From positions 62,001 to 126,000 of the forward strand of contig NZ_KK366040.1 of NCBI RefSeq assembly GCF_000686945.1: DNA of 64,000 bases. Direction: 5' to 3'. The stretch comes from Selenomonas sp. AE3005. Lineage in GTDB: Bacteria; Bacillota; Negativicutes; Selenomonadales; Selenomonadaceae. Made by a program: the position numbers and the translations under genes. The notes under the pieces were generated by a model. That model saw nothing but the letters and a program-made list of their open reading frames with translations, had not been told where the DNA came from and did no database searches. Shown piece by piece: positions 1 to 64,000 of the stretch (positions are counted from its first letter, which is position 1; each line of letters starts with the position of its first letter).

Positions 1-198
1 GAATACCACCACGATACTCACACAGATAACGTAGAGCATCACCATATCCTTTTCCGCCAGTACCTTATCCACCATATCCTTGATAATCCAGGGCAGATAG
101 AGGTTACAAGCCGCTGCAATTACAATGCAGACAATGGCCAGCCCCAGGCGTTTCAGGTAAGGCCTGATATATTGCAGAAGGCGCTTATAATTCTTCAT
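1..198 (-). CDS. msbA: MsbA-type lipid A/phospholipid flippase, N-terminal fragment
   Basis: This is the first 66 codons of a gene that runs off the left edge. Translation from the ATG at 198 begins MKNYKRLLQYIRPYLKRLGL and continues into a hydrophobic helix, then 'LPWIIKDMVDKVL' and a second hydrophobic stretch. That is the usual opening of the transmembrane domain of an ABC exporter of the MsbA family, which flips lipid A core across the inner membrane. No ATPase motif is visible because the rest lies outside the window. It starts 17 bases after the lpxB stop, so it is probably cotranscribed with lpxB; that position supports MsbA over a generic drug exporter. Confidence 0.75.
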   Translation of the reverse strand, partial: MKNYKRLLQYIRPYLKRLGLAIVCIVIAAACNLYLPWIIKDMVDKVLAEKDMVMLYVICVSIVVVF

Positions 199-215
199 GT
201 ATTTCCCTCACTAAT

Positions 216-1358
216 TTATTTGGCAGCAAATTCCCGGGCCGCCGCCAGTATCCGCTGAGCCACGCGCCCGGATGCCCCCGGCGGCCCCAGCTGTTCACAG
301 GCGGCCTGCAGTTTGGCCAGCACTTCCCGGCGATGTTCCTCGCCAGGATATAATTTCTTCAGCTCTGCCGCAATATTTTCCGCCGTGACCTCATCCTGCA
401 AAAGTTCTCTTTGAAAACTTTCGTTTAAGAGTATATTTGGCAGGCTGAAATTATCGACATGCACCAACAGTTTGCCAATGGCATAGGATACGGCTGACAG
501 GCGGTAGAGCACTACACATGGCAGCCCTAAAAGCGCGGCCTCCATCACCACAGTTCCGGAGGTGGCCATCGCCGCGTCAGCGGCCGCCATCAGACTGTAA
601 CGCTTTTCCGTGACCAGCGTTACCGGCACACCGGCAGCTGCGATCATTTCCTCAATGCGTTCCCGGCTGACGGTATCAGCCACCGGCAGGTAAAATACCG
701 TAGCCGGCTTTTCCGCCAGCAGTTTTTTTGCCCCGTCCAGCATATAGGGCAGCAGCAGTTCTATCTCCTGCTTGCGGCTGCCGGGGATCATCAGCACCAC
801 TGTTTTATCCGCCGGCATCTTAAAGTATTGCCGGGCCTCGTCCCTGGGCATTTCTGCCTGTACGGCGTCAACCAGCGGATTGCCCACAAAGGAAATCTTG
901 GCTCCGGCGGCCTGATAAACCGGCAGCTCATGCGGAAATATCGCGATAAACTCATCAGCGATCCGGGCACAGCTTTGCGCCCGGCCTTTGCGCCAGGCCC
1001 AGGCTGATGGCGGTATATAGGAAAACACCGGGATTCCCAAAGATTTGGCTTTCCTGGCCAGCCGCCAGTTAAAATCAGGATAATCAATCAGCACCAGCAT
1101 ATCCGGCTTTTCCTCACGCATAAAATCCGTAAGGCCGGACAACAATTTATACAGACGCCGCAGGTTTACGAGTACCTCCCAAACGCCCATAACACTGTAT
1201 TCAGCAAAATTTTTATACAGGCGGACGCCGGCTGTTTCCATTCTGCTGCCGCCAAAGCCGACAAGCTCCACGGCCGGGTCTAAAGCCTTAATGGCCCGGG
1301 CAATATTCTCGCCATGTACATCGCCTGATGCTTCCCCTGCTGAAAACATTATTTTCAT
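216..1358 (-). CDS. lpxB: Lipid-A-disaccharide synthase LpxB
   Basis: This 380-residue protein is a family 19 glycosyltransferase. It joins UDP-2,3-diacylglucosamine and lipid X to form the lipid A disaccharide at the cytoplasmic face of the inner membrane. Visible hallmarks are GEASGDVHG near residues 8-16, the central GNPLVD motif, IPGSRKQEIELLLP in the nucleotide-binding half, and ATSGTVVMEAALLGLPCVVL near residues 265-284. Length matches the family. A GGAGG ribosome site precedes the ATG. A terminator-like hairpin lies between lpxI and this gene, so lpxB-msbA may have some independent or attenuated expression. Confidence 0.95.
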   Translation of the reverse strand: MKIMFSAGEASGDVHGENIARAIKALDPAVELVGFGGSRMETAGVRLYKNFAEYSVMGVWEVLVNLRRLYKLLSGLTDFMREEKPDMLVLIDYPDFNWRLARKAKSLGIPVFSYIPPSAWAWRKGRAQSCARIADEFIAIFPHELPVYQAAGAKISFVGNPLVDAVQAEMPRDEARQYFKMPADKTVVLMIPGSRKQEIELLLPYMLDGAKKLLAEKPATVFYLPVADTVSRERIEEMIAAAGVPVTLVTEKRYSLMAAADAAMATSGTVVMEAALLGLPCVVLYRLSAVSYAIGKLLVHVDNFSLPNILLNESFQRELLQDEVTAENIAAELKKLYPGEEHRREVLAKLQAACEQLGPPGASGRVAQRILAAAREFAAK

Positions 1359-1404
1359 GGGCTGACCTCCTGTAAGTGTAAATACTAAACCATCCTATAT
1401 TTTA

Positions 1405-1453
1405 ACACAAAAAAAGATACCGGGCATCCTTTTTTTACATCCCCGGCATCTTT
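1405..1453 (-). terminator. Intrinsic terminator after lpxI
   Basis: On the minus strand the arms at 1442-1453 and 1413-1424 form a 12-bp stem (AAAGATGCCGGG with CCCGGTATCTTT, one G-U pair). A run of T residues follows directly. It lies just past the lpxI stop and could reduce read-through into lpxB-msbA. Confidence 0.7.
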
Positions 1454-1461
1454 CTTCCAAA

Positions 1462-2265
1462 TCACATCGCCATAATCGTAATATCGTTAGCCTCGGCTAA
1501 GGCGATGACCTCTTCACTTTCCACGAGCAAGGTGGCCCCAGCCTCAATAACCAATGCCCTGGCCTTGGTTTCCACCATCATCTGCAGGGTTTTCAGCCCC
1601 ACGGTCGGTACATCAAAGCGGTTATCCTGTTCAGGCTTGGCGACTTTGGCCACCACAGCACCACCGCCGGCCAGCTTGCCGCCCCGCAAAATGCAGGCGT
1701 CAGTCCCTTCGATGGCCTCCAAAGCCATGACCGCCATGTCTTTTACCACTACGGTCTGGCCAACATCCATCCGGCCGATTTCCTTGGCCATCTTAAAGCC
1801 GAATTCCATATCCTTCAGCTCATCAGCCGTCGGCTGCCGCTTGGTCAGCACGCCCTTGGCGGGCATTAACTGACGAATCAGTGCCGTCTGGTCAAAAACC
1901 TCTACATCGATTTTTTTCAGCTCGTCCACAATCGCCAGCATAATCGTATCATCCTTGCGGTTGGGCAGTTTCATCAAAATCTGCATGGCTTTCAAATCCG
2001 GCAGAGCCTTGCCGGCGAACAGTAATTCCTTGGTGACCTTGCCAATCATCGTCACCTTGTGGATGTCATTTTTCTTTAGATGCTTTAAAATCTTGCCCAC
2101 CTTGAGGACATTGATTTCTTCATAGTTATCAGCGTAATCCCTGAGGCGCTGGTCTGTCTCCTTCAGGAGCGCTACAGCGTAAACCTCGTAGCCGAGTTTC
2201 TTCGCCGCTCTCGCTATTTCCACCGGCAGGGCACCAATCCCGGCCAAAAGTCCTATCCGCTCCAT
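1462..2265 (-). CDS. lpxI: UDP-2,3-diacylglucosamine diphosphatase LpxI
   Basis: This is the LpxI type of lipid A pyrophosphatase, unrelated to LpxH. It cleaves UDP-2,3-diacylglucosamine to lipid X. The N-terminus reads MERIGLLAGIGALPVEIARA, the usual LpxI opening, and the C-terminal half has VVKDMAVMALEAIEGTD and the glycine-rich RGGKLAGGGAVVAKVAKP, typical of the catalytic domain. I chose the ATG at 2265 because AGGAGG stands a few bases upstream; an in-frame GTG at 2280 would contain that ribosome site inside the gene. The protein is 267 residues, normal for the family. It lies between lpxA and lpxB, as in other Negativicutes, and supplies the substrate of LpxB. Confidence 0.92.
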   Translation of the reverse strand: MERIGLLAGIGALPVEIARAAKKLGYEVYAVALLKETDQRLRDYADNYEEINVLKVGKILKHLKKNDIHKVTMIGKVTKELLFAGKALPDLKAMQILMKLPNRKDDTIMLAIVDELKKIDVEVFDQTALIRQLMPAKGVLTKRQPTADELKDMEFGFKMAKEIGRMDVGQTVVVKDMAVMALEAIEGTDACILRGGKLAGGGAVVAKVAKPEQDNRFDVPTVGLKTLQMMVETKARALVIEAGATLLVESEEVIALAEANDITIMAM

Positions 2266-2295
2266 GATATTCCTCCGCACCTCAAAAATTAAAAC

Positions 2296-3123
2296 TTACT
2301 CGTCTTTACCGAATTCACCACGGCGTTCACGGCAGATGCCCCTGTCTACATTGCGCAGGAAACGGAGCAGGTGGTCCACTTCCTCACAGGAGGGAATTTC
2401 CTGTTCGATGATGGACACAGCCTTCTGCAGGCTGATCCCTGACCGAAATAGCATTCTATAAGCTTGCTTTAAGCGTCTGCGTGCCGTAGCATCTACTCCA
2501 GCCCGGGATAATCCTACACTGTTAAGACCAACAGTTTTGGCCGGCTGGCCGGCAACGATAGTATAAGGCACAACGTCCTGCGTCAGGCGGCTCATGCCGC
2601 CAATCATAGCATTGCGGCCGATTTTTACAAACTGGTGTACGCCCGTCATGCCGCCGATAACAGCACGGTCCTCTACCACCGCATGCCCGGCCAGGCTGGC
2701 CAGGTTGGACATGATAACCCGGTTGCCAATGACACAGTTATGGGCAACATGGGTGAGCGCCATCAGCAGGCAGTCATTGCCAATACGCGTTTCTTCACCT
2801 TCACCTGTGGCCCGATGAACCGTAGCCCCTTCGCGGATGGTTGTTCTGTCACCAATGAAGGTATAGCTTTTTTCACCTTTGAATTTCAAATCCTGCGGCA
2901 CTTCACCGATGGAGGCACCTTGGAAAATATGACATTCTTTGCCGATTTTTGTCCAGCCATGAATGACCACATGGGGACCTATCACTGTGCCTTCACCGAT
3001 TTCCACGTCGGGCCCAATGACAGAGTACGGACCAATATCCACCCCGGCAGCGATTTTGGCACCTTCGCCAACAACTGCGGTTTCATGTATATGCGCATCG
3101 GCACTGATATTTTCAGTACTCAT
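2296..3123 (-). CDS. lpxA: Acyl-ACP--UDP-N-acetylglucosamine O-acyltransferase LpxA
   Basis: LpxA performs the first step of lipid A synthesis, moving a 3-hydroxyacyl chain from ACP to UDP-GlcNAc. The N-terminal ~190 residues are hexapeptide repeats (isoleucine/valine every sixth position, e.g. VDIGPYSVIGPDVEIGEGTV) that fold as a left-handed beta-helix. The catalytic-histidine region is visible in LMALTHVAHNCVIGN, and the family motif IGGMSRLTQDVVPY follows. The C-terminal helical domain ends at residue 275, close to the usual ~260. AAGGAG lies 8 bases before the ATG. The gene follows fabZ by about 120 bases, the common arrangement. Confidence 0.95.
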   Translation of the reverse strand: MSTENISADAHIHETAVVGEGAKIAAGVDIGPYSVIGPDVEIGEGTVIGPHVVIHGWTKIGKECHIFQGASIGEVPQDLKFKGEKSYTFIGDRTTIREGATVHRATGEGEETRIGNDCLLMALTHVAHNCVIGNRVIMSNLASLAGHAVVEDRAVIGGMTGVHQFVKIGRNAMIGGMSRLTQDVVPYTIVAGQPAKTVGLNSVGLSRAGVDATARRRLKQAYRMLFRSGISLQKAVSIIEQEIPSCEEVDHLLRFLRNVDRGICRERRGEFGKDE

Positions 3124-3246
3124 TTCTACAACTCCTTAATCTATCCACCGGCACCAGTCTATCCATGCTGCCGGCAGGCTCTTTGCACCGGTTGGTTTCC
3201 CCAGCACTCAACAGCTGTGCAAAGAATATTCTTTATTGACATCTGC

Positions 3247-3687
3247 TTACATTTCAGATTCGCGTTTCATGGCGAACTTGAAATCCGCCGATGCCACCAG
3301 CTGGTCGTCTACATAGCCATCGCAATGCAACAGACCGAACTCGCCGCGCACACGTACTACATGAGCCTTGGTTACCAGCTGGTCGCCAGGCACTACCGGG
3401 CGTTTGAACTTAATGTTCTCCATGCCGCCAAACATGGCAATCTTGCCACGGTTTTCTTCCGGATAGAGCATGGCTACGCCGCCAACCTGCGCCATCGCCT
3501 CCAAAATCAGCACACCGGGCATGATGGGATGTCCCGGGAAATGACCGTTGAACTGCGGTTCATTCATGGTGATATTTTTTATCCCCGTAGCAGATTTAAA
3601 AGGGTCTATTTCAATAATGCGATCCACCAGCAGCATCGGTGCACGATGGGGCAGAATCTTCATGATTTCTTCAATACCAAGTTCCAT
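3247..3687 (-). CDS. fabZ: 3-hydroxyacyl-ACP dehydratase FabZ
   Basis: FabZ dehydrates 3-hydroxyacyl-ACP in type II fatty acid synthesis and so competes with LpxA and LpxD for the same hydroxyacyl pool. The 146-residue protein has the hot-dog-fold signature: LPHRAPMLLVDR near the N-terminus and FNGHFPGHPIMPGVLILEAMAQ, which includes the active-site histidine (GHFPGHP) and the glutamate (LILEAMAQ). Length is standard. It lies between lpxC and lpxA, an arrangement shared with many diderms that lets lipid A and fatty acid synthesis be balanced. Confidence 0.96.
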   Translation of the reverse strand: MELGIEEIMKILPHRAPMLLVDRIIEIDPFKSATGIKNITMNEPQFNGHFPGHPIMPGVLILEAMAQVGGVAMLYPEENRGKIAMFGGMENIKFKRPVVPGDQLVTKAHVVRVRGEFGLLHCDGYVDDQLVASADFKFAMKRESEM

Positions 3688-3720
3688 TTTTATTTCCCTC
3701 TTTCTCTGATAGTCCGTTTC

Positions 3721-4548
3721 TCAACCTAAACTCTTCTGAATTTCCTTAGCCAGCGCCGTATTCAATGCATGACCAGAGGCCACGGCAATGACATGACCAC
3801 GGATCGGTCCTGCCAGGCGCAAATCGCCAATAACATCCAAAATTTTATGCCGCACCAGCTCATCCTCATAATGCAGGGGATTGAGCCAGCCTTCATCATT
3901 GTAGACAATGACGCTTTCCAAAGTGCCGCCGAGACCAAGCCCCATCTTCTGCAGGGCCTCTATCTCTTTTTCGTAGGCAATCGTCCGCGCCGGCGCTATT
4001 TCCTTCTCATATGTTTCAGGGTTTATCGCAAAGTTTTCGTACTGTATCCCAATGAGCTTATGGGGATTTACAGACGTAAAGCTTACCCGGAAACCGTCAT
4101 AGGGCAGCACCATGACAAAGCGCTGCTGTTCTTCATCGTCAATACGATAAATCTTGTCAATCACGATCTCCCGGCGTTCGGCCGTAAGTTCCTGAACCCC
4201 GGCCTCCTGCATTAGCTTAAAGAACGCCAGGGACGAGCCGTCCGCCACCGGCGGTTCTTCCGCATCAATCTCTATATAACAGTTATCTATCTGCATAGCA
4301 TGAAAGGCACTCATCAGATGTTCTATCGTAAAGACCTTACAGCCGTTTTCTTCAACAGTCGTCGCGCGGAGCGTCGAGGTAACGTTGGCTGCTACGGCCT
4401 TAATCGTGGGTTGTCCGTCAATGTCCATGCGTTTAAACACCAGGCCTGTATCCGCCGGTGCCGGTTTTAATACCATATGCACTTCCTGACCGGAATGCAA
4501 TCCCACACCAGTATAAACTGCTGCAGCTGCCAGTGTAGTTTGCCGCAA
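3721..4548 (-). CDS. lpxC: UDP-3-O-acyl-N-acetylglucosamine deacetylase LpxC
   Basis: LpxC is the zinc amidase that commits UDP-GlcNAc to lipid A. The 275-residue product has the expected metal ligands: His77 in EHLMSA and the HKILD pair His234/Asp238, plus a catalytic-type His near 260 (SGHAL). The N-terminal TGVGLHSG motif is also typical. Length is slightly short against the ~300 of enterobacterial LpxC, mainly at the C-terminus. The start codon appears to be TTG at 4548, with GGAGG seven bases upstream; no better ATG is near. A promoter with a perfect dyad lies just before it, so lpxC-fabZ-lpxA may be separately controlled within the cluster. Confidence 0.95.
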   Translation of the reverse strand: MRQTTLAAAAVYTGVGLHSGQEVHMVLKPAPADTGLVFKRMDIDGQPTIKAVAANVTSTLRATTVEENGCKVFTIEHLMSAFHAMQIDNCYIEIDAEEPPVADGSSLAFFKLMQEAGVQELTAERREIVIDKIYRIDDEEQQRFVMVLPYDGFRVSFTSVNPHKLIGIQYENFAINPETYEKEIAPARTIAYEKEIEALQKMGLGLGGTLESVIVYNDEGWLNPLHYEDELVRHKILDVIGDLRLAGPIRGHVIAVASGHALNTALAKEIQKSLG

Positions 4549-4562
4549 AATAATTCCTCCTC

Positions 4563-4609
4563 ATAGTAGTCATTACTACTATTTTAACCAACATCCTCCA
4601 CTATTGCAA
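4563..4609 (-). promoter_or_regulatory. Candidate lpxC promoter with a dyad operator
   Basis: On the minus strand TTGCAA (4604-4609) and TAAAAT (4581-4586) are separated by 17 bases, a good sigma-A-type pair. It overlaps the 3' end of the upstream acyltransferase. A perfect inverted repeat, ATAGTAGT-N4-ACTACTAT (4563-4582), covers the end of the -10 box and the expected start of transcription. It could be a repressor site or a 5' mRNA hairpin. Confidence 0.5.
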
Positions 4610-5488
4610 CCATGGTTTATCGGGAAATTCCTCCCGTATGGACTTCCAGCGGTCGTGGAGCCAAAACCATTCTTCCGGATACTTGCGGATATGGGCCTCT
4701 ATGGCGTCATTCAAAAACTGCGTCATTTTGGCAATATCCGCTCGCTTGTCCTTCGTCTTTTCCACATAAAAGGGGCCATCAACAATCAGCGTATGCGTGC
4801 CATCAGGTTCCCGGTGCATAAAGGACGTGAGGATGGGCACACTCTGGAATCTGGCCATCGAGGCAGGCCCCGTCAGGCAATTAGTATACTGCCCAAAGAA
4901 TTTCAGCACAATGCCATCGTGACGGTTGGGGTCCTGGTCAGCAATCAGGCCGATAGCCCAGCCTTTTTTCAGCATATCAAACATTTCCCGTACACCGGTC
5001 TTGTAAGTAATATGCATGCCTATCAGCGTGCGGTATTCATTGATAAACTTATCCACTCCGGCATCACGCTGTTTTTGTGCTACCCCGACCAGCGGAATCC
5101 CTGCCATGGCAAACGCACCACCCATAAGCTCCCAGTTGCCGCTGTGAGCTGCTGCAATTACCGCGCCTTTTTGCTCCGCCATACTTTGCTGCAGTTTTTC
5201 CAAACCTTGAATACGCACGTACTTATCCGGCTGACGTTTTATCACCGGAAAGCGCAGCACCTCCATCAACATCGAACCAAAACGCACCGTACTGGCTCTG
5301 ACGATGCGCTCTGCCTCCTGTTCCGAGCAGCCAAGGCAGCGCATTACCTGTCCCTTGGCCATCTGTTTGCGTTTTCCCGGCACTGCCAGCCAGCCCATAT
5401 AGCCCAAGGTCTGTCCAAAGTGTTCACATAGGCCGCGAGGCAATAAGCAAGCTGCCCAGCTTATCAATTTCAGAGCATAATATACCAC
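4601..5488 (-). CDS. LpxL/HtrB-family lysophospholipid (lipid A) acyltransferase
   Basis: This 295-residue protein belongs to the LpxL/LpxM/HtrB family that adds secondary acyl chains to the lipid A precursor on the inner membrane. It shows the HX4E catalytic motif (AAHSGNWE), the N-terminal hydrophobic anchor (YYALKLISWAACLLP), and LIADQDPNRHDGIVLKFFG with TGPASMARFQ further on, all typical. I start it at GTG 5488, which has GGAGG eight bases upstream. The longer frame to 5533 would run through a terminator-like hairpin. It lies between lpxD and lpxC; whether it transfers laurate, myristate or another chain cannot be told from sequence. Confidence 0.88.
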   Translation of the reverse strand: MVYYALKLISWAACLLPRGLCEHFGQTLGYMGWLAVPGKRKQMAKGQVMRCLGCSEQEAERIVRASTVRFGSMLMEVLRFPVIKRQPDKYVRIQGLEKLQQSMAEQKGAVIAAAHSGNWELMGGAFAMAGIPLVGVAQKQRDAGVDKFINEYRTLIGMHITYKTGVREMFDMLKKGWAIGLIADQDPNRHDGIVLKFFGQYTNCLTGPASMARFQSVPILTSFMHREPDGTHTLIVDGPFYVEKTKDKRADIAKMTQFLNDAIEAHIRKYPEEWFWLHDRWKSIREEFPDKPWLQ

Positions 5489-5520
5489 GTTACCTGCCTC
5501 CAAAAAGTCCTGCTGACACC

Positions 5521-5543
5521 AAAAAGCCCCCAAGCAGGGGCTT
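5521..5543 (-). terminator. Terminator-like hairpin after lpxD
   Basis: On the minus strand AAGCCCC pairs with GGGGCTT across a short loop and is followed by a T run (5521-5525). It begins 13 bases past the lpxD stop and precedes the acyltransferase start, so it may partly end transcription coming from the chaperone/lpxD genes. Confidence 0.55.
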
Positions 5544-5555
5544 CTGGCAATATTA

Positions 5556-6575
5556 CTATTTATTTTCGTACTTAGCCAGCTGCTTTTCCAGCTGTTTTAT
5601 CTTTTTCAGCATCTCCGGCAATTTTTTCATCGACGCCTGCATGCGCAGCCATTCCGTATGAGACTGCACAGGGAAACCGGCACAGAACACGCCTTCCGGC
5701 ATGTCACCGATAATCCCGGACCGTGCTGCATAGACGGAATTTGCCCCGATGTTGATGTGCCCTACAGTGCCCACCTGGCCGCCGAACGTAACATTATGAC
5801 CAACGGTCGTAGAACCGGAAATACCCGTCTGGGCTACAATCAGACAGTTAGCACCAATCTTGCAGTTGTGGCCGATATGTACCAGATTATCGATTTTCGT
5901 GCCCTGACCGATAACCGTAGCCCCCATGGCGGCCCTGTCAATGCCGTCATGGGCGCCGATTTCCACATCGTCTTCCAAAACCACGATGCCCACCTGGGGC
6001 ACTTTGGTATGGACGCCGTCTTTGGTTGTGAAACCAAAACCATCGGAGCCGATTACGGCCGAACTGTGAATCACACAGCGCTTGCCAACCCGGCAATGCT
6101 CACGTACGGTAGCGTTGGAGTACACCACCGTATCTTCACCGATTTCCGCATACTGGCCGATATAAGTATGGGGGTAAATTATGACATTGTCACCAATAAC
6201 GGCATGGTCATCAATCATGGCAAAAGGCATGATAGTAACGTTCTTCCCTAATTTTACATCTTTGCCGACATGAGCTTGGGCGCTGACACCCTGTTCATGC
6301 TGCAGCTTTGGCGTAAATATCTCCAACAGCTTGGCAAAAGCCGCTCTGGGGTCTTCCACCAGCAGAGCTGTTTTCGGGAAATCCGTTATGCCCTCCGGCA
6401 GCATTACTGCCGCCGCGTTACAGGTTTTAGCTTCCTCGATATGTGGTTCTACCGCGAAGGTCAAATCATGCGCACCTGCACCCTGAATATTGTCCAGACC
6501 TTCGATTTCAATATTCCCGTCGCCAACAATGCGCCCTGCCACGAGGCCGGCTATTTCCTGCAATGTCTTTTTCAT
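5556..6575 (-). CDS. lpxD: UDP-3-O-acylglucosamine N-acyltransferase LpxD
   Basis: LpxD adds the second 3-hydroxyacyl chain, to the amine of UDP-3-O-acylglucosamine. The N-terminal ~100 residues form the uridine-binding domain ([35 protein letters not shown]). A long hexapeptide beta-helix follows, with GSDGFGF and the histidine-containing [11 protein letters not shown] typical of LpxD, and a short C-terminal helix ([18 protein letters not shown]). At 339 residues the length is normal. It lies just downstream of the OmpH/Skp-like genes, as lpxD does in many Gram-negatives. Confidence 0.95.
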
Positions 6576-6593
6576 GCTGCTAATACTCCCATC

Positions 6594-7043
6594 TTACTGC
6601 AACTGTGCGATTACGGCATCAGTAACGTCTTCAGCGCCACTGACAGCTGTCGGCTGGTCAGCAGCGTTGTTCACTACTGCATCAAGTTTCTTTTCCTTCA
6701 TAACAGCAGCACAGGCTGCATCTATCTTCTGTTTCAGCTGCAACGAGTAGGACTGGTTGAGCCCCTGTATTTTACGCTGGCTGTCCATCTGAGCCTTCTG
6801 CAAATCTTCCTGGCTCATGTTGGGATTTTCCTGCATTTTTTTCTGCAGCTCTTCTCCGGCCTGCGTCTGGGCTTCCTGAATCTTCTTATTGCCCTCCTCG
6901 ACCAGCGTGTTAATCTGCGGAGCTTCTTTCGTAACGCGTTCACCATCTATATAACCGATTTTCGCCTGTCCGCAGCCGCTGACCAGCATAGCTCCTAACA
7001 TAGCTGCAGCCATGAAGGCCGCAGATTTTTTGCGTAATTTCAT
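6594..7043 (-). CDS. OmpH/Skp-like lipoprotein (first of three in the row)
   Basis: This 149-residue protein has a lipoprotein signal peptide with lipobox LVSGC, so it should be processed to a lipid-anchored cysteine. The rest resembles the OmpH/Skp family of periplasmic chaperones: an opening beta strand (KIGYIDGERVTKEAPQ), a long charged helix rich in Q, E and K (about residues 45-110), and a closing segment (LDAVVNNAADQ...DVTDAVIAQL) that matches the Skp trimer-forming core. It lies between lpxD and a larger OmpH-like gene. Skp proteins hold unfolded outer-membrane proteins; a lipid-anchored form is unusual, since classical Skp is soluble. Confidence 0.8.
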   Translation of the reverse strand: MKLRKKSAAFMAAAMLGAMLVSGCGQAKIGYIDGERVTKEAPQINTLVEEGNKKIQEAQTQAGEELQKKMQENPNMSQEDLQKAQMDSQRKIQGLNQSYSLQLKQKIDAACAAVMKEKKLDAVVNNAADQPTAVSGAEDVTDAVIAQLQ

Positions 7044-7066
7044 TATCTTTCGCTTCTTTCTTTGCT

Positions 7067-8158
7067 TTAAATATTTTTCATTTCCTGCACCAATTCGTCG
7101 GTGACGTCCTGTGTCTTCAGGCCAATAACCACACTATCCTGCGGCTGCAGCGCCGGTACTTTTCCTGTCTGTGGCAGGAAACTGGCAAGTGCCGCCGGAT
7201 GATGAACCAGTATCAGGGTAAAATGATGCATGATGGCAATTTTAGCTGCCTTGCCGGCCACATCATTGATTATATGGGCATGCAGTGCCGCAAGTTCTGC
7301 CTGCTTTTCAGCCAGCTGCTGCCGTTTGGCCAGCCGCTGCTGTACCTTTTCAGCTATGGCCTGTTGCTTGGACATCAGGTCAGCATTACGTGCGTCTGCC
7401 GCTGCGCGAGTCTGTTGCGCAGCCGCCATTTTCTCATCCCGGAGCTTTGGCATACTAGCCCGCCACTGTGCCAGTTCAGGGGCCAGCTTATCCTGAACAT
7501 ATTTTTCAACTTCCTGCTTGTAAGCCTGCCACAATTCATACTGCCGCCGCCCGCGTTCTGCCTGCAGCTGGCTGCGCTGCGCCTCCCAGACTTCCCGTTC
7601 CTCCTGGATTGCCTGTTTAGAGTCCAGCGCATTGTGCATGGCCGCCTGATTGTCCAACTTGATGTTGAGATTTAAAATCTCATTTAAATACTCTTCATCG
7701 AGCGCCTGCCGCCGGGCATTGAAATCCGCCTCGGTGGCCTTGGTGTATTCCTGCCGAAGCTGCTGCGCCTTACGCTCCAGCTCGGCCCGGCCGCCGATTA
7801 CATCAGCAGCATTTTTCTGCCAGACTGACTCTTTAAACGTTTCATCCAGCAGCTGGGGCATTTCCAGGGAAAGCATATCCCCTACATCGGAAACCTCCAG
7901 TTCCAGCAGCTGACATTCTGCGTCCAAAGCGGTAAATTTTTCATAATCGGGATGCGCAGCCACAACCTGCTGCCAGTTGATGATGCCTGTGTCCGGCTTT
8001 TCCTGAGCCATCTGACTATGTTTTGGGGGCAGAATAAACTCCCGCGCCAGCCAGGCGCCCAGAAAAATCATACAAAGGGCAGCCACGGTGCCAACCAGAA
8101 TATTCCGGCGACGCTGTGCTTTGCCAGCTTTCTGACTGTCATCATGCGTTTCCGGCAC
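7067..8158 (-). CDS. Long membrane-anchored OmpH-like coiled-coil protein
   Basis: The product has 363 residues, more than twice classical Skp. A short basic cytoplasmic tail (AQRRRN) is followed by one transmembrane helix (ILVGTVAALCMIFLGAWLA, about residues 20-38). The periplasmic part opens with an OmpH-like strand (INWQQVVAAHPDYEKF), then some 200 residues of alanine-, glutamine- and arginine-rich heptads predicted as coiled coil, and ends with a Skp-like tail (FTLILVHHPAAL... QDVTDELVQEMKNI). The start is GTG at 8158, close behind GGGGGGAG. It lies between two shorter OmpH genes and is likely a paralogue tethered to the inner membrane. Whether it works as a chaperone or spans the periplasm structurally is unknown. 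Confidence 0.75.
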   Translation of the reverse strand: MPETHDDSQKAGKAQRRRNILVGTVAALCMIFLGAWLAREFILPPKHSQMAQEKPDTGIINWQQVVAAHPDYEKFTALDAECQLLELEVSDVGDMLSLEMPQLLDETFKESVWQKNAADVIGGRAELERKAQQLRQEYTKATEADFNARRQALDEEYLNEILNLNIKLDNQAAMHNALDSKQAIQEEREVWEAQRSQLQAERGRRQYELWQAYKQEVEKYVQDKLAPELAQWRASMPKLRDEKMAAAQQTRAAADARNADLMSKQQAIAEKVQQRLAKRQQLAEKQAELAALHAHIINDVAGKAAKIAIMHHFTLILVHHPAALASFLPQTGKVPALQPQDSVVIGLKTQDVTDELVQEMKNI

Positions 8159-8176
8159 CTGCGCTCCCCCCTCTTA

Positions 8177-8211
8177 CAAACAGTACCGAGCGCCTTTGCT
8201 GCTCGGTACTG
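8177..8211 (-). terminator. Intercistronic hairpin between two OmpH-like genes
   Basis: CAGTACCGAGC (8181-8191) and GCTCGGTACTG (8201-8211) form a perfect 11-bp stem with a 9-base loop. The minus-strand sequence after it is only weakly T-rich (TTTGT). It probably limits read-through from the small OmpH gene or protects the mRNA end. Confidence 0.5.
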
Positions 8212-8253
8212 CCAAACTTTATATAGTCCAATCAGTGAAGTACCTGACTGCTC

Positions 8254-8718
8254 TTATTTGCTAACCTGCTTAAGGACATCCTGAGTGATGTCTACACCGC
8301 CGTAAACAACAGCGCCTTTTTCCAGAACTACGGACAGGCCCTTCTGTTCAGCAACCTTCTTTACAGATTCCTCAACACTCTTGGTGATGGGTTCCATGAG
8401 TTCCTGATTCTTCTGCTGCAGGCGCTGCTGAGTCTGCGTATAGTAGTCGCGCTTTTCATTATCGTTCATGTTAGCGGATTTGGTTTCAAATTCCTTCTGG
8501 GCTTCCTGAACAGCCGTCTGCATTTCCGTAGAAGCAGCCTGAACCTTCGGATGCTGGTTCATAACCTGGCTGTAATCAACCACGCCGACGTTGGAGCTGG
8601 CTGCGCTGACCATATTCGGGCCAAACTGCGTCAGAGCCATAGCTACTACGGAGCCAACGAAAGCCAGTGCGATAAGAATGCTGACAATTTTAACCTGTTT
8701 TTTCTGTAATTTAACCAT
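8254..8718 (-). CDS. ompH: OmpH/Skp family periplasmic chaperone
   Basis: This is the most standard of the three OmpH-like proteins: 154 residues, with an N-terminal signal or anchor (VKIVSILIALAFVGSVVAMAL), the opening strand NVGVVDYSQVMNQHPKV, a long charged helix (residues ~55-115) with QTQQRLQQKNQELMEPI, and the closing core GLSVVLEKGAVVYGGVDITQDVL. Skp-type proteins receive outer-membrane proteins emerging from the Sec pore and deliver them to BamA, encoded just upstream. GGAG precedes the ATG. It has its own strong promoter, so the chaperone genes can be transcribed independently of bamA. Confidence 0.88.
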   Translation of the reverse strand: MVKLQKKQVKIVSILIALAFVGSVVAMALTQFGPNMVSAASSNVGVVDYSQVMNQHPKVQAASTEMQTAVQEAQKEFETKSANMNDNEKRDYYTQTQQRLQQKNQELMEPITKSVEESVKKVAEQKGLSVVLEKGAVVYGGVDITQDVLKQVSK

Positions 8719-8796
8719 TGTAAAATCTCCTTTTCCCCTAAAGGGTGATTCATCTTTTCCCTAATGTAGTGTCAAAAACACCCATACATAAAAGTT

Positions 8797-8825
8797 ATTA
8801 TAACAAACTATTTTTTCTTATTCAA
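8797..8825 (-). promoter_or_regulatory. Strong sigma-A-type promoter for the ompH genes
   Basis: On the minus strand TTGAAT (8820-8825) and a perfect TATAAT (8797-8802) are spaced by 17 bases in the ~140-base gap between bamA and the first ompH gene. The match is close to consensus, so an internal promoter of the envelope cluster is likely here. Confidence 0.7.
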
Positions 8826-8855
8826 GGCAAACTTCAAATAAACGTCTGGCCTACC

Positions 8856-10757
8856 TTAGAAAGTGCCGCCCACGGTGAAATGTACGCGGCCGCCATTTTT
8901 GCCACGGCCGTAGTCCAGACGCAGCGGCCCCAGCGGCGTGTTGAGCGCCAGGCCTACGCCGATGCTGCCCTTGAGGTCTTTCGGCGTAAAACCATCATAC
9001 CATGCGGAACCCCAGTCAGTGAAGAGTGCGCCCTGCACCTTGCTGACAATCGGGAACCGGTATTCCAGCGTGGCCAGCGCCATACGCGTACCACGGAACT
9101 GGTCTTCACGATAGCCGCGCAGGCTGTTCTGACCGCCGACCTTGTACAGGTTGAACTCGGATATCTCGCCACGACCCACGCCGTACTGACCGCGCAAGGC
9201 AATTACCTGTGCATGCCCCACCTTAATGTAGCGCTGGTCTTCGATAGTAGCCTTTTGGAAATTAAAATCTCCCCCCAAGCCGGCCACTTCGCCGGTCAAA
9301 CTTATCCGGCTGCCTGTCGTCGGATTGTAAACATTATCACGCGTATCCGTCACATGGCTGAAGGTGATACTTCTTGTCAAACCGAAATTCTTTTCCTGCC
9401 AAGCAGTATCACCACTACGGTCTTTCCCCTTATTTTTAACATGGCGGACATATTTATCATCACGGTTACGGAAAGTCAAATAGTTAGTGGAATACTCACT
9501 TACCGGTCTGCCCAGAGTAATTTCCCCACCGGAATACTTACGCATATAGCTTTCTACTAAATTGCCATCCGTGTTGTAATCATCGTATTGGTACGTACGA
9601 TTGTAAATACGCAGGGTGCCAACGGTTTCTTTCTTATCAATCCAGGGATGACGCCAGGAAAAAGTATAGCCGCGAGCATCCGTCTCGCTGCCGCTTTTTT
9701 CAAACGTCAGACTTACCGCATCACCGGTACCACGGAAGTTGGTATCACCAATGCTGACCATACCAATTACACCATCAGCGGTACTGTAACCGGCACCAAT
9801 ACCAAACGACCCTGTACGTTTTTCCTTAACGTCCAGTTCCATAACTACGGCATTGGGTTCCACGCCCGGATTCATCTTGATATTTACATCTTCAAAAAAG
9901 CCCAGATTGTAAACGCGCTGCATACTGCGGCGTGCCTTCTTGGAATTGAACGGCTCGCCGGGTTTCTGCCGCATTTCGCGCAGGATAACATAGTCCTTGG
10001 TCTTGGTATTACCCTTAACCTTGTAGCCTTCCAGGGTACCCTCGTTTATGCGCAGCGTCAGGTTGCCTTCCTTATCAATATTTATATCGGTGACCTTAGC
10101 CAGGATATAGCCTTCTTCACGGTAGACATCCTTGATACTTTGAATATTTTGCTGCAACAGACGGCTGTTTAATATCTCGCCATCTTTAACCGTAACATTT
10201 TTCAGCAAGTCCGCCGTCTTGATGACGGTGTTGCCCGTAATGTTAATGCTCTTCAGCACCGGATTTTCCAGCACATGGTAAGTGATAACCACACCTTCCG
10301 GCACTTTTTCAAAAGTCGGGAACAAATCATAGAAATACCCCGTATTGTAGACGGCCTCGCGGTCATTGTTCATCCCCTTAAGTGTGAACATATCACCGGT
10401 ATGCATGGTAAGTGCCGCCTTCGCAGTATTTTCCGTTACTGACGTAGTACCATCAAACACTGTATCTACAATGGTCTGGCCTTCATATTCCTTGCCGAAT
10501 TTTTCTATAGCATCCTCCTGCGGACGGTTCTTGAGCCATTCCTCCGTCCGCTGGTCTGCAGCTTTCCCCTGTGCCTCAGCAGTCCCCTGTACTGCATTTT
10601 GTACCGGAGCGCCCTGGGGAGCTGCCGCCTCCTGCGCCGTCTGGACCGCGGACTTATCCGCTGCCGCCACTTCCGCATAAGCCATTCCCGGCAGGGCGGA
10701 AAAACTGGTTGCCAAGGCAACCGCATAAGCTAAAAACCTTTTATTTCCCTTATTCAA
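8856..10757 (-). CDS. bamA: Outer-membrane protein assembly factor BamA (Omp85)
   Basis: BamA inserts beta-barrel proteins into the outer membrane. The 633-residue precursor has a signal peptide ending near GMAYA (residue 28), a low-complexity Ala/Gln linker, three POTRA-type repeats (about residues 75-310, e.g. VLKSINITGNTVIKTADLL and GYKVKGNTKTKDYVILREM), and a C-terminal Omp85 barrel with LRGYREDQFRGTRMALATLEYRFP and a terminal phenylalanine (FTVGGTF). Three POTRAs rather than five agree with the short form found in Negativicutes. The start is TTG at 10757, eight bases after AGGAGG. Tandem tamB upstream and ompH genes downstream fit a barrel-assembly unit. Confidence 0.95.
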   Translation of the reverse strand: MNKGNKRFLAYAVALATSFSALPGMAYAEVAAADKSAVQTAQEAAAPQGAPVQNAVQGTAEAQGKAADQRTEEWLKNRPQEDAIEKFGKEYEGQTIVDTVFDGTTSVTENTAKAALTMHTGDMFTLKGMNNDREAVYNTGYFYDLFPTFEKVPEGVVITYHVLENPVLKSINITGNTVIKTADLLKNVTVKDGEILNSRLLQQNIQSIKDVYREEGYILAKVTDINIDKEGNLTLRINEGTLEGYKVKGNTKTKDYVILREMRQKPGEPFNSKKARRSMQRVYNLGFFEDVNIKMNPGVEPNAVVMELDVKEKRTGSFGIGAGYSTADGVIGMVSIGDTNFRGTGDAVSLTFEKSGSETDARGYTFSWRHPWIDKKETVGTLRIYNRTYQYDDYNTDGNLVESYMRKYSGGEITLGRPVSEYSTNYLTFRNRDDKYVRHVKNKGKDRSGDTAWQEKNFGLTRSITFSHVTDTRDNVYNPTTGSRISLTGEVAGLGGDFNFQKATIEDQRYIKVGHAQVIALRGQYGVGRGEISEFNLYKVGGQNSLRGYREDQFRGTRMALATLEYRFPIVSKVQGALFTDWGSAWYDGFTPKDLKGSIGVGLALNTPLGPLRLDYGRGKNGGRVHFTVGGTF

Positions 10758-10798
10758 AGGTCAAACCTCCTAATTATGTAAATACATGTTCTGCGTAA

Positions 10799-13700
10799 TT
10801 AAAAATTAAATCTGGCCTCCACACCCATAATATAACCACCACTTTCCCTTTCCAAGGTCAGGCCCACGTTATCACTTAAGTCGTATTGGAAGCCATAGCG
10901 ATTGATATTATCGCCGCCTAACCCCCTGGTATATCGCAACATAACTCTGTCTGCTATATATTTTCCCATAGAAATATTAAAATCATATTTGTTTTCGTTA
11001 ATTTCTTTTTCCGTTGTGTTATTACGATTGCTAAAAGCTGAACCACTCCCCCGGGAAATAGCCAGCCGGTCAAGATACAAATACTCACGCATAGCCGACT
11101 CAATTTCCGACAGGAAACTCATCTGCAGCCCCACTACCAGCATATCACCGGCATTCATATTTGTCTGCCCGTGTCTGTAGGCATCGCGCAGTGTGAGCAG
11201 CTGAATAATCTGCGTCTGGCTCATGGCCGGGCTTGCAGACAACCTCATATTGGCAGCTCCTAGCGGGCCCTTCACCGACAAGAACACCCTGGCCTGCGTC
11301 AGTCTGGTATCAGCAACGAAATCAATGCTGGGCATAAAGGACGCCACCTGATTAAAGTTCGCCACACCCTGCCGGATGTTGAACTCTGTCTTTAAATAAT
11401 TTATGGTGCCGCCGCGCTTAACTTTTAAGCTGCCAGACATTTTGGGATGGCTCGTTATGCCGCCCACATGGAAAGCCCCGTCCAGATAGAGGTCATAGAG
11501 GTATGCACTGTAAAAATGCACCTTCTTGCCGGCATTGACCTGAACATCAAAGACCATTTCCGGCATGTCGCCATCACTATCGGGTATTGTCGGCACCGAA
11601 ACCTGGCAATCATGGAAATCAACTTTACCGGATATTTTGGGCAGCTGACGTCCATAAAAGTTCGTGTCGCCCAGATGGAACTCCGCATTCAATGGCCCTG
11701 TAAAGAATTTGCTCTTTATCCCCAGTGCATTGCAGACCAGCGAAAAATCGTAATGTTCCGGCTGCCAGCCATCCATAGTCAGGTTGCCCTGCAGATTATA
11801 TGTGCCACCGCCCATTTTACCAAAAAATTCTTCAACTGTCACTTTATTCCCAGTAAATTTTACCTTGGCTGCCATATCAGTAACCGGTAAATCCAGGAAT
11901 TTCAGTTTCATGGCGCCAGTGGGAATCTGAATACTGCCATCAATCAGCGGATGTGCCAGGGTGCCATGTATCTTTATGTCACCGGCAGTAGCTCCCATAG
12001 CCCAGTCAATTTGCGGCGATAAGGTGGGCAGCAGAGATAAATCTGCATTCTCCAGCCCCACCGTCAGCTGTATCTGCTCGTAATCGTCCAGCCATTCATC
12101 CTTGCCGGCAGTCAGGGCGCGCATGGGCACGATACCCTTGATATCAACCGCACAGTTGCGTTCCCCTACCTGCTTGTTCACGCGCAGGCTTTTTACGCTT
12201 AGCAAACCATTTTTCAGGTTTACCTGTCCGGTCATGCTGTCAAAAGCAGCCCCCTGAATACCGCCATTTACGGCCTTCAAGGTCACGTCGGCCGACGGAT
12301 TGTTTATGTACCCACCCAGCTCGGCCTCAATATCAGCTTTGCCGGTTACGCCCTGGGCTTTCACCCCGGCCAGACCGGTGAACATGCCAAAATCAAGCTG
12401 CTGCGCGGAAAATTTTGCTGCAATTGGGCCATCCAAGGCCACTGTGCCGGAGGCCGCAAATGTGCCCTCGTCTCCCTGGCTGCCCTTAAGCTGGTTGATG
12501 TACAGGATTCTATTGATAAGCTGCATATCGACCGCTACGCCGTGAATGTCGTAGCCGCCGGCCAGCCCCTGCGCGATATTGCCATTTACCTTCACGCTGG
12601 GATTACCAGCTGTACCGCCAATATGCGCCGTCAAATCGGCCTTACCGGAGATTACCTCCGTTTTCTGGTTGACCAGCGCCGCCACCGCACTGATTTCTGC
12701 GCCGGCAATCACCACATCGCCATCCAGCGCCTCACTTTGCGTATCGTAGCTCAGCTCCATATCATAGGTGCCGCCCTGCTGTTCAAAGCCGAAATGGTCA
12801 ATGTCAAATTTGTCATTACGGTATTTTACCATGCCATGCAGGTTGTCAATCACCTGGTCATTCAGGATAATTTGCGGCGCATCGAGCAGCCCGTAAAATT
12901 CCGGGCGCTGAATCGTCCCTAAAATTTTACCTTTAAACGTGCCATGGCCGCTGACTTCATACGGCAGTTTATGCTGCACGCGTTTCAGGTCAATATCCTG
13001 CGCCTCAACTTCCATGTCCAGTGCCTGCGTGGCTGTAATCAAGTTGCCATTTAAGACCATATCAATCATCGGCGAGTAAGCGTGGAAATCCTGCAGGCGC
13101 AGGACACCGTTTTCGAGGAAATAGTCCCCGTCCATACCGGACAGCAGCATGCCATGATAACTGCCGCGATAAAAGTGAATATAGCCCACGGCCTGCGGCT
13201 TGTCCAGTGTGCCCGTAACCCTGACGACATTGTCCACATTACCCGTCAACGGCTGGTCTGGCGCTATCAAGGCCATGATATCTTCCATGCGGGCGCCCAT
13301 GGTATCGAGCCGCAAATTGATTTTTTTTGCACCGGTAAAACCTACCGAACCAGCAGCCCGCCAAACTTCCTTGCCATCCTTCTCCATCAGGAAATCGTCA
13401 ATGCCGACACCGTCCAGGCTGCCGCTGGCCGCAAATTTCAGACTGTCATAAGGCTGCTTGAAGATACGCCCATGATTGCCGGCGAATTTTATCTCGACCC
13501 GGGGATTGTGGCGGTCGCCCCGCACCGTGCCCTTAAAATCAGCCAGTCCTGACATGTCAATACGTTCATCGATGTTACGGAACTGTGACAAGTCAAAATG
13601 ACCGCCATAGAAATCCAAATTCAGTTTGGCCTGGCCGCGCATATCCAGGATTGAGCCTTCCACACCCAAACTGCTGTGATTGGGCATATTTACGCTTAAA

Positions 13701-15154
13701 TAATCTATCTGCAAATCATCATCAGACAAGTGCAAGGATGCACTGGCGCTGTCCACCTGCAAGCCACGGAAAGCAGCATTTTTCAAGCTGGCACTGCCAT
13801 AAAGCTGCAGCGTGCTCATATCCGCGCCTATACCATTGCCCCCGAGGTCCGCGGACAGACGTCCCGCCGCGCCGGCCAAATCCGGCACCAGTCCTGCAGC
13901 CTGGGCAACATCCAGTTCCTCAACTTTTACATGTGCAGTGTAACCAAGGTTTTCTGTAGATAATACCAGTTCACCGCTGACCTTGCCGCCCATCACCAGC
14001 GCAGCAAAATTCCGCACAAAGAGATTCTTATCCTGATAGCGGACCTCTGCCACGCCGCCGCTAAAGGGCACGTCCATAGCCTGACCGGCCGGCACCTCTA
14101 CCCGGCCGTCAATGCTGGGATTGCTGAAAGCGCCTGTAATCTTAGCCTTGAAGTTTACGCCGCCACTATACGGTATGTTTTGTAAAATCCTGCTGGGGTC
14201 GAACTCTTCCCCCTCAGCCTCCAGTTCCATGTACGGCACAGTCTGCAAATGTTTTATTTTGCCATGGACACTGGCTTTTTGCCCATTGCTTTCCGCCTGA
14301 GCGTTCAGCAGCAGCTCTTCGTTGGTAAACGCCGCATGTCCGGTGATATGCTCGATATCCGTGCCTTCAACAGTTACTGCGCCCTCACGTAAATCCACGT
14401 CACCGCTGAAGGAAATATTATCTTCCCGGCGATAAAGGTTGAAACTGCCCTGTTCAATTCTGCCGCCTTTGATGACAACATTGTCCGGCAGCAGCCCCTG
14501 CGGCAGATAGCTGATGTAGTTGGCTAAGTCAGCCCCAGACACCTTGGCATTGATTATCTGACGGCTGTCAGATATAGTCGCCGTGCCGGCCAGGTCAGCC
14601 CCGGCATTATTAGCGGAAAATTGCGCTTTGGCTACAGGATACGTCCCCATATCCACTGCCGCCTGCACATTATCCAGCTGAAGTTCCTGTCCCTGCCGGC
14701 GGACAGTTAACTGGCCGTCTGCTACCGTCACCTTGCCATGAAACTCCTGATTGCTTGATTCCCCCGACAATAAATCCTGCACATTCCAGCTGCCATCAGC
14801 CCGTTCGGCAAGTACGGCCTTTACGCCGGTTACCGAAATTTCCTTTACCGCATCGGCAGGGTCTGAAACCGCCGCAAGCAGGCGATAGCTGACCCGTGCC
14901 TCATCGGCACGGGCAATCAGCTCCGCCTGCTTGTCATAGATAGTCAAGTTATGCAGTTTGATATCACTAAGGGAACTTACCTCTATTTCCCCAATTTCTA
15001 CCTCGGTTTCCAACGCTTGAGATGCCAGCTGGGACACTTTCCCCCCCGCTGCTGCCATGAAGTTTTTCGTCTGCGTATAGTACCAAAAGCCACTCACAGC
15101 CATTATCAGCAGGCCGCAAGCAAGTGCCCATATTTTCCAGGTCTTTACCTTCAT
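10799..15154 (-). CDS. tamB: TamB/YtfN-family translocation and assembly module protein
   Basis: This 1451-residue AsmA-like protein is anchored by one N-terminal helix (WALACGLLIMAVSGFWYYT). The bulk is repetitive beta-rich sequence with recurrent 'GxxxLxGxAxxxG' strands, as in bridge-like lipid-transfer proteins, and a C-terminal DUF490/TamB domain with DTRLTQARVFLSVKGPLG and SASPAMSQTQIIQLLTLRD. It ends in GVEARFNF, an aromatic end suited to contact with a barrel. TamB proteins span the periplasm and are implicated in phospholipid transport to the outer membrane, working with an Omp85 partner; here the neighbour is bamA and no tamA is seen. The mla genes in the same cluster point to shared lipid homeostasis work. 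Confidence 0.92.
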   Translation of the reverse strand: MKVKTWKIWALACGLLIMAVSGFWYYTQTKNFMAAAGGKVSQLASQALETEVEIGEIEVSSLSDIKLHNLTIYDKQAELIARADEARVSYRLLAAVSDPADAVKEISVTGVKAVLAERADGSWNVQDLLSGESSNQEFHGKVTVADGQLTVRRQGQELQLDNVQAAVDMGTYPVAKAQFSANNAGADLAGTATISDSRQIINAKVSGADLANYISYLPQGLLPDNVVIKGGRIEQGSFNLYRREDNISFSGDVDLREGAVTVEGTDIEHITGHAAFTNEELLLNAQAESNGQKASVHGKIKHLQTVPYMELEAEGEEFDPSRILQNIPYSGGVNFKAKITGAFSNPSIDGRVEVPAGQAMDVPFSGGVAEVRYQDKNLFVRNFAALVMGGKVSGELVLSTENLGYTAHVKVEELDVAQAAGLVPDLAGAAGRLSADLGGNGIGADMSTLQLYGSASLKNAAFRGLQVDSASASLHLSDDDLQIDYLSVNMPNHSSLGVEGSILDMRGQAKLNLDFYGGHFDLSQFRNIDERIDMSGLADFKGTVRGDRHNPRVEIKFAGNHGRIFKQPYDSLKFAASGSLDGVGIDDFLMEKDGKEVWRAAGSVGFTGAKKINLRLDTMGARMEDIMALIAPDQPLTGNVDNVVRVTGTLDKPQAVGYIHFYRGSYHGMLLSGMDGDYFLENGVLRLQDFHAYSPMIDMVLNGNLITATQALDMEVEAQDIDLKRVQHKLPYEVSGHGTFKGKILGTIQRPEFYGLLDAPQIILNDQVIDNLHGMVKYRNDKFDIDHFGFEQQGGTYDMELSYDTQSEALDGDVVIAGAEISAVAALVNQKTEVISGKADLTAHIGGTAGNPSVKVNGNIAQGLAGGYDIHGVAVDMQLINRILYINQLKGSQGDEGTFAASGTVALDGPIAAKFSAQQLDFGMFTGLAGVKAQGVTGKADIEAELGGYINNPSADVTLKAVNGGIQGAAFDSMTGQVNLKNGLLSVKSLRVNKQVGERNCAVDIKGIVPMRALTAGKDEWLDDYEQIQLTVGLENADLSLLPTLSPQIDWAMGATAGDIKIHGTLAHPLIDGSIQIPTGAMKLKFLDLPVTDMAAKVKFTGNKVTVEEFFGKMGGGTYNLQGNLTMDGWQPEHYDFSLVCNALGIKSKFFTGPLNAEFHLGDTNFYGRQLPKISGKVDFHDCQVSVPTIPDSDGDMPEMVFDVQVNAGKKVHFYSAYLYDLYLDGAFHVGGITSHPKMSGSLKVKRGGTINYLKTEFNIRQGVANFNQVASFMPSIDFVADTRLTQARVFLSVKGPLGAANMRLSASPAMSQTQIIQLLTLRDAYRHGQTNMNAGDMLVVGLQMSFLSEIESAMREYLYLDRLAISRGSGSAFSNRNNTTEKEINENKYDFNISMGKYIADRVMLRYTRGLGGDNINRYGFQYDLSDNVGLTLERESGGYIMGVEARFNF

Positions 15155-15199
15155 TGCTGTCTCCTCAAACGCCCTGCCCAGGGCAGTATCTTGTCATGG

Positions 15200-16777
15200 T
15201 TATTTAGCCATTTCATTGGCCACCGTACTGGTGCTGGCAGCCTGTTCCTGAGCAGGAGCCGCAGGCTTGGTTTCTGCGGCTTTTTCCTGCTGCACAGGCT
15301 GCTGTTTCTTGCTGGCTTTGGCCGCAACTTCACGTTCAGCCTGACGATTGGCTTTAGCCTCTTCCTTCGAAGCCTGCTTAGCCGCCTGCGTTAGTTCCAG
15401 TACGGGATTTTCCGTAACTTTGGCATCGTTACGAACCTTCTTCACCCGGTTGCCCTCCATCTGGGAAGTCTTATACTTAGCCACATTGATATCCACAGGA
15501 ATGCCCATAGCCTTATCCAGAGCAGCCTTGGAAACATTGTACTTGTACAGCGCCGTGTAGTAGTTGGTCTGGGCTGCCGTCATTTTTTCCGTGGCATCCA
15601 TAACGTCCAGGTTTGTACCAACACCGGCCGCATAGCGTACATTGGCAATCTTTAAATCTTCCCGGGCCTGTTCCACAGCTACTTCCGTGGTCTTGATGTT
15701 CTTTTCCGCAGCCTGCAGGTTCAGGAAGGCCGTGCGTACATCCAGCTGAATGGCCTCATCTTTCTGATGCAGGTTTTCCTGTGCCTTAGTCAGTGATGCC
15801 TCGGCGGAATTTACATTAGCCGTAGTTACACCATTGTCAAAGATATTCCAGGATGCCGTGGCACCAACCACCCAGGTGTCCGTGTCATTGCCAAAAGCGT
15901 TCTTGCCTTCAATAGACGTCGAGCCGGATGCCGTCACCGTCGGATACCAGCCGGCCTTAGCCGTGTTAATGCCGGCCTCTGCCTGCTTTACAGCATAATA
16001 GGCAGCCGCACCGTCAGCGCGATTGTTCAGGGCATAGTTAGTGCAGTCATTTAAATCCAGATTATAGGACGAATGTTTCAGCTGGTCATCAATTTCCAGC
16101 ACCGTATCCGTGGGCAGGCCGACAATATTATTCAGCGTGGCCACCGCAATATCGTAATTGTTCTGTGCCGTGGTCAGGGACTGCTGGGCATTAGCCAGGT
16201 TTACCTGTGAGGACAATACGTCAGACTTGGCGACCGTACCTACACGATACTGGGCATTAACATTGTCCAGATGTTCCTGATAAGCCTTGACCGAGTCTTC
16301 CTGCACCTTGATAAGGTTCTTGTAGTTCAGCACATTGTAATAGCCTTCAGTAGCACTATAGCGCACGCTCTGCTTGGTGTTTTCGAGCGTCACATCGGCA
16401 GCGTTCAGGCCATAGCCTGCTGCCTCAATGCCGCTGCGCAGGGAGAAATTATACAAAGGTATCGATGCACTGGCACTGTTGGTAAAATACTTATTGTCTA
16501 CATGGGTTCCAGCCACAGTATCGTTAACACGATTAAAAGCCGAAGACAGACCTACCGTAACACCAGTCTGACGGCGGTATTTGGACAGGTTCCACTTGGC
16601 TACATCCACGTCAGCCAAGGCACTCTTGATGCTGCGGTTATTCTCCATAGCCATCTGCACTGCGTCATTCAGGTTCAGCTGTACCGTGTTGGCGGCCAGC
16701 GCCGTACCTGTGGAAACGGTCAGCAGACCGCCTAAAACCATAGCCGTCAATTTTTTATAAAAACGTTTTTTATTCAA
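15200..16777 (-). CDS. tolC: TolC-family outer-membrane efflux channel
   Basis: The 525-residue protein has a signal peptide (cleavage near TALAA), then two OEP repeats of long helices alternating with barrel strands: VQLNLNDAVQMAMENNRSIK opens repeat one and LDLNDCTNYALNNRADGAAA opens repeat two, and each ends in a LDVMDATEKMTAAQTNYYTA-like stretch. That is the TolC fold of an outer-membrane exit duct. After the fold ends (about residue 440) comes a tail of roughly 80 residues rich in Ala, Lys, Gln and Pro, not part of the usual family. The start is TTG at 16777, behind GGAGG. It lies between mlaD and tamB, inside the outer-membrane cluster, with no efflux pump in the window. Confidence 0.92.
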   Translation of the reverse strand: MNKKRFYKKLTAMVLGGLLTVSTGTALAANTVQLNLNDAVQMAMENNRSIKSALADVDVAKWNLSKYRRQTGVTVGLSSAFNRVNDTVAGTHVDNKYFTNSASASIPLYNFSLRSGIEAAGYGLNAADVTLENTKQSVRYSATEGYYNVLNYKNLIKVQEDSVKAYQEHLDNVNAQYRVGTVAKSDVLSSQVNLANAQQSLTTAQNNYDIAVATLNNIVGLPTDTVLEIDDQLKHSSYNLDLNDCTNYALNNRADGAAAYYAVKQAEAGINTAKAGWYPTVTASGSTSIEGKNAFGNDTDTWVVGATASWNIFDNGVTTANVNSAEASLTKAQENLHQKDEAIQLDVRTAFLNLQAAEKNIKTTEVAVEQAREDLKIANVRYAAGVGTNLDVMDATEKMTAAQTNYYTALYKYNVSKAALDKAMGIPVDINVAKYKTSQMEGNRVKKVRNDAKVTENPVLELTQAAKQASKEEAKANRQAEREVAAKASKKQQPVQQEKAAETKPAAPAQEQAASTSTVANEMAK

Positions 16778-16849
16778 GACAAATTCCTCCTCAATCTCTA
16801 ATCGGTGTATTATTTAAAGCCGCCCTTGCAGCTGGGATTATCGTAGTAA

Positions 16850-18133
16850 TTAAAACGCCTGTTTCAAGCCTATGTAGGCCGCTCTGCGGTCACTGTGATT
16901 TACATCCCGCCACTGTCCCATCAGCCAGGTATCCCCGGCAATACGATACTGGGCGCCCAAACGAAGGGAGAAATCATTAAATTTATAGGCATCAGCGGAA
17001 AGTTTGAAATTTTTGCCAGCATAAGCATCAAGTCCTACACCGGCCTCGCCATGAATAGCTCCGGCCCGGGCTGCCAGGCTGCCCCGGCGGCTGCCCACCT
17101 GAAAATTCATCCGGTTGTGTTCGCCGATATCTTCAACGCCCATATTTAGGAACGGCCCTTGTTCCATACCAACCATAAAGTTCAGATTGGTTTCCCAGTC
17201 CTTGCGGCCGCCGCTGTATAAAACATCAACGCTGGCTTCGGTTTTAATGGAGTCCAGCTGCTTTTTTACATCTTTAGCTTTTTCCGTAAGTTCACGGGCG
17301 TTATGAATTATCTTTTTCGTATCTTCCACGGTCTTTTCGTCGCCAGCTATCTTGGCTACACCTTCCGTGATAATTCTGATTTGCTCACTGGACTTGGCGA
17401 TATTATCCAAGGTCAGACGCAGATTCTCCGCCGTCTGCGGGTCAGCGCCTACAGTGGCCAGATTTGCCATCATCGCCTCGACGGAGTTCATGGTTCGATT
17501 CAAACTGCCAGTAGCCATATTGAGGTTGCCAAGCAGCTGGCTGATATTGCTCTGATTGCTGACAGCAATGTTTTCCAGAGCCGCCGTCATGCCTTTTATA
17601 TGCGCTGTGGTATCACGCATGTTTATGGCCATCTGGATAAAAGATGCCTGGAAATCGCCATTGCCGATAACTTTATTCATGCCTTCCAGCAGATTTTGCG
17701 CTTCAGCCGCCAGCTTGATCATACTCTGCATCATGTCATCCATGCCGACTTCATCCTGTCCCTGCAGGTAGTCGCCATCTTCCACCCAGCCGCTGTTATC
17801 GTCACCGGGCAGGATATTGATGAACTTATCCCCCATAACCCCGGCAGCGCCTACAACCACCTGCGAGTTCTGCGGTATTTTAACATCGCTGTTTATGCGC
17901 ATGGTCACCGTAACACCGCGTCCATCGTTGTTCACGGATTCAACACTGCCCACAGGCACACCGGAAAGTCTGACCAGTGACTGTGGTTCAATGCCCACCA
18001 CCTGTTTAAAACCGGCATATAAGGTATAGCCCTTATCGCCGCCCAGCTTAAAACCGCTCAACATGATAACGACGCCTGCAAATAAGGCCAGACCAGCCAG
18101 GGTGAATGCTCCCACCTTTGCCTCTGTTGTCAT
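16850..18133 (-). CDS. mlaD: MlaD-like MCE protein with a C-terminal beta-barrel-like domain
   Basis: MlaD proteins form hexameric rings that carry phospholipids between membranes. At 427 residues this is over twice the E. coli length. It has an N-terminal transmembrane helix (FTLAGLALFAGVVIMLSGF), an MCE domain at about 35-130 (YAGFKQVVGIEPQSLVRLSG, GVMGDKFINILPG), and a long helical stretch at about 130-300 with heptad-like spacing. The last ~125 residues are alternating hydrophobic strands ending YIGLKQAF, a terminal phenylalanine typical of outer-membrane barrels. MlaD-barrel fusions bridging both membranes have been described in Veillonella. ATG overlaps the mlaF stop by four bases. Confidence 0.88.
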   Translation of the reverse strand: MTTEAKVGAFTLAGLALFAGVVIMLSGFKLGGDKGYTLYAGFKQVVGIEPQSLVRLSGVPVGSVESVNNDGRGVTVTMRINSDVKIPQNSQVVVGAAGVMGDKFINILPGDDNSGWVEDGDYLQGQDEVGMDDMMQSMIKLAAEAQNLLEGMNKVIGNGDFQASFIQMAINMRDTTAHIKGMTAALENIAVSNQSNISQLLGNLNMATGSLNRTMNSVEAMMANLATVGADPQTAENLRLTLDNIAKSSEQIRIITEGVAKIAGDEKTVEDTKKIIHNARELTEKAKDVKKQLDSIKTEASVDVLYSGGRKDWETNLNFMVGMEQGPFLNMGVEDIGEHNRMNFQVGSRRGSLAARAGAIHGEAGVGLDAYAGKNFKLSADAYKFNDFSLRLGAQYRIAGDTWLMGQWRDVNHSDRRAAYIGLKQAF

Positions 18134-18879
18134 GCCGTCTGTCCCTCCTTTGCAATGTGCAGCGTCCGGAAAAAGGCCTGCACACGTTCATCCTTTATCT
18201 GTTTAAAATTCTCCACCGTATCCACAGCGATAAGTTCGCCCTCGTAAACCATGGCAATGCGGTCAGCGATGCGGCAGGCACTGGCCATATCGTGCGTGAC
18301 CACCACGGACGTAACGGCGAGTTTATTCTGCATGTCTACAATCAGTTCATCGATTTTCGCCGTGGTGATGGGGTCCAGGCCGGAACTCGGCTCATCGTAA
18401 AAGATGATTTCCGGGCCAAACGCAATCGCCCGGGCCAGGCCGACTCTTTTTTTCATGCCGCCGGACAATTCTCCCGGCAGTTTATTCTCCACGCCGTAGA
18501 GACCTACCAGTTCCAGTTTCTCTTTGATAATCCGCTGAATTTCCGCCTCGGGCAAATGCTTATGTTCCCGCAGGCCAAAGGCCACATTTTCCCCGACGGT
18601 CATGGAATCAAACAGCGCTGAATACTGAAACACCATGCCCATGTTAAGACGAACCTTATCCATTTCTTTCTCGGAAAGCTTGGTAATATCCTGTCCGTCT
18701 ATGAAGATTTCCCCACTATCAGGACGAATAAGCCCCACGAGCAGCTGCAACAGGGTACTCTTGCCGGAACCGGAACCGCCGATAACAGCCAATGTTTCCC
18801 CTTTTTTTATCGTCAGGCTGACATCATGCAGAGCATATTTGCCATCGTAGACCTTAGATACATTCGACAACCGAATCAT
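18130..18879 (-). CDS. mlaF: MlaF-like ABC transporter ATPase
   Basis: This 249-residue cytoplasmic ATPase powers the Mla phospholipid transporter. Walker A is GGSGSGKSTLLQLLVG, the Q-loop is in MVFQYSALFDSM (an MlaF-like sequence), the signature is LSGGMKKRVGLARAI, and Walker B is IIFYDEPSSGLDP followed by a switch histidine in VVTHDMAS. The start is ATG 18879, placed just after AGGAGG; an in-frame upstream start would bury that site. mlaE precedes it and mlaD follows with a four-base overlap, so all three should be made together. The usual MlaB (STAS) and MlaC partners are absent from the window. Confidence 0.93.
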   Translation of the reverse strand: MIRLSNVSKVYDGKYALHDVSLTIKKGETLAVIGGSGSGKSTLLQLLVGLIRPDSGEIFIDGQDITKLSEKEMDKVRLNMGMVFQYSALFDSMTVGENVAFGLREHKHLPEAEIQRIIKEKLELVGLYGVENKLPGELSGGMKKRVGLARAIAFGPEIIFYDEPSSGLDPITTAKIDELIVDMQNKLAVTSVVVTHDMASACRIADRIAMVYEGELIAVDTVENFKQIKDERVQAFFRTLHIAKEGQTA

Positions 18880-18901
18880 ATTATCCTCCTGCAGACCCTT
18901 T

Positions 18902-19666
18902 TTAGTACAAAACAAAGGTCAGCGCGGCATTCAAGATAAAAATAACAATTATGGATGTCACCACAGTACGCGTGGTGGCTTTACCTACACCTTCGGCCCC
19001 GGCAGGACAGTGCAGACCATAATAGCAGCCCAGCACCGCAATGACATTGCCGAAAAATATTGCCTTGATCATACCGCCCGTCAGGTCAAAGACGTCCGCA
19101 AAAGTATTGATGGAATTGATGTAACTGAACGAGCTGATGTCGGAGTAATATACCGCCACCAGATAACCACCCAAAACACCGACCACATCACCAAACACTG
19201 TCAATAGCGGCACCACCAGCATGCAGGCCAGCATACGCGGCACGATAAGATAATTGACCGGGTTTACCGCCATAACGCGCAGGGCATCAATCTGCTCGGT
19301 GACCTTCATGGTGGAAATCTCAGCCGTAATAGCTGCCCCCACCCGGCCGGCACATACAACACCGACCAGCACCGGTCCCAGTTCACGGCCAATAGCGACG
19401 GAAATAATACCACCGACAGTACTTTGTGCCCCGAACCGGATCAATATATCTGCCGTCTGCAACGCAAACACCGCCCCTGTAAAAAGCAGGGTGAGGCTCA
19501 CAATCAACAGGGAGTCCACACCCAGATGCGACATCTGCGCCAGAATATGTTTGACACGCGGCTTGTGACATAACTCCTGAAAGGTATCACGATATAAGAG
19601 TACGATGGTGCCAAATTCAGACAAACGCGCTATAACCCACGCGCCTAGCAGCTCTAAATAACGCAT
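18902..19666 (-). CDS. mlaE: MlaE-like ABC transporter permease
   Basis: This 254-residue inner-membrane permease belongs to the MlaE/YrbE family. It shows several membrane segments (for example LTLLFTGAVFALQTADIL, VLVGVVCAGRVGAAITAEI, MLACMLVVPLLTVFGDVVGVLGGYL) and the diagnostic E-x-G-P motif region in IGRELGPVLVGVVCAGR and the EISTMKVTEQIDALRVMAVNP motif. The start is ATG 19666, preceded by AGGAGG; a longer start at 19690 would include that site. As the first gene after a good promoter, it leads the whole envelope operon. Confidence 0.93.
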   Translation of the reverse strand: MRYLELLGAWVIARLSEFGTIVLLYRDTFQELCHKPRVKHILAQMSHLGVDSLLIVSLTLLFTGAVFALQTADILIRFGAQSTVGGIISVAIGRELGPVLVGVVCAGRVGAAITAEISTMKVTEQIDALRVMAVNPVNYLIVPRMLACMLVVPLLTVFGDVVGVLGGYLVAVYYSDISSFSYINSINTFADVFDLTGGMIKAIFFGNVIAVLGCYYGLHCPAGAEGVGKATTRTVVTSIIVIFILNAALTFVLY

Positions 19667-19736
19667 CCAGCGTGCCTCCTTTCCTCGCATTTACCACCCT
19701 TTGATTTTAACAGGCTTAAGACAATTAGTAAATATA

Positions 19737-19765
19737 AGTGTACTATTTTTTCGGTAAAATTTCAA
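19737..19765 (-). promoter_or_regulatory. Promoter of the mla-led envelope operon
   Basis: On the minus strand TTGAAA (19760-19765) and TACACT (19737-19742) are 17 bases apart, about 70 bases ahead of mlaE. It is the best-placed sigma-A-type promoter for the envelope operon. Confidence 0.6.
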
Positions 19766-19806
19766 GATTTACCACCTGTCAGCCCCAATACCAGCGCACA
19801 AGATTA

Positions 19807-19835
19807 TTGACATTTTTCTCCACCAACAGTAGACA
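19807..19835 (+). promoter_or_regulatory. Candidate promoter for the symporter gene
   Basis: A perfect TTGACA (19807-19812) is followed after 17 bases by TAGACA (19830-19835); a second weaker pair (TAGACA and TAAAAT) overlaps it. It lies about 130 bases ahead of the symporter start, giving a long leader that contains a hairpin. Confidence 0.4.
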
Positions 19836-19882
19836 AAAACGTTATAAGATGTTAAAATGTAAACATCATAAATCGTGCAATG

Positions 19883-19919
19883 AAGCCGCATGCCATATCC
19901 CCCGGGGTATGCATGCGGC
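19883..19919 (+). terminator. Hairpin in the symporter leader (possible attenuator)
   Basis: AGCCGCATG (19883-19891) and CATGCGGCT (19911-19919) form a nine-base perfect stem, extended by ATA/TAT across a GC-rich CCCCCGGGG centre, followed by TTTCTG. The T run is short, so it may be a weak terminator, an attenuator or just a 5' stabilising stem. Confidence 0.4.
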
Positions 19920-19965
19920 TTTCTGCGTCAGCAGCCGTTTTAGTAAAGTTTTGGGAGGTTTATTT

Positions 19966-21204
19966 ATGTCAGAAAACAAACACAGCAGCCTCGACAGGCT
20001 CGGACTATGGATTATTGCCGCCACCATCCTGGGTGCCGTCACCGGCCTGATTCTGGGGAAAGACGCGCAGATGTTCGCACCCTTGGGCAATCTTTTCATG
20101 CAGCTCATCAAAATGATTGTTGTTCCGCTGGTGCTCTTTTCCTTAATTGGCGGTGCTGCCTCGCTGGGCAGGTCCGGCAATGCCGGAAAAATTGGCCTGT
20201 TGACCTTTGCGTACTACGCCGTCACCACTGCTGTCGCCGTAGCCCTGGGACTGGCCGCCAGTGAAATCTTCCAGCCGGGCCGCGGCATTGAAATGGGCAC
20301 GCTGTCCGATGCAGCCATTCATGTTGAGCATATCGAGGAAAGCACCCACATTCCCGGCTTTTGGGAAACAGTCACAGGCTTTGTCCCCACTAATCCTTTC
20401 CAGGCACTGGTAGATGGCAATATACTGCAAATCATCGTATTTGCGCTCTTTATGGGTTTTGCCGCCACTTATCTGGAGGAACACAAAAAGAATTTTGTAT
20501 TGAATTTCTTTAATTACCTGACGGAATTATTTATCAAAATTATGACCGGCATTATGTACACGGCTCCCATCGGTGTTTTCTGTCTGATGGCTGATGCCAC
20601 CGGCACCTTTGGCTATGCCGTGCTCACCAAGATTCTTTATCTGATTATCCTCTATGTAGCCGTGCTGGCCATCGTTACCTACGGCATGATTGGCGGCAGT
20701 GTAGCTCTGTTCTCCCAATGCACGAGTTATAAAAAATTCTTCAAGAGCATGTGGAAGGTACAGGTTTTCGCCTTCTCCACGGCGTCTTCCATCGCCACCC
20801 TGCCGCTCAATATGAACACGGCCACCACTGAGCTGGGCGTATCCAAGGAAACGACTTCCTTTGCCCTGCCCCTGGGTGCTACCATCAATATGAACGGCAA
20901 CGCCGCCTATTACGCTATGGCCGCCACTTTTCTGGCCCAGATGTATGGCATGGAGCTATCCATGCCGCAGTACATTGCCATCATCATCACCAGCACCCTG
21001 GGCGCTGTAGGCCAGGCCGGTGTCCCCGGCCCGACGCTGCTCGTAGTAGCTGTACTGGTTTCCGCCGGCATACCTCTCGATGCCCTGCCCATTCTCTTCG
21101 GGGTTGACCGTATCTTTGACATGCTGCGCACCGCCGTCAACATCACCGGTGACGCCGCCTGCGCCACCATCGTCGACAGATTCCGCACGCCCTCACAGTC
21201 CTGA
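19966..21204 (+). CDS. Dicarboxylate/amino acid:cation symporter (DAACS family)
   Basis: This 412-residue membrane protein belongs to the GltP/DctA family, which imports glutamate, aspartate or C4-dicarboxylates with sodium or protons. Hallmarks are the N-terminal LGLWIIAATILGAVTGLILG and LIKMIVVPLVLFSLIGGAASLG, the re-entrant serine motif FSTASSIATLPLNM, and LPLGATINMNGNAAYYAMAA, the ligand-site NMDGT equivalent (here NMNGN). I start it at ATG 19966, next to GGGAGG; the in-frame extension to 19738 has no family similarity and crosses the leader hairpin. The substrate cannot be fixed from sequence. It faces away from the mla operon and converges on rnhA. Confidence 0.9.
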   Translation: MSENKHSSLDRLGLWIIAATILGAVTGLILGKDAQMFAPLGNLFMQLIKMIVVPLVLFSLIGGAASLGRSGNAGKIGLLTFAYYAVTTAVAVALGLAASEIFQPGRGIEMGTLSDAAIHVEHIEESTHIPGFWETVTGFVPTNPFQALVDGNILQIIVFALFMGFAATYLEEHKKNFVLNFFNYLTELFIKIMTGIMYTAPIGVFCLMADATGTFGYAVLTKILYLIILYVAVLAIVTYGMIGGSVALFSQCTSYKKFFKSMWKVQVFAFSTASSIATLPLNMNTATTELGVSKETTSFALPLGATINMNGNAAYYAMAATFLAQMYGMELSMPQYIAIIITSTLGAVGQAGVPGPTLLVVAVLVSAGIPLDALPILFGVDRIFDMLRTAVNITGDAACATIVDRFRTPSQS

Positions 21205-21218
21205 TAAACTTATAACAG

Positions 21219-21247
21219 GAGGCCCGTTGACAACGTCAACGGGCCTC
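21219..21247 (+). terminator. Convergent terminator between symporter and rnhA
   Basis: GAGGCCCGTTGAC (21219-21231) and GTCAACGGGCCTC (21235-21247) form a perfect 13-bp stem with a 3-base loop, followed by TTACTATTTATT. It stands between two converging genes and could serve both. Confidence 0.75.
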
Positions 21248-21254
21248 TTACTAT

Positions 21255-21929
21255 TTATTGAAATTTCATCGCCTCAGCCTTAGCCAATTCATCGCAGCGC
21301 TCGTTCTGTGCCACCCCTACATGGCCTTTAACCCAGTGAAACCTTACCTGATGCTCGGCAAAAGCTGTGTCCAATTTTTGCCACAAGTCCTGATTTTTCA
21401 CCGGCGCGCCAGCAGCTGTCACCCAGCCTTTACGTTTCCAGCCTGCCAGCCAATTTTTCGTGAACGCATTTTTCAGATACTGACTGTCAGTATACAGGTC
21501 AATCACAGCCCCGGCCTTGGCAAACGTCAGTGCCTGTAATGCCGCCGTCAGTTCCATGCGATTGTTGGTCGTAGACGGCTCACCACCATGAAGTTCCGTG
21601 AGCTTGCCTTCATTCTGGTCAGCAATCACCGCCGCCCAGCCCCCCGGGCCATCAGGATTACGCAGGCAGGAACCATCAGTATAGATAATATAATCTGCAT
21701 CTTCCGCATAAGACGGTGCGGGTTCCGTTGGAGCTTTTTCTGCCGTTCGGCCGCCGCCATAAGGCGGCACATAATCAAGATTCAACCACTGCAGCGCCTC
21801 GTTGGGGTCTGTAAAGCCCTTAAATCTTGCGCCTTGAAAACCATCCACCTGTGCCTTGCATTCTGCCCAGGTCGTAAAAATCCCCGTCTTGCGTCCAGCC
21901 CGGACGGCATACACTTTTTTTCCTGCCAT
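21255..21929 (-). CDS. rnhA: Ribonuclease HI with N-terminal hybrid-binding domain
   Basis: RNase HI cuts RNA in RNA-DNA hybrids. The 224-residue protein starts with the small hybrid-binding domain (KKVYAVRAGRKTGIFTTWAE... FKGFTDPNEALQWL, about residues 2-50), then a variable linker, then the catalytic domain (about 75-224). The catalytic carboxylates are visible: D in YTDGSCLRNPDGPGGWA, E in NNRMELTAALQAL, D in LYTDSQYLKNAF and D in NERCDELAKAEA. I chose ATG 21929, next to GGGAAGG; it overlaps the ubiX stop by one base. The binding-domain type is commoner in Firmicutes and eukaryotes than in E. coli. Confidence 0.94.
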   Translation of the reverse strand: MAGKKVYAVRAGRKTGIFTTWAECKAQVDGFQGARFKGFTDPNEALQWLNLDYVPPYGGGRTAEKAPTEPAPSYAEDADYIIYTDGSCLRNPDGPGGWAAVIADQNEGKLTELHGGEPSTTNNRMELTAALQALTFAKAGAVIDLYTDSQYLKNAFTKNWLAGWKRKGWVTAAGAPVKNQDLWQKLDTAFAEHQVRFHWVKGHVGVAQNERCDELAKAEAMKFQ

Positions 21930-22483
21930 TAACCTTCCCACCTTGTAAACAAATCCGTATCCACGCCCAGCTGGTCGCAAATTTTGCCCACCAGCATATC
22001 CACCAAATCAGCAATGCTGCGCGGCCGATGATAAAAGCCTGGCGCTGCCGGCACAATGCGCACGCCCAGCTGTGCCAGTTTCAATAAATTTTCCAAATGA
22101 ATGGCGTGCATGGGCGTTTCCCGGGGCACGATTACGAGCTTGCGTCCTTCTTTGAGCATCACATCTGCAGCTCTGGTCAAAAGATTATCTGACATACTAT
22201 GGGCAATACTGGCCACGGTTTTCATGGAACAGGGCAGTACCACCATGGCGTCCACCTTAAAGGAGCCACTGGCAATCGCCGCCCCCACATTGTCATTATC
22301 ATAAAGCACGTTCACCCGCGTCTCCAGCATGCCCCGGCTGACACCACACTCATAGTCCAGCACCTGCCAGCCGCTGTCCGTCACCACGGCATGCACCTCA
22401 TGGCCAGCATGCCGCAGAACTTCGATAAGCCGCAGGGCATAAACACTGCCGCTGGCTCCGGTTATTCCCACTACTATCTTCAT
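21929..22483 (-). CDS. ubiX: Flavin prenyltransferase UbiX
   Basis: UbiX makes prenylated FMN from FMN and dimethylallyl phosphate, the cofactor for UbiD-type decarboxylases. The 184-residue protein has the N-terminal FMN-binding GITGASGSVYALRLIEVL, the mid-protein VVLPCSMKTVASIAHSMSDNLLTRAADVMLKE and VIVPRETPMHAIHLENLLKL, and the closing YHRPRSIADLVDMLVGK. Length is standard. No ubiD partner is in the window, so the decarboxylase served (menaquinone, phenolic acid or other) is unknown. rnhA follows with a one-base overlap, so the two are translationally coupled though functionally unrelated. Confidence 0.95.
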   Translation of the reverse strand: MKIVVGITGASGSVYALRLIEVLRHAGHEVHAVVTDSGWQVLDYECGVSRGMLETRVNVLYDNDNVGAAIASGSFKVDAMVVLPCSMKTVASIAHSMSDNLLTRAADVMLKEGRKLVIVPRETPMHAIHLENLLKLAQLGVRIVPAAPGFYHRPRSIADLVDMLVGKICDQLGVDTDLFTRWEG

Positions 22484-22523
22484 AAATTACCTCATACATA
22501 CGTTATAAGTTACAAGAAATTCC

Positions 22524-22718
22524 GGCCGGACGGCAGTTATTGGCTCACTTCGCTGAGCCGTTAAGCTAAAACTTATTTTTACCTTTTATATAACGGAAAA
22601 GGCTTAAACTCACTGCGTTCAAACAACAGCCTTTTCCGTTATGACAGATGATGGCAAAAATAAGTTTCTTGACACTTAACGGCAAACGCTGCGCTCTGCC
22701 AATAACTGCCGTCCGGCC
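22524..22718. repeat. ~195-bp imperfect palindrome (long hairpin-forming inverted repeat)
   Basis: Between ubiX and tex, the left half mirrors the right. Outer arms are 22524-22544 (starting GGCCGGACGGCAG) and 22698-22718 (ending CTGCCGTCCGGCC), then AAACTTATTTTT (22569-22580) with AAAAATAAGTTT (22656-22667), then ATAACGGAAAAGGCT (22590-22604) with AGCCTTTTCCGTTAT (22628-22642), with a short central loop. No ORF accounts for it. It may be a MITE-like element or a long transcribed hairpin. Confidence 0.6.
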
Positions 22719-22745
22719 TCCCACCTTACTCATGCGCTCTTTAAA

Positions 22746-22910
22746 TTATAACGCCGTTGTTCCAGTTTTGCCATAGGCAAAACTTCCTCTTGGCGTTTCC
22801 CTAAAGGACTAGCTTCGCTTCGCAACGAGGCGGGAGATATGCTCGCCGCCTGTTTTGGTATTCGTGCCCCCACCTGCTGAGGTGGGGGACATTTTCTTGC
22901 CTCGTTATAA
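22746..22910 (+). repeat. Dispersed repeat family B, copy 1 (165 bp)
   Basis: The element starts TTATAACG and ends with its complement CGTTATAA. Inside are two perfect hairpins: GTTTTGCC-ATA-GGCAAAAC (22765-22783) and CCCCCACCT-GCTG-AGGTGGGGG further right. A second copy in the same orientation lies beyond cobT, lacking a 24-base internal segment. Size and inverted ends suggest a MITE-like or REP-like element. No tRNA or gene is recognisable in it. Confidence 0.7.
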
Positions 22911-22965
22911 CGAACCCTGCAAAATTCTGTCAATCAATCCGTACTGCCTGCAGCTATGATTTCCG

Positions 22966-22995
22966 TTGGCAAAAACTAAGTTTCGGCGTTATAAT
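22966..22995 (+). promoter_or_regulatory. Candidate tex promoter
   Basis: TTGGCA (22966-22971) and a perfect TATAAT (22990-22995) are 18 bases apart, about 40 bases before the tex start codon. It lies just past repeat B copy 1. Confidence 0.5.
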
Positions 22996-23032
22996 AAATG
23001 TACTTTATTTTAGAGAAAGCTGGTGTCAGACC

Positions 23033-25213
23033 ATGAAAATAAATGACATTCCCGTAATTATCGCTAAAGAACTGGGCGTTACCCCCAAGCAGACCACAGC
23101 AGCTATTGAACTGTTGGACGGCGGCAACACCGTTCCCTTTATCGCCCGTTACCGCAAAGAGGCTACCGGCGCCCTGGAAGACGAGCAGCTGCGCACCTTG
23201 GAAGAACGCCTGACCTACCTCCGCAACCTCGTAAAGCGGCAGGAAGAAATCATCGCTAAAATCACTGAGCAGGGCAAGCTCACCGCTGAGCTGCAGGCGG
23301 CCATTGAACAAGCTCAAAAACTGCAGGAACTGGAGGACCTTTACCTGCCCTACAAACAGAAAAAACGCACTCGTGCCCAAATCGCCCGGGAACGCGGTTT
23401 GGAACCACTGGCTCAGCTCATGCTGGAACAGGCAAAAATCAACGGCTCCCCCTTGGAAACAGCGCAGGAATTTATCGATGCCGAAAAGGATGTCCCCACG
23501 GCCGAGGATGCCTTGACTGGGGCTATGGATATCGCGGCCGAAACCATTATGGAAGACGCCAAGCTCCGTCAGGCCATGCGCACCCGGTTGTGGAACAACG
23601 GCCATGTGGAAACCGAGCTGGTGGAAGATGCCGAGGAATCTGACACCTTTGCCATGTATAAGGACTACAGCGAACTCATCCACACCCTGCCGTCCCACCG
23701 CATTTTGGCCATCAACCGCGGCGAGGCGAAGGGCTGTTTAAAGGTTCATGTAACCATCGACGCGGAGGACTGTCAAAACCGGATTTTCCGCCGCGTCAGC
23801 AAAACGCCTTCCCAATGGGACGAAACCTTGCACGCCGTCATTGAGGACGGCTGGAAACGCCTGTTGTTCCCGGCTTTGGAGCGCGAAGTCCGCAGCCAGC
23901 TGACCGAAGAGGCCGAGGCGCAGGCCATAAAAATCTTCGGCGTAAACTTAAAACAGCTGCTCCTGCAGGCCCCGCTGGCCGGCCATACTGTCCTGGGGCT
24001 TGACCCCGGCTACCGCACTGGCTGCAAGATGGCTGTTGTCGATGCCACCGGCCATGTGGTTGACCACGGCGTCATTCAGGTTACCCAGAGCGACGCGGCC
24101 AAAGCTGCCGCCGCTAAGACTGTACTGGGGCTTATCAAAAAGCACCATGTCACGCTTATCTCCATCGGCAACGGCACAGCCTCCTATGAAACCGAACAAT
24201 TCACGGCCCAGCTTATCGCGGACAACCAGCTGACGGACGTACATTACCTTATCACCAACGAGGCCGGTGCCTCCGTGTACTCTGCGTCAGCCTTGGCCAA
24301 GGAAGAGCTGCCCGAGTATGATGTCACCATCCGCGGTGCAGTCTCCATTGCCCGGCGCATTCAGGACCCGTTGGCCGAGCTGGTCAAAATTGACCCCAAG
24401 GCCATTGGTGTCGGCCAGTACCAGCATGACGTCAACCAAAAGGAACTGGGAGCCACTCTTGACGCTACGATTGAAAGCACCGTGAACCATGTCGGTGTAG
24501 ACCTGAACACCGCCAGCGGTGCCCTCTTAAAACACATTGCCGGCATCAATGCCACAATTGCCAAGAACATCGTAGCCTACCGCAATGAAAACGGCATTTT
24601 TACCAGCCGCAAACAGCTGCTCAAAGTGCCCCGTCTGGGGCCGGCCGCTTTCACCCAGTGTGCCGGGTTCCTGCGCATAGCTGGCGGCAAATCACCTCTG
24701 GACAACACTTCCGTTCATCCTGAATCCTATGACCTGGCAGAAAAACTGTTGGCCAAGCTGGGTTTCAGCCTAAATGACCTCAATGATAAAAACGCCCTTG
24801 CCCTGCTTGCTGTCAAGGCCAAACTTGCTGACTGCAGTAAACTGGCCAAGGATTTAGACGCCGGCGAGCTGACGGTCAAGGATATCATCGCCGCCCTTAT
24901 CAAACCGGGACGCGACCCCCGCGAAGACCTGCCGGCCCCGTTGACACGTCAGGCAGTTGTCAAACTCTCTGACATCAAGGAAGGCAGCATTATGCGCGGC
25001 ACCGTGCGCAATATCACTGATTTTGGCGCCTTTGTAGACATCGGCCTCAAAACAGCCGGTCTTATCCACATTTCCGAAATGAGCAAAAAACGAATTAAAC
25101 ATCCGCTTGATGTACTGGCCGTCGGTGATATTTTAGATGTGATGGTCATCAGCGTAGACGAATCCCGGGGGCGTATCGGCCTGTCCCTGAAACAGATTCC
25201 CAAGGAGGCATAA
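23033..25213 (+). CDS. tex: Tex-family transcription accessory protein
   Basis: Tex is a nucleic-acid-binding cytoplasmic protein linked to transcription and toxin expression in several bacteria. This 726-residue protein shows the Tex order: N-terminal HTH/YqgF-entry motif (LLDGGNTVPFIARYRKEATG, which is diagnostic), a coiled middle region, the YqgF/RNase H-like domain (GLDPGYRTGCKMAVVDATG, residue ~320), helix-hairpin-helix segments (LLKVPRLGPAAFTQCAGFLRI), and a C-terminal S1 domain (GSIMRGTVRNITDFGAFVDI, about 648-667). Length fits the family. The next gene starts one base after its stop, with the ribosome site inside the end of tex. Confidence 0.96.
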   Translation: MKINDIPVIIAKELGVTPKQTTAAIELLDGGNTVPFIARYRKEATGALEDEQLRTLEERLTYLRNLVKRQEEIIAKITEQGKLTAELQAAIEQAQKLQELEDLYLPYKQKKRTRAQIARERGLEPLAQLMLEQAKINGSPLETAQEFIDAEKDVPTAEDALTGAMDIAAETIMEDAKLRQAMRTRLWNNGHVETELVEDAEESDTFAMYKDYSELIHTLPSHRILAINRGEAKGCLKVHVTIDAEDCQNRIFRRVSKTPSQWDETLHAVIEDGWKRLLFPALEREVRSQLTEEAEAQAIKIFGVNLKQLLLQAPLAGHTVLGLDPGYRTGCKMAVVDATGHVVDHGVIQVTQSDAAKAAAAKTVLGLIKKHHVTLISIGNGTASYETEQFTAQLIADNQLTDVHYLITNEAGASVYSASALAKEELPEYDVTIRGAVSIARRIQDPLAELVKIDPKAIGVGQYQHDVNQKELGATLDATIESTVNHVGVDLNTASGALLKHIAGINATIAKNIVAYRNENGIFTSRKQLLKVPRLGPAAFTQCAGFLRIAGGKSPLDNTSVHPESYDLAEKLLAKLGFSLNDLNDKNALALLAVKAKLADCSKLAKDLDAGELTVKDIIAALIKPGRDPREDLPAPLTRQAVVKLSDIKEGSIMRGTVRNITDFGAFVDIGLKTAGLIHISEMSKKRIKHPLDVLAVGDILDVMVISVDESRGRIGLSLKQIPKEA

Positions 25214-25214
25214 C

Positions 25215-27131
25215 ATGAGCCTTTTACAAGCAACTATAGAGGCGATAACGCCGGCTGACGGCAAGCTGGCCGCGCAGGCAGGCAAACAACTGGCTGCCGT
25301 AATGGAAGGTGATGAACAGGCTTTTGGCAAGTTCAAAGACCTGCTGCTACGCTACATCGCCATAACCGGTGAACTGCACCCGGCCTCACCTGACAAATGC
25401 ACGGTTATCTGCTGTGCCAGCCACGGCGTAGCTGCCGAAGGTGTCAGCGCCTATCCCGAAGAAACCACCCTGCAAATGACCAAAAGCTATCTTATCGGTC
25501 AGGGAGCCGCAGCCAACGCCTTTGCCGAATTCTGTGGCAGTGAACTCTTTGTGGCGGACTTCGGCATTGCTGCCACCGATGATATTCCCGGCCTGCTGGA
25601 CTGCCGTATAGCCGCCGGCACCCAGAACATTGCCAAAGGCCCGGCCATGACCAGGGAGCAGGCCAGTGAATCCCTGGAAAAGGGTATTATGCTGGCCGAA
25701 AAACTCATATCCGAGGGCTTTGACTGCCTCCTGCCCGGTGAAATGGGCATTGCCAATACCACCGTCAGCGCTGCTATCGTCGCGGCTGTCTGTCAAAAAG
25801 CCGCCCCGGAAGTCACCGGCCGGGGCACCAATATATCCGATGAACGCCTGGCCAAAAAAATCAAGATTGTGGCACAGGCACTGGCTGTAAATCAGCCTGA
25901 TCCTCAGGATGGACTTGACGTGCTTACCAAGGTTGGCGGTTTTGAGTTCGGCGCTATTGCCGGTCTTATCTTAGGCTTTGCAGCCCATAAAAAGGCTATC
26001 ATTCTGGACGGTGCCAACTGCGCTGCCGCTGCACTTATTGCCCAGAGTCTGGCCCCGGCCTGTGTTGACTACCTGCTGCCCTCCCATAGCGGCGGTGAAA
26101 AATCCCATGCTATCGCTTTGGCTAAGTTAGGACTCACCCCCGTGATGGATTTGGACCTGAAGTTAGGCGAGGCCTGTGGCAGTTCCCTGCTGGCCAGACA
26201 GCTTGACACCATGCTGGCGGTATGGGACGTGGCCGGCCATTTACCACACGACCCTGTGGAAACGCCGTTCCAGCAGGCTTACATGCCCACCTTTGCGCCC
26301 AAAATCACCAACAAGACTTTTGACTTTTACCTGTCAACCATGCAGGATTTGGATAAGCTGGCCATGGTCAACTGTCAGGAACGCATTGACAAATTGGTAA
26401 AACCTCTCCACAGTCTGGGTGCCTTAGAGCAAATCGCGGCCGAATTTGCTGGCATAACCGGCGATGAACTGCCGCCATATCACAGTGACAAGGCACTGCT
26501 TTGTTTCACCGGCAAGGTATCCAATCCCCTGCAGCTGCAGCTCTGCGCCGCCAGCAGTCAAAGCGCGCAGGCCGATGTCACCATGGCCCACGTCCGTGAT
26601 GGCCTCCCTCTCACCGCGGCCTTTGACTTTGGCCGGGAACAGGGTGAATTTCTCTCCCTGTCCTATCCGCTGTTGGGACTGGCCATCACCGAAACAGATG
26701 AAAACGCTCCCTTTGGCAGTACGGCAGAATTACTGCGCACTGCGCTGCTTAACCCCGACGGCAGTCTGAAATACCCGGCCGACGAGTTTCTTGCTCATGC
26801 GCCGGAAAGCTGCCAGCCTTTTATCGGCGCGATGATTGGTGCCATCATTGCCGCAGCCCACAACAGCGCCTTTATCATTCTTGATGATGAGGCCAGTGAG
26901 ATAATCGCCCGTTACACCGAGCTGTTATGCCCCACGGTTCGTCCCTATATTCTCCATGTCCAGCCCCTGCTCATCAAAGCAGACGTTACCCTGCCCGGCG
27001 GCTTTATCGCCGGCCTGGGCATGGATATCATCGAGGCCTCCCTCTATATGCTGAACTATATGCGCACCTTTGTGGAAAGCAAAGTGGCTATCGCCAGCGA
27101 TGGCCCGGGAGCCGAACTGCAAAAATCATAA
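25215..27131 (+). CDS. Double-length CobT-like phosphoribosyltransferase (CobT plus degenerate CobT-like half)
   Basis: The first ~350 residues match CobT, which activates the lower-ligand base of cobamides with nicotinate mononucleotide: ASHGVAAEGVSAYPEETTLQ, CLLPGEMGIANTTVSAAIV, IILDGANCAAAALIAQ and the glutamate-bearing LKLGEACGSSLL. The rest (about 355-638) repeats the core loosely (GAMIGAIIAAAHNSAFIILD... YILHVQPLLIKAD... GLGMDIIEASLYML) but lacks the catalytic glutamate. CobT is normally ~350 residues. The closest known analogy is the heterodimeric ArsA-ArsB phenol transferase of Sporomusa, here possibly fused, which is inference. No other cobamide gene is in the window. Translation is coupled to tex, and a terminator follows. 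Confidence 0.8.
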   Translation: MSLLQATIEAITPADGKLAAQAGKQLAAVMEGDEQAFGKFKDLLLRYIAITGELHPASPDKCTVICCASHGVAAEGVSAYPEETTLQMTKSYLIGQGAAANAFAEFCGSELFVADFGIAATDDIPGLLDCRIAAGTQNIAKGPAMTREQASESLEKGIMLAEKLISEGFDCLLPGEMGIANTTVSAAIVAAVCQKAAPEVTGRGTNISDERLAKKIKIVAQALAVNQPDPQDGLDVLTKVGGFEFGAIAGLILGFAAHKKAIILDGANCAAAALIAQSLAPACVDYLLPSHSGGEKSHAIALAKLGLTPVMDLDLKLGEACGSSLLARQLDTMLAVWDVAGHLPHDPVETPFQQAYMPTFAPKITNKTFDFYLSTMQDLDKLAMVNCQERIDKLVKPLHSLGALEQIAAEFAGITGDELPPYHSDKALLCFTGKVSNPLQLQLCAASSQSAQADVTMAHVRDGLPLTAAFDFGREQGEFLSLSYPLLGLAITETDENAPFGSTAELLRTALLNPDGSLKYPADEFLAHAPESCQPFIGAMIGAIIAAAHNSAFIILDDEASEIIARYTELLCPTVRPYILHVQPLLIKADVTLPGGFIAGLGMDIIEASLYMLNYMRTFVESKVAIASDGPGAELQKS

Positions 27132-27140
27132 TTAACATCA

Positions 27141-27168
27141 AAAAAGGAGCCGCAAGGCTCCTTTTTTA
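27141..27168 (+). terminator. Terminator of the tex-cobT unit
   Basis: AAAAAGGAGCC (27141-27151) pairs with GGCTCCTTTTT (27156-27166) around GCAA and continues into T residues. The next repeat element begins on the last bases of this stem. Confidence 0.85.
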
Positions 27169-27304
27169 TAACGCCGTTGTTCCAGTTTTGCCATAGGCAA
27201 AACTTCCTCTTGGCGTTTCAACGAGGCAGGAGATATGCTCGCCGCCTGTTTTGGTATTCGTGCCCCCACCTGCTGAGGTGGGGGACATTTTCTTGCCTCG
27301 TTAT
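27166..27304 (+). repeat. Dispersed repeat family B, copy 2 (139 bp)
   Basis: This is nearly identical to the copy before tex, same orientation, with the same left end TTATAACG, the two internal hairpins and the right end CCTCGTTAT, but it lacks the 24-base internal segment starting CCTAAAGG. The two copies stand on either side of tex-cobT as direct repeats. Its left end coincides with the T tail of the cobT terminator. Confidence 0.7.
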
Positions 27305-27307
27305 GTC

Positions 27308-27748
27308 TTATTCAGCCCGTGACTGTTGGCACTCCGGACAAATTCCATAGAAATAGTATTGTTGGCCTGTAAGCTGATAGCCCGTATCCCTGCCTACCTG
27401 CCGCCCTAAGTCTGCTGTCGGCAGCTGGGGTACATCGTCTACCCGGCCGCAGCATTGGCAGCGGATATGGGGATGGGCATGAACATTGGCATCGTAACGG
27501 AAAGAATCCTCCCCGACATTAAGCTCTTGTGCCAAACCCACCTGACATAATATCCCCAATGATTTATACACCGTAGCCAGACTCATAGTCGGATAACTTG
27601 GCTGCAGCTCCTTATACAGCTTTTCTGCACTGGGGTGGGCCGTGGTATGTGCCAGGGCATTATACACGGCCAAACGCTGCGGAGTGACCTTAAATCCCTG
27701 TTCGCGCAGCCTTATTGTCACGTCTTTAGGTTTTAGTCCGACAAACAT
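27308..27748 (-). CDS. Fur/PerR family metal-dependent repressor
   Basis: This 146-residue regulator has an N-terminal winged helix (LREQGFKVTPQRLAVYNAL, ... SYPTMSLATVYKSLGIL) and a C-terminal dimer domain with the metal ligands: a histidine-rich segment DANVHAHPHIRCQCCGRV and two CXXC zinc pairs (CQCC and CPEC). An Asp follows the first CXXC (RVDDVP), as in PerR rather than Fur, so peroxide sensing is a fair guess but not proven. ATG 27748 is chosen for its AGAGGT site; an upstream in-frame start would add nine residues. A palindrome fitting its own operator lies just upstream, suggesting autoregulation. Confidence 0.85.
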   Translation of the reverse strand: MFVGLKPKDVTIRLREQGFKVTPQRLAVYNALAHTTAHPSAEKLYKELQPSYPTMSLATVYKSLGILCQVGLAQELNVGEDSFRYDANVHAHPHIRCQCCGRVDDVPQLPTADLGRQVGRDTGYQLTGQQYYFYGICPECQQSRAE

Positions 27749-27785
27749 AAATGGACCTCTTTTCATAACAAACAATCATTATTAG

Positions 27786-27801
27786 TTAGAATCTATTCTA
27801 A
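27786..27801. promoter_or_regulatory. Fur/PerR-type operator ahead of the fur-family gene
   Basis: TTAGAAT-CT-ATTCTAA is a perfect inverted repeat with seven-base arms, close to the 7-1-7 PerR/Fur box (TTATAATNATTATAA). It lies about 40 bases before the regulator's start, in an AT-rich promoter region. Confidence 0.6.
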
Positions 27802-27820
27802 TAAATAAAAAACAGCCTGT

Positions 27821-27841
27821 CAATGAAAAGTTTTTTCATTG
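27821..27841 (-). terminator. Possible terminator of the kor operon
   Basis: CAATGAAAA (27821-27829) and TTTTCATTG (27833-27841) form an AT-rich nine-base stem just past the korC stop. On the minus strand a T-rich stretch follows after a short gap. The stem is weak. Confidence 0.35.
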
Positions 27842-27848
27842 CCCATCT

Positions 27849-28376
27849 CTATTTTGCGGCAGCCTCCCAGCCTAACTGTAAAGCCTTCATATTGGCCTCC
27901 ACAGTATGCGGCGGCACACGTTTTTTGACAAATTCCTGCACCGTTTCCAGCTGCACCAACCCTGTAATACGCACCAGCGCCCCGAGGGCCACAATATTGG
28001 CAAAGAGCGCTTTGCCCAGCTCTTCCACCGCCAGTTTGGTGATAGGCAGGCGCATTACATTTTTGAAGTCCGGTGTTTCCGGCACCAGCGTATCATCCAG
28101 AATAAGCAGGCCGTCTTTCTGCAAATCACCGTAATACTTATCTGCCGCCTTCTGCGTCATAGCCAGCACCAGGTCCGGCGTTTCCACATGCGGATGGTAA
28201 ATACTTTCATCACTGATGATAACCTCGGCTTTGGAGGCGCCGCCCCGGGCCTCAGGGCCGTAGGACTGGCTTTGTGCCGCCTCCTTGCCTTCGGCCACCG
28301 CTGCCTCAGCCAGCAGTATGGCCGCCGTAATTACGCCCTGTCCACCGGAGCCGGAGAGCCTTAACTGTTTTTTCAT
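27849..28376 (-). CDS. korC: 2-oxoacid:ferredoxin oxidoreductase, gamma subunit
   Basis: This 175-residue protein is the gamma subunit of a four-subunit oxoacid oxidoreductase, which converts a 2-oxoacid (2-oxoglutarate by gene order) and CoA to the acyl-CoA, CO2 and reduced ferredoxin, or the reverse. It has the GSGGQGVITAAILLAEAAV opening and the SQSYGPEARGGASKAEVIIS motif typical of the family. Its ATG overlaps the korB stop by four bases. It completes a korD-korA-korB-korC operon, the usual order in anaerobes with an incomplete or reductive TCA branch. Confidence 0.92.
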   Translation of the reverse strand: MKKQLRLSGSGGQGVITAAILLAEAAVAEGKEAAQSQSYGPEARGGASKAEVIISDESIYHPHVETPDLVLAMTQKAADKYYGDLQKDGLLILDDTLVPETPDFKNVMRLPITKLAVEELGKALFANIVALGALVRITGLVQLETVQEFVKKRVPPHTVEANMKALQLGWEAAAK

Positions 28377-29203
28377 TTGCCTGCACCTCCTGCCCGTTCA
28401 ATAACCTGGTCATACGCCGTATCATAATCTGTTGCCGTAGATTCATACAGCAGGCCAATGGGGAATTTCTCCGGCGCAATATTCTCTGCCGGCATCTTAT
28501 CCCAGGCCGCCTTCATCACCGCATTGTCGCGCATCCACTTCAGCATATCCGCCGGTGTGCCCAGTTTGTTCTTGCGCCCATAGGCCGTGGGACACTGCAC
28601 CAGCGCCTCGACGAAGGAAAAGCCGTGATTATCAAAAGCCTTGGCAATCATATCAGTCAAATGCTGGACATGGAAAGCCGTGGAACGGGCCACATAGGTG
28701 GCGCCGGCCGCCTCGGCCAGAGCACAGGCATCAAACGGTCTGTCCACGGAACCATAGGGAGCCGTGGTCGCCTTGCGGCCCAGCGGCGTCATGGGAGAGG
28801 CCTGACCACCGGTCATACCGTAGATATTGTTGTTGAACAAAACCACGGTCAGGTCCACATTACGGCGGCAGCCATGAATGAAATGATTGCCGCCGATTGC
28901 CGTGCAGTCACCGTCACCTGTTATAACGACCACATTGAGTTCTGGACGGGCCAGCTTAATCCCTGTAGCGAAGGGAATAGCCCGGCCATGTGCGGTATGC
29001 AGGGTATCAAAATCCATATAACCGGACGCCCGGGACGAGCAGCCTATGCCCGATACAATCACCGTATTGTCCTGATTCAGCTCCGGACGCTGGGCAATAG
29101 CCTGCACAATGGCCTTCATGGCAATACCGTTGCCGCAACCCGGGCACCAAAGGTGCGGGAGGCGGTTCTGACGGAAATATTTCTCGTATTCTCTTTCTGC
29201 CAT
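28373..29203 (-). CDS. korB: 2-oxoacid:ferredoxin oxidoreductase, beta (TPP) subunit
   Basis: The beta subunit carries thiamine diphosphate. In this 276-residue protein the N-terminal LWCPGCGNGIAMKAIVQAI, the iron-sulfur-adjacent CSSRASGYMDFDTLH, the TPP-binding GDGDCTAIGGNHFIHGCRRN and LFNNNIYGMTGGQ, and the closing ALVQCPTAYGRKN all match KorB. It lies between korA and korC, with one- and four-base overlaps, so all subunits are translationally coupled. Confidence 0.94.
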   Translation of the reverse strand: MAEREYEKYFRQNRLPHLWCPGCGNGIAMKAIVQAIAQRPELNQDNTVIVSGIGCSSRASGYMDFDTLHTAHGRAIPFATGIKLARPELNVVVITGDGDCTAIGGNHFIHGCRRNVDLTVVLFNNNIYGMTGGQASPMTPLGRKATTAPYGSVDRPFDACALAEAAGATYVARSTAFHVQHLTDMIAKAFDNHGFSFVEALVQCPTAYGRKNKLGTPADMLKWMRDNAVMKAAWDKMPAENIAPEKFPIGLLYESTATDYDTAYDQVIERAGGAGK

Positions 29204-30345
29204 CAGCCCTCAACCTCCTTTATCAATGCCTCAACACCAGCCAAAATTTCACCAGGCTCAAAAGCCCGCATATTGTACTTGCCGCACAGGGTAACGGGAC
29301 ACTGGCCCTGCGCTGCCCGGCGCACCTCGTGAACGAGCTGACCGTAATTCAGTTCAGCCACGACAATGCCCTTAACCTTGGCCGCCAGTTCACCAATAAC
29401 CTTATCCGCAAAAGGCCAAATGGTCAGCAGCCGCACGAGGCCAACCTTCTTACCGGCCTCCCGGGCCTCACGCACGGCCTCATAAGCTGTCCGCGCTGTA
29501 CCGCCAAAAGAAACCACAGCATATTCCGCATCGTCCATAAAATAGCTTTCCGTATGAATGATTTCCTCACCGGCCCGCGCAATTTTCTCATGCAGGCGGT
29601 TGATGGAATCCTCTGTCACCTTAGGACTGCCTACAGGGAAACCTGTTTCATCATGAATGAGGCCCGTAACATGGATATGATAACCTTCACCAAAATCCGC
29701 CACATTGGGCACCAGGTCAGCCTCCGGCGCAAAGGGCTGATAACCTTCCGCCCGTGTCTTTGACGGTTTACGGCGCGGATATATCTCCACCTTTTCCGGC
29801 AGCTCCACCTTTTCACGCAAATGGCCGACCATTTCGTCCATCAGGAGCATTACCGGCGTACGGAAACGCTCAGCATAATTTACGGCCATAACCGTGGCAT
29901 CGTACGTTTCCCGGACGCTCCAGGGCGACAGGGCAATCACCGGATGGTCGCCGTGGGTGCCCCAGCGCACCTGCATTACATCGCCCTGCGACGGCGCTGT
30001 CGGCTGGCCCGTAGACGGGCCCACACGCTGTACATCTACCAGTACGCAGGGAATCTCCGCACAGGCGGCGTAGCCAATCAATTCCTGTTTCAAAGAAAAG
30101 CCCGGGCCGGAGGTAGCGTCCATAACCTTGCAGCCGGCCAGCGACGCACCTAAAATTGCGCCCATGGAGGCAATTTCATCTTCCATCTGAATAAATTTGC
30201 CGCCATGCTGGGGCAAAAGTTTCGCCATGGTTTCCGCAATCTCCGTTGAAGGGGTAATGGGATAACCGGCAAAGAAGTTCACCCCGGCAGCGATGGCTGC
30301 CTCCGCGCAAGCCTCATTGCCTTGCATCAATCTTGCCTTGCTCAT
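29203..30345 (-). CDS. korA: 2-oxoacid:ferredoxin oxidoreductase, alpha subunit
   Basis: The 380-residue alpha subunit holds the transketolase-like pyrimidine domain: GNEACAEAAIAAGVNFFAGYP at the start, ITPSTEIAETMA, MEDEIASMGAILGASLAG, ATSGPGFSLKQELIGYA and QRVGPSTGQPTAPSQGDVMQ. A C-terminal domain follows (YAVVSFGGTARTAYEAVREAR). The substrate is most often 2-oxoglutarate in this layout, though a branched-chain oxoacid cannot be excluded. It overlaps korD by four bases. Confidence 0.94.
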   Translation of the reverse strand: MSKARLMQGNEACAEAAIAAGVNFFAGYPITPSTEIAETMAKLLPQHGGKFIQMEDEIASMGAILGASLAGCKVMDATSGPGFSLKQELIGYAACAEIPCVLVDVQRVGPSTGQPTAPSQGDVMQVRWGTHGDHPVIALSPWSVRETYDATVMAVNYAERFRTPVMLLMDEMVGHLREKVELPEKVEIYPRRKPSKTRAEGYQPFAPEADLVPNVADFGEGYHIHVTGLIHDETGFPVGSPKVTEDSINRLHEKIARAGEEIIHTESYFMDDAEYAVVSFGGTARTAYEAVREAREAGKKVGLVRLLTIWPFADKVIGELAAKVKGIVVAELNYGQLVHEVRRAAQGQCPVTLCGKYNMRAFEPGEILAGVEALIKEVEG

Positions 30346-30551
30346 GCCGCGCCCCCCTTTGCAACTTTATCCACAAATATTGCATAATCCGGACAACGCA
30401 GCTCACACTGACCACATCCGATACAAGCCTCCGGATTGGCCACCTGTACCTTGCCCAGCTCATCTATGGCCAGCACTGACTTAGGACAAAAGGCTGCGCA
30501 TATTCCACATCCCTTGCACCGCGCCAACTTGACGCTAATCTCCGCTTTCAT
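30342..30551 (-). CDS. korD: Ferredoxin-type 4Fe-4S subunit of the oxidoreductase
   Basis: This 69-residue delta subunit is a two-cluster ferredoxin. The two motifs CKGCGICAAFCP and CIGCGQCELRCP each supply four cysteines for a [4Fe-4S] cluster; electrons from the catalytic subunits pass through it to free ferredoxin. The start at ATG 30551 is preceded by a GGAG site; a TTG five codons earlier is less likely. It is the first gene of the kor operon. Confidence 0.9.
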   Translation of the reverse strand: MKAEISVKLARCKGCGICAAFCPKSVLAIDELGKVQVANPEACIGCGQCELRCPDYAIFVDKVAKGGAA

Positions 30552-30732
30552 AAACTCCGCCTCCAATTACACAGATAAATATGATTCAATTTACATACTA
30601 AATATGCTTATTGCTTATATACTTTTACATCATAACAGACTTTTGTGTAAAAATCTACTATTTTTGTAAATATAAGTAATGTATACATAAACAGCATGCT
30701 ATAGCATATCCCTTAATGTAATTGTTCGCTAA

Positions 30733-30766
30733 AAAAAGAAAATCTCCCCCATAACGGAGGAGATTT
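30733..30766 (-). terminator. Terminator of the first ompM gene
   Basis: On the minus strand AAATCTCC (30759-30766) pairs with GGAGATTT (30740-30747) with more G-C pairs inside, followed by CTTTTTTT. It lies just past the porin stop. Confidence 0.75.
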
Positions 30767-30784
30767 TTATAATCTAATATGAAA

Positions 30785-32119
30785 TTAGAAGAAGAATTCA
30801 ACGCGGCCGAAGAAACGCTTGCCTTTGGAGTTGTTGCCATTGCCATTGTCATCAAGCATCTTGACATCGCCATAGCGCAGGGTACCTACAACATTCTTAA
30901 CGAAGGTGTAGTTAGCACCGAGTTCCCAGCCTTTTTCGTTGGGCTGAATTACATCGTAGGTGCTGGCAACCATGCCCCAAGCCCCAAGGTGGCGATATGC
31001 CAGCCATGCGCCCCAAGTGCCACGGTTTTCGCGCTGTGCCCCTTTATAATCCACTTCTAAGGAAGCGGCCTTATTAAAGTAATCTGCATTACGATTATTA
31101 GCATAGAAACCATTTACAGCCACGTTCTTGTTGAATCTGTAAGCAGCCTTGACAGCGATAAGATTGAAGTTATCCTTATCAGCGTCCTTGGTGTACTTAT
31201 TTGTTTTGAAGGACTCGCTGCTCAGACGATGGTAGTACAGGCCGCCGAACAATTTGCTAACCTTGCCTTCAACGCCAACATACTGGTAGCTGGCAGTTCT
31301 GTTCATGCCAGTTACACCACCGCCAACATAATAACCATCAGCCCAATCATGGCCTGCATTCTGTGCTACACCATGTCCATTGGCTGCAGCCGTGTTACTG
31401 AGCTTCAGGCGGCCGGCACCAATAATACCTTTTACATTTTTGCCGAAGGAAACTTCTGCACCGGAGAAATCCGTATCAGCAAAGCTGTCGTTATTCATGG
31501 AGGCGAACTTACCCAGTTTCACCTGGAAGTTCTTGTAATCACCCTGTGCCCAGATGCGTTTCAGCTTAACATTGCCGTCAGCACCCGTGTCAGTCTTGGC
31601 GTTGGTATCAGCGTCGAGACGGGCATTTACATGCCAGTGATTGTTGACCTCAGCAGAGGGTTCAAGACGGAACTTCAGATTGTTCTTGGAGTTCTTGCCG
31701 TCCATATCTTCATTCAGATCTTCAACATTGGTGCGAACAGCCGTGTATTCCAACTTGCCGTTCCACTTAACCATGTCAGCATTGCGTTCGAGGTTAGCAA
31801 CGCGTACCCCCAGGTTGTTCAGTTCAGCAGCGAACTCAGCAGCCAGTTTGTCAACGAGAGCTTTGTCAACACCGCTGGTGTTCTTAGCCATAGCCTTAGC
31901 TACCATCTGAGCCATTTCGTAACGGGTGATGTTCCGGTTGCCCTTGAACGTAGCGTCGCCATAGCCTTCGATTACGCCGTCAGCAGCGAGCTGGCTTACA
32001 GCGTCATAAGCCCAATGGTCAGCAGGAACATCGGAGAACGGATTTGCAGCAGCGAAAGTCGTGCTGGCAGCACCAACAACCAGAGCAGTCGTCAGCGCAG
32101 ATACGAGAGTCTTTTTCAT
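30785..32119 (-). CDS. ompM: OmpM/Mep45-type S-layer-homology porin, copy 1
   Basis: This 444-residue outer-membrane porin has a signal peptide ending ASTTFAAANP, one S-layer-homology domain (about residues 26-80: FSDVPADHWAYDAVSQLAAD, NITRYEMAQMVAKAMA), a short coiled coil (LAAEFAAELNNLGVRVANLE) and then a barrel of alternating strands ending FGRVEFFF. In Selenomonas and Veillonella such proteins hold the outer membrane to polyamine-modified peptidoglycan through the SLH domain. Its first ~115 residues are almost identical to those of the second copy near the right end of the window, while the barrels diverge. AGGAGG precedes the ATG, and a long leader follows the promoter. Confidence 0.93.
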   Translation of the reverse strand: MKKTLVSALTTALVVGAASTTFAAANPFSDVPADHWAYDAVSQLAADGVIEGYGDATFKGNRNITRYEMAQMVAKAMAKNTSGVDKALVDKLAAEFAAELNNLGVRVANLERNADMVKWNGKLEYTAVRTNVEDLNEDMDGKNSKNNLKFRLEPSAEVNNHWHVNARLDADTNAKTDTGADGNVKLKRIWAQGDYKNFQVKLGKFASMNNDSFADTDFSGAEVSFGKNVKGIIGAGRLKLSNTAAANGHGVAQNAGHDWADGYYVGGGVTGMNRTASYQYVGVEGKVSKLFGGLYYHRLSSESFKTNKYTKDADKDNFNLIAVKAAYRFNKNVAVNGFYANNRNADYFNKAASLEVDYKGAQRENRGTWGAWLAYRHLGAWGMVASTYDVIQPNEKGWELGANYTFVKNVVGTLRYGDVKMLDDNGNGNNSKGKRFFGRVEFFF

Positions 32120-32244
32120 TAAAGAACTCCTCCTTAAAAATTTTTATTTGCTTTAAGGAAGATTTATTCGCCCTAAGTATCCTTGTTTCCTTAGCAAATT
32201 CTAATCTTCTCTTAAGAACTTCTTAATCTTATCATATAACTACA

Positions 32245-32272
32245 TATATAGCAAGTGGCCCCCTGCTTACAA
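32245..32272 (-). promoter_or_regulatory. Candidate promoter for ompM copy 1
   Basis: On the minus strand TTGTAA (32267-32272) and TATATA (32245-32250) are 16 bases apart, some 125 bases before the start codon. A long AT-rich leader would follow, as often seen for abundant porins. Confidence 0.4.
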
Positions 32273-32315
32273 TAATTCCCATTTGCGGAGGTTGTGTGAA
32301 AGGCAGATTTTATAA

Positions 32316-32360
32316 CAAAAACAGTCCCTTAACCTGCCTGTATTAGTCAGATTAAGGGAC
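32316..32360 (-). terminator. Terminator of the double-glycine-peptide genes
   Basis: GTCCCTTAA (32324-32332) pairs with TTAAGGGAC (32352-32360), with a further CTG/CAG pairing inside. On the minus strand it is followed by TGTTTTTG. It lies just past the second peptide gene. Confidence 0.75.
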
Positions 32361-32367
32361 ATATTCA

Positions 32368-32718
32368 TTATGCTTTTAGAAGTTTTTCCGCACCTTCACG
32401 TACTGCATCCGATACGCCGGCAAAACGCCATTTTGTTTGTGCATATATCAGGCCGGCACCAGCACCGACCATTATGCCGAAAGGTACATTATTGGCAAAT
32501 ATTTTTCCGATGGCTTTGTTTTTCTCTTTGTCAGTCATGGAGGCGTATGCCTTAGAATTAACCAGATTCTTTACTTCTTTATACACGTCCATGCCCGTAA
32601 TAATTGCTGTTTTTAATGCCCCGACGACAGCCTCTACACCAATTCCGCCGGTAACGGTATCCAACTGTTCCTCACTTAGAACCATACCTGTATTTTTTAG
32701 CTTGATTGTTTCCGTCAT
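32368..32718 (-). CDS. Double-glycine-leader peptide B (bacteriocin-like)
   Basis: This 116-residue product carries a 25-residue leader ending in LSEEQLDTVTGG, the double-glycine pattern cut by C39-peptidase ABC exporters. The mature part would be ~91 residues: an N-terminal amphipathic stretch (IGVEAVVGALKTAIITGM), a lysine-rich centre (MTDKEKNKAIGKIF) and a glycine-rich hydrophobic segment (FGIMVGAGAGLIYAQT) ending KWRFAGVSD. It shares most of the centre and tail with its neighbour. A class II or two-peptide bacteriocin, or a secreted signal, is plausible; 91 residues is long for a class II bacteriocin. No exporter or immunity gene is seen beside it. The coding sequence is visibly more A/T-rich than its neighbours. 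Confidence 0.7.
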   Translation of the reverse strand: MTETIKLKNTGMVLSEEQLDTVTGGIGVEAVVGALKTAIITGMDVYKEVKNLVNSKAYASMTDKEKNKAIGKIFANNVPFGIMVGAGAGLIYAQTKWRFAGVSDAVREGAEKLLKA

Positions 32719-32749
32719 TTTTATACACCCTTTCTCTTTATACCGTCAT

Positions 32750-33103
32750 TTAATTATTTTTCATCATGTCTTCGACGCCCTTACGAAGTTTATCCGATAC
32801 ACCGGCAAAACGCCATTTGGTCTGTGCATATACAACACCTAAGCCGCAGCCAAGCATTGCCCCAAAAGCTACATTATCAGCGAAGATTACGCCGATGGCT
32901 TTGTTTTTCTGCTCGTCACTCATCTTTTTATATTCCGGTGAATTTATTAAGGCTTTGGTTTCCTTATACACCGACATATAAGTTTTTCCTGCGTTGTAGA
33001 GGCAGCCAAGTACTGTACCAATTCCCAAGCCTCCAATTACCTGCTCCAACTGAGCATCATCCAAAACCATCCCGGCATTTTTGAGTTTCATTGCTGCTGT
33101 CAT
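32750..33103 (-). CDS. Double-glycine-leader peptide A (bacteriocin-like), paralogue
   Basis: This 117-residue product has a 25-residue leader ending LDDAQLEQVIGG, then a mature part of about 92 residues: LGIGTVLGCLYNAGKTYMSV, lysine-rich MSDEQKNKAIGVIFAD, and the glycine-rich FGAMLGCGLGVVYAQT followed by KWRFAGVSD. It has two cysteines (CLYN and GCGL) that its neighbour lacks. The shared KNKAIG and AQTKWRFAGVSD blocks show the two arose by duplication. GGAGG stands nine bases before the ATG. It is first in the pair, with 31 bases to the next start, so both are probably one transcript. Confidence 0.7.
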   Translation of the reverse strand: MTAAMKLKNAGMVLDDAQLEQVIGGLGIGTVLGCLYNAGKTYMSVYKETKALINSPEYKKMSDEQKNKAIGVIFADNVAFGAMLGCGLGVVYAQTKWRFAGVSDKLRKGVEDMMKNN

Positions 33104-33200
33104 TTCAATCGACCTCCTACGAATTTTGATTTTCTTTTTTCTTTCTGTTCTTTATATCCGTGGAAGCGAAAAAAGTGTAGAAGAAAATGAAAAGAACGTG

Positions 33201-33235
33201 AAAAAGTCCGTTGACATTGTACGTCAACGGACTTT
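33201..33235 (-). terminator. Terminator of the sugar ABC transporter operon
   Basis: AAAGTCCGTTGAC (33203-33215) and GTCAACGGACTTT (33223-33235) form a perfect 13-bp stem with a 7-base loop; on the minus strand a TTTTT run follows. It lies 45 bases past the last permease gene. Confidence 0.85.
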
Positions 33236-33280
33236 CCAGCCAGCAAGGGAGCATTTCACATCCCTTTAACGTATTCTCTT

Positions 33281-34321
33281 TTATTGCAAACCAGGTGCCG
33301 CCTTGGCGGGCGGAGTGCCACTGTCCTCCATGGAACTCTTGGACGAGAGTTTGCTCTTCTGTTCCGTGATAAACGCCTGCATAATGATGAAGACAAAGAG
33401 CAGGACACCGACCACAATCTTTGTCCACCAGGCAGAAAGCGTCCCCTGGAAACTGATAAAGGTCAGGATAACGCCCTGAATCAGTACGCCGACCAAGGCG
33501 CCGGGGATAAAGCCCACACCACCGGTCAGCAGCGTGCCGCCGATGACGGAGGACGCAATGGCATCCATTTCCATGCCCAGACCATGCAGGTTATAGCCGG
33601 TCAGCATGATAAGGCTGTAGGCCAGGCCGCCCAACGAAGAGCAAAAACCGGAAATGGCATAGACCATGACCTTCGTGCGGAACACCGGCAGGCCCATCAG
33701 CGATGCCGATGACTCACTGCCGCCGATAGCAAAGACCGTGCGGCCAAATTTCGTAAAGCCGAGCACAATGGCGGCGACCACAATAGTCAGCAAAGCTACA
33801 ATAGCACCGATGGAAATAAAGCCGACACCTACATCAACGCGATAGCTGGCCAGTGCCACCCAGGTGGGATTTTCAATCTGAATCGTATCCTGGGAAATAA
33901 CGGCCGTCAGGCCGCGGCAGAAGAACATACCAGCCAGTGTAATGATGAACGGCTGTAAATCAAATTTGGAAATAATATACCCCTGGGCAGCACCAAACGC
34001 TGTCCCCATAACCATGACGATGAGTACACACAGCCCCAGAGGCAGGCCTGTGTTGGCCAGCAGCCACGCCAGCACCATGCAGACCAGCGCGAGCACCGCA
34101 CCCACTGACAAGTCAATACCGGCAATAATCAAGGTGAAGGTAATCCCCACCGTGACAATAATCAGAGCCGCGTTATCGATGAACAGGTTAAGAAATACCT
34201 GTGGCCGCATAAAGCCTTTATACAAAGCTATACCTGCGCCATAGAGCGCGGCAAACAGCAGTACCGTAACGAAGAAGGAGAAATATTTTGAGGCTATGAT
34301 GTCATTCAGTTTGTTTCTCAT
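33281..34321 (-). CDS. yjfF: Sugar ABC transporter permease, YjfF-like
   Basis: This 346-residue inner-membrane permease of the ribose/galactofuranose type has about eight to ten hydrophobic segments and the family stretches ITFTLIIAGIDLSVGAVLAL, GAAQGYIISKFDLQPFIITLAG and MDAIASSVIGGTLLTGGVG. It pairs with the preceding permease, as YjfF pairs with YtfT. It starts inside the previous stop (ATGA overlap). The C-terminal tail after residue ~330 is Ser/Pro-rich and not part of the core. The operon's relation to araBA suggests arabinose or a furanose form of it as substrate. Confidence 0.88.
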   Translation of the reverse strand: MRNKLNDIIASKYFSFFVTVLLFAALYGAGIALYKGFMRPQVFLNLFIDNAALIIVTVGITFTLIIAGIDLSVGAVLALVCMVLAWLLANTGLPLGLCVLIVMVMGTAFGAAQGYIISKFDLQPFIITLAGMFFCRGLTAVISQDTIQIENPTWVALASYRVDVGVGFISIGAIVALLTIVVAAIVLGFTKFGRTVFAIGGSESSASLMGLPVFRTKVMVYAISGFCSSLGGLAYSLIMLTGYNLHGLGMEMDAIASSVIGGTLLTGGVGFIPGALVGVLIQGVILTFISFQGTLSAWWTKIVVGVLLFVFIIMQAFITEQKSKLSSKSSMEDSGTPPAKAAPGLQ

Positions 34322-35388
34322 GCCTGTTCCACCACCTTTCCATCAACCAACTTTTTTGGGCGCGCATTACCTGCCCGCCGTGCTTTCCAGGCGTCGAAAA
34401 GTTCCTGTGCTTTCTTGGACTGAATCAGGCAGATGATAATAACGGCAATAGCCTTTACCACAGGCAGCTGGTCTGCCGATACACCCAAAGCATACATCGT
34501 TGTCGTCAAGGTCTGAATAGTAATGGCACCAATGACCGAACCGCCGATGTTAAACTTACCGCCGGAAAGCAGCGTACCGCCCAAAGCTACTGCCAGAATA
34601 GCGTCCATTTCCATGTTGAGACCGGCATTATTGGCATCTGCCGCCCTGATCAGGGAGCTTTCGATAAGCCCCGAAACACCTGCGCACAGACCAGAAAACG
34701 CATACACGAGGAAAATTACCAGCGTGACATTGATACCGGCATAACGCGCCGCCGTCGGATTGATACCTACTGACTGCACAAACAGGCCGATACTGGTCTT
34801 TTTCATCAGCAGGGCCACCAGCAGCACCATCGCCAGGGCGATGAAGATATTTGTCGGCAGGGGCACTCCCGGCAGGAAACCGGCAATATACTCAAATGGT
34901 TTATAATAAACCGTAATAATCTGTCCTTCGGTCATCAGCTGGGCAATACCACGGCCGGCCGTCATCAGAATCAGCGTGGCTACCACAGCCTGAATCTTGA
35001 ACTTGGCCACCAGCAGACCATTCCACATGCCGCAGAGGACACCGACGCCTACAGCGGCCAGCATGGCTGCTGCCATCGGCATTTGTGCCACACCATCGCC
35101 ACGGCCGCCAATCAGCGTACATACCACAGCCGCCGAAATAGCCACCACTGCACCTACGGAAATATCAATACCACTGGTCGCAATGACGAAGGTCATGCCC
35201 AAGGCCAAAATAATCAACGAACAGGAACGATTGAGGATATCAATAAGGCGTCCATACAACCGGCCATCCTCAGTCAATTGTATCGTCAGGAATCCATCAA
35301 CAAAAATCGTATTAAATACCAGCAGTACCAACAGCGCTACCACCGGCAAAAACAGCGAGCTTGCTGCAAACTTTTTCAGCATATCCAT
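34318..35388 (-). CDS. ytfT: Sugar ABC transporter permease, YtfT-like
   Basis: This 356-residue permease is the partner of the YjfF-like protein and shares the same fold: a strongly hydrophobic N-terminus (LFLPVVALLVLLVFNTIFVD), the ILALGMTFVIATSGIDISVG family motif, GMWNGLLVAKFKIQAVVATL and the MDAILAVALGGTLLSGGKFN loop. YtfT-type permeases are usually found with a second one rather than as homodimers. One-base overlap with the ATPase upstream and a four-base overlap downstream make a tightly coupled operon. Confidence 0.88.
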   Translation of the reverse strand: MDMLKKFAASSLFLPVVALLVLLVFNTIFVDGFLTIQLTEDGRLYGRLIDILNRSCSLIILALGMTFVIATSGIDISVGAVVAISAAVVCTLIGGRGDGVAQMPMAAAMLAAVGVGVLCGMWNGLLVAKFKIQAVVATLILMTAGRGIAQLMTEGQIITVYYKPFEYIAGFLPGVPLPTNIFIALAMVLLVALLMKKTSIGLFVQSVGINPTAARYAGINVTLVIFLVYAFSGLCAGVSGLIESSLIRAADANNAGLNMEMDAILAVALGGTLLSGGKFNIGGSVIGAITIQTLTTTMYALGVSADQLPVVKAIAVIIICLIQSKKAQELFDAWKARRAGNARPKKLVDGKVVEQA

Positions 35389-36896
35389 CAGGCTGCACCT
35401 CCTGCAATTGCTTTCATGACGCCATCAGAACTGATATCGCTGCCCGTAAGCTCTGCCACCTTGCGGCGGTCGCGCATGACGATGAGCTTGGTACAGGTAC
35501 GTATCATCTCGTCCATCTCCGAGGAGATAAAGACCACTGACATGCCACGCTGTTTTGCCAGCGAAATGGCCATTTTCTGAATTTCCGTTTTGGTGCCGAC
35601 ATCGATGCCACGCGTTGGTTCATCGAGTATCAGCAGATTCGGCTGCGTCGCCAGCCAGCGGGCAATAATGACCTTCTGCTGGTTGCCGCCTGACAGGTTC
35701 TTGACCAGCTGTTCCCGGTCAGAAACCTTGATTTTCAACAGTTTTATGCAGTCATCAGCAATTTTGCACTGTTCCTCATAAGGAATATGACGCATGATAC
35801 CGTCCTTGGCCTGCATGGCCAGGATAATGTTTTCCCGTACGGACAGGTCACCGATAATCCCCGACAGTTTGCGGTCCTCCGGACAAAAACCGATTTTCTG
35901 CTCCATAGCGTCCATGGGGTTCTTAAGATTTACCTTCTTGCCATTGATGCTGATAGAGCCCTTGCTGATCTGGTCAATACCAAACAGCATTTCGGCGGTT
36001 TCCGTACGGCCAGAGCCCAGCAGCCCGGCAAAGCCGATAACCTCCCCCTTGTGAATAGTCACATCAACCTCACGCAGCTTGCCCACAGCCCCAATTTTCT
36101 GGGCATCGAGGAATACTTCCTGCGCTGGCGTGCTCTTTTCCGCAAATTTATCCATATCCTTGACATCGCTGAGTTCCTTGCCCACCATCTTGGCAATCAG
36201 TTCCAGCCGCGGCAGTTTGGCCACCTCGTAAGCGCCTACCAGTTCGCCATTGCGCAATACCGTAATATGGTCGCAAATCTCATATATCTGGTCGAGGAAA
36301 TGTGAGATAAAGACAATGCCCATACCTTGTTGCTGCAGCTGGCGCATTATCTTAAACAAATGCGCCGTTTCCTCCTCATTGAGCGACGAAGTCGGCTCAT
36401 CGAGAATCAGAATTTTGGCATCGACATCGATGGCACGGGCAATAGCAATCATCTGCTGCAAGGCCACCGAATAGTTATCAAGAGTTTTTGTAACATCTAT
36501 ATGTACATCCAGTTTCGCCAGCAGTTCCTCTGAGCGTCTGTTTATTGTTTTCCAATCAATAAAGCCATGTTTTTTCGGCTCACGGCCAATGAAGATATTT
36601 TCCGCCACCGTCAGATTTGAACAGAGGTTGACTTCCTGATACACCGTGGAAATACCGCATTCCTGTGCCTCTTTCGGTGTTTTGGGCGAAATGGCCTTGC
36701 CGTTCATGAGGATAGTACCACCGTCACGCTGATACACCCCGGTGAGTACCTTGACCAGCGTTGACTTTCCCGCACCGTTCTCCCCCATCAGGGAATGGAT
36801 TTCCCCGGCACGGAGCGTGAAATTAACTTTTGACAGGGCCCTGACCCCTGGGAATACCTTATCTATATAGCGCATTTCCAATAGAGCTTGTGCCAT
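35388..36896 (-). CDS. ytfR: Sugar ABC transporter ATPase, YtfR-like
   Basis: This 502-residue tandem ATPase fits the RbsA/YtfR class. The first half has Walker A GENGAGKSTLVKVLTG and IARAIDVDAKILILDEPTS; the second half has a degenerate Walker A (GLLGSGRTETAEMLFG, no lysine), as is typical, then LSGGNQQKVIIARWLATQP and a complete Walker B LLILDEPTRGIDVG. I start it at ATG 36896, behind AGGAG, instead of the longer frame to 36914. It powers uptake by the two permeases. A hairpin stands between it and the binding-protein gene, probably lowering its expression relative to that gene. Confidence 0.92.
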   Translation of the reverse strand: MAQALLEMRYIDKVFPGVRALSKVNFTLRAGEIHSLMGENGAGKSTLVKVLTGVYQRDGGTILMNGKAISPKTPKEAQECGISTVYQEVNLCSNLTVAENIFIGREPKKHGFIDWKTINRRSEELLAKLDVHIDVTKTLDNYSVALQQMIAIARAIDVDAKILILDEPTSSLNEEETAHLFKIMRQLQQQGMGIVFISHFLDQIYEICDHITVLRNGELVGAYEVAKLPRLELIAKMVGKELSDVKDMDKFAEKSTPAQEVFLDAQKIGAVGKLREVDVTIHKGEVIGFAGLLGSGRTETAEMLFGIDQISKGSISINGKKVNLKNPMDAMEQKIGFCPEDRKLSGIIGDLSVRENIILAMQAKDGIMRHIPYEEQCKIADDCIKLLKIKVSDREQLVKNLSGGNQQKVIIARWLATQPNLLILDEPTRGIDVGTKTEIQKMAISLAKQRGMSVVFISSEMDEMIRTCTKLIVMRDRRKVAELTGSDISSDGVMKAIAGGAA

Positions 36897-36971
36897 AATC
36901 TTCACTCCTAACACGGAAAATTAAACTTTCAATAAATGAATAAATGCTATAAACATAATATAATTATTTAT

Positions 36972-37014
36972 AAAAACAGCCGCGTCCGCATTCATACGAC
37001 TTACGGGCGCGGCT
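36972..37014 (-). terminator. Intercistronic hairpin between ytfQ and ytfR
   Basis: AGCCGCG (36978-36984) and CGCGGCT (37008-37014) anchor a GC-rich stem; on the minus strand GTTTTTATAAA follows. This is the usual position of a partial terminator that gives more binding protein than transporter. Confidence 0.65.
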
Positions 37015-37055
37015 ATTTATCCTAAACTGCATCTTCTAAGATATAGATCCGGAAA

Positions 37056-38078
37056 TTAGTATTTACGTTCCGGAAGAGTCTTGGCTGCAACATCTGCTGG
37101 GAATACGCCTTCGTCAACATAAACGAGTTTTTCTACTTTCTCGCCAGCGAGAATCTTCTTAGCAGTTTCCATGAGCAGCGGTCCCTGCAGGGGGTTGCAT
37201 TCAACCGTGCAGTTTGCTTTGCCATCAATCATGGCCTGGAACATGCCTTTTACGCCATCGATGGAGATAATCGTGATATCTTTGCCGGGTTTCAGGCCAG
37301 CTTTTTCGATTGCCTGAATAGCACCCAGGGCCATATCATCATTGTATGCGAACAGGATATCAATTTTCGGACCATAGGATTTGAGGAAGGATTCCATAAC
37401 TTCCTGGCCTTTCTGACGCGTGAATTCACCAGTCTGAGAAGCGAGGATATTGTACTTGCCTGCATTAGCGGACTTAGCCAGAGCATCTTTGAAACCTTCC
37501 TGACGGCGGATAGCTACGGAAGAACCAACAGTGCCTTCGAGAACTACGACATTGTACTGGCTGCCGCCATCACGCGGAGTCTTCTTTTCTTTGGCCATGT
37601 ACTCATCAATCCATTTGAAGACATTATTGCCTTCTTTAATGGAGTCAGTACCGATTTTAGCTACATAGAGGGAATCATCACTGAGTTTTACATCACGGTC
37701 AACAACAACAACCGGAATCTTGGCATCTTTTGCCTCTTTGAGGACGGTGTCCCAACCAGTTTCAACGATAGGAACAAAAGCAATGATATCAACACCCTGT
37801 GCGATGAAAGAACGGATTGCCTTAATCTGGTTTTCCTGTTTCTGCTGCGCATCAGAGAACTGCAGGTTGATGCCTGCATCCTTGGCTGCCTGCTTGATGG
37901 ATTCGGTGTTGGCTGTTCTCCATTCGGATTCCGCTCCGATCTGTGAAAAGCCCATCGTTATCTGCTTGCTGCCTGAACCAGAGTTGCCGCCTTTGCTGGC
38001 AGCCTGGTCGCCGCCGCCACATCCGGCAACAACGATCATCATAGCTGCTGCCAAAAGTAATGCAATGATCTTTTTCAT
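37056..38078 (-). CDS. ytfQ: Sugar ABC transporter binding lipoprotein, YtfQ-like
   Basis: This 340-residue periplasmic-binding protein has a lipoprotein signal (LLAAAMMIVVAGCGG, lipid on the cysteine), then a two-lobed sugar-binding fold: ITMGFSQIGAESEWRTANTE is the YtfQ-type start, FIAQGVDIIAFVPIVETGWD and VVVVDRDVKLSDDS follow, and the C-lobe has FAYNDDMALGAIQAIEKAG and ITIISIDGVKGMFQAMI. In E. coli YtfQ binds galactofuranose; here the linked regulator and araBA make L-arabinose or another pentose equally possible. It leads the operon from a strong promoter with a ~270-base leader. Confidence 0.9.
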   Translation of the reverse strand: MKKIIALLLAAAMMIVVAGCGGGDQAASKGGNSGSGSKQITMGFSQIGAESEWRTANTESIKQAAKDAGINLQFSDAQQKQENQIKAIRSFIAQGVDIIAFVPIVETGWDTVLKEAKDAKIPVVVVDRDVKLSDDSLYVAKIGTDSIKEGNNVFKWIDEYMAKEKKTPRDGGSQYNVVVLEGTVGSSVAIRRQEGFKDALAKSANAGKYNILASQTGEFTRQKGQEVMESFLKSYGPKIDILFAYNDDMALGAIQAIEKAGLKPGKDITIISIDGVKGMFQAMIDGKANCTVECNPLQGPLLMETAKKILAGEKVEKLVYVDEGVFPADVAAKTLPERKY

Positions 38079-38355
38079 GTTTTCGTCTCCTTTGCCATTA
38101 GCACTGTCAATCAGTACATTTTTTTGCAGGCTTTGTCAGAAACCGGCCCTCACATCTGTCCACCTCACTTCTTCAGAGTGGTTTCTCATTTGTCGTCAGC
38201 TGCACCGTTTTTTCCGTTTTCTGTTCTCGTGCACGGAAAAGATAAAAACAATCACGCCAATTGCCAAAAATCAGATAATAAAGCAACCAGCATGGCCTTC
38301 ATCGGTTACAACCCCCTACTTCCTTGTTCCAAAGCCGTTTATTCCTCTGAGTATT

Positions 38356-38384
38356 ACAATACACTCTAAAGCGGGAATTGTCAA
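38356..38384 (-). promoter_or_regulatory. Promoter of the ytfQ operon
   Basis: A perfect TTGACA (38379-38384) and TATTGT (38356-38361) are 17 bases apart on the minus strand. A CG-centred AAAACGTTGCT sequence lies some 30 bases upstream and might be a LacI-family or catabolite control site. Confidence 0.6.
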
Positions 38385-38544
38385 TATATTTTTATTCTTT
38401 GTTTTTGTTTAGCAACGTTTTCTTCTTATTTGCTCTCATGTGCCCGAACACCAGAAAGCCAGTCTTTACAATACTTCCCAACATTTCCGAGCCTGTTTTT
38501 ACAGGCAAAAATTTATTTTCTTATTGCCAGTAAAAATTTTTAAC

Positions 38545-38556
38545 TGTGCTCGAGCA
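38545..38556. promoter_or_regulatory. Candidate operator shared with araBA (site 1)
   Basis: TGTGCTCGAGCA contains a perfect ten-base palindrome (TGCTCGAGCA), and AGCACAG lies 11 bases downstream as a second half-site. A near-identical 12-mer stands in front of araB. It is upstream of lacI and about 160 bases from the ytfQ promoter. Confidence 0.45.
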
Positions 38557-38640
38557 GGATTAGCACAGTCCTATAACGAAATTATAAGTCAGTTCTTAAT
38601 GGTTATAGTGTATAATTATATACGAATAGAGGTGACATTT

Positions 38641-39660
38641 ATGGTAACTATAAAACAAATAGCCGAAATATGTGGTGTATCCCGCGGCACCGTAGACCGC
38701 GTCCTCAATAACCGTGGCAATGTAAAACCCGAAAAACGGCAGCTCATACTCAATACCGCCCGTCAGCTGAACTATCAGCCCAACCCGGCCGGCAAAGCTC
38801 TGGCAGCCCGTAAAAAGAATCCCATTGTCGGCGTACTTATCGCCTCCGATGGCGTGCCCTTCTTCGATGACGTACTCCTGCCTATGCGCAAAGCCGCCAT
38901 CAAGTACGAAAACTACGGCATGAAAATTCTCTGGCGCAGTATGCGCGGCTTTAATGTCGACGAACAATGCGGCATTATCGACGAACTGGCCCAAAGCGTC
39001 AACGCCCTCATCATCAATCCTGTAAATGACGAACGCATCATTCACAAACTCGACAGTTTAGTTGACCAGGGAGTATTCGTTGTCACCATTAACAACGATG
39101 TCGATTCCTGCCGCCGTCACTGCTATGTCGGCAGCGACTACCTGCAGGGAGGACGTACGGCCGGCGCCCTGCTGAACATGATTGCACCGCCGGGCATTCA
39201 TGCCGGTGTGCTGATGGGTTCCAAGAGCATGCAGGGGCACCGTGAACGTCTCAAAGGATTCTTGGAGGTTCTTGAAAAAAATGCCGATTTCCAACTTATG
39301 GGCGTGCGTGAAAACAACGATGACGATATTATTTCTTATGAGGAAACCCAGCGGCTTTTGACAGAGCATCCCGAAACCAATGCCCTGTTCGTTATTTCCG
39401 CCGGAGCCTATGGTGCCGCCCGGGCCGTCGTCGCACAGAAACGCCGCGATATCATCATGGTAGTATTTGACACCATCCCCTCCACTATCCGCATGATGCG
39501 CCAGCACATCATTCAAGCCGCCATCTACCAGCACCCACGCCAGCAGGGTCGCCGGGCCATGCAGGTGGTCTTTGATTATCTGGTAAACGGCATCAAGCCC
39601 GAACGGGAAAAATACATTATGCGCAACGAAATCCGCATTCTGGAAAACGCTGACGAATAA
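38641..39660 (+). CDS. LacI-family transcriptional regulator
   Basis: This 339-residue regulator has the LacI helix-turn-helix at the start (VTIKQIAEICGVSRGTVDRV followed by LNNRGNVKPEKRQLI) and the hinge helix region (NYQPNPAGKALAARKKNPIV). A periplasmic-binding-protein-like sensor domain follows (NALIINPVNDERIIHKLDSL, GVFVVTINNDVDSC, YVGSDYLQGGRTAGALLNMI). Start ATG 38641 is chosen for the AGAGGTGA site; the longer open frame to 38440 has no domain. Sitting divergently beside the sugar transporter, and sharing a palindrome with araB, it is the likely pathway regulator; the inducer sugar is not identified. Confidence 0.88.
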   Translation: MVTIKQIAEICGVSRGTVDRVLNNRGNVKPEKRQLILNTARQLNYQPNPAGKALAARKKNPIVGVLIASDGVPFFDDVLLPMRKAAIKYENYGMKILWRSMRGFNVDEQCGIIDELAQSVNALIINPVNDERIIHKLDSLVDQGVFVVTINNDVDSCRRHCYVGSDYLQGGRTAGALLNMIAPPGIHAGVLMGSKSMQGHRERLKGFLEVLEKNADFQLMGVRENNDDDIISYEETQRLLTEHPETNALFVISAGAYGAARAVVAQKRRDIIMVVFDTIPSTIRMMRQHIIQAAIYQHPRQQGRRAMQVVFDYLVNGIKPEREKYIMRNEIRILENADE

Positions 39661-39708
39661 AAACGGAGCTGAGACGAATTGCCAACGCATTTTCGCTCAG
39701 CTCCGTTT
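39661..39708 (+). terminator. Convergent terminator between lacI and the HD-GYP gene
   Basis: AAACGGAGCTGAG (39661-39673) and CTCAGCTCCGTTT (39696-39708) form a perfect 13-bp stem. It is T-flanked on both strands and lies between two genes that converge. Confidence 0.75.
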
Positions 39709-39718
39709 ATTTATGTAC

Positions 39719-41416
39719 TCACCTGTCGTTCTGTAAATAATACTGCTCCAGCGACTCCCGGCAGCCCAGAAATATCTCTTTCAGTTTGGGATCAAACTGA
39801 GTGCCCATGCCCTCACACATGATGGCGGCACTTTTTTCAAAACTCATGGGTTCCTTGTAGACGCGCTTACTCACCAAGGCGTCATATACATCAGCTACAG
39901 CCATAATTCTGGCCTCGAGGGGAATCATACTGCCCACCAGTCCTTCAGGATATCCTTTGCCGTCCCAGCGTTCGTGATGGTATCTGGCCACATTGTAGGC
40001 CACCTCGACAAAATGTTCCTGTTCCACCCCGGCCAGCAGAATTTTCACCATCTCACCGCTTTTGGTGGAATGAGTTTTCATTATGGCATACTCCTCCTCC
40101 GTGAACCTGCCGGGCTTGTTGAGGATACTATTATCGATGGTAATCTTCCCGATATCATGCGTTGGCGCCGAACGTATGATATCCCGTCCCTGCTGCTCTG
40201 TCAGCTGGAATTTTCCCTGCCGCAGAATCTCATCCACGATGATGCTGATGATATCACTGGTGCGCCGTACATGACCGCCGGTATTGCTATCCCGGTTATC
40301 GATGAGCTCAGCCATGCCCAAAACCACTTTGCGTTGTATTTCCTTGATGTTTCTGGTTTTCTCCTTTACTTCCTCATTGAGGCTGCGGTTGAAATCCGCC
40401 ATGATATCCAGATTGTTCTGTTCCTCGGTGCCATCATAGATTTCGATGATATAGCCCAGCCGCCCATTACTGCTGCCAAAGCTCAGGGAGGTAATTGCAG
40501 CCATACAGGTCATTTCTCCCAGCCTGTACTTGATACGCTGCGTATAGCCTTTTTCATAGTACTCCACGAGTTTCAGGATTTTTTGCGCCAGCTGGTCATC
40601 CGCCGGCAATCTTTCATCAACTTTCAATTTGTCCAGCAGCGGCAGAAAGTCCCGGCACAGTCTGTTGCAGCACAAAAACTTACCGCTGGGCGTAATCGCC
40701 AGATATCCTTTGCCGGCCTCCTCCTTATGCGCCTCAGCCATCAAAAAGCCAATATCATAAGCATGTGCCTTGTCATACTGAAAGGCAATCATCACCGCCC
40801 CGAGGCCATAAAACACCGGCCTGTAGGAAAAACCCGTATTCAGCACCATTTCCACGCCATATATTACAATCGTAAGCAGAGGCAGCATGAGATATGCCGC
40901 AAAATGCCAACGGGGATATGTGCCCCGGCGCTGTACAGCCAGCCACATAACAGACAGCAGCCCTCCCAGCATAATGAGCATATACGCCGTGTGCAGGCCT
41001 TTCAACGGCCCTGGCGTAAAACGTACCGCCGTCCCCATACTGGTTTCCATCAGGGTGATGCCACTGTAATACAGCTCTGTATGATAGCTGAAAAAAATGA
41101 TGAGCACATGCAGCGAGGCCAGTCCAAACAACGCAATCTTCAAGCCTGGCCAAACTCTGATACCCAGAATATGCAGCAGGTATATAAGCACCACACTAAA
41201 CAGATAGGTACTGTCAAAATAGGCAAAGCATTGCAGTAAATATGCTCCCTCTGCCGTTGTCACCTGCGACATCAGCCAGTGGGCCGTGATGACCACAGCT
41301 ATGATGAGTACCATGGTCCACTGATAGATATCTGTATGTTCATATTCCTTTTGCGCCAGATATATAAGCACCACAATGGACACAAAGAGCATGGTGCCGT
41401 AAATAACGGTCATCAT
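39719..41416 (-). CDS. Seven-transmembrane PAS HD-GYP protein, putative cyclic-di-GMP phosphodiesterase
   Basis: HD-GYP proteins hydrolyse cyclic-di-GMP. In this 565-residue protein seven hydrophobic segments occupy about residues 1-225 (a histidine-kinase 7TM-type sensor), a PAS-like region follows (ITPSGKFLCCNRLCRDFLPL), then a helical linker, then the HD-GYP domain from ~350. The hydrolase motif is complete: GGHVRRTSD, THDIGK, KTHSTKSGEM, and the GYP loop in HHERWDGKGYPEGL, then RIMAVADVYDALVS. It overlaps the preceding sensor gene by four bases (ATGA), so the two are co-expressed and likely act together. The input signal is unknown. Confidence 0.88.
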   Translation of the reverse strand: MMTVIYGTMLFVSIVVLIYLAQKEYEHTDIYQWTMVLIIAVVITAHWLMSQVTTAEGAYLLQCFAYFDSTYLFSVVLIYLLHILGIRVWPGLKIALFGLASLHVLIIFFSYHTELYYSGITLMETSMGTAVRFTPGPLKGLHTAYMLIMLGGLLSVMWLAVQRRGTYPRWHFAAYLMLPLLTIVIYGVEMVLNTGFSYRPVFYGLGAVMIAFQYDKAHAYDIGFLMAEAHKEEAGKGYLAITPSGKFLCCNRLCRDFLPLLDKLKVDERLPADDQLAQKILKLVEYYEKGYTQRIKYRLGEMTCMAAITSLSFGSSNGRLGYIIEIYDGTEEQNNLDIMADFNRSLNEEVKEKTRNIKEIQRKVVLGMAELIDNRDSNTGGHVRRTSDIISIIVDEILRQGKFQLTEQQGRDIIRSAPTHDIGKITIDNSILNKPGRFTEEEYAIMKTHSTKSGEMVKILLAGVEQEHFVEVAYNVARYHHERWDGKGYPEGLVGSMIPLEARIMAVADVYDALVSKRVYKEPMSFEKSAAIMCEGMGTQFDPKLKEIFLGCRESLEQYYLQNDR

Positions 41417-43008
41417 TTGTCACAAATCTCCTGATCAAGCTCGAAATAATACTCGCGCTCTCCATCATCATTACACAAAACAGACAGTTCAGCCGGCAGC
41501 ATGAACAACGTTTCCTCCGCCATGTTCTGACACAGGACATCAAGCCCCTCCTGCACGCCTGCTGACACACGGCCCTTCAGGGAGAACAAGAGATGACATA
41601 CCCCTTCTTTGGCTTTACCATAAACCGCCAGCGATAACTTTCCGCCAGCTCCGGGCACGATGTAGCGCAGGGCCAGACTGAACAGCGCCAGCCGCAATTT
41701 ACGGGGATCCCCCAGTACATAATAGGGCAGATTCGGACTGATATCCGTTTCCAATGCGAAACCGCCGTCCCCAGCCGCAGCCTTTATATCAGCAGCCACA
41801 GATTCCAGCAGGTCACGGACAGAATACGCCTCCAACTCTGCCTGTTCCACTTCCTCGGCCCGGTCTTTTTCCTGCAAGGCCAGCATTTTATTGCGCTCTT
41901 CATCAATATTTCTCATGGCAAAGATAACCCGCTCCACAGCATGGCCAGGTTCATGCTCCATAGAGAAGAGCCTGAGCATAAAACAGCGTCCATCCTGAGT
42001 CATGTATTCAAAGGCCAGACTTTTCCCTTCCAGCCGCTGTGATATGGTTGTTATATCCAAAAATTCTTCCAGCGGCTCCACATATTCCTTGGCAATATCC
42101 GCCATAAAAATCTGTTTCAGCCGTTCTGCCACACTGCTGTTCCTGCTTGAATTATGCTGGGTTGGAATGCCTCCGGATACTTGAATGAGTTCGTCATTTA
42201 CTAAATCCACAATACAGATAAAATCATAAATCACTGCCATATAGGAAATGCCGATTTTCCTGTGTTCCATTTCTGCCATACCCTTACGATAGGCATAGGA
42301 CGACACTAACATAGCCCCAAAGGCCGCCAGCCACAAAATGACCAACGTCAGAATAAGATAGAACTCCGCCCCATCTGTAAAACTCTTGTGGTAACTGTAC
42401 ACAATATCATAATCAGAAAGGTCCAGTGTTCCCAGATAGTAAAAAATCAACCCCATTTCCAGACTGCCCCCGGCCTGCACAGGCACTTCCCGGTCCGCAG
42501 CTGAGGGATAATATACCAGATAATCCCCCTCCTTCAAGGGTATCAACAGTTCGCTGTCATCCACATAGTCCAGCTCGATATCCGTCCGCTTGCAGTGCCT
42601 GAGGTCAAGGGTTTGCACCTTTTCCTTCCCCGCTGCCACGCCCTGATGGATTTCCACCCGGCCGCACCAGGCATTATTCAGAAAACAGTCACCGTGAAAG
42701 CGCAGGGTTAGACGCCAGGATGACAGCTCATCCACGGCCTTATTTTTCAGGGCACCGTCAAAAATTTGCCCTGACAGATTAACCTTCTGCCCATTTAGGT
42801 CAAAATCCCTTTTCACCCAGGCACTGGTTGTATCTGTCCGCTTATCCAGCAATATATAAGATTCACGATTCTGGTCGGCTCCCTGTGTAATATGCACCCT
42901 GCTGTTGTAGGACGAGATAGACACAAAATGCCCCACCACCGCCGTCAGTACAATGATAGCAAAGACGGAGAGCAGTTTTATGAACCGTTCATTTTTTCTG
43001 CTGCGCAT
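41413..43008 (-). CDS. Membrane sensor with degenerate histidine-kinase-like C-terminus
   Basis: This 531-residue protein has an N-terminal transmembrane helix (FIKLLSVFAIIVLTAVVGHF), a ~170-residue extracytoplasmic domain (about 30-200), a second helix (FYLILTLVILWLAAFGAMLV), a PAS-like region (IYDFICIVDLVNDELIQVSG... LAFEYMTQDGRCFMLRLFSM), and a C-terminal part like a kinase dimerisation/ATPase module. DPRKLRLALFSLALRYIVPG sits where the kinase N box should be but lacks its asparagines, and no G box is seen, so catalysis is doubtful. I start it at ATG 43008, behind AAGGTGAT. Coupling to the HD-GYP gene suggests it feeds that enzyme by protein contact. Confidence 0.65.
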   Translation of the reverse strand: MRSRKNERFIKLLSVFAIIVLTAVVGHFVSISSYNSRVHITQGADQNRESYILLDKRTDTTSAWVKRDFDLNGQKVNLSGQIFDGALKNKAVDELSSWRLTLRFHGDCFLNNAWCGRVEIHQGVAAGKEKVQTLDLRHCKRTDIELDYVDDSELLIPLKEGDYLVYYPSAADREVPVQAGGSLEMGLIFYYLGTLDLSDYDIVYSYHKSFTDGAEFYLILTLVILWLAAFGAMLVSSYAYRKGMAEMEHRKIGISYMAVIYDFICIVDLVNDELIQVSGGIPTQHNSSRNSSVAERLKQIFMADIAKEYVEPLEEFLDITTISQRLEGKSLAFEYMTQDGRCFMLRLFSMEHEPGHAVERVIFAMRNIDEERNKMLALQEKDRAEEVEQAELEAYSVRDLLESVAADIKAAAGDGGFALETDISPNLPYYVLGDPRKLRLALFSLALRYIVPGAGGKLSLAVYGKAKEGVCHLLFSLKGRVSAGVQEGLDVLCQNMAEETLFMLPAELSVLCNDDGEREYYFELDQEICDK

Positions 43009-43120
43009 GAATATCACCTTACCAGTACAGCACATTTTCCGACATCATATAGCATGCTGAAAATTTCGACATAATAGGACGAAAAACCTGCCATTTTCAC
43101 GCAGCTGTAAAAAAAACATG

Positions 43121-43175
43121 AAAAAGCTCCCGCTATGACACAGGTTGTTTACTGTCTGTCACCACAGGAGCTTTT
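43121..43175 (-). terminator. Terminator of the ara operon
   Basis: AAAAGCTCC (43122-43130) and GGAGCTTTT (43167-43175) form the ends of a long stem-loop; on the minus strand a T-rich stretch follows. It lies 41 bases past the araA stop. Confidence 0.7.
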
Positions 43176-43215
43176 CTATTTTATCGCATTAAAAATATGT
43201 CTATTTTTCTGCTTA

Positions 43216-44640
43216 TCAGCAGATTTCTACAATATCCATGCCCAGCATAATACCCAGCTCACGAATCTGTTCCGTAGTCAGGCTAAAGCTCAGTACCGTA
43301 TGATGTCCACCGCCGGCCTGAATCCAGGCCGTAGAACCTTCCTTAAGGCCCACCGTCGGCGTCCAGAGCTGCTTAGCTACCGGCAGGTGCGGCGTTTCAG
43401 CCTCAGCTTTGCGGCAGTCTACCGGATAGTAAATCAGACGGAAACCTTCACGGAAGTCAGCCACCGTAACATCAACAGCCGCCCCATCGGCACCTGTAAA
43501 TACCAGACGCGCCGGGTCATCCTTGCCGCCAATATCCAGCGGATGTACTTCTACCTTGGGTTTATCGCTGGCAATGGTCGGGTCTACCTCAAGCATGTGC
43601 GCTCCTAAAATAGCCTCATGCCCCTTGCGCAGGTCAAGGGTATAGTCTTCCATAAATACCGTACGGTCATTGTGTGCCATAACCTTCAACAGGCGCGTGA
43701 GCGCTGCATGTTTCCAGTCACCTTCAGCGCCAAAGCCGTAGCCATCACGCATCAGCAGCTGGGCAGCCAGCCCCGGCAGTTGTTTGAGTCCCTTTAAATC
43801 CTGGAAGTTGGTGCAGAACGCAGTGTACCCACGGTCATCAAGGAATTTCTTGATTCCCAGATACTCACGCAGCTGATAACGGACTGATTCCGTAAACTTT
43901 TCTTCGCTGTTATCCTGCACGTTCAGGTCATATTCGGCTTTGAGTTTTTCATATTCAGCATCGATATCCTTCTCATCAACGGCATCCACGACATCGACGA
44001 GTTCACCCACCGGCCAGTAATCTACTGTCCAGCCCAGCTGAATCTGTGCCTCGACCTTATCGCCTTCGGTAACAGCCACATCACGCATCGTATCACCGAA
44101 CCGGCAAACACGAATCTTGAAACTTTCATTGTAAGCTACAGCTACATCCTGCCAGTCTGCGACTTCACGTTGTACTTCCTCATCTCCCCACCAGCCATAG
44201 ACAATCTTATTGTTGATACCCAGACGGGCATTAAGATAGCCATACTCACGGTCACCATGAGCGCTCTGATTAAGATTCATATAGTCAAAATCAATCGTTG
44301 CATAGGGAATTTCATTCAGGTACTGCGTTGCCAGGTGCAGCAACGGTTTCTGCAGCAGTTTGGTGCCACGAATCCAGTTCTTGGCCGGGGAGAACGTGTG
44401 CATCCAGGTGATGACACCGGCTACTTCATCATGATAGTTGACGTCCTTCATAAACTGGGTAATACCATCAGCCGTGGTCATAACACCTTTGCAGACCACT
44501 TTATAAGGCAGTTTGCCACTGGCGTTCAGTTTATCAACGATGTCCTGCGCATCACGCGCCACATTTTTGAGCTGCTCCTCACCATAAAGGAACTGACTGC
44601 CTGCCACAAACCAAAATTCGTAATCATTTGTTTTCAACAT
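43216..44640 (-). CDS. araA: L-arabinose isomerase
   Basis: AraA interconverts L-arabinose and L-ribulose in the cytoplasm with a manganese-dependent mechanism. The 474-residue protein has [20 protein letters not shown] at the start, [60 protein letters not shown] and [20 protein letters not shown], all conserved AraA stretches that include the active-site Glu and His residues. Length is normal. It follows araB with a ~105-base gap that contains a CCTGACAG/CTGTCAGG stem. No araD is seen here. Confidence 0.96.
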
Positions 44641-44747
44641 GATAATACGTCCCTCCAGTTAAAAAAATATATCATACATTCAGCAGTGCACAGCACTGCC
44701 TTTTCTCCTTATACAAGTGCCTGACAGCGGCATAATAACTTCTCCTG

Positions 44748-46358
44748 TCAGGAACGCTCCTTAACCGCAGTCCCAGCCTCTTTTTCCACAGCCAAGCCTG
44801 CCTGATATGCCTTGATGAACGCCTGACAGCCAGCCACGCCCTGCTCATCGGGCGTAAGGGTTGTACTCTCTGGCTGACAGAATACATGCTTATCAAGGAA
44901 GTCTGGCAGTGACTCTTCCGCTGCGCCCCACTTGGCAAACACCGCCAGCACCGCCATACCCCACGGGCCGCCCTCACCGGCAGTTTTCATAACCGTAATG
45001 GGAATGTTCAGCGCATCAGCCAAAACCTGCTGGCCAATCACCGGTGTCTGGAACAAACCGCCCTGTGCAATCATCACATCGGTCTTTACGCCTTCCTCAC
45101 GCACGAGAATATCCATACCAATCTTAAGCGGTGCAAAAGACGCATATAACTGCGCCAGCATGAAATTGGCCAGATTCATACGGCTATGCGGCGTCCGCAG
45201 GAACAGTGGCCGTCCCTGCTCCACCCGGGTTATATTCTCGCCGGACAGGCAGCTGTAATTGAGCAGGCCTCCGGCATCCTTATCGGCCAGCCGCGTCTGA
45301 TTGAACAGCAGGCCATATAATTTATCCGGTTTGAGGCTGTGCCCCATGACATCAGCAAACTCACCGAACAACGACACCCAGGCATTGAGGTCTGACGAAC
45401 AGTTATTCGTATGCACCATGGCTACAGGGGCACCATCCGGGGTTGTCACCATATCGATGTCCCGATGTACGGCTTTAAGCGGCTTATCGAGGACATTCAT
45501 CGAAAAAGCAGACGTTCCCACAGAGATATTACCTGTGCGTTGGCGCACACTGTTGGTGCCGACCATGCCTGTGCCAGCATCACCTTCCGGCGGTGCCATC
45601 AGACTGCCGCCTTCCAGGCTGCCTGACGGGTCAAGGAGCTTAGCACCCTCTGAGGTCAAAACACCGGCCGATTCACCGGCCTTACGTACCTGCGGCAGAA
45701 TATCTTTGAGCTTCCAGCTGTAGGGCTGCACCTTGGCCAGCTGGGCAAACTTCTCCAGCATCACTGCATCATAGTCACCCGTTGCGCTGTCAATCGGAAA
45801 CATGCCGGAGGCATCGCCTATCCCCAGAATCTTTTCCCCCGACAATTTCCAATGAATATAACCAGCCAGCGTCGTCAGAAAATGAATTCTGCCCACATGC
45901 TCCTCGCCATTCAGAATAGCCTGATAGAGATGAGCAATACTCCAGCGCTGGGGAATATTGAAGGAAAACTCCTGCGTCAGCGCCTCTGCCGCCTCACCGG
46001 TTATATTGTTGCGCCAGGTGCGGAACCCTGCCAGCTGCTGGCCATCTTTCGCAAACGGCAGGTAGCCATGCATCATAGCACTGACACCGATAGAACCAAT
46101 TTTCGTCAAGGCTGTATGATAACGGCTGTGCACATCAGCCGCCACCTGCGAAAAACACGTCTGAATGCCTGTCCAGGCACGGTCCAGCTCATACGTCCAG
46201 ATACCGTCCTGCAGCTGGTTTTCCCATTCGTAACTGGCCGACGCCAACGTTTCGCAATCTCTGTTTACGAGCACAGCTTTGATTCGCGTTGACCCCAGCT
46301 CTATCCCCAGCGCCGTTTCGCCATTTTCAATGCTGGCCGCATTCTTCATGAGATCCAT
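44748..46358 (-). CDS. araB: FGGY-family carbohydrate kinase, ribulokinase
   Basis: This 536-residue kinase should phosphorylate L-ribulose to the 5-phosphate. FGGY hallmarks are visible: TALGIELGSTRIKAVLVNRD (phosphate 1), IGVSAMMHGYLPFAKDGQQL, FRTWRNNI, the FGGY-signature-like SARFNLANFMLAQLY equivalent HSRMNLANFMLAQLYASFAP, and the adenosine loop MIAQGGLFQTPVIGQQVLAD. Ribulokinase rather than xylulokinase is inferred from the araA neighbour; the sequence resembles the Clostridium-type AraB subfamily. ATG 46358 is taken as start, seven bases after AGGAGG. The ara operon has a candidate operator upstream. Confidence 0.85.
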   Translation of the reverse strand: MDLMKNAASIENGETALGIELGSTRIKAVLVNRDCETLASASYEWENQLQDGIWTYELDRAWTGIQTCFSQVAADVHSRYHTALTKIGSIGVSAMMHGYLPFAKDGQQLAGFRTWRNNITGEAAEALTQEFSFNIPQRWSIAHLYQAILNGEEHVGRIHFLTTLAGYIHWKLSGEKILGIGDASGMFPIDSATGDYDAVMLEKFAQLAKVQPYSWKLKDILPQVRKAGESAGVLTSEGAKLLDPSGSLEGGSLMAPPEGDAGTGMVGTNSVRQRTGNISVGTSAFSMNVLDKPLKAVHRDIDMVTTPDGAPVAMVHTNNCSSDLNAWVSLFGEFADVMGHSLKPDKLYGLLFNQTRLADKDAGGLLNYSCLSGENITRVEQGRPLFLRTPHSRMNLANFMLAQLYASFAPLKIGMDILVREEGVKTDVMIAQGGLFQTPVIGQQVLADALNIPITVMKTAGEGGPWGMAVLAVFAKWGAAEESLPDFLDKHVFCQPESTTLTPDEQGVAGCQAFIKAYQAGLAVEKEAGTAVKERS

Positions 46359-46477
46359 CAATAGCCCTCCTCAGTTGGTTTGACATTTGGATAACCACAA
46401 ATACCGTTGCTGCAATCGGCCGGCACCAAAACAATGCCAGCCGCCACAATTCCCCCATGACTATTCTGTCGGTCAAT

Positions 46478-46491
46478 TGTGTTCGAGCACA
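46478..46491. promoter_or_regulatory. Candidate operator shared with the transporter region (site 2)
   Basis: TGTGTTCGAGCACA is a 14-base near-perfect palindrome about 120 bases upstream of araB. It matches the TGTGCTCGAGCA motif near lacI at 11 of 12 bases, which suggests one regulator acts on both. Confidence 0.5.
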
Positions 46492-46607
46492 TTTATATTT
46501 TAAATATATCACCCCCATCGGTTTTTGTCAATTTCTTTATTGCTTTTTATTGCACTATCTAACCGCACAATTTATAAATTCCCCATCTTGTCCACAGCCC
46601 CTATGCC

Positions 46608-47211
46608 AATTACAGTTTGCCGGTCAATGCGTGCTTATTTTTATTTGTTACAGCTCAGTCGGGTGGAGGTGGTAATACTTTTCGCTGTTGCACTAAATGA
46701 CCCACCAGCAAAAATATTGTTTTTCTAGCTACATGCGCCGGCAAGCAGTCGGCGCGATTGTTCAGCACAGTGTCCAGGGACTGTTGTTTGTGGGCCAGTC
46801 CTCACTGCGTTCGGACGGTCGTTCCACTGCGAAAAGCATCACCACCTCCGCCCTAAGCGTCGTCCGTTTAAAAGAATTATTTCGCAGTGACAGGGAACAA
46901 GAACATCGATGTTCTTGTAACGGGAGCAACGAGTTCGTGGCAATTGTAAAGGCTGTGGCTAGGGGCGAACGGGGGAGTGATTTTTATGCGGGGAGCGACT
47001 GCCTGAGCGCAGCGAAGGCCGGCACACTGTAGTACGCAGCTAAGCAACTACGCTGAAAGGAGCGCCGTTGGCCTGCCCGGCGCAGGTAAATGGACAGCAT
47101 TATTTAACGAGGTGTGTCGTTTAGCGGAGGCAGAAAAATTACTCCCCCGTGAACCCCATGCACGCATAAACGGGATATTTTTAAGAACGTATTTACCGCC
47201 AAACTGCAATT
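46608..47211 (+). repeat. ~600-bp structured non-coding repeat, copy 1
   Basis: The element is bounded by imperfect 25-base inverted ends (46608-46632 and 47187-47211, 21 of 25 matching). A second copy, clearly homologous over its whole length, lies near 52.4 kb. Internal long inverted repeats include 46661-46685 with 46829-46853 (25 bases, 3 mismatches); the perfect 22-base palindrome at 46897-46918 (ACAAGAACAT and its complement); 46962-46985 with 47134-47157 (24 bases); and two GCGCCG/CGGCGC hairpins. No open frame is conserved between the copies. It could be a large structured RNA or a non-autonomous mobile element. Confidence 0.75.
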
Positions 47212-47214
47212 TAC

Positions 47215-47249
47215 AAAAAAAATCCGCAGACTACTATAGTCTGCGGATT
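47215..47249 (-). terminator. Terminator of purA
   Basis: AATCCGCAGACTA (47221-47233) and TAGTCTGCGGATT (47237-47249) form a perfect 13-bp stem with a 3-base loop; on the minus strand eight T residues follow. It lies 22 bases past the purA stop and almost touches the structured repeat. Confidence 0.85.
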
Positions 47250-47270
47250 CCCTTTTTCCATGGATATATT

Positions 47271-48557
47271 TTAGAATATGTCTTTCGCCATCACAATGGT
47301 TTCATCACGGTTCGGACCAACGGAGACGATACCGAGCTTAATGCCGGTTACTTCTGCCATACGCTCCAGATATTTCTTGGCATTTTCCGGCAGGTCTTCA
47401 TACTTGCGAACCTTGCTGATATCCGTATTCCAGCCCGCGAAAGTCTCGTACACCGGTTCAACCTCAGCCAGAACCTTAAGGCTGGCCGGGATTTCGTTGA
47501 GGATTTCGCCCTTGTACTTATAAGCCACGCACATCTTGATTTCTTCGAAATTATCGAGAATATCGAGGCGCGTTACAGCCATATAGTCGATACCGGAGAT
47601 AAGGCCGGCATAACGTACTACGCAGGCATCAAGCCAGCCCGTACGACGGGGACGTCCCGTAACTACACCATACTCATGGCCTTCTTCACGGATTTTTTCA
47701 CCGATGGCATTGAGCTGTTCCGTGGGGAACGGGCCTTCGCCAACACGCGTGCAGTAAGCCTTGACGATACCAACAACTTTATCAATCTTGTTAGGAGCAA
47801 CACCGGCACCTACGCCCACACCACCGGAAATTGGATGGGACGCCGTAACATACGGATACGTGCCATAGTCAATGTCCAGCATCGTAGCCTGAGCACCTTC
47901 AAAGAGAATCTTGCGGCCTTCCTTGATTTCCTCATTCAGCAGGGCAATTGTGTCGCAAACATAGGAACGCAGACGTTCGGCATAGCCCATATATTCCTTA
48001 AGGATTTCATCATAGGACAGCGGCTCATGGTCGTAGAGCAGTTTCAGTTCCTTATTCTTGATTTCCAGGTTTTCCTTGAGGCGTTTGGCAAATTCTTCCT
48101 CGTCCATCATATCGCAGACGCGGATACCAATGCGGTTGTCACGGTCCATATAGCAGGGGCCGATACCGCGCTTAGTGGTGCCAATTTTATTGTCGCCACG
48201 TGCCTCATCGCCAATACCGTCCATCAGACGATGATACGGCAGAACTACATGGGCACGGTTGGAAATACGGATACCTGACAGGTCAATACCGCGTTCAGCC
48301 AGGCCGTCCATTTCCTCGAGCATAACCATCGGGTCAAAAGCCACACCGTTACCAACAACACAATGGGAACCCTTGAACAAAATCCCCGAGGGCATCAGAC
48401 GCAGCTTATAGGCCTCGCCATCTACCACTACAGTATGACCGGCATTGCTGCCGCCCTGAAAACGGACTACCGTATCAGCCTGCTGAGCCAGATAGTCTAC
48501 GATTTTGCCCTTGCCTTCATCGCCCCACTGGGTGCCTGTAACTACTACTGTTGACAT
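47271..48557 (-). CDS. purA: Adenylosuccinate synthetase
   Basis: PurA makes adenylosuccinate from IMP, aspartate and GTP in AMP synthesis. The 428-residue protein has the GTP-binding GTQWGDEGKGKIVDYLAQQ, the catalytic RFQGGSNAGHTVVV, TKRGIGPCYMDR, LFEGAQATMLDIDYGTYPYV and CVVRYAGLISGIDYMAVTRL, and it ends with SVGPNRDETI, all standard. Length is normal. It follows purB by about 35 bases in the same direction, so the two AMP-branch enzymes form one operon, transcribed from the purB promoter. Confidence 0.97.
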   Translation of the reverse strand: MSTVVVTGTQWGDEGKGKIVDYLAQQADTVVRFQGGSNAGHTVVVDGEAYKLRLMPSGILFKGSHCVVGNGVAFDPMVMLEEMDGLAERGIDLSGIRISNRAHVVLPYHRLMDGIGDEARGDNKIGTTKRGIGPCYMDRDNRIGIRVCDMMDEEEFAKRLKENLEIKNKELKLLYDHEPLSYDEILKEYMGYAERLRSYVCDTIALLNEEIKEGRKILFEGAQATMLDIDYGTYPYVTASHPISGGVGVGAGVAPNKIDKVVGIVKAYCTRVGEGPFPTEQLNAIGEKIREEGHEYGVVTGRPRRTGWLDACVVRYAGLISGIDYMAVTRLDILDNFEEIKMCVAYKYKGEILNEIPASLKVLAEVEPVYETFAGWNTDISKVRKYEDLPENAKKYLERMAEVTGIKLGIVSVGPNRDETIVMAKDIF

Positions 48558-48592
48558 ATTATTTCTCTCCTTAAAAGCCCTTGCTTACCGTC

Positions 48593-49885
48593 TCAAAGGC
48601 CAAAACGCTCAAAAATCATATCTACATGACGCAGGAAGTATTTATAATCGAAACAATCATCGATTTCTTCCTTGGTCAGGTACTTCGTAATATCCGGGTC
48701 ATTTTCTACGCTGGTGCGGAAGTCCTGACCTTCCATCCAGCGTTTCATAGCGTTACGCTGTACCCATTTATAAGCATCTTCACGCAGTACACCCTTGCTG
48801 ACTACGGACAGCATAATGCGCTGGCTGTAGATAAGGCCGCCCGTACGTTCCATATCGTGGAGCATCTTGTCCGGGTAAACCAGCAGCTTGTCGATGATAT
48901 TCGTCAGCTTGCGCGTGCAGTAATCCACGTTGATGGTGCTGTCCGGCAGGATAACGCGTTCTACGGAAGAATGGGAAATATCGCGCTCATGCCAGAGAGT
49001 GATATCCTCCAAAGCTGCTACAGCGTTGCCGCGTACCAGGCGTGCCATGCCGGAGATACGTTCACAGTTGATGGGGTTGCGCTTATGCGGCATAGCCGAA
49101 GACCCCTTCTGGCCCGGGGAGAAATATTCCTCAGCCTCACGGATATCCGTACGCTGCAAATTGCGGACTTCCGTAGCAATCTTTTCGAGCGTGCTGGAAA
49201 CAATAGCCAGCGTCGTCACAAACTCAGCATGACGGTCACGCTGAATAACCTGCGTTGCCAGAGGTACCGGCGTAAGGCCGAGTTTTTTCGCCACACGCTG
49301 CTCGATTTCCGGGTCAATATTGGAGTAAGTACCTACAGCACCGGACAGCTTGCAGACGGACACCGTCTTTTTCGCATGCTCTACTCTGTCGATATCACGT
49401 TCAATTTCTGCACTCCACAGCGCCAGTTTCAGGCCAAAAGTCATCGGCTCGGCATGAATGCCATGCGTACGGCCAATGCAGGGCGTATGTTTGAATTCCA
49501 AAGCCCGGCGGCGCAGTACCTCGCGGAATTTTCTGAGGTCGTCCAAAATGATGTCAGCTGCATCACGCATCATCATGCAGTAAGCAGTATCTTTTACATC
49601 GCTGGAAGTCAGACCTTTATGGACGTATTTGGAATCTTCACCAACGTTTTCAGCGACATTGGTCAGGAAGGCAATGATGTCATGATGGGTAACGGATTCA
49701 ATTTCCAGAATGCGTTTCACATCAAATTTGGCCTTAGCGCGAATGTTCTTCGCAGCCTCTGCTGGAATTTCTCCGAGCTCTGCCATAACGTCGCAGGCAG
49801 CCAGCTCTACATTCAGAATCTGCTGCCATTCGTTCTCGATGGACCACAGGTGTCCCATCTCGGGGTTGGTGTAACGTTCAATCAT
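48593..49885 (-). CDS. purB: Adenylosuccinate lyase
   Basis: PurB cleaves adenylosuccinate to AMP and SAICAR to AICAR. The 430-residue protein has MIERYTNPEMGHLWSIENEW at the start, the THHDIIAFLTNVAE and KGLTSSDVKDTAYC motifs, GRTHGIHAEPMTFGLKLALW, and the flexible signature loop GSSAMPHKRNPINCERISG. I start it at ATG 49885, behind AGGAGG; the in-frame ORF extends to 49993 but that part overlaps a terminator-like hairpin. Transcription starts from a near-consensus promoter upstream, with an attenuator-like stem in the leader. Purine control through that leader is possible but unproven. Confidence 0.96.
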   Translation of the reverse strand: MIERYTNPEMGHLWSIENEWQQILNVELAACDVMAELGEIPAEAAKNIRAKAKFDVKRILEIESVTHHDIIAFLTNVAENVGEDSKYVHKGLTSSDVKDTAYCMMMRDAADIILDDLRKFREVLRRRALEFKHTPCIGRTHGIHAEPMTFGLKLALWSAEIERDIDRVEHAKKTVSVCKLSGAVGTYSNIDPEIEQRVAKKLGLTPVPLATQVIQRDRHAEFVTTLAIVSSTLEKIATEVRNLQRTDIREAEEYFSPGQKGSSAMPHKRNPINCERISGMARLVRGNAVAALEDITLWHERDISHSSVERVILPDSTINVDYCTRKLTNIIDKLLVYPDKMLHDMERTGGLIYSQRIMLSVVSKGVLREDAYKWVQRNAMKRWMEGQDFRTSVENDPDITKYLTKEEIDDCFDYKYFLRHVDMIFERFGL

Positions 49886-49943
49886 TAGTGAATTCCTCCT
49901 CAGGATTCTTGCGGCGTCTCTGCACCGCGGAAGTGAAAACACG

Positions 49944-50002
49944 ATAAAAAAACTCAAATTGACTGCCCCACCACATGTGGACTTCAGCCTCATTTTGAGT
50001 TT
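49944..50002 (-). terminator. Attenuator-like hairpin in the purB leader
   Basis: On the minus strand AAACTCAAAA (about 49993-50002) pairs with TTTGAGTTT (49950-49958), with inner GACTG/CAG pairing, and is followed by a run of T residues. It lies between the purB promoter and its start codon, so it can end transcription early. No known purine or ZTP riboswitch consensus is evident. Confidence 0.6.
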
Positions 50003-50030
50003 GGAGAAAAGTCTTTAGTTTCCCTTTCTT

Positions 50031-50059
50031 ATAATAGCAAAGCCTAGATAAAGTGTCAA
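50031..50059 (-). promoter_or_regulatory. Promoter of purB-purA
   Basis: A perfect TTGACA (50054-50059) and TATTAT (50031-50036) are 17 bases apart on the minus strand, about 145 bases before the purB start. Confidence 0.8.
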
Positions 50060-50134
50060 CAAAAACCGCCATTCATGAACATATATCTAACCGCAGGACA
50101 CAAACACAAATATAAGTCTGTATGATATTTTTTC

Positions 50135-50165
50135 TTGACTTGGAGGGCACTCCAAGTACTAAAAT
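50135..50165 (+). promoter_or_regulatory. MerR-type promoter of the metallophosphoesterase gene
   Basis: TTGACT (50135-50140) and TAAAAT (50160-50165) have an overlong 19-base spacer, and a perfect dyad, ACTTGGAG-N4-CTCCAAGT (50138-50157), fills it. That geometry is the hallmark of promoters activated by MerR-family regulators, which untwist the spacer. No merR gene is in the window. Confidence 0.7.
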
Positions 50166-50204
50166 GAGATATCACGTTACGCTTTTTATTGTAAGGAGAC
50201 ATAT

Positions 50205-51515
50205 ATGACCAATCAAGCAAATACAAAATCACGGCTGTCACGCCGTTCCTTTATCAAAGGTGCTGCCGGCCTGGGTGTCCTGGCTGCCGCCGGCTGTTTC
50301 CTGCCCCAGACCAGTTTTTTCCGCAGTGCCAAAAACAGCGCCATGGCTCTGACTGGTGACCTGCAGGCCATGTATCTGCGGCAGCTTATTACAGCCAATG
50401 CGGCCAACAGCCGCCGCATTATGTGGCAGTCTGACACCCCGCTGGAAAATCCCGGTATCGAATACCGGGGCAAAGACAGCAGCGACAGTCATACTGTAAC
50501 CGCCGCCCCAGCCTTTTTTACCGATGATGGCACGGAAAACCTCCAATATGATGCCCTGCTCACCGGCCTAAAGCCCGGCCAGAAATATGAATACCGTGTA
50601 ACCTGCAAACAGGGCGCCGGCGACTGGCACCCCTTGGCAACACCGCAGGAAGGTGCTGCCTCTTATAAGATGCTTGTGTTCCCCGACTCCCAGTCCAGCG
50701 ATTACAGCGACTGGGAAAAAACAGCCCAAAGCGCCTGGCAGCGCAATCCTGACGCCTGCGCTTTTATCAACATGGGCGATATTGTCGATAACGGCGAGGA
50801 CAGCACGCAATGGCATGCCTGGTTCAATGCCGTAAATGGTATGAAAGAAAACATTCCCTTTATCCCCTTGATGGGCAATCACGAAACCTACAATAAAGAC
50901 TGGAAGGTACGCCTCCCCGAGGCTTATCTGAATTATTTCCACACACCGGCAAACAACAGCCAGAACTTTGAACGCTACTATTATTCTTTTGACTACGGCG
51001 ATGTGCACTTCATCGTCCTCAACAGCCAGTGGGATGAAATCGAAGACTTCAAAGCCGGACTTAAGGAGGAACAAATCAGCTGGTTCCGGGAGGACGTCCA
51101 AAAATCTACCGCCAAGTGGAAAATCCTGCTGATTCATAAAGACGTGCTGCAATACCGGATTCATGGCCGCCCGGAACGAAAGGAAGGTATTTCTGACCTC
51201 GGAAAGACCTTTATGCCCCTCTGTGATGAACTGGGCATTGATGTCGTCTTTACCGCCCATCTGCACACCTACCGCAACCGCGGCCATCTGCAAAATCTCG
51301 CCCCCAGTGACAAGGGGCCGCTGTATATCCTCACAGGGGTAGCCGGCAATGTCCGCTATCCCGGCCTCTGGATTGACCATGCTTATGACAAGGTCACCGC
51401 CCCCCAGCCGGAAACTGACAACTACCTTACGCTCGAAGTCACGCCCGACCAGCTGACAGTAGCCTGTTTCCTGCCTGACGGCCAGGAAATTGACCGGGTC
51501 AGCGTCCGCAAATAA
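50205..51515 (+). CDS. Tat-exported metallophosphoesterase (purple acid phosphatase-like)
   Basis: This 436-residue protein has a Tat signal (SRRSFIKG with a following hydrophobic stretch, GLGVLAAAGCF), so it is exported folded. An N-terminal fibronectin-like domain (residues ~45-140) precedes the calcineurin-type phosphoesterase core with all metal motifs: MGDIVDNGED, PLMGNHETYN, LLIHKD and TAHLHTYRNR. This domain order resembles purple acid phosphatases. A cysteine at the end of the hydrophobic stretch might allow lipidation. The MerR-type promoter points to induction by a metal, oxidant or drug. It is divergent from purB and unlinked in function. Confidence 0.85.
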   Translation: MTNQANTKSRLSRRSFIKGAAGLGVLAAAGCFLPQTSFFRSAKNSAMALTGDLQAMYLRQLITANAANSRRIMWQSDTPLENPGIEYRGKDSSDSHTVTAAPAFFTDDGTENLQYDALLTGLKPGQKYEYRVTCKQGAGDWHPLATPQEGAASYKMLVFPDSQSSDYSDWEKTAQSAWQRNPDACAFINMGDIVDNGEDSTQWHAWFNAVNGMKENIPFIPLMGNHETYNKDWKVRLPEAYLNYFHTPANNSQNFERYYYSFDYGDVHFIVLNSQWDEIEDFKAGLKEEQISWFREDVQKSTAKWKILLIHKDVLQYRIHGRPERKEGISDLGKTFMPLCDELGIDVVFTAHLHTYRNRGHLQNLAPSDKGPLYILTGVAGNVRYPGLWIDHAYDKVTAPQPETDNYLTLEVTPDQLTVACFLPDGQEIDRVSVRK

Positions 51516-51618
51516 TTTTTTTGTAAACTTGTAAAAATACTATTGATTTTCATTCTCAGTTATGCTATATTATATTCAGGCTTTCGTTAAAGCTCTCCTA
51601 AAATATAATACACAGCAA

Positions 51619-51653
51619 AAAACCGGACGTACTGCTCATGCGTCCGGTTTTTT
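51619..51653 (+). terminator. Terminator past the metallophosphoesterase gene
   Basis: AAAACCGGACG (51619-51629) and CGTCCGGTTTT (51641-51651) form a perfect 11-bp stem followed by TTG. It lies about 100 bases past the phosphoesterase stop, before padR. Confidence 0.8.
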
Positions 51654-51733
51654 GTATCCTGTTATGTCCTTTTCGCTGTTTTATGCTATACTTATTAAGC
51701 TGATTATGACGAATGAAGGAATGAAATGGAAAC

Positions 51734-52279
51734 ATGGCTCAGAAAAACGTATTGCGCTATATAATATTAGGTCTGCTGGCCCAACAGGATTTGGCCGGCT
51801 GTGATATAAAGAAAATGTTTGAAGGAGAACTGGGAGATTTTTGGCATTCCAACCACAGCCAGATTTATCCGGAGCTGCGAAAAATGGAAACCGATGGCCT
51901 GATTGAATATCATACGGTACTGGTGGGCAAAAAACTGGAAAAAAAAGTCTATACCCTCACCGCTGCCGGGGAAGAATTGGTCAGCGACTGGCTGCATAAG
52001 CCGTTAAATCCCCTGCTCCCCACCCGGGACGAGTTCACCATGAAACTCTTTCTGCTTAATGACCGGGAATCGCCCCTGGTGCGCAAACTTTTCCGCGAGG
52101 AAATTGCCCGTCACGAAGAAAAATGTCTTTACCTGCAAAACCGCTGGCAGCTGCTCTTTCACAATGAGGCCGAACAAGCACAGCACTACGGCCATGCCTG
52201 CATTTTAAAGCATGCCATTGAACGTGAACAGGACCGCCTAAAATGGTTAAAAACTGAATATGCCAGCCTGACGCGGTAG
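51734..52279 (+). CDS. PadR-family transcriptional regulator
   Basis: This 181-residue regulator has the PadR winged helix at the N-terminus (YIILGLLAQQDLAGCDIKKM, SQIYPELRKMETDGLI) and a C-terminal helical dimer domain (LLNDRESPLVRKLFREEIAR, coiled). PadR proteins repress genes for detoxification or membrane stress, typically acting on neighbours. The nearest neighbours are a phosphoesterase and an exported protein; no efflux pump is here, so its target is unknown. Length fits the PadR-s1/Vir-type subfamily. Confidence 0.88.
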   Translation: MAQKNVLRYIILGLLAQQDLAGCDIKKMFEGELGDFWHSNHSQIYPELRKMETDGLIEYHTVLVGKKLEKKVYTLTAAGEELVSDWLHKPLNPLLPTRDEFTMKLFLLNDRESPLVRKLFREEIARHEEKCLYLQNRWQLLFHNEAEQAQHYGHACILKHAIEREQDRLKWLKTEYASLTR

Positions 52280-52305
52280 AAAATGATATTGCTGGCTTTA
52301 ATGCA

Positions 52306-52348
52306 AAAACGATGTGAAAATGCTTTAGTATTTGTCACATCGTTTTTT
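52306..52348 (+). terminator. Terminator of padR
   Basis: AAAACGATGTGA (52306-52317) pairs with TCACATCGTTTT (52335-52346) and a T run follows. It lies just before the second structured repeat. Confidence 0.75.
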
Positions 52349-52355
52349 ATTGCCC

Positions 52356-52956
52356 ATTGCAGTTTGACGGTCAATGCCTGCTTTATCTTATTTGTTACAG
52401 CTCAGTCGGGTGGAGGTGGTAATACTTTTCGCTGTTGCACTGAATGACCCACCAGCAAAATATAGACATTTCCAGTTACATGCGCCGGCAAGCAGTCGGC
52501 GCGATTGTTCAGCACAGTGTCCAGAGACTGTTGTTTGTGGGCCAGTCCTCACTACGTTCGGACAGTCGTTCCACTGCGAAAAGCATCACCACCTCCGCCC
52601 TAAGAAACGTCCGTATAAAATGATTCTTTCGCAGTGACAGGGAACAAGTACATCGATGTTCTTGTAACGGGAGCAACGGTTTCGTGGCAATTGCCCAGAC
52701 CGTTACTGGGGGCGAACGGGGGAGTGATTTTTATGCGGGGAGCGACTGCCTGCGCGCAGCGAAGGCCGGCACACTGTAGGCCATAGCTAAGCAACTACGC
52801 TGAAAGGAGCGCCGTTGGCCTGCCCGGCGCAGGTTACTGGACAGTTCTATTTTCCGAGGGGTGTCGTTCAGCGGAGGCAGAAAAATTACTCCCCCGTGAA
52901 CCCCAGGCACGCATGAACAGGATACTTTTATGCCCGAACTAATCAACAGGCTGTAA
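52356..52956 (+). repeat. ~600-bp structured non-coding repeat, copy 2
   Basis: This is the same element as near 46.6 kb, same orientation and almost the same length. Most internal stems are kept: GGGTGGAGGTGG pairs with CCACCTCCGCCC, the ACATCGATGT core palindrome survives with one mismatch in the arm, and both GCGCCG/CGGCGC hairpins are present. The best diverged stretches lie in loops or weak flanks. The terminal inverted repeat is poorer here. It ends six bases before the stop of the next gene. Confidence 0.75.
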
Positions 52957-52961
52957 TTTAC

Positions 52962-54134
52962 TCAGCTGTCCCCCGGTGCCATAATCAGTAGTACCGGCAG
53001 ATTGGAGGCTCCCGGGGGTGAGTATTCCAACGCAAAATAGCGATATGGTTTAAACCGGCCGATAAGCGCCAGTTCAAAATCCTTGGTCAGAATAGCATTT
53101 TTACCTGTGCGGGGCACCAAGTCCCCTGGGGTGTCAGTGCCAAAGTATAATCGTCCGGCAGGCGTATGTACCACACGGCTTTCCCGCCGTCCGGCCTCCA
53201 CTCTTACCGCACCGGCATAAGGGCCGCCCAAGGGAGTCAGCATGACTTTTACCGGCTGACTGCCTATAGTCGGCAATTCCAGACGATAAAGCACACCATA
53301 ATTGCCATAATTTATCACCCGGCTGCCATCAGTAGCATCGATACCCTGCTTATATGTGTCATAATAATCGTCGCCAATAGGAATATACACCGTGCCATCA
53401 CGCTCCGGTTCATAACTATGCCGGGCACGGAGCGTGCGGTTCATTCCCTTAAATGTGCCACGCAGGGCCACTTCATCTTTAGGTAAAATCCGGGCGCGCT
53501 GCACAAAATCCACGGGATTCCCCGGCGCAGGACAAAAAACCACCGTCACCCTGACTGGTTCCGTGGTGAAAATATCATACATACCTAAAGCCAGTTCCTT
53601 GGGCTCCAGCAGTTCCACGCCCATCAGGGGATTCAGTAAATTTCGGCTGCCGGCCTCTAGGGGAATTTTTCCCACGGGCTGGGGTATGCGCATATAACCG
53701 ATTTGTGTTTCCTTGCCTACGTGAAAATAGTTGGCACTTGGCTCCGGCATAGCTGAACGCTCCACGCTTACCTGCGTGCGCCGTGTCCCCAGATTTTCCA
53801 GAACCACGGCCAGCTTTCCCGGTCTGTCCGTCACATTAACATGATAGTAAAAAATACGCGCCTCGCCCCGTATCACATCACTATACAGGATTCCATACTC
53901 ACCCACATATTCCGGACTGTCAGAAAGCAGCAAAACGCCGCCGGAATCGTGTGCTGTCACCGGCCAGGGGCTCATCAGCTGCACGCCGGCCAGCCCTTTG
54001 GCCACCCTTGCCTGCGCTTGCTGCTGTTGTTCGCGCAGCTGCTGCAGATGCATATGTCTGGCCGCTGCCCCCCCTGTCAAGGCCAATTCCAGCCCCAGGA
54101 CCAGCGTCAGTACTATCAAGCCGCGTATATGCAT
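52962..54134 (-). CDS. Exported protein of unknown function
   Basis: I do not recognise this 390-residue protein. It has a signal-peptide-like N-terminus (GLIVLTLVLGLELALTGGAA), a basic, glutamine-rich coiled stretch (QLREQQQQAQARVAKGL), and then beta-rich sequence with many short alternating strands (YDIFTTEPVRVTVVFCPAPG, GVLYRLELPTIGSQPVKVML, YFALEYSPPGASNLPVLLIM). I start it at ATG 54134, behind GGGGGG; the longer frame begins further up. It may be a periplasmic or surface beta-sandwich protein. No neighbour gives a hint; it stands alone between the structured repeat and a divergent dehydrogenase gene. Confidence 0.55.
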   Translation of the reverse strand: MHIRGLIVLTLVLGLELALTGGAAARHMHLQQLREQQQQAQARVAKGLAGVQLMSPWPVTAHDSGGVLLLSDSPEYVGEYGILYSDVIRGEARIFYYHVNVTDRPGKLAVVLENLGTRRTQVSVERSAMPEPSANYFHVGKETQIGYMRIPQPVGKIPLEAGSRNLLNPLMGVELLEPKELALGMYDIFTTEPVRVTVVFCPAPGNPVDFVQRARILPKDEVALRGTFKGMNRTLRARHSYEPERDGTVYIPIGDDYYDTYKQGIDATDGSRVINYGNYGVLYRLELPTIGSQPVKVMLTPLGGPYAGAVRVEAGRRESRVVHTPAGRLYFGTDTPGDLVPRTGKNAILTKDFELALIGRFKPYRYFALEYSPPGASNLPVLLIMAPGDS

Positions 54135-54284
54135 TCCCCAATCCCCCCTTTTATTCCCTGTATTCTCCACCAGCCCCCAAAGTCCTGCGCTGATTTTTCC
54201 CTGCGTCCTTGGCAGGAAAATCACAACTAATGGCTAATACATGCACTATGATGTGATAAAAGATAATTTTATGGAGGGAAAAGC

Positions 54285-55469
54285 ATGCAGTCATTTAACT
54301 TTAAAGTGCCCACAGAAATCGTCTTTGGCCGGGGCGCCGAGGATAAGGCCGCCGAAAAACTGGCCGCTTATAACGCCCACCGGGTATTCATTGTCTACGG
54401 CGGCGGCAGTGTGGTAAAAAGCGGCCTGCTGGGAAAAATCGAAACCTCCCTGCAAGCAGCCGGTATGTTCACCCAGGCCAAAGGCGGCGTCCAGCCTAAT
54501 CCCCGCCTCAGCTGGGTACGGGAGGCCGTAAAGGAGGCCATCGCCTGTAAAGCTGACTTTATCCTGGCCATCGGCGGTGGCAGCGTCATTGACTCCGCCA
54601 AGGCTGTAGCGCATGGCACCGCTAACCCCGACATTGATGTCTGGTCATTTTGGAATGGTACAGTAAAACTGGAACGCAGTCTGCCCGTAGGGGCCGTGCT
54701 GACCTTATCTGCTGCCGGCAGTGAAACGAGTGATTCTGCGGTCATCACCAATGAAGAAACCGGCAAAAAAGCCGGCCTCAACACGCCATTCAACCGCCCG
54801 GTACTGGCCTTTATGAATCCGGAACTGACCTATACTATCCCGAAAAAGCAGCTTATCTGCGGTACTTCCGATATTCTCATGCACACCTTGGAACGGTATT
54901 TTACCAGCGTCAAGGCCGAAAACGCCCTGACGGACAGAATTGCCGAGGCCCTGATGGTGACGGTAATCAACGCCACGCACAAAGCTATCAAGGATCAGAC
55001 CGATTACGACGCCATGAGCGAAATCATGTGGGCTGGCAGCGTATCCCACTGCGGTCTGACAGAGCTGGGGCGCTGCAAGGACTTTGCCTGCCATAAGCTC
55101 GGCCATGAGCTTTCCGGCCGTTTCGATGTCACCCACGGGGCCAGCCTGACAGCTGTCTGGGGCGCCTGGGCTCATTACGTCTATCAGGACGATATCCCCC
55201 GCTTTGCCCTCTTTGCTGAAAAAGTCTGGGGTATCACGGACGGAACGGAGGCCGAACGCGCCTTGGCCGGTATCGAAAAGACCGTGGCTTACTTTAAGGA
55301 AATCGGCATGCCCGTAAACTTTACCGAACTGGGGATTGGCGTGCAAAGCGCAGAAGTTATAGAAGAACTGGCTGACTCCTGCACAGCCGGCGGCACCAAA
55401 GTTGTGGCCAATTTCCACCCCATTGACAAACAGACCGCCATCGCCATCTACCAGCTGGCCAACAAATAA
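54285..55469 (+). CDS. Iron-containing alcohol dehydrogenase, BdhA/YqhD type
   Basis: This 394-residue NADPH-type dehydrogenase reduces aldehydes or oxidises alcohols. It has the N-terminal FNFKVPTEIVFGRGAEDKAA, the nucleotide-binding GGGSVIDSAKAVAHG, SAAGSETSDSAVITN, and iron-ligand stretches with DILMHTLERYF, HKLGHELSGRFDVTHGASL (histidine ligands), typical of the YqhD/butanol dehydrogenase group rather than the AdhE or glycerol group. Length is normal. It is followed by an acyl-CoA synthetase with its own promoter; a link through aldehyde or alcohol metabolism is possible but not shown. Confidence 0.93.
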   Translation: MQSFNFKVPTEIVFGRGAEDKAAEKLAAYNAHRVFIVYGGGSVVKSGLLGKIETSLQAAGMFTQAKGGVQPNPRLSWVREAVKEAIACKADFILAIGGGSVIDSAKAVAHGTANPDIDVWSFWNGTVKLERSLPVGAVLTLSAAGSETSDSAVITNEETGKKAGLNTPFNRPVLAFMNPELTYTIPKKQLICGTSDILMHTLERYFTSVKAENALTDRIAEALMVTVINATHKAIKDQTDYDAMSEIMWAGSVSHCGLTELGRCKDFACHKLGHELSGRFDVTHGASLTAVWGAWAHYVYQDDIPRFALFAEKVWGITDGTEAERALAGIEKTVAYFKEIGMPVNFTELGIGVQSAEVIEELADSCTAGGTKVVANFHPIDKQTAIAIYQLANK

Positions 55470-55474
55470 ATCTC

Positions 55475-55503
55475 TTTACATTTTTTATGACCTGGTATAA
55501 AAT
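55475..55503 (+). promoter_or_regulatory. Candidate promoter of the acyl-CoA synthetase gene
   Basis: TTTACA (55475-55480) and TAAAAT (55498-55503) are 17 bases apart, starting 6 bases after the dehydrogenase stop and about 55 bases before the synthetase start. Confidence 0.5.
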
Positions 55504-55556
55504 TTGTCTTGTATGAGCTAATTTACGTAGTTTATAAAAAAGAAAGAGGTAACATC

Positions 55557-57047
55557 ATGTTTGTTCATGAATTGATTTTACAGGGAAAACCTGAGGCTAT
55601 GGCCATTGTGGACCATGAACGCCGCTTTACCTATAAAGAAACCCAGCAGGCTGTGAACAACTGCCGCAACCGGCTTTACGCCGCCGGTGTCCGCGAAGGC
55701 GACCGCGTGGGTATCTTCTCCCGCAACAGCGCTGATTTCGTCTTTGCCTATATGGGGGCCACGTCTTTGGGTGCCATTGCCGTGCCCATCAACTTCCAGC
55801 TCAGCAACCGCGAAATTGCCTACATCATCAAGGATTCCGGGATTCGCGTCCTGCTGACCTATCAGCCGTTGAATCTGGTGGACGCCCTGGCTGCCCTGCG
55901 CTGCGATTTGAAGGTCACACAGTACGATATCAAGACTATGTCCAAGGCCAACAAGAAAATTGCCGATGCACCGGCGCTGAGTGCAGACTTCGACGAACAT
56001 AAGCCCTGCGCCACCATCTACACCTCCGGCACTACCGGCAACCCCAAAGGGGCCGTGCTCTCCCATCGCAATCTCGTAGCCAACTGCGAGCAGATGCGCG
56101 ATAACGGCATGGGCTGTAAGGCCGAACACAACGTCCTCTGCGTACTGCCGATGTACCACGCTTTCGGCTGGACCTGCTCCGCCCTCTATTCCTTCTTCTG
56201 CGGCGCTACGGTGGTAATTCTCGACTCCTTCACGCCGAAGGAAACCATCGCTGTAATCCGCGAAGAAAAGGTCACTGACCTCTACATCGTGCCCTCTATC
56301 TGCAGCCTGCTGACCAAACTGGCCACCACCGAGGACATGAAACCCCTGCGCCTCGTAGTCAGCGGCGGCACTACCCTGCCCCTGCAGATTCAGCAGGACT
56401 TCATCAAGAAATTCGGCGTAGATATCTGCGAAGGCTATGGCCTGTCCGAAACCAGTCCGGTTGTCACCATGAATCCGCCCGAAAAGCCCATCGTCGGCTC
56501 CTGCGGCAAAATTGTCCCGGGCATTGAATGGAAACTCATTGACGCCGAAGGCAAGTCTGTACCACAGGGCGAGGCCGGCGAACTTATCGTCAAGGGCGAA
56601 AACATCATGCTGGGTTATTGGAATCTGCCCGATGTTACCCAGGACGCCATGCGCGGCGGCTGGTTCCACACCGGCGACGTAGCCCGGGCTGACGCCGAAG
56701 GCTATATCTACATCGTGGACCGCATTAAGGACATGATTATCAGCATGGGGGAAAACATTTACCCCCGCGAAGTTGAAGAACTCGTTTACCAGTTCCCCGG
56801 CATCTTTGAGGCCGCTGTTATCGGTATTGATGACAAACTGCGCGGTCAGGCTGGTGCTTGTTTCTACAGCACCCATGACGGTCAAGACATCAACGTCCGC
56901 GAACTCAAAAAATTCCTGCAGGCTAACCTCGCCCTCTACAAGATTCCGCGCGAATTCCACCTCATGGAAAAACTGCCCCGTACCTCTACGGGAAAAATCG
57001 CCAAGCGCATGATTCTTGAGGAATTTCAAAAAGCCAAAAACAAATAA
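55557..57047 (+). CDS. AMP-forming acyl-CoA synthetase/ligase
   Basis: This 496-residue enzyme of the ANL superfamily activates a carboxylic acid with ATP and CoA. The P-loop-like TIYTSGTTGNPKGAVLSHRN, the GYGLSETSPVVTMNPP motif, the ATP/ribose site in GWFHTGDVARADAEGYIYIVD, and the hinge with the C-terminal lysine (LPRTSTGKIAKRMI) are all present. Overall it resembles medium/long-chain fatty acyl-CoA ligases or o-succinylbenzoate-type ligases; the substrate is not determined. ATG 55557 is chosen for its AGAGGT site, instead of the longer frame starting at 55509. Confidence 0.9.
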   Translation: MFVHELILQGKPEAMAIVDHERRFTYKETQQAVNNCRNRLYAAGVREGDRVGIFSRNSADFVFAYMGATSLGAIAVPINFQLSNREIAYIIKDSGIRVLLTYQPLNLVDALAALRCDLKVTQYDIKTMSKANKKIADAPALSADFDEHKPCATIYTSGTTGNPKGAVLSHRNLVANCEQMRDNGMGCKAEHNVLCVLPMYHAFGWTCSALYSFFCGATVVILDSFTPKETIAVIREEKVTDLYIVPSICSLLTKLATTEDMKPLRLVVSGGTTLPLQIQQDFIKKFGVDICEGYGLSETSPVVTMNPPEKPIVGSCGKIVPGIEWKLIDAEGKSVPQGEAGELIVKGENIMLGYWNLPDVTQDAMRGGWFHTGDVARADAEGYIYIVDRIKDMIISMGENIYPREVEELVYQFPGIFEAAVIGIDDKLRGQAGACFYSTHDGQDINVRELKKFLQANLALYKIPREFHLMEKLPRTSTGKIAKRMILEEFQKAKNK

Positions 57048-57080
57048 CGGACGCCTTAATATCCCCATATAAGCCACCCC

Positions 57081-57109
57081 TTTACCAATCAATTCATAAG
57101 TGCTAAAAT
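57081..57109 (+). promoter_or_regulatory. Candidate promoter of the pan operon
   Basis: TTTACC (57081-57086) and TAAAAT (57104-57109) have a 17-base spacer, in the ~320-base gap before the panS-like gene. A transcript from here would carry the whole structured leader. Confidence 0.4.
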
Positions 57110-57155
57110 ATGACTCATGGCAAAAGATGACATCATTGCTGTGAGTCATACTTTT
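57110..57155 (+). terminator. Hairpin past the acyl-CoA synthetase gene
   Basis: ATGACTCA (57110-57117) pairs with TGAGTCAT (57142-57149), with inner GGCAA/TTGC pairing, and ACTTTT follows. It may be the terminator of the synthetase gene, or the first stem of the pan leader if transcription starts at the TTTACC/TAAAAT promoter just before it. Confidence 0.5.
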
Positions 57156-57183
57156 ATGAACTGGATTTATCTTAAGGCATAAA

Positions 57184-57329
57184 GGAAACTGCCCGGATTG
57201 TCAGAAACCGGGACAGCTTTAGAGGATATGCTCTATTAAGGTTACTTTCCGTACAATCAGTAAATAACAAGGCTGTGAAAGCATCTTTGCCGTTCTCAGG
57301 GAGAGCGTGCGTGCTTTACAGCCTTTTTC
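57184..57329 (+). promoter_or_regulatory. Structured leader with terminator ahead of panS-panC-panD
   Basis: The 5' part can fold as a three-way junction: outer GGAAA/TTTCC (57184-57188 with 57246-57250) encloses CCCGG/CCGGG (57192-57196 with 57208-57212) and AGAG/CTCT (57221-57224 with 57231-57234). An intrinsic terminator follows, AAGGCTGTGAAAGCA (57269-57283) with TGCTTTACAGCCTT (57312-57325), then TTTCTTTT. This is the layout of a transcriptional riboswitch or attenuator. I do not recognise a known riboswitch class. Confidence 0.4.
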
Positions 57330-57369
57330 TTTTGCCTAAAAATTTCATTTCTTTTTAGGAGGTTTTTTT

Positions 57370-58326
57370 GTGCAAAAAATCATCAAAAAACTTGTCGACA
57401 ATCTCGCGCTGCTCGTAATCGCTATCGGCGTTCTGGGTGCCTGGCGCCCGGAAACGCTGACCTGGGTAGGGCCTTATGTGTCCTGGATGCTGGGCATTGT
57501 CATGTTCGGTATGGGCATGACGCTCAAAGTCGAGGACTTCCAGCGCGTACTCAGCCATCCCAAAGAAGTGGCCATCGGCGTAGGCGCCCAGTTCGTCATT
57601 ATGCCGCTCGTAGCACTGGCTCTGGTCAAGCTCTTTGCCCTGCCGCCGGAACTGGCTATCGGCGTTATCCTCGTAGGCACCTGCCCCGGCGGTACGGCGT
57701 CCAATGTTATCGCCTATCTGGCCCGCGGTGATGTGGCGCTCTCCGTCTCCATGACGATGACCACCACGCTGCTGGCTCCTATCGTAACGCCGGCCCTTAC
57801 CTATTTCCTCGCCGGCGCCTGGATTGATATCTCCTTCACGGCCATGATGATTTCCATTGCCCAGATGGTACTGGCACCGGTAATCCTCGGCCTGCTGGTT
57901 CACCACTTCATGGCTGACACGGCACAGAAAATCATGCCGGCCATGCCGCTGGTATCAGTAATCTGCATCGTACTGCTGGTCGGCTGCGTAGTAGCACTTT
58001 CCGCCAGCAAACTGGCAGCCGTCGGTCTGACCATGGCTGCCATCGTCATTCTGCACAACGCCTTTGGTCTGGCCTTAGGCTTTACCGCCGCCAAATTACT
58101 GCGCCTGGACAGCCGCAAAGCCCGTACTGTCGCCATTGAAGTCGGCATGCAGAACTCCGGTATGGCTGCCAGCCTGGCCGTTATGTACTTTAACCCGGCC
58201 GCAGCGCTGCCCGGTGCCATCTTCAGCGTCTGGCACAATGTTTCCGGCTCCCTCGTGGCCAACTTCTGCGTACGCCGGGACAATCGCGAGTCGCAGGAAG
58301 AACCTGCCCCTGCTTATAACCAGTAA
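57370..58326 (+). CDS. panS: BASS-family transporter, PanS-like
   Basis: This 318-residue membrane protein is of the bile acid:sodium symporter (BASS) family, with about ten hydrophobic segments, for example ALLVIAIGVLGAWRPETL and MLGIVMFGMGMTLKVEDF, GVILVGTCPGGTASNVIAYL (the family GTCPGG motif) and AIEVGMQNSGMAASLAVMYF. PanS of Salmonella is a BASS transporter for ketopantoate or pantoate, and standing directly before panC and panD argues for that role here. The start is GTG 57370, seven bases after AGGAGG. The gap to panC is only 12 bases. Confidence 0.78.
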   Translation: MQKIIKKLVDNLALLVIAIGVLGAWRPETLTWVGPYVSWMLGIVMFGMGMTLKVEDFQRVLSHPKEVAIGVGAQFVIMPLVALALVKLFALPPELAIGVILVGTCPGGTASNVIAYLARGDVALSVSMTMTTTLLAPIVTPALTYFLAGAWIDISFTAMMISIAQMVLAPVILGLLVHHFMADTAQKIMPAMPLVSVICIVLLVGCVVALSASKLAAVGLTMAAIVILHNAFGLALGFTAAKLLRLDSRKARTVAIEVGMQNSGMAASLAVMYFNPAAALPGAIFSVWHNVSGSLVANFCVRRDNRESQEEPAPAYNQ

Positions 58327-58338
58327 GGAGAATACACT

Positions 58339-59187
58339 ATGAAAATTTTAACAACTATCAAAGACATCAAAGCCTACGCGGCGGCCTGCAAAGCCCAGGG
58401 CAAAACCATCGGCCTCGTGCCCACCATGGGTGCCCTGCATGAAGGCCATCTGACGCTGATGCGTGCGGCCAAAGAAAAATGCGATATCGTCATCGCCTCG
58501 GTATTCGTCAATCCCACCCAGTTTGGCCCCAACGAGGATTATGACGCCTATCCCCGTCAGTTTGCCGCTGACTGTGAAAAATTAGAAAGTGTCAATATTG
58601 ATGCCGTGTTCCATCCGGAACCGGCTGAGATGTACCCGGAAGGCTACTGCACCTTTGTCAACGTAGATGGGGATATCACGCACAAACTCTGCGGTGCCCA
58701 GCGCCCCGGCCATTTCCGCGGCGTTGCTACGGTCGTAACAAAACTCATCAATCTGGCGCGCGCTGACGAGGCCTTCTTTGGCCAGAAAGACGCCCAGCAG
58801 GTAACGGTTATCCGCCGCTTTGTCGAAGACCTCAACATCAACGTACACATCAACATGGTGCCCATTGCCCGGGAAGAAAGCGGCCTCGCCCGCAGCTCAC
58901 GCAACAGCTACCTGTCAGCCGAAGAAAAAACTGCTGCTCTCGTCCTCTCCCGGAGCCTGCAGCAGGCTAAAGCCGCCTATACGCAAGGGGAAACAGATGT
59001 AGCGGCCCTGGAAAATATCGTCAAGGCTGAGCTGACCAAAGAACCAATGGCCAGCATTGACTATGTCAAGGCCTATGCCTATCCGTCCCTCAAACCGCTG
59101 ACCAAAGTCAGCGAAGACACGCTGCTGGCCATTGCCGTAAGAATCGGCAAGACGCGCCTGATTGATAACGTAATACTCACAGCCTGA
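58339..59187 (+). CDS. panC: Pantothenate synthetase
   Basis: PanC joins pantoate and beta-alanine with ATP to make pantothenate. The 282-residue protein has [20 protein letters not shown] near residue 25, [20 protein letters not shown], the [15 protein letters not shown] and [19 protein letters not shown] motifs, and the [22 protein letters not shown]-binding loop. Length is normal. It is followed by panD, its beta-alanine source, with a 28-base gap. No panB is in the window. Confidence 0.97.
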
Positions 59188-59215
59188 GTTACTAGTAAGA
59201 AAGGACACACCAACA

Positions 59216-59599
59216 ATGCTCCTAAATATGCTCAAAGGAAAAATCCACTGCGCCACTGTTACGGAGGCCAATCTGGCCTACATGGGCAGCATCACTATCG
59301 ATGAAGAACTCATGGAAAAAGCCGGTATCCTGCCCAATGAACGGGTACAGGTCGTCGATAATAACAACGGCGCACGCCTGGAAACCTACACCATTCCCGG
59401 CCCCCGTGGTTCCGGCGTAATCTGCCTCAACGGGGCTGCCGCCCGCCTGGCCCAGCCCGGTGATATTGTCATCATTATGGCCTATGCCCTGTTTACCGAA
59501 GAAGAAGGCCGGGCCCATAAGCCCAAGGTTGTCATGGTGGATGAAAACAATAAAATCAAAGAAATCCGCACTGTAGAATATCACGGACAAACAGCATAA
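59216..59599 (+). CDS. panD: Aspartate 1-decarboxylase
   Basis: PanD makes beta-alanine from aspartate. The 127-residue proenzyme has the Gly24-Ser25 self-cleavage site in [14 protein letters not shown], which yields the pyruvoyl cofactor, and the closing [17 protein letters not shown]. Length is standard. It feeds PanC, encoded immediately upstream. With PanS-type import of pantoate or ketopantoate, the operon could make pantothenate without panB or panE. Confidence 0.97.
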
Positions 59600-59600
59600 T

Positions 59601-59650
59601 AAATCCCCCCATATAACAGGTTCTCCTCTGTTATATGGGGGGATTTTATA
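59601..59650 (+). terminator. Strong terminator after panD
   Basis: AAATCCCCCCATATAACAG (59601-59619) and its full complement (59628-59646) form a perfect 19-bp stem, T-rich on both sides. It is also convergent with the next minus-strand gene and probably serves both. Confidence 0.85.
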
Positions 59651-59673
59651 TTGTAGTTTTGTATTTACCAACC

Positions 59674-60195
59674 TTAAAAATAGTTCAGGCTAAGCTCCAA
59701 TAAACCATTTGCCAACAGACGTCCAAACTCCCGATATGTCATATTCTCACAACTTACGGAAAAGAGCATATTATTATGTGTCCAATGTGCTGCATAACCA
59801 GTCAGTTTTTTATTCATTCCGTAAACTTCGGTAATAGATGTTTCAATTCCCTTTATCTTTTCCTGCTGCCACTTGGCACCGTATATGCCGCTGATTTCGT
59901 CGTTACGCAGTTCCGTACAACGGGCTGTACGCAGCCGGAATCTGCCCACCGGCTGATTGTCTGAAACATACTCAATGTCAATAATATCACCGGCAATCAC
60001 CCAGACCTTATTCACATGATAACCACTTATTGAAGGCAGGTAAAGAGGTTGAAAACCGGCGGCATTTTTAGCGGCCATTACACTGTCATAACTGACCATC
60101 GGATTAGGCAGACCAGCAGTTTTTTCTGCGGCATTAACCGGGTTTACACAGATAATCCCCATAGCTAATAATGATAAAAACAGTTTTTTCTTCAT
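59674..60195 (-). CDS. Small exported protein of unknown function
   Basis: This 173-residue protein has a clear signal peptide (KKKLFLSLLAMGIICVNPVNA). The mature part contains GYHVNKVWVIAGDIIDIEYV, a later RFRLRTARC segment and FSVSCENMTYREFGRLL. It resembles DUF4367-type periplasmic proteins in strand layout, but I cannot assign a family. Two cysteines could form a disulfide. It stands alone between the pan operon and the lysR gene. Confidence 0.5.
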   Translation of the reverse strand: MKKKLFLSLLAMGIICVNPVNAAEKTAGLPNPMVSYDSVMAAKNAAGFQPLYLPSISGYHVNKVWVIAGDIIDIEYVSDNQPVGRFRLRTARCTELRNDEISGIYGAKWQQEKIKGIETSITEVYGMNKKLTGYAAHWTHNNMLFSVSCENMTYREFGRLLANGLLELSLNYF

Positions 60196-60333
60196 AAAGC
60201 TAATCCCTCCAATATTTACTTTTACAACTTTATTATTGCCATATAATTATCCCCTATATAGGGACTTACTATGTTTGTAAATATTCTACATTTACCGTCA
60301 AAATCCTGTTTATTTTTTCTTTAATTATTATGT

Positions 60334-61221
60334 TTATTTTACATTAAGACTCCTGGTAATTTCCTTTAAATATTTGATTAAACGTCGTTCATCGTCATAG
60401 ACCTGACGTCCCTTCTTGGTGACGATACCGGAATTGATATAAAAAGGCTGTTCCATAGGAATTAACGCCAGGTCATCGCGTGGCAAAACGGCCTGCCGGG
60501 TGAGAAATGTACAGCCGATACCTGTACGCACGAGATTCTTTATCGTGTGCAGATACGGGGAATAATGTACTACCTGCGGCTTGCTGTTTTCCTGAGCAAA
60601 CAACTCGTGTACCATGCGATAGACAAAGAAACTGCTGTCCAGCAGCACCAGCGGTTCGTTAATAATGTCTGCCATCGTGATGGATTTTTTGCCGGCTAAG
60701 GGGTGTTCCCGGCTTGTGACCAGGCAGCACTCACAGGCAAACAGCTTTTCATAGTTAAGTTTTTGGCTGAACCCCGTTTCATAGTTGGTGAACGCCATAT
60801 CCAGTTTTTCCTCTTCTACCATATGCAAGGCAGAGATGCCGCCCGATTCGATAATATCCAGCCGAATTTCCGGGTTTTGCTGCCGGAATTCTCCCAGTAT
60901 CTTGGGCAGGAATTGTGTCCCCAGCTGCAGGGGCATAGCCAGCCGGATATGATTGCGATTATGGGCCATATCGCTGATTTCCTCTTCCAGTTGGTCTACT
61001 TGGGTTAAAATGTGTTTGACTTTGCCAAGTAATTTACTGCCCTCCGGGGTGATAATAATCTTTCTTCCTTCCCGTTGAAAGATATTAAGCCCTGTCTCTG
61101 CCTCTAAGGTCTGCATAGCCATGCTGATAGTCGGCTGGGAAACATGCAGGTGTTCCGCCGCCTTGGTGATGTTCTGCCACCGGCAGACCTCATAGAAATA
61201 TCTCATCTGTATTAGCGTCAT
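60334..61221 (-). CDS. LysR-family transcriptional regulator
   Basis: This 295-residue regulator has the LysR helix-turn-helix (MRYFYEVCRWQNITKAAEHL, HVSQPTISMAMQTLEAETGL) and the substrate-binding domain with HIRLAMPLQLGTQFLPKIL, DIIESGGISALHMVEEEKL and CCLVTSREHPLAGKKSI. It is divergent from the second ompM gene, the usual layout for a LysR acting on its neighbour, so control of that porin or the nucleotidase is plausible. AGAGGT precedes the ATG. The effector is unknown. Confidence 0.9.
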   Translation of the reverse strand: MTLIQMRYFYEVCRWQNITKAAEHLHVSQPTISMAMQTLEAETGLNIFQREGRKIIITPEGSKLLGKVKHILTQVDQLEEEISDMAHNRNHIRLAMPLQLGTQFLPKILGEFRQQNPEIRLDIIESGGISALHMVEEEKLDMAFTNYETGFSQKLNYEKLFACECCLVTSREHPLAGKKSITMADIINEPLVLLDSSFFVYRMVHELFAQENSKPQVVHYSPYLHTIKNLVRTGIGCTFLTRQAVLPRDDLALIPMEQPFYINSGIVTKKGRQVYDDERRLIKYLKEITRSLNVK

Positions 61222-61388
61222 TATCTTTTACCTCTTGTCTGGCTAATATACTATCAAAGCCCTTAATGCTCATTTATATAATATCACATCTGAGGCACCA
61301 ATATTTGCCCAAACATATCTATGTATAAGCCTGCCTAAAGTATACATGCCAAAACACGGCCTCGCACCGCAAAAAAGGACATATGACC

Positions 61389-61417
61389 TTGTTTTAACTG
61401 CATGCCTCTAATATAAT
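61389..61417 (+). promoter_or_regulatory. Promoter of ompM copy 2
   Basis: TTGTTT (61389-61394) and a perfect TATAAT (61412-61417) are 17 bases apart, 102 bases before the porin start. The ~300-base gap to lysR is otherwise AT-rich with no gene. Confidence 0.7.
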
Positions 61418-61518
61418 TTTAATCGTGATTTCGCGTTGTTTTTATTGTTGTCTGAATATCAAAAATTTAGACGACAACGAAAATTCGCATATTTTATATC
61501 AGGGGAGAGATTTAACTC

Positions 61519-62820
61519 ATGAAGAAAACTATGGTTTCCGCATTAACCACGGCTCTGCTTGTCGGTGCAGCCAGCACGACTTTCGCAGCCAGCAATCCGT
61601 TTGCCGATGTTCCGGCTGACCACTGGGCTTATGACGCTGTTTCCCAGCTCGCTGCTGACGGTGTCATTGAAGGCTACGGCGACAGCACTTTCAAAGGCAA
61701 CCGTAACATCACCCGTTACGAAATGGCTCAGATGGTAGCCAAGGCTATGGCCAAGAACACCAAGGGTGCTGACAAAGCTCTCGTTGACAAACTGGCCGCT
61801 GAATTCGCTGCTGAACTGAACAACCTGGGCGTACGTGTTGCCAACCTTGAACGCAATGCTGATATGGTTAAGTGGAACGGCATGGCTCGTTATGACTTTG
61901 AACGTTCAAACTATGAACATCATCCGCTGAATAGAGCTGATTATAACAAAGATGATGTTACCAGCGGTAACACCATCACCTTCCGTCTGGAACCCACGGC
62001 AGAAGTAAATAAGAACTGGAAAGTAAAGGCTCGCTTGGACAGCACTATCAATATGAAAACCGATGGTCCTGGCTATGGCGGTGATAATGTAAAGCTCAAA
62101 CGTATCTGGGCAGAAGGCAAATACGGCAACACCATGGTACGCTTTGGTAAAATGCCTGTTACCATTGATATGGATATCATGTTCGATACCCAGTTCAGCG
62201 GCGCACAGGTGCAGTTCGGCAACAAGCTGAAGACCACCATCAATGCCGGCCGTTTCAACCTGAAGAGCGGTAACGATTACTATAATTACGGTGTAGCTGT
62301 GGATAATACGGGAGCAACGACTGCCAGCTATCAGGCTATCGGCTTCACGGGCTGGCTCGGCAAATTAAATGCCGGCCTCGGCTACCATCACTTAACCAGC
62401 CATGCCTTTACCAACATGTTAGGCTATGGCCGTAACAATGACGCTATGAACACCATTACGGCAAAAGGCACTTATCACTTTGACAAAAACATCGCCCTGC
62501 AGGGTAACTACGGCAAAAACTTCAGTGCTGATAGCTACAACCAGTCTGCCAGCATCGTACTTGGCTATAAGGAATTTGAAAACTTCGATACCACCAATGC
62601 CGGCCAGTGGGGTATGGCGTTAGCTTACCGTCACATCGGCCAGAACGTCGGCCCGGCTCCGACCTATACGCTGGACGCTGGTACTAAGGGCTGGGAACTC
62701 AGCTATCTGGCCAATGTTATGCCCCATACTTATTTATGGCTCAAGGCTGTAAAGGGCAAGACGCTGATTGGCGACGAAAGCTACAACGAACTGTTCGGCC
62801 GTATTGAATGGCAGTTCTAA
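61519..62820 (+). CDS. ompM: OmpM/Mep45-type S-layer-homology porin, copy 2
   Basis: This 433-residue porin has a signal peptide ending ASTTFAAS, the SLH domain (NPFADVPADHWAYDAVSQLA, NITRYEMAQMVAKAMAK), the same LAAEFAAELNNLGVRVANLE coiled coil, and a barrel ending FGRIEWQF. The first ~115 residues match copy 1 nearly exactly; the barrels differ, so pore properties may differ. GGGGAGAG lies ahead of the ATG. Divergent from lysR and followed after 31 bases by a periplasmic nucleotidase gene, it probably heads a small operon: an outer-membrane pore with a nucleotide-scavenging enzyme behind it. Confidence 0.93.
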   Translation: MKKTMVSALTTALLVGAASTTFAASNPFADVPADHWAYDAVSQLAADGVIEGYGDSTFKGNRNITRYEMAQMVAKAMAKNTKGADKALVDKLAAEFAAELNNLGVRVANLERNADMVKWNGMARYDFERSNYEHHPLNRADYNKDDVTSGNTITFRLEPTAEVNKNWKVKARLDSTINMKTDGPGYGGDNVKLKRIWAEGKYGNTMVRFGKMPVTIDMDIMFDTQFSGAQVQFGNKLKTTINAGRFNLKSGNDYYNYGVAVDNTGATTASYQAIGFTGWLGKLNAGLGYHHLTSHAFTNMLGYGRNNDAMNTITAKGTYHFDKNIALQGNYGKNFSADSYNQSASIVLGYKEFENFDTTNAGQWGMALAYRHIGQNVGPAPTYTLDAGTKGWELSYLANVMPHTYLWLKAVKGKTLIGDESYNELFGRIEWQF

Positions 62821-62851
62821 TTCTCTCGTGTTAAAGAAAAGAGGCAAAAGT

Positions 62852-64000
62852 ATGTTTGCAAAACGCTCTTTAAAAACCATGGTTTTGGCAGCACTGACGG
62901 CTGCTATTACCTCTGGTACGGCCTTTGCCGGTGACCTCACTGTATTTTCCACTTCCGATATCCACGGCAGCATCATCGGCTGGAATTATTTCACTGCCAA
63001 GCCGGCTGAAGTAGGACTGGCTAAAATCAGCACCCTTATCAAGGAAGCCCGCAGCCAAAAAGGCCCGAATGATGCTATCCTCGTTGTGGACGGCGGCGAT
63101 ATCCTGCAGGGCACTCCGCTGGATACCTATATGGTACAGCATCCCAATGAATGGAAAACCCATCCGATGTTCGATGCCTTCAACACCATTGGTTATGATG
63201 CTATCGAACTGGGCAACCATGAATTCAACTTTGGCCTGGATTTTCTCAAAAAAGCCATCGGCAAAAACAAGAATGTCCTGGCTGCCAACGTCATTGATGA
63301 CAAGACAGGCAAAACCTGGAGTGCTGTGCGTCCTTACCTGATGAAGACGGTTACCATCGACGGTGAAAAGGTCAAAGTCGGCATTATCGGCACTGATACG
63401 CCGGCAATTCCGATGTTCGAAGACCCGTCCCACTTTGCCGGCGTTCACTTCGCTGACCAGGTGCCGGTATTCAAACAGTGCGTCAAGGAACTTAAGGCCA
63501 AGGGTGCTGATATCATCATCGGTATCACCCATTCCGGCGTGCCCCGTGATGACCGTGCCGGTTCTGAAAACCAGGTAGTGGATATCGCCAAGGCCTGCCC
63601 GGAATTGTCACTGTTGGTCTGCGCTCATAACCATGTCGTTATTGATAACAAGAGCGGCATTGTAGGGCCGGACGGCACCAAATACGCTGATTCCGTCATC
63701 AACGGTGTTCCCGTAGTGGAAAGCGGCAAAGATGGCAAATTCCTGGGCAAGAGCGTCCTCACCGTCAACAAGGTGAACGGTAAATGGCATGTTGACAAGG
63801 TAGCTACGCAGGCTATCTCTGTTAAAGGTGTCGCTGATGACCCCCAGATTGTAAACCAGGTAAAACCCTGGCATGACAAGACCTTGAAACATCTGCAGAC
63901 TGTAATCGGCAAGGCCTCGGCTGAATTTGTCGGTGCTGAGTCCAACCATCAGGATTCCGCTATCGTGGACCTGGTAAATGAAGTACAGCGCCACTATGCC
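62852..64000 (+). CDS. Periplasmic 5'-nucleotidase/cyclic phosphodiesterase (UshA/CpdB family), cut by the window
   Basis: The gene runs off the right edge after 383 codons. It begins MFAKRSLKTMVLAALTAAIT with a cleavable signal (TSGTAFA). The metallophosphoesterase core is complete: STSDIHGSI, VVDGGDILQGTP, IELGNHEFNFGLDFLKK, GITHSGVPRD and VCAHNHVVID. That is the UshA/CpdB family, which removes phosphate from extracellular nucleotides or opens 2',3'-cyclic ones; which it does needs the C-terminal specificity domain outside the window. AGAGGC precedes the ATG, and the gene follows the porin by 31 bases. Confidence 0.88.
   Translation, partial: MFAKRSLKTMVLAALTAAITSGTAFAGDLTVFSTSDIHGSIIGWNYFTAKPAEVGLAKISTLIKEARSQKGPNDAILVVDGGDILQGTPLDTYMVQHPNEWKTHPMFDAFNTIGYDAIELGNHEFNFGLDFLKKAIGKNKNVLAANVIDDKTGKTWSAVRPYLMKTVTIDGEKVKVGIIGTDTPAIPMFEDPSHFAGVHFADQVPVFKQCVKELKAKGADIIIGITHSGVPRDDRAGSENQVVDIAKACPELSLLVCAHNHVVIDNKSGIVGPDGTKYADSVINGVPVVESGKDGKFLGKSVLTVNKVNGKWHVDKVATQAISVKGVADDPQIVNQVKPWHDKTLKHLQTVIGKASAEFVGAESNHQDSAIVDLVNEVQRHYA

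Follow-up and report, generated by a model that had tools for sequence, protein, structure and literature searches.

A palindromic, probably MITE-like element with twin structured units in the Selenomonas ruminantium group

The stretch of DNA analysed here (the window, 64,000 nucleotides from Selenomonas sp. AE3005) contains two copies of an imperfect palindrome that we regard, with moderate confidence, as a MITE-like mobile element that belongs to the Selenomonas ruminantium group, encodes no protein, carries structured twin units and is moved in trans or copied by recombination. This reading rests on the dyad symmetry of the element, its conserved base pairing, the G.U strand bias in its long stems, ends shared with a second cargo family, sites that are empty in relatives, the neighbouring hairpins and the homogenisation of copies.

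The two homologous copies of about 600 bases lie on the same strand (Table 1), where a first-pass annotation made from the letters alone had placed them; the ends of copy 2 are set here at 52355-52958. In the same orientation, copies 1 and 2 are 92% identical over an ungapped block of 300 nt and 93% identical over one of 110 nt. The annotation had described several inverted repeats within each copy, and these are present. The 25-base arms at 46661-46685/46829-46853 belong to a 33-nt stem (46661-46693/46821-46853), and the 24-base arms at 46962-46985/47134-47157 belong to a 28-nt stem (46962-46989/47130-47157). Both stems are 82% complementary in copy 1 and are found again in copy 2. The 22-base palindrome described as perfect is so in copy 1, and the 25-base inverted ends of that copy match at 21 of 25 positions when read directly. 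Since 390 of 612 positions agree when the consensus of the element is compared with its reverse complement (E 2e-39), these several repeats are one hairpin unit present twice and mirrored, and the whole element is a single palindrome of about 600 bp, an inverted dimer. The layout is as follows: a terminal inverted repeat of about 20 bp, a unit of about 200 nt, the 22-bp centre, the mirrored unit and the other terminal repeat. Both units face away from the perfect centre.

Table 1. Features of the two element copies, with positions counted in the window.
Feature	Position	Strand	Remarks
Element copy 1 (whole palindromic element, reference copy)	46608..47211	none	
Left terminal inverted repeat, copy 1	46608..46627	+	AATTACAGTTTGCCGGTCAA; family consensus AATTGCAGTTTG...
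Structured unit A, copy 1	46657..46856	- (favoured)	182 bits; opposite strand 24 bits
Central perfect 22-bp palindrome (dyad centre), copy 1	46897..46918	none	ACAAGAACATCGATGTTCTTGT
Structured unit B, copy 1	46960..47160	+ (favoured)	188 bits; opposite strand 26 bits
Right terminal inverted repeat, copy 1	47192..47211	-	TTTACCGCCAAACTGCAATT
Terminator-like hairpin adjoining copy 1	47221..47249		13-bp stem; directly 3' of the adenylosuccinate synthetase stop codon
Element copy 2	52355..52958	none	
Structured unit A, copy 2	52404..52603	-	180 bits
Central palindrome, copy 2	52644..52665		one mismatched pair
Structured unit B, copy 2	52707..52907	+	183 bits
Terminator-like hairpin 3' of a PadR-family gene	52310..52342	+	12 nt between its end and copy 2

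The units of the window score 180-188 bits on the favoured strand and 24-28 bits on the opposite strand with a unit model that was built from the same family, so that these scores express membership and are not independent proof of structure. Folding of the two copy-1 units gives z = -4.3 and -6.6, and none of 200 shuffles is equally stable. A BLAST search of the Selenomonas sp. AE3005 genome (2.82 Mb, 25 contigs) returns 54 matches to the element, counting pieces and reverse-strand matches of the palindrome. Both the stability of the folds and this number of matches are far beyond chance. The longest ORF fully within copy 1 has 111 amino acids and no Pfam match, and copy 2 has no ORF of 100 amino acids or more. 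As the annotation had held, no ORF is common to the two copies, and the element is protein-less in the sense in which the word is used for MITEs.

The same window has an Rfam pan motif at 57124-57220 (+; 39.8 bits), upstream of an ORF at 57370-58326 that by eye we take to be a symporter of the sodium/bile-acid type. It is followed by a presumably panC-like ORF (58339-59187, again by eye) and, downstream of the motif, by an aspartate decarboxylase ORF (59216-59599, Pfam). The locus is possibly a pantothenate operon that includes a transporter.

In an alignment of 115 fetched copies of the element, the ends AATTGCAGTTTG...CAAACTGCAATT are conserved and the central palindrome is near-invariant. 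Each of the eight outermost positions, at either end, has the consensus letter in at least 90 of 114 copies. Matches below 230 bits, mainly reverse-strand readings of the same copies, had been dropped before this set was made, and the dropping of copies at least 96% identical left 106; both sets are fetched loci, not all copies of all genomes.

A single fold fits both halves of the element. Its 34 pairs were assessed in 44 units, namely both units of 22 diverse representatives of the 106 distinct copies; standard pairs fill 98.0% of 1487 cells, and 19 of the 34 pairs have changed on both sides. Such cells count sequences rather than events, and in several pairs the differences are chiefly those between A and B units. 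When the pairing is slid by one to three columns, at most 7 double-sided pairs and 49% pairing of cells are reached. On four of the five pairing measures none of 500 shuffles does as well; on the fifth, further pair types, 13 of them do. A scan across every pair of columns is more sparing, as follows. One pair lies above the maximum of a tree-based null (12 simulations). This pair and the next three by score, those three being below the null, are base pairs of predicted helices, and linked columns that do not pair follow closely in score. Thus the covariation check proposed by the annotation gave paired changes well beyond the slid and shuffled controls but only one pair beyond the tree-based null. 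Selection on base pairing in each unit is strongly supported. The annotation's argument from kept stems therefore stands for two units of about 200 nt, though not for one RNA of about 600 nt.

The two halves do not favour the same strand. Read on the plus strand, stem P1A has 62 G.T and 260 A.C cells, and stem P1B has 98 G.T and 4 A.C cells. A G.U pair is conserved at corresponding positions of the two units, on opposite strands, in 35 of 44. Since the G.U pairs of the two halves are on opposite strands, the favoured strand of each half reads outward. Single-sequence folding favours the outward strand in 97 of 106 A units and in 93 of 106 B units, counts that come from related copies and are not independent. 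Unit A of copy 1 breaks the bias, with -85.0 kcal/mol on the favoured strand and -86.1 on the opposite one. Two controls weaken the test. In 98 of 106 copies the plus strand is also the more stable one at the centre, where there is no unit, and a set of 21 distant units (18 from other genera and 3 from the congeneric genomes G007 and G015) has no strand bias (9 of 21). Because of the centre control, we lowered our confidence in the full reading slightly.

A clear outward promoter was not found in the centre: scored with E. coli weights against simple letter shuffles, the mean best score toward unit B is 4.6 versus 5.2 for shuffled sequence, and toward unit A 5.9 versus 5.4. The largest excess is inward from the left end (5.75 versus 4.40). 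The conserved wobble pairs and the branched fold favour RNA as the folded strand; the missing promoter and the centre control do not.

The element is abundant in its own genome. There are 65 strong unit matches (E below 1e-45) among the best 150 scored of 803 first-look candidates, and when grouped by hand these make 28 divergent pairs, one rearranged copy and seven loci with a single intact unit, at least 36 loci in all. The inverted doublet of hairpin units by which REPINs are recognised is therefore present. Six copies with an internal deletion keep both ends and exactly one intact unit each. A seventh partial copy is interrupted at about query position 412 by an ORF (L033:1234-2430) that we take, by eye, to encode an IS110-type transposase. 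A weak unit-like match of 21 bits, with similar scores on the two strands, occurs at L268:2592-2769 (-); it is possibly a decayed unit, and the ORFs on its flanks, judged by eye, are presumably hydrogenase-maturation genes.

The search of related genomes that the annotation had recommended found the family in the genus relatives as well. DNA matches occur in 15 of 41 genomes (its own and 40 relatives), and all 15 belong to the same genus. A pattern scan of named genomes has Selenomonas ruminantium strains and metagenome bins among the matches listed; the few unrelated organisms listed there are taken to have only the 22-letter pattern in common. The unit model finds matches in 18 of 22 genus genomes, from 1 to 108 per genome when opposite-strand matches are included and at most the best 113 candidates per genome are scored. 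The four without a match are G009, G018, G019 and G021. In a class-wide draw of 300 genomes, 22 match the model, from 7 of 97 genera, and 21 of these genomes belong to the same family. In these distant members, single and tandem units adjoin ordinary metabolic genes. Units of about 190 nt in another genus of the family (L255, L250, L252, L251 and L267) are tandem or in divergent pairs, apparently intergenic, and L255 has three in a row. Copies of related species at L097, L098 and L099 are longer by about 130-160 nt, because of an insertion or a partial duplication close to the central palindrome.

The phage collection has no match to the element. One pattern match in a GC-rich viral contig was judged to be chance, the unit model reaching only 10.7 bits there. 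The plasmid collection has one record with a match, the 4.7-kb plasmid pSR1 of Selenomonas ruminantium (NC_002139.1), whose record starts and ends within an element copy. There is no replication protein among its four listed genes, in a gene table that may be incomplete, and the radical-SAM genes next to its element copy are found beside a chromosomal copy (L051) as well. pSR1 may be a circularised or cloned piece of chromosome.

The same ends also enclose a second interior. A terminal-repeat search of seven genus genomes, which included G009, G018, G019 and G021, gives pairs spaced about 560-710 bp in G009, G018 and G019, besides some with shorter spacing. These interiors, too, are inverted dimers. 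When copy L291 is aligned with its reverse complement, 330 of the 509 aligned positions agree (E 4e-51); read outward, its two halves have folding energies of -130 and -118 kcal/mol. Among halves of this family, folding favours the outward strand in 10 of 10 and in 8 of 10. The copies of this second family (L285-L304, from G009, G018, G019 and G021) are mostly 560-710 bp long, each half being one long hairpin, and some have an extra insert of about 130 nt at the centre. In a BLAST survey that scored at most the best 25 candidates per genome, exactly these four genomes have close copies, each with a best E of 2.1e-86 or lower, and 16 of the other 18 have weaker relatives, at E 1.5e-24 or higher. 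The four genomes with close copies are the same four that have no unit of the first family. Homology between the two cargo families was not detected by the unit model, which reaches at best 13.8 bits with filters off, the top match there being a flanking hairpin at 17 bits.

Copies tend to adjoin terminator-like hairpins. A strong hairpin lies within 55 nt of an element end in 81 of 113 fetched copies, compared with 140 of 1459 random points of the window; for very strong hairpins the counts are 71 of 113 and 26 of 1459. Most random points fall in coding sequence, so part of the excess reflects only location at gene ends, and the search was for hairpins, not complete terminators. An initial tally over 115 copies gave 43 with a hairpin only on the left, 32 only on the right, 7 with one on both sides and 33 with none. 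Many of these hairpins have a stem of the same type, CCGTTGAC...GTCAACGG. The strict stem CGTTGAC...GTCAACG occurs at 13 places in the own genome, two of them in the window (21225-21241 and 33209-33229). By comparison of coordinates, 8 of the 13 are beside an element, and no credible unit was found near the other 5. We considered the hairpin as a fixed part of the element, with mixed results: the CCGTTGAC-type hairpin is missing at all three empty sites orthologous to L007, whereas the terminator is kept at the empty L068 site in the own genome. Element ends are usually flanked by TA. By simple ORF calling, which is rough, the genes around 28 own copies are convergent in 10 cases, tandem in 13 and divergent in 5.

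The annotation had offered a non-autonomous mobile element as one of two readings. Orthologous sites without the element do exist in relatives, as follows. The own-genome copy L007 and its hairpin are missing from the orthologous site in contigs of three relatives; L115, a copy of G017, is missing from the orthologous site L138 on a G008 contig; and L068, which is a G010 copy, has an empty orthologous site in the own genome. Presence/absence polymorphism, as known from MITEs, is thus seen at three sites. The annotation had also looked to target-site duplications as a mark of movement. None of 2-10 bp was found in 114 copies, the largest excess of flank matches over shuffled pairing being 0.10 in a test that is blind to a fixed TA on both sides. 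By the annotation's own measure this counts against simple transposition, though empty sites exist. Mobility is supported by the terminal repeats and the sites empty in relatives. The mobile-element reading therefore draws support from the 36 or more loci, the inverted ends, the empty sites and the alternative interiors, but not from the target sites.

At sites shared by distant species, copies resemble each other no more than copies at different sites do. Between such species, in one example, orthologous copies have an identity of 0.761 and non-orthologous copies 0.755, compared with 0.88-0.90 for paralogues; the flanks at the compared orthologous sites are 81-97% alike. Mean identity among the copies of one genome ranges from 0.83 to 0.95. 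Copies at shared sites are thus homogenised within genomes, that is, they undergo concerted evolution. For the close species G010 and G011, the mean identity between genomes equals that within genomes, and the pattern is not visible. At shared sites, 86 comparisons find the same orientation and 39 a flipped one (the comparisons are not independent). The predominance of the same orientation argues that many copies are old residents, and flipped copies are expected if the palindrome inverts or re-inserts.

What moves the element was sought in the genomes themselves. An autonomous partner with the same ends was not found in the own genome, where 54 pattern matches are, by eye, element ends except for four, which were judged to be chance. 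Three helper families were tested, and none follows the distribution of the element. IS200-type Y1 transposase matches 13 of 22 genus genomes, a different distribution: there is no match in the copy-rich G010, G011, G017, G005, G001 and G002, and the own genome has only a Y1 fragment with a stop codon. IS630-type DDE_3 matches 0 of 22, and reverse transcriptase has no match in the copy-rich own genome, G017, G003, G008, G016 and G020.

These data bear on several other explanations. The other reading of the annotation, a single large ornate RNA of about 600 nt and of the ROOL/GOLLD type, is hardly credible. The element resembles such RNAs in length class and foldability, but it is an inverted dimer whose halves favour opposite strands, it is dispersed in many copies and its single units occur alone. 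Rfam gives no family at gathering score for the window copies and, up to E = 5, only a chance-level miRNA match, so the suggested Rfam check identified nothing; the covariance models of ROOL/GOLLD and of intron cores (group I or II) have no match in the window copies. A SINE-like retroelement moved in trans by the reverse transcriptase of a group IIC intron is very unlikely. Group IIC introns insert beside terminators, and both the neighbouring hairpins and the conserved base pairing would suit such an origin; the lack of a reverse transcriptase match in the copy-rich genomes named above largely refutes it as a present-day mechanism.

The folded strand might be single-stranded DNA and not RNA, a minority possibility in our judgement. 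The element would then be REPIN-like but giant, and during replication a single-strand-specific enzyme of the HUH type would recognise its twin hairpins, one on each strand. The inverted doublet of units fits the general REPIN plan (PMC3116915), a rotationally symmetric process would presumably also give each half an opposite strand bias, and there is no clear promoter signal. Against this stand the lack of Y1 in six copy-rich genomes, with a mere interrupted fragment in the own genome, and the units themselves, which are branched and about 200 nt long, compared with 20-40 bp for REPs (PMC3733652). Concerted evolution at shared sites would also be expected of a resident multicopy family of non-coding RNA genes with a host function, subject to gene conversion as rRNA genes are and moving only rarely and incidentally. 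The six deletion copies, each with exactly one intact unit, and the units beside metabolic genes in distant members fit this proposal. We consider it unlikely, given the spread from 0 to 108 matches per genome within one genus (under the scoring described above), the four genus genomes without any, the sites gained or lost and the lack of a clear promoter.

For the MITE-like reading, the following mechanism can be proposed. The ends would be recognised by machinery supplied in trans, which would place the element beside terminators, where it would do little harm. The folded units may be read in single-stranded form, the simplest case being a pair of RNAs transcribed outward, and the fold would be kept because it is needed for the copying or upkeep of the element. 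Gene conversion, or re-insertion at the same place, would overwrite copies at old sites, and the palindrome would allow flips. It is tempting to go further and to picture constant terminal repeats around two structured RNAs, a swappable pair in mirror image that is read outward, in the direction of the insertion site, and serves both copying and placement beside terminators, a proposal that we put forward as doubtful.

A description of the element was not found in the open-access literature, among the matches listed. The closest kinds of element are MITEs (PMC10969869) and REPINs (PMC3116915); target-site duplication fails for the former and the RAYT feature for the latter. QMITE2 of Coxiella burnetii is described as a multicopy, intergenic element that encodes no protein, has terminal inverted repeats and gives transcripts with predicted stable stem-loops (PMC10969869). 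The present element is like it in all of these respects, the transcripts apart. It differs in being about 600 bp long and an inverted dimer whose branched units are conserved and show compensatory changes, and in having two cargoes behind the same ends; no target-site duplication was found, nor, in its own genome, a partner with these ends. In REPINs, two inverted hairpin units form one extragenic replicative unit (PMC3116915). The present element is also an extragenic inverted doublet, but its units are many times longer, its terminal repeats are conserved, terminator-like hairpins are its neighbours, and several copy-rich genomes have no Y1 transposase match. The IStron SrISt1 of Selenomonas ruminantium subsp. 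lactilytica, a group I intron joined to IS607 (PMC4227781), likewise couples a structured RNA to a mobile element in the same species group. In contrast, the present element has no ORF and no Rfam group I intron match on either strand of copy 1, and it has inverted repeats and a palindromic architecture.

Bacterial MITEs are usually regarded as IS-derived (PMC10969869). For such an element, an interior under strong pairing selection, with two opposed units and two sequence families behind the same ends, is unusual. The element may also explain breaks in the draft genomes of this group, as a number of matches begin or stop at contig ends. It makes testable the part that a folded RNA or single strand would play in moving or maintaining a protein-less element, and the reason why its copies adjoin terminators.
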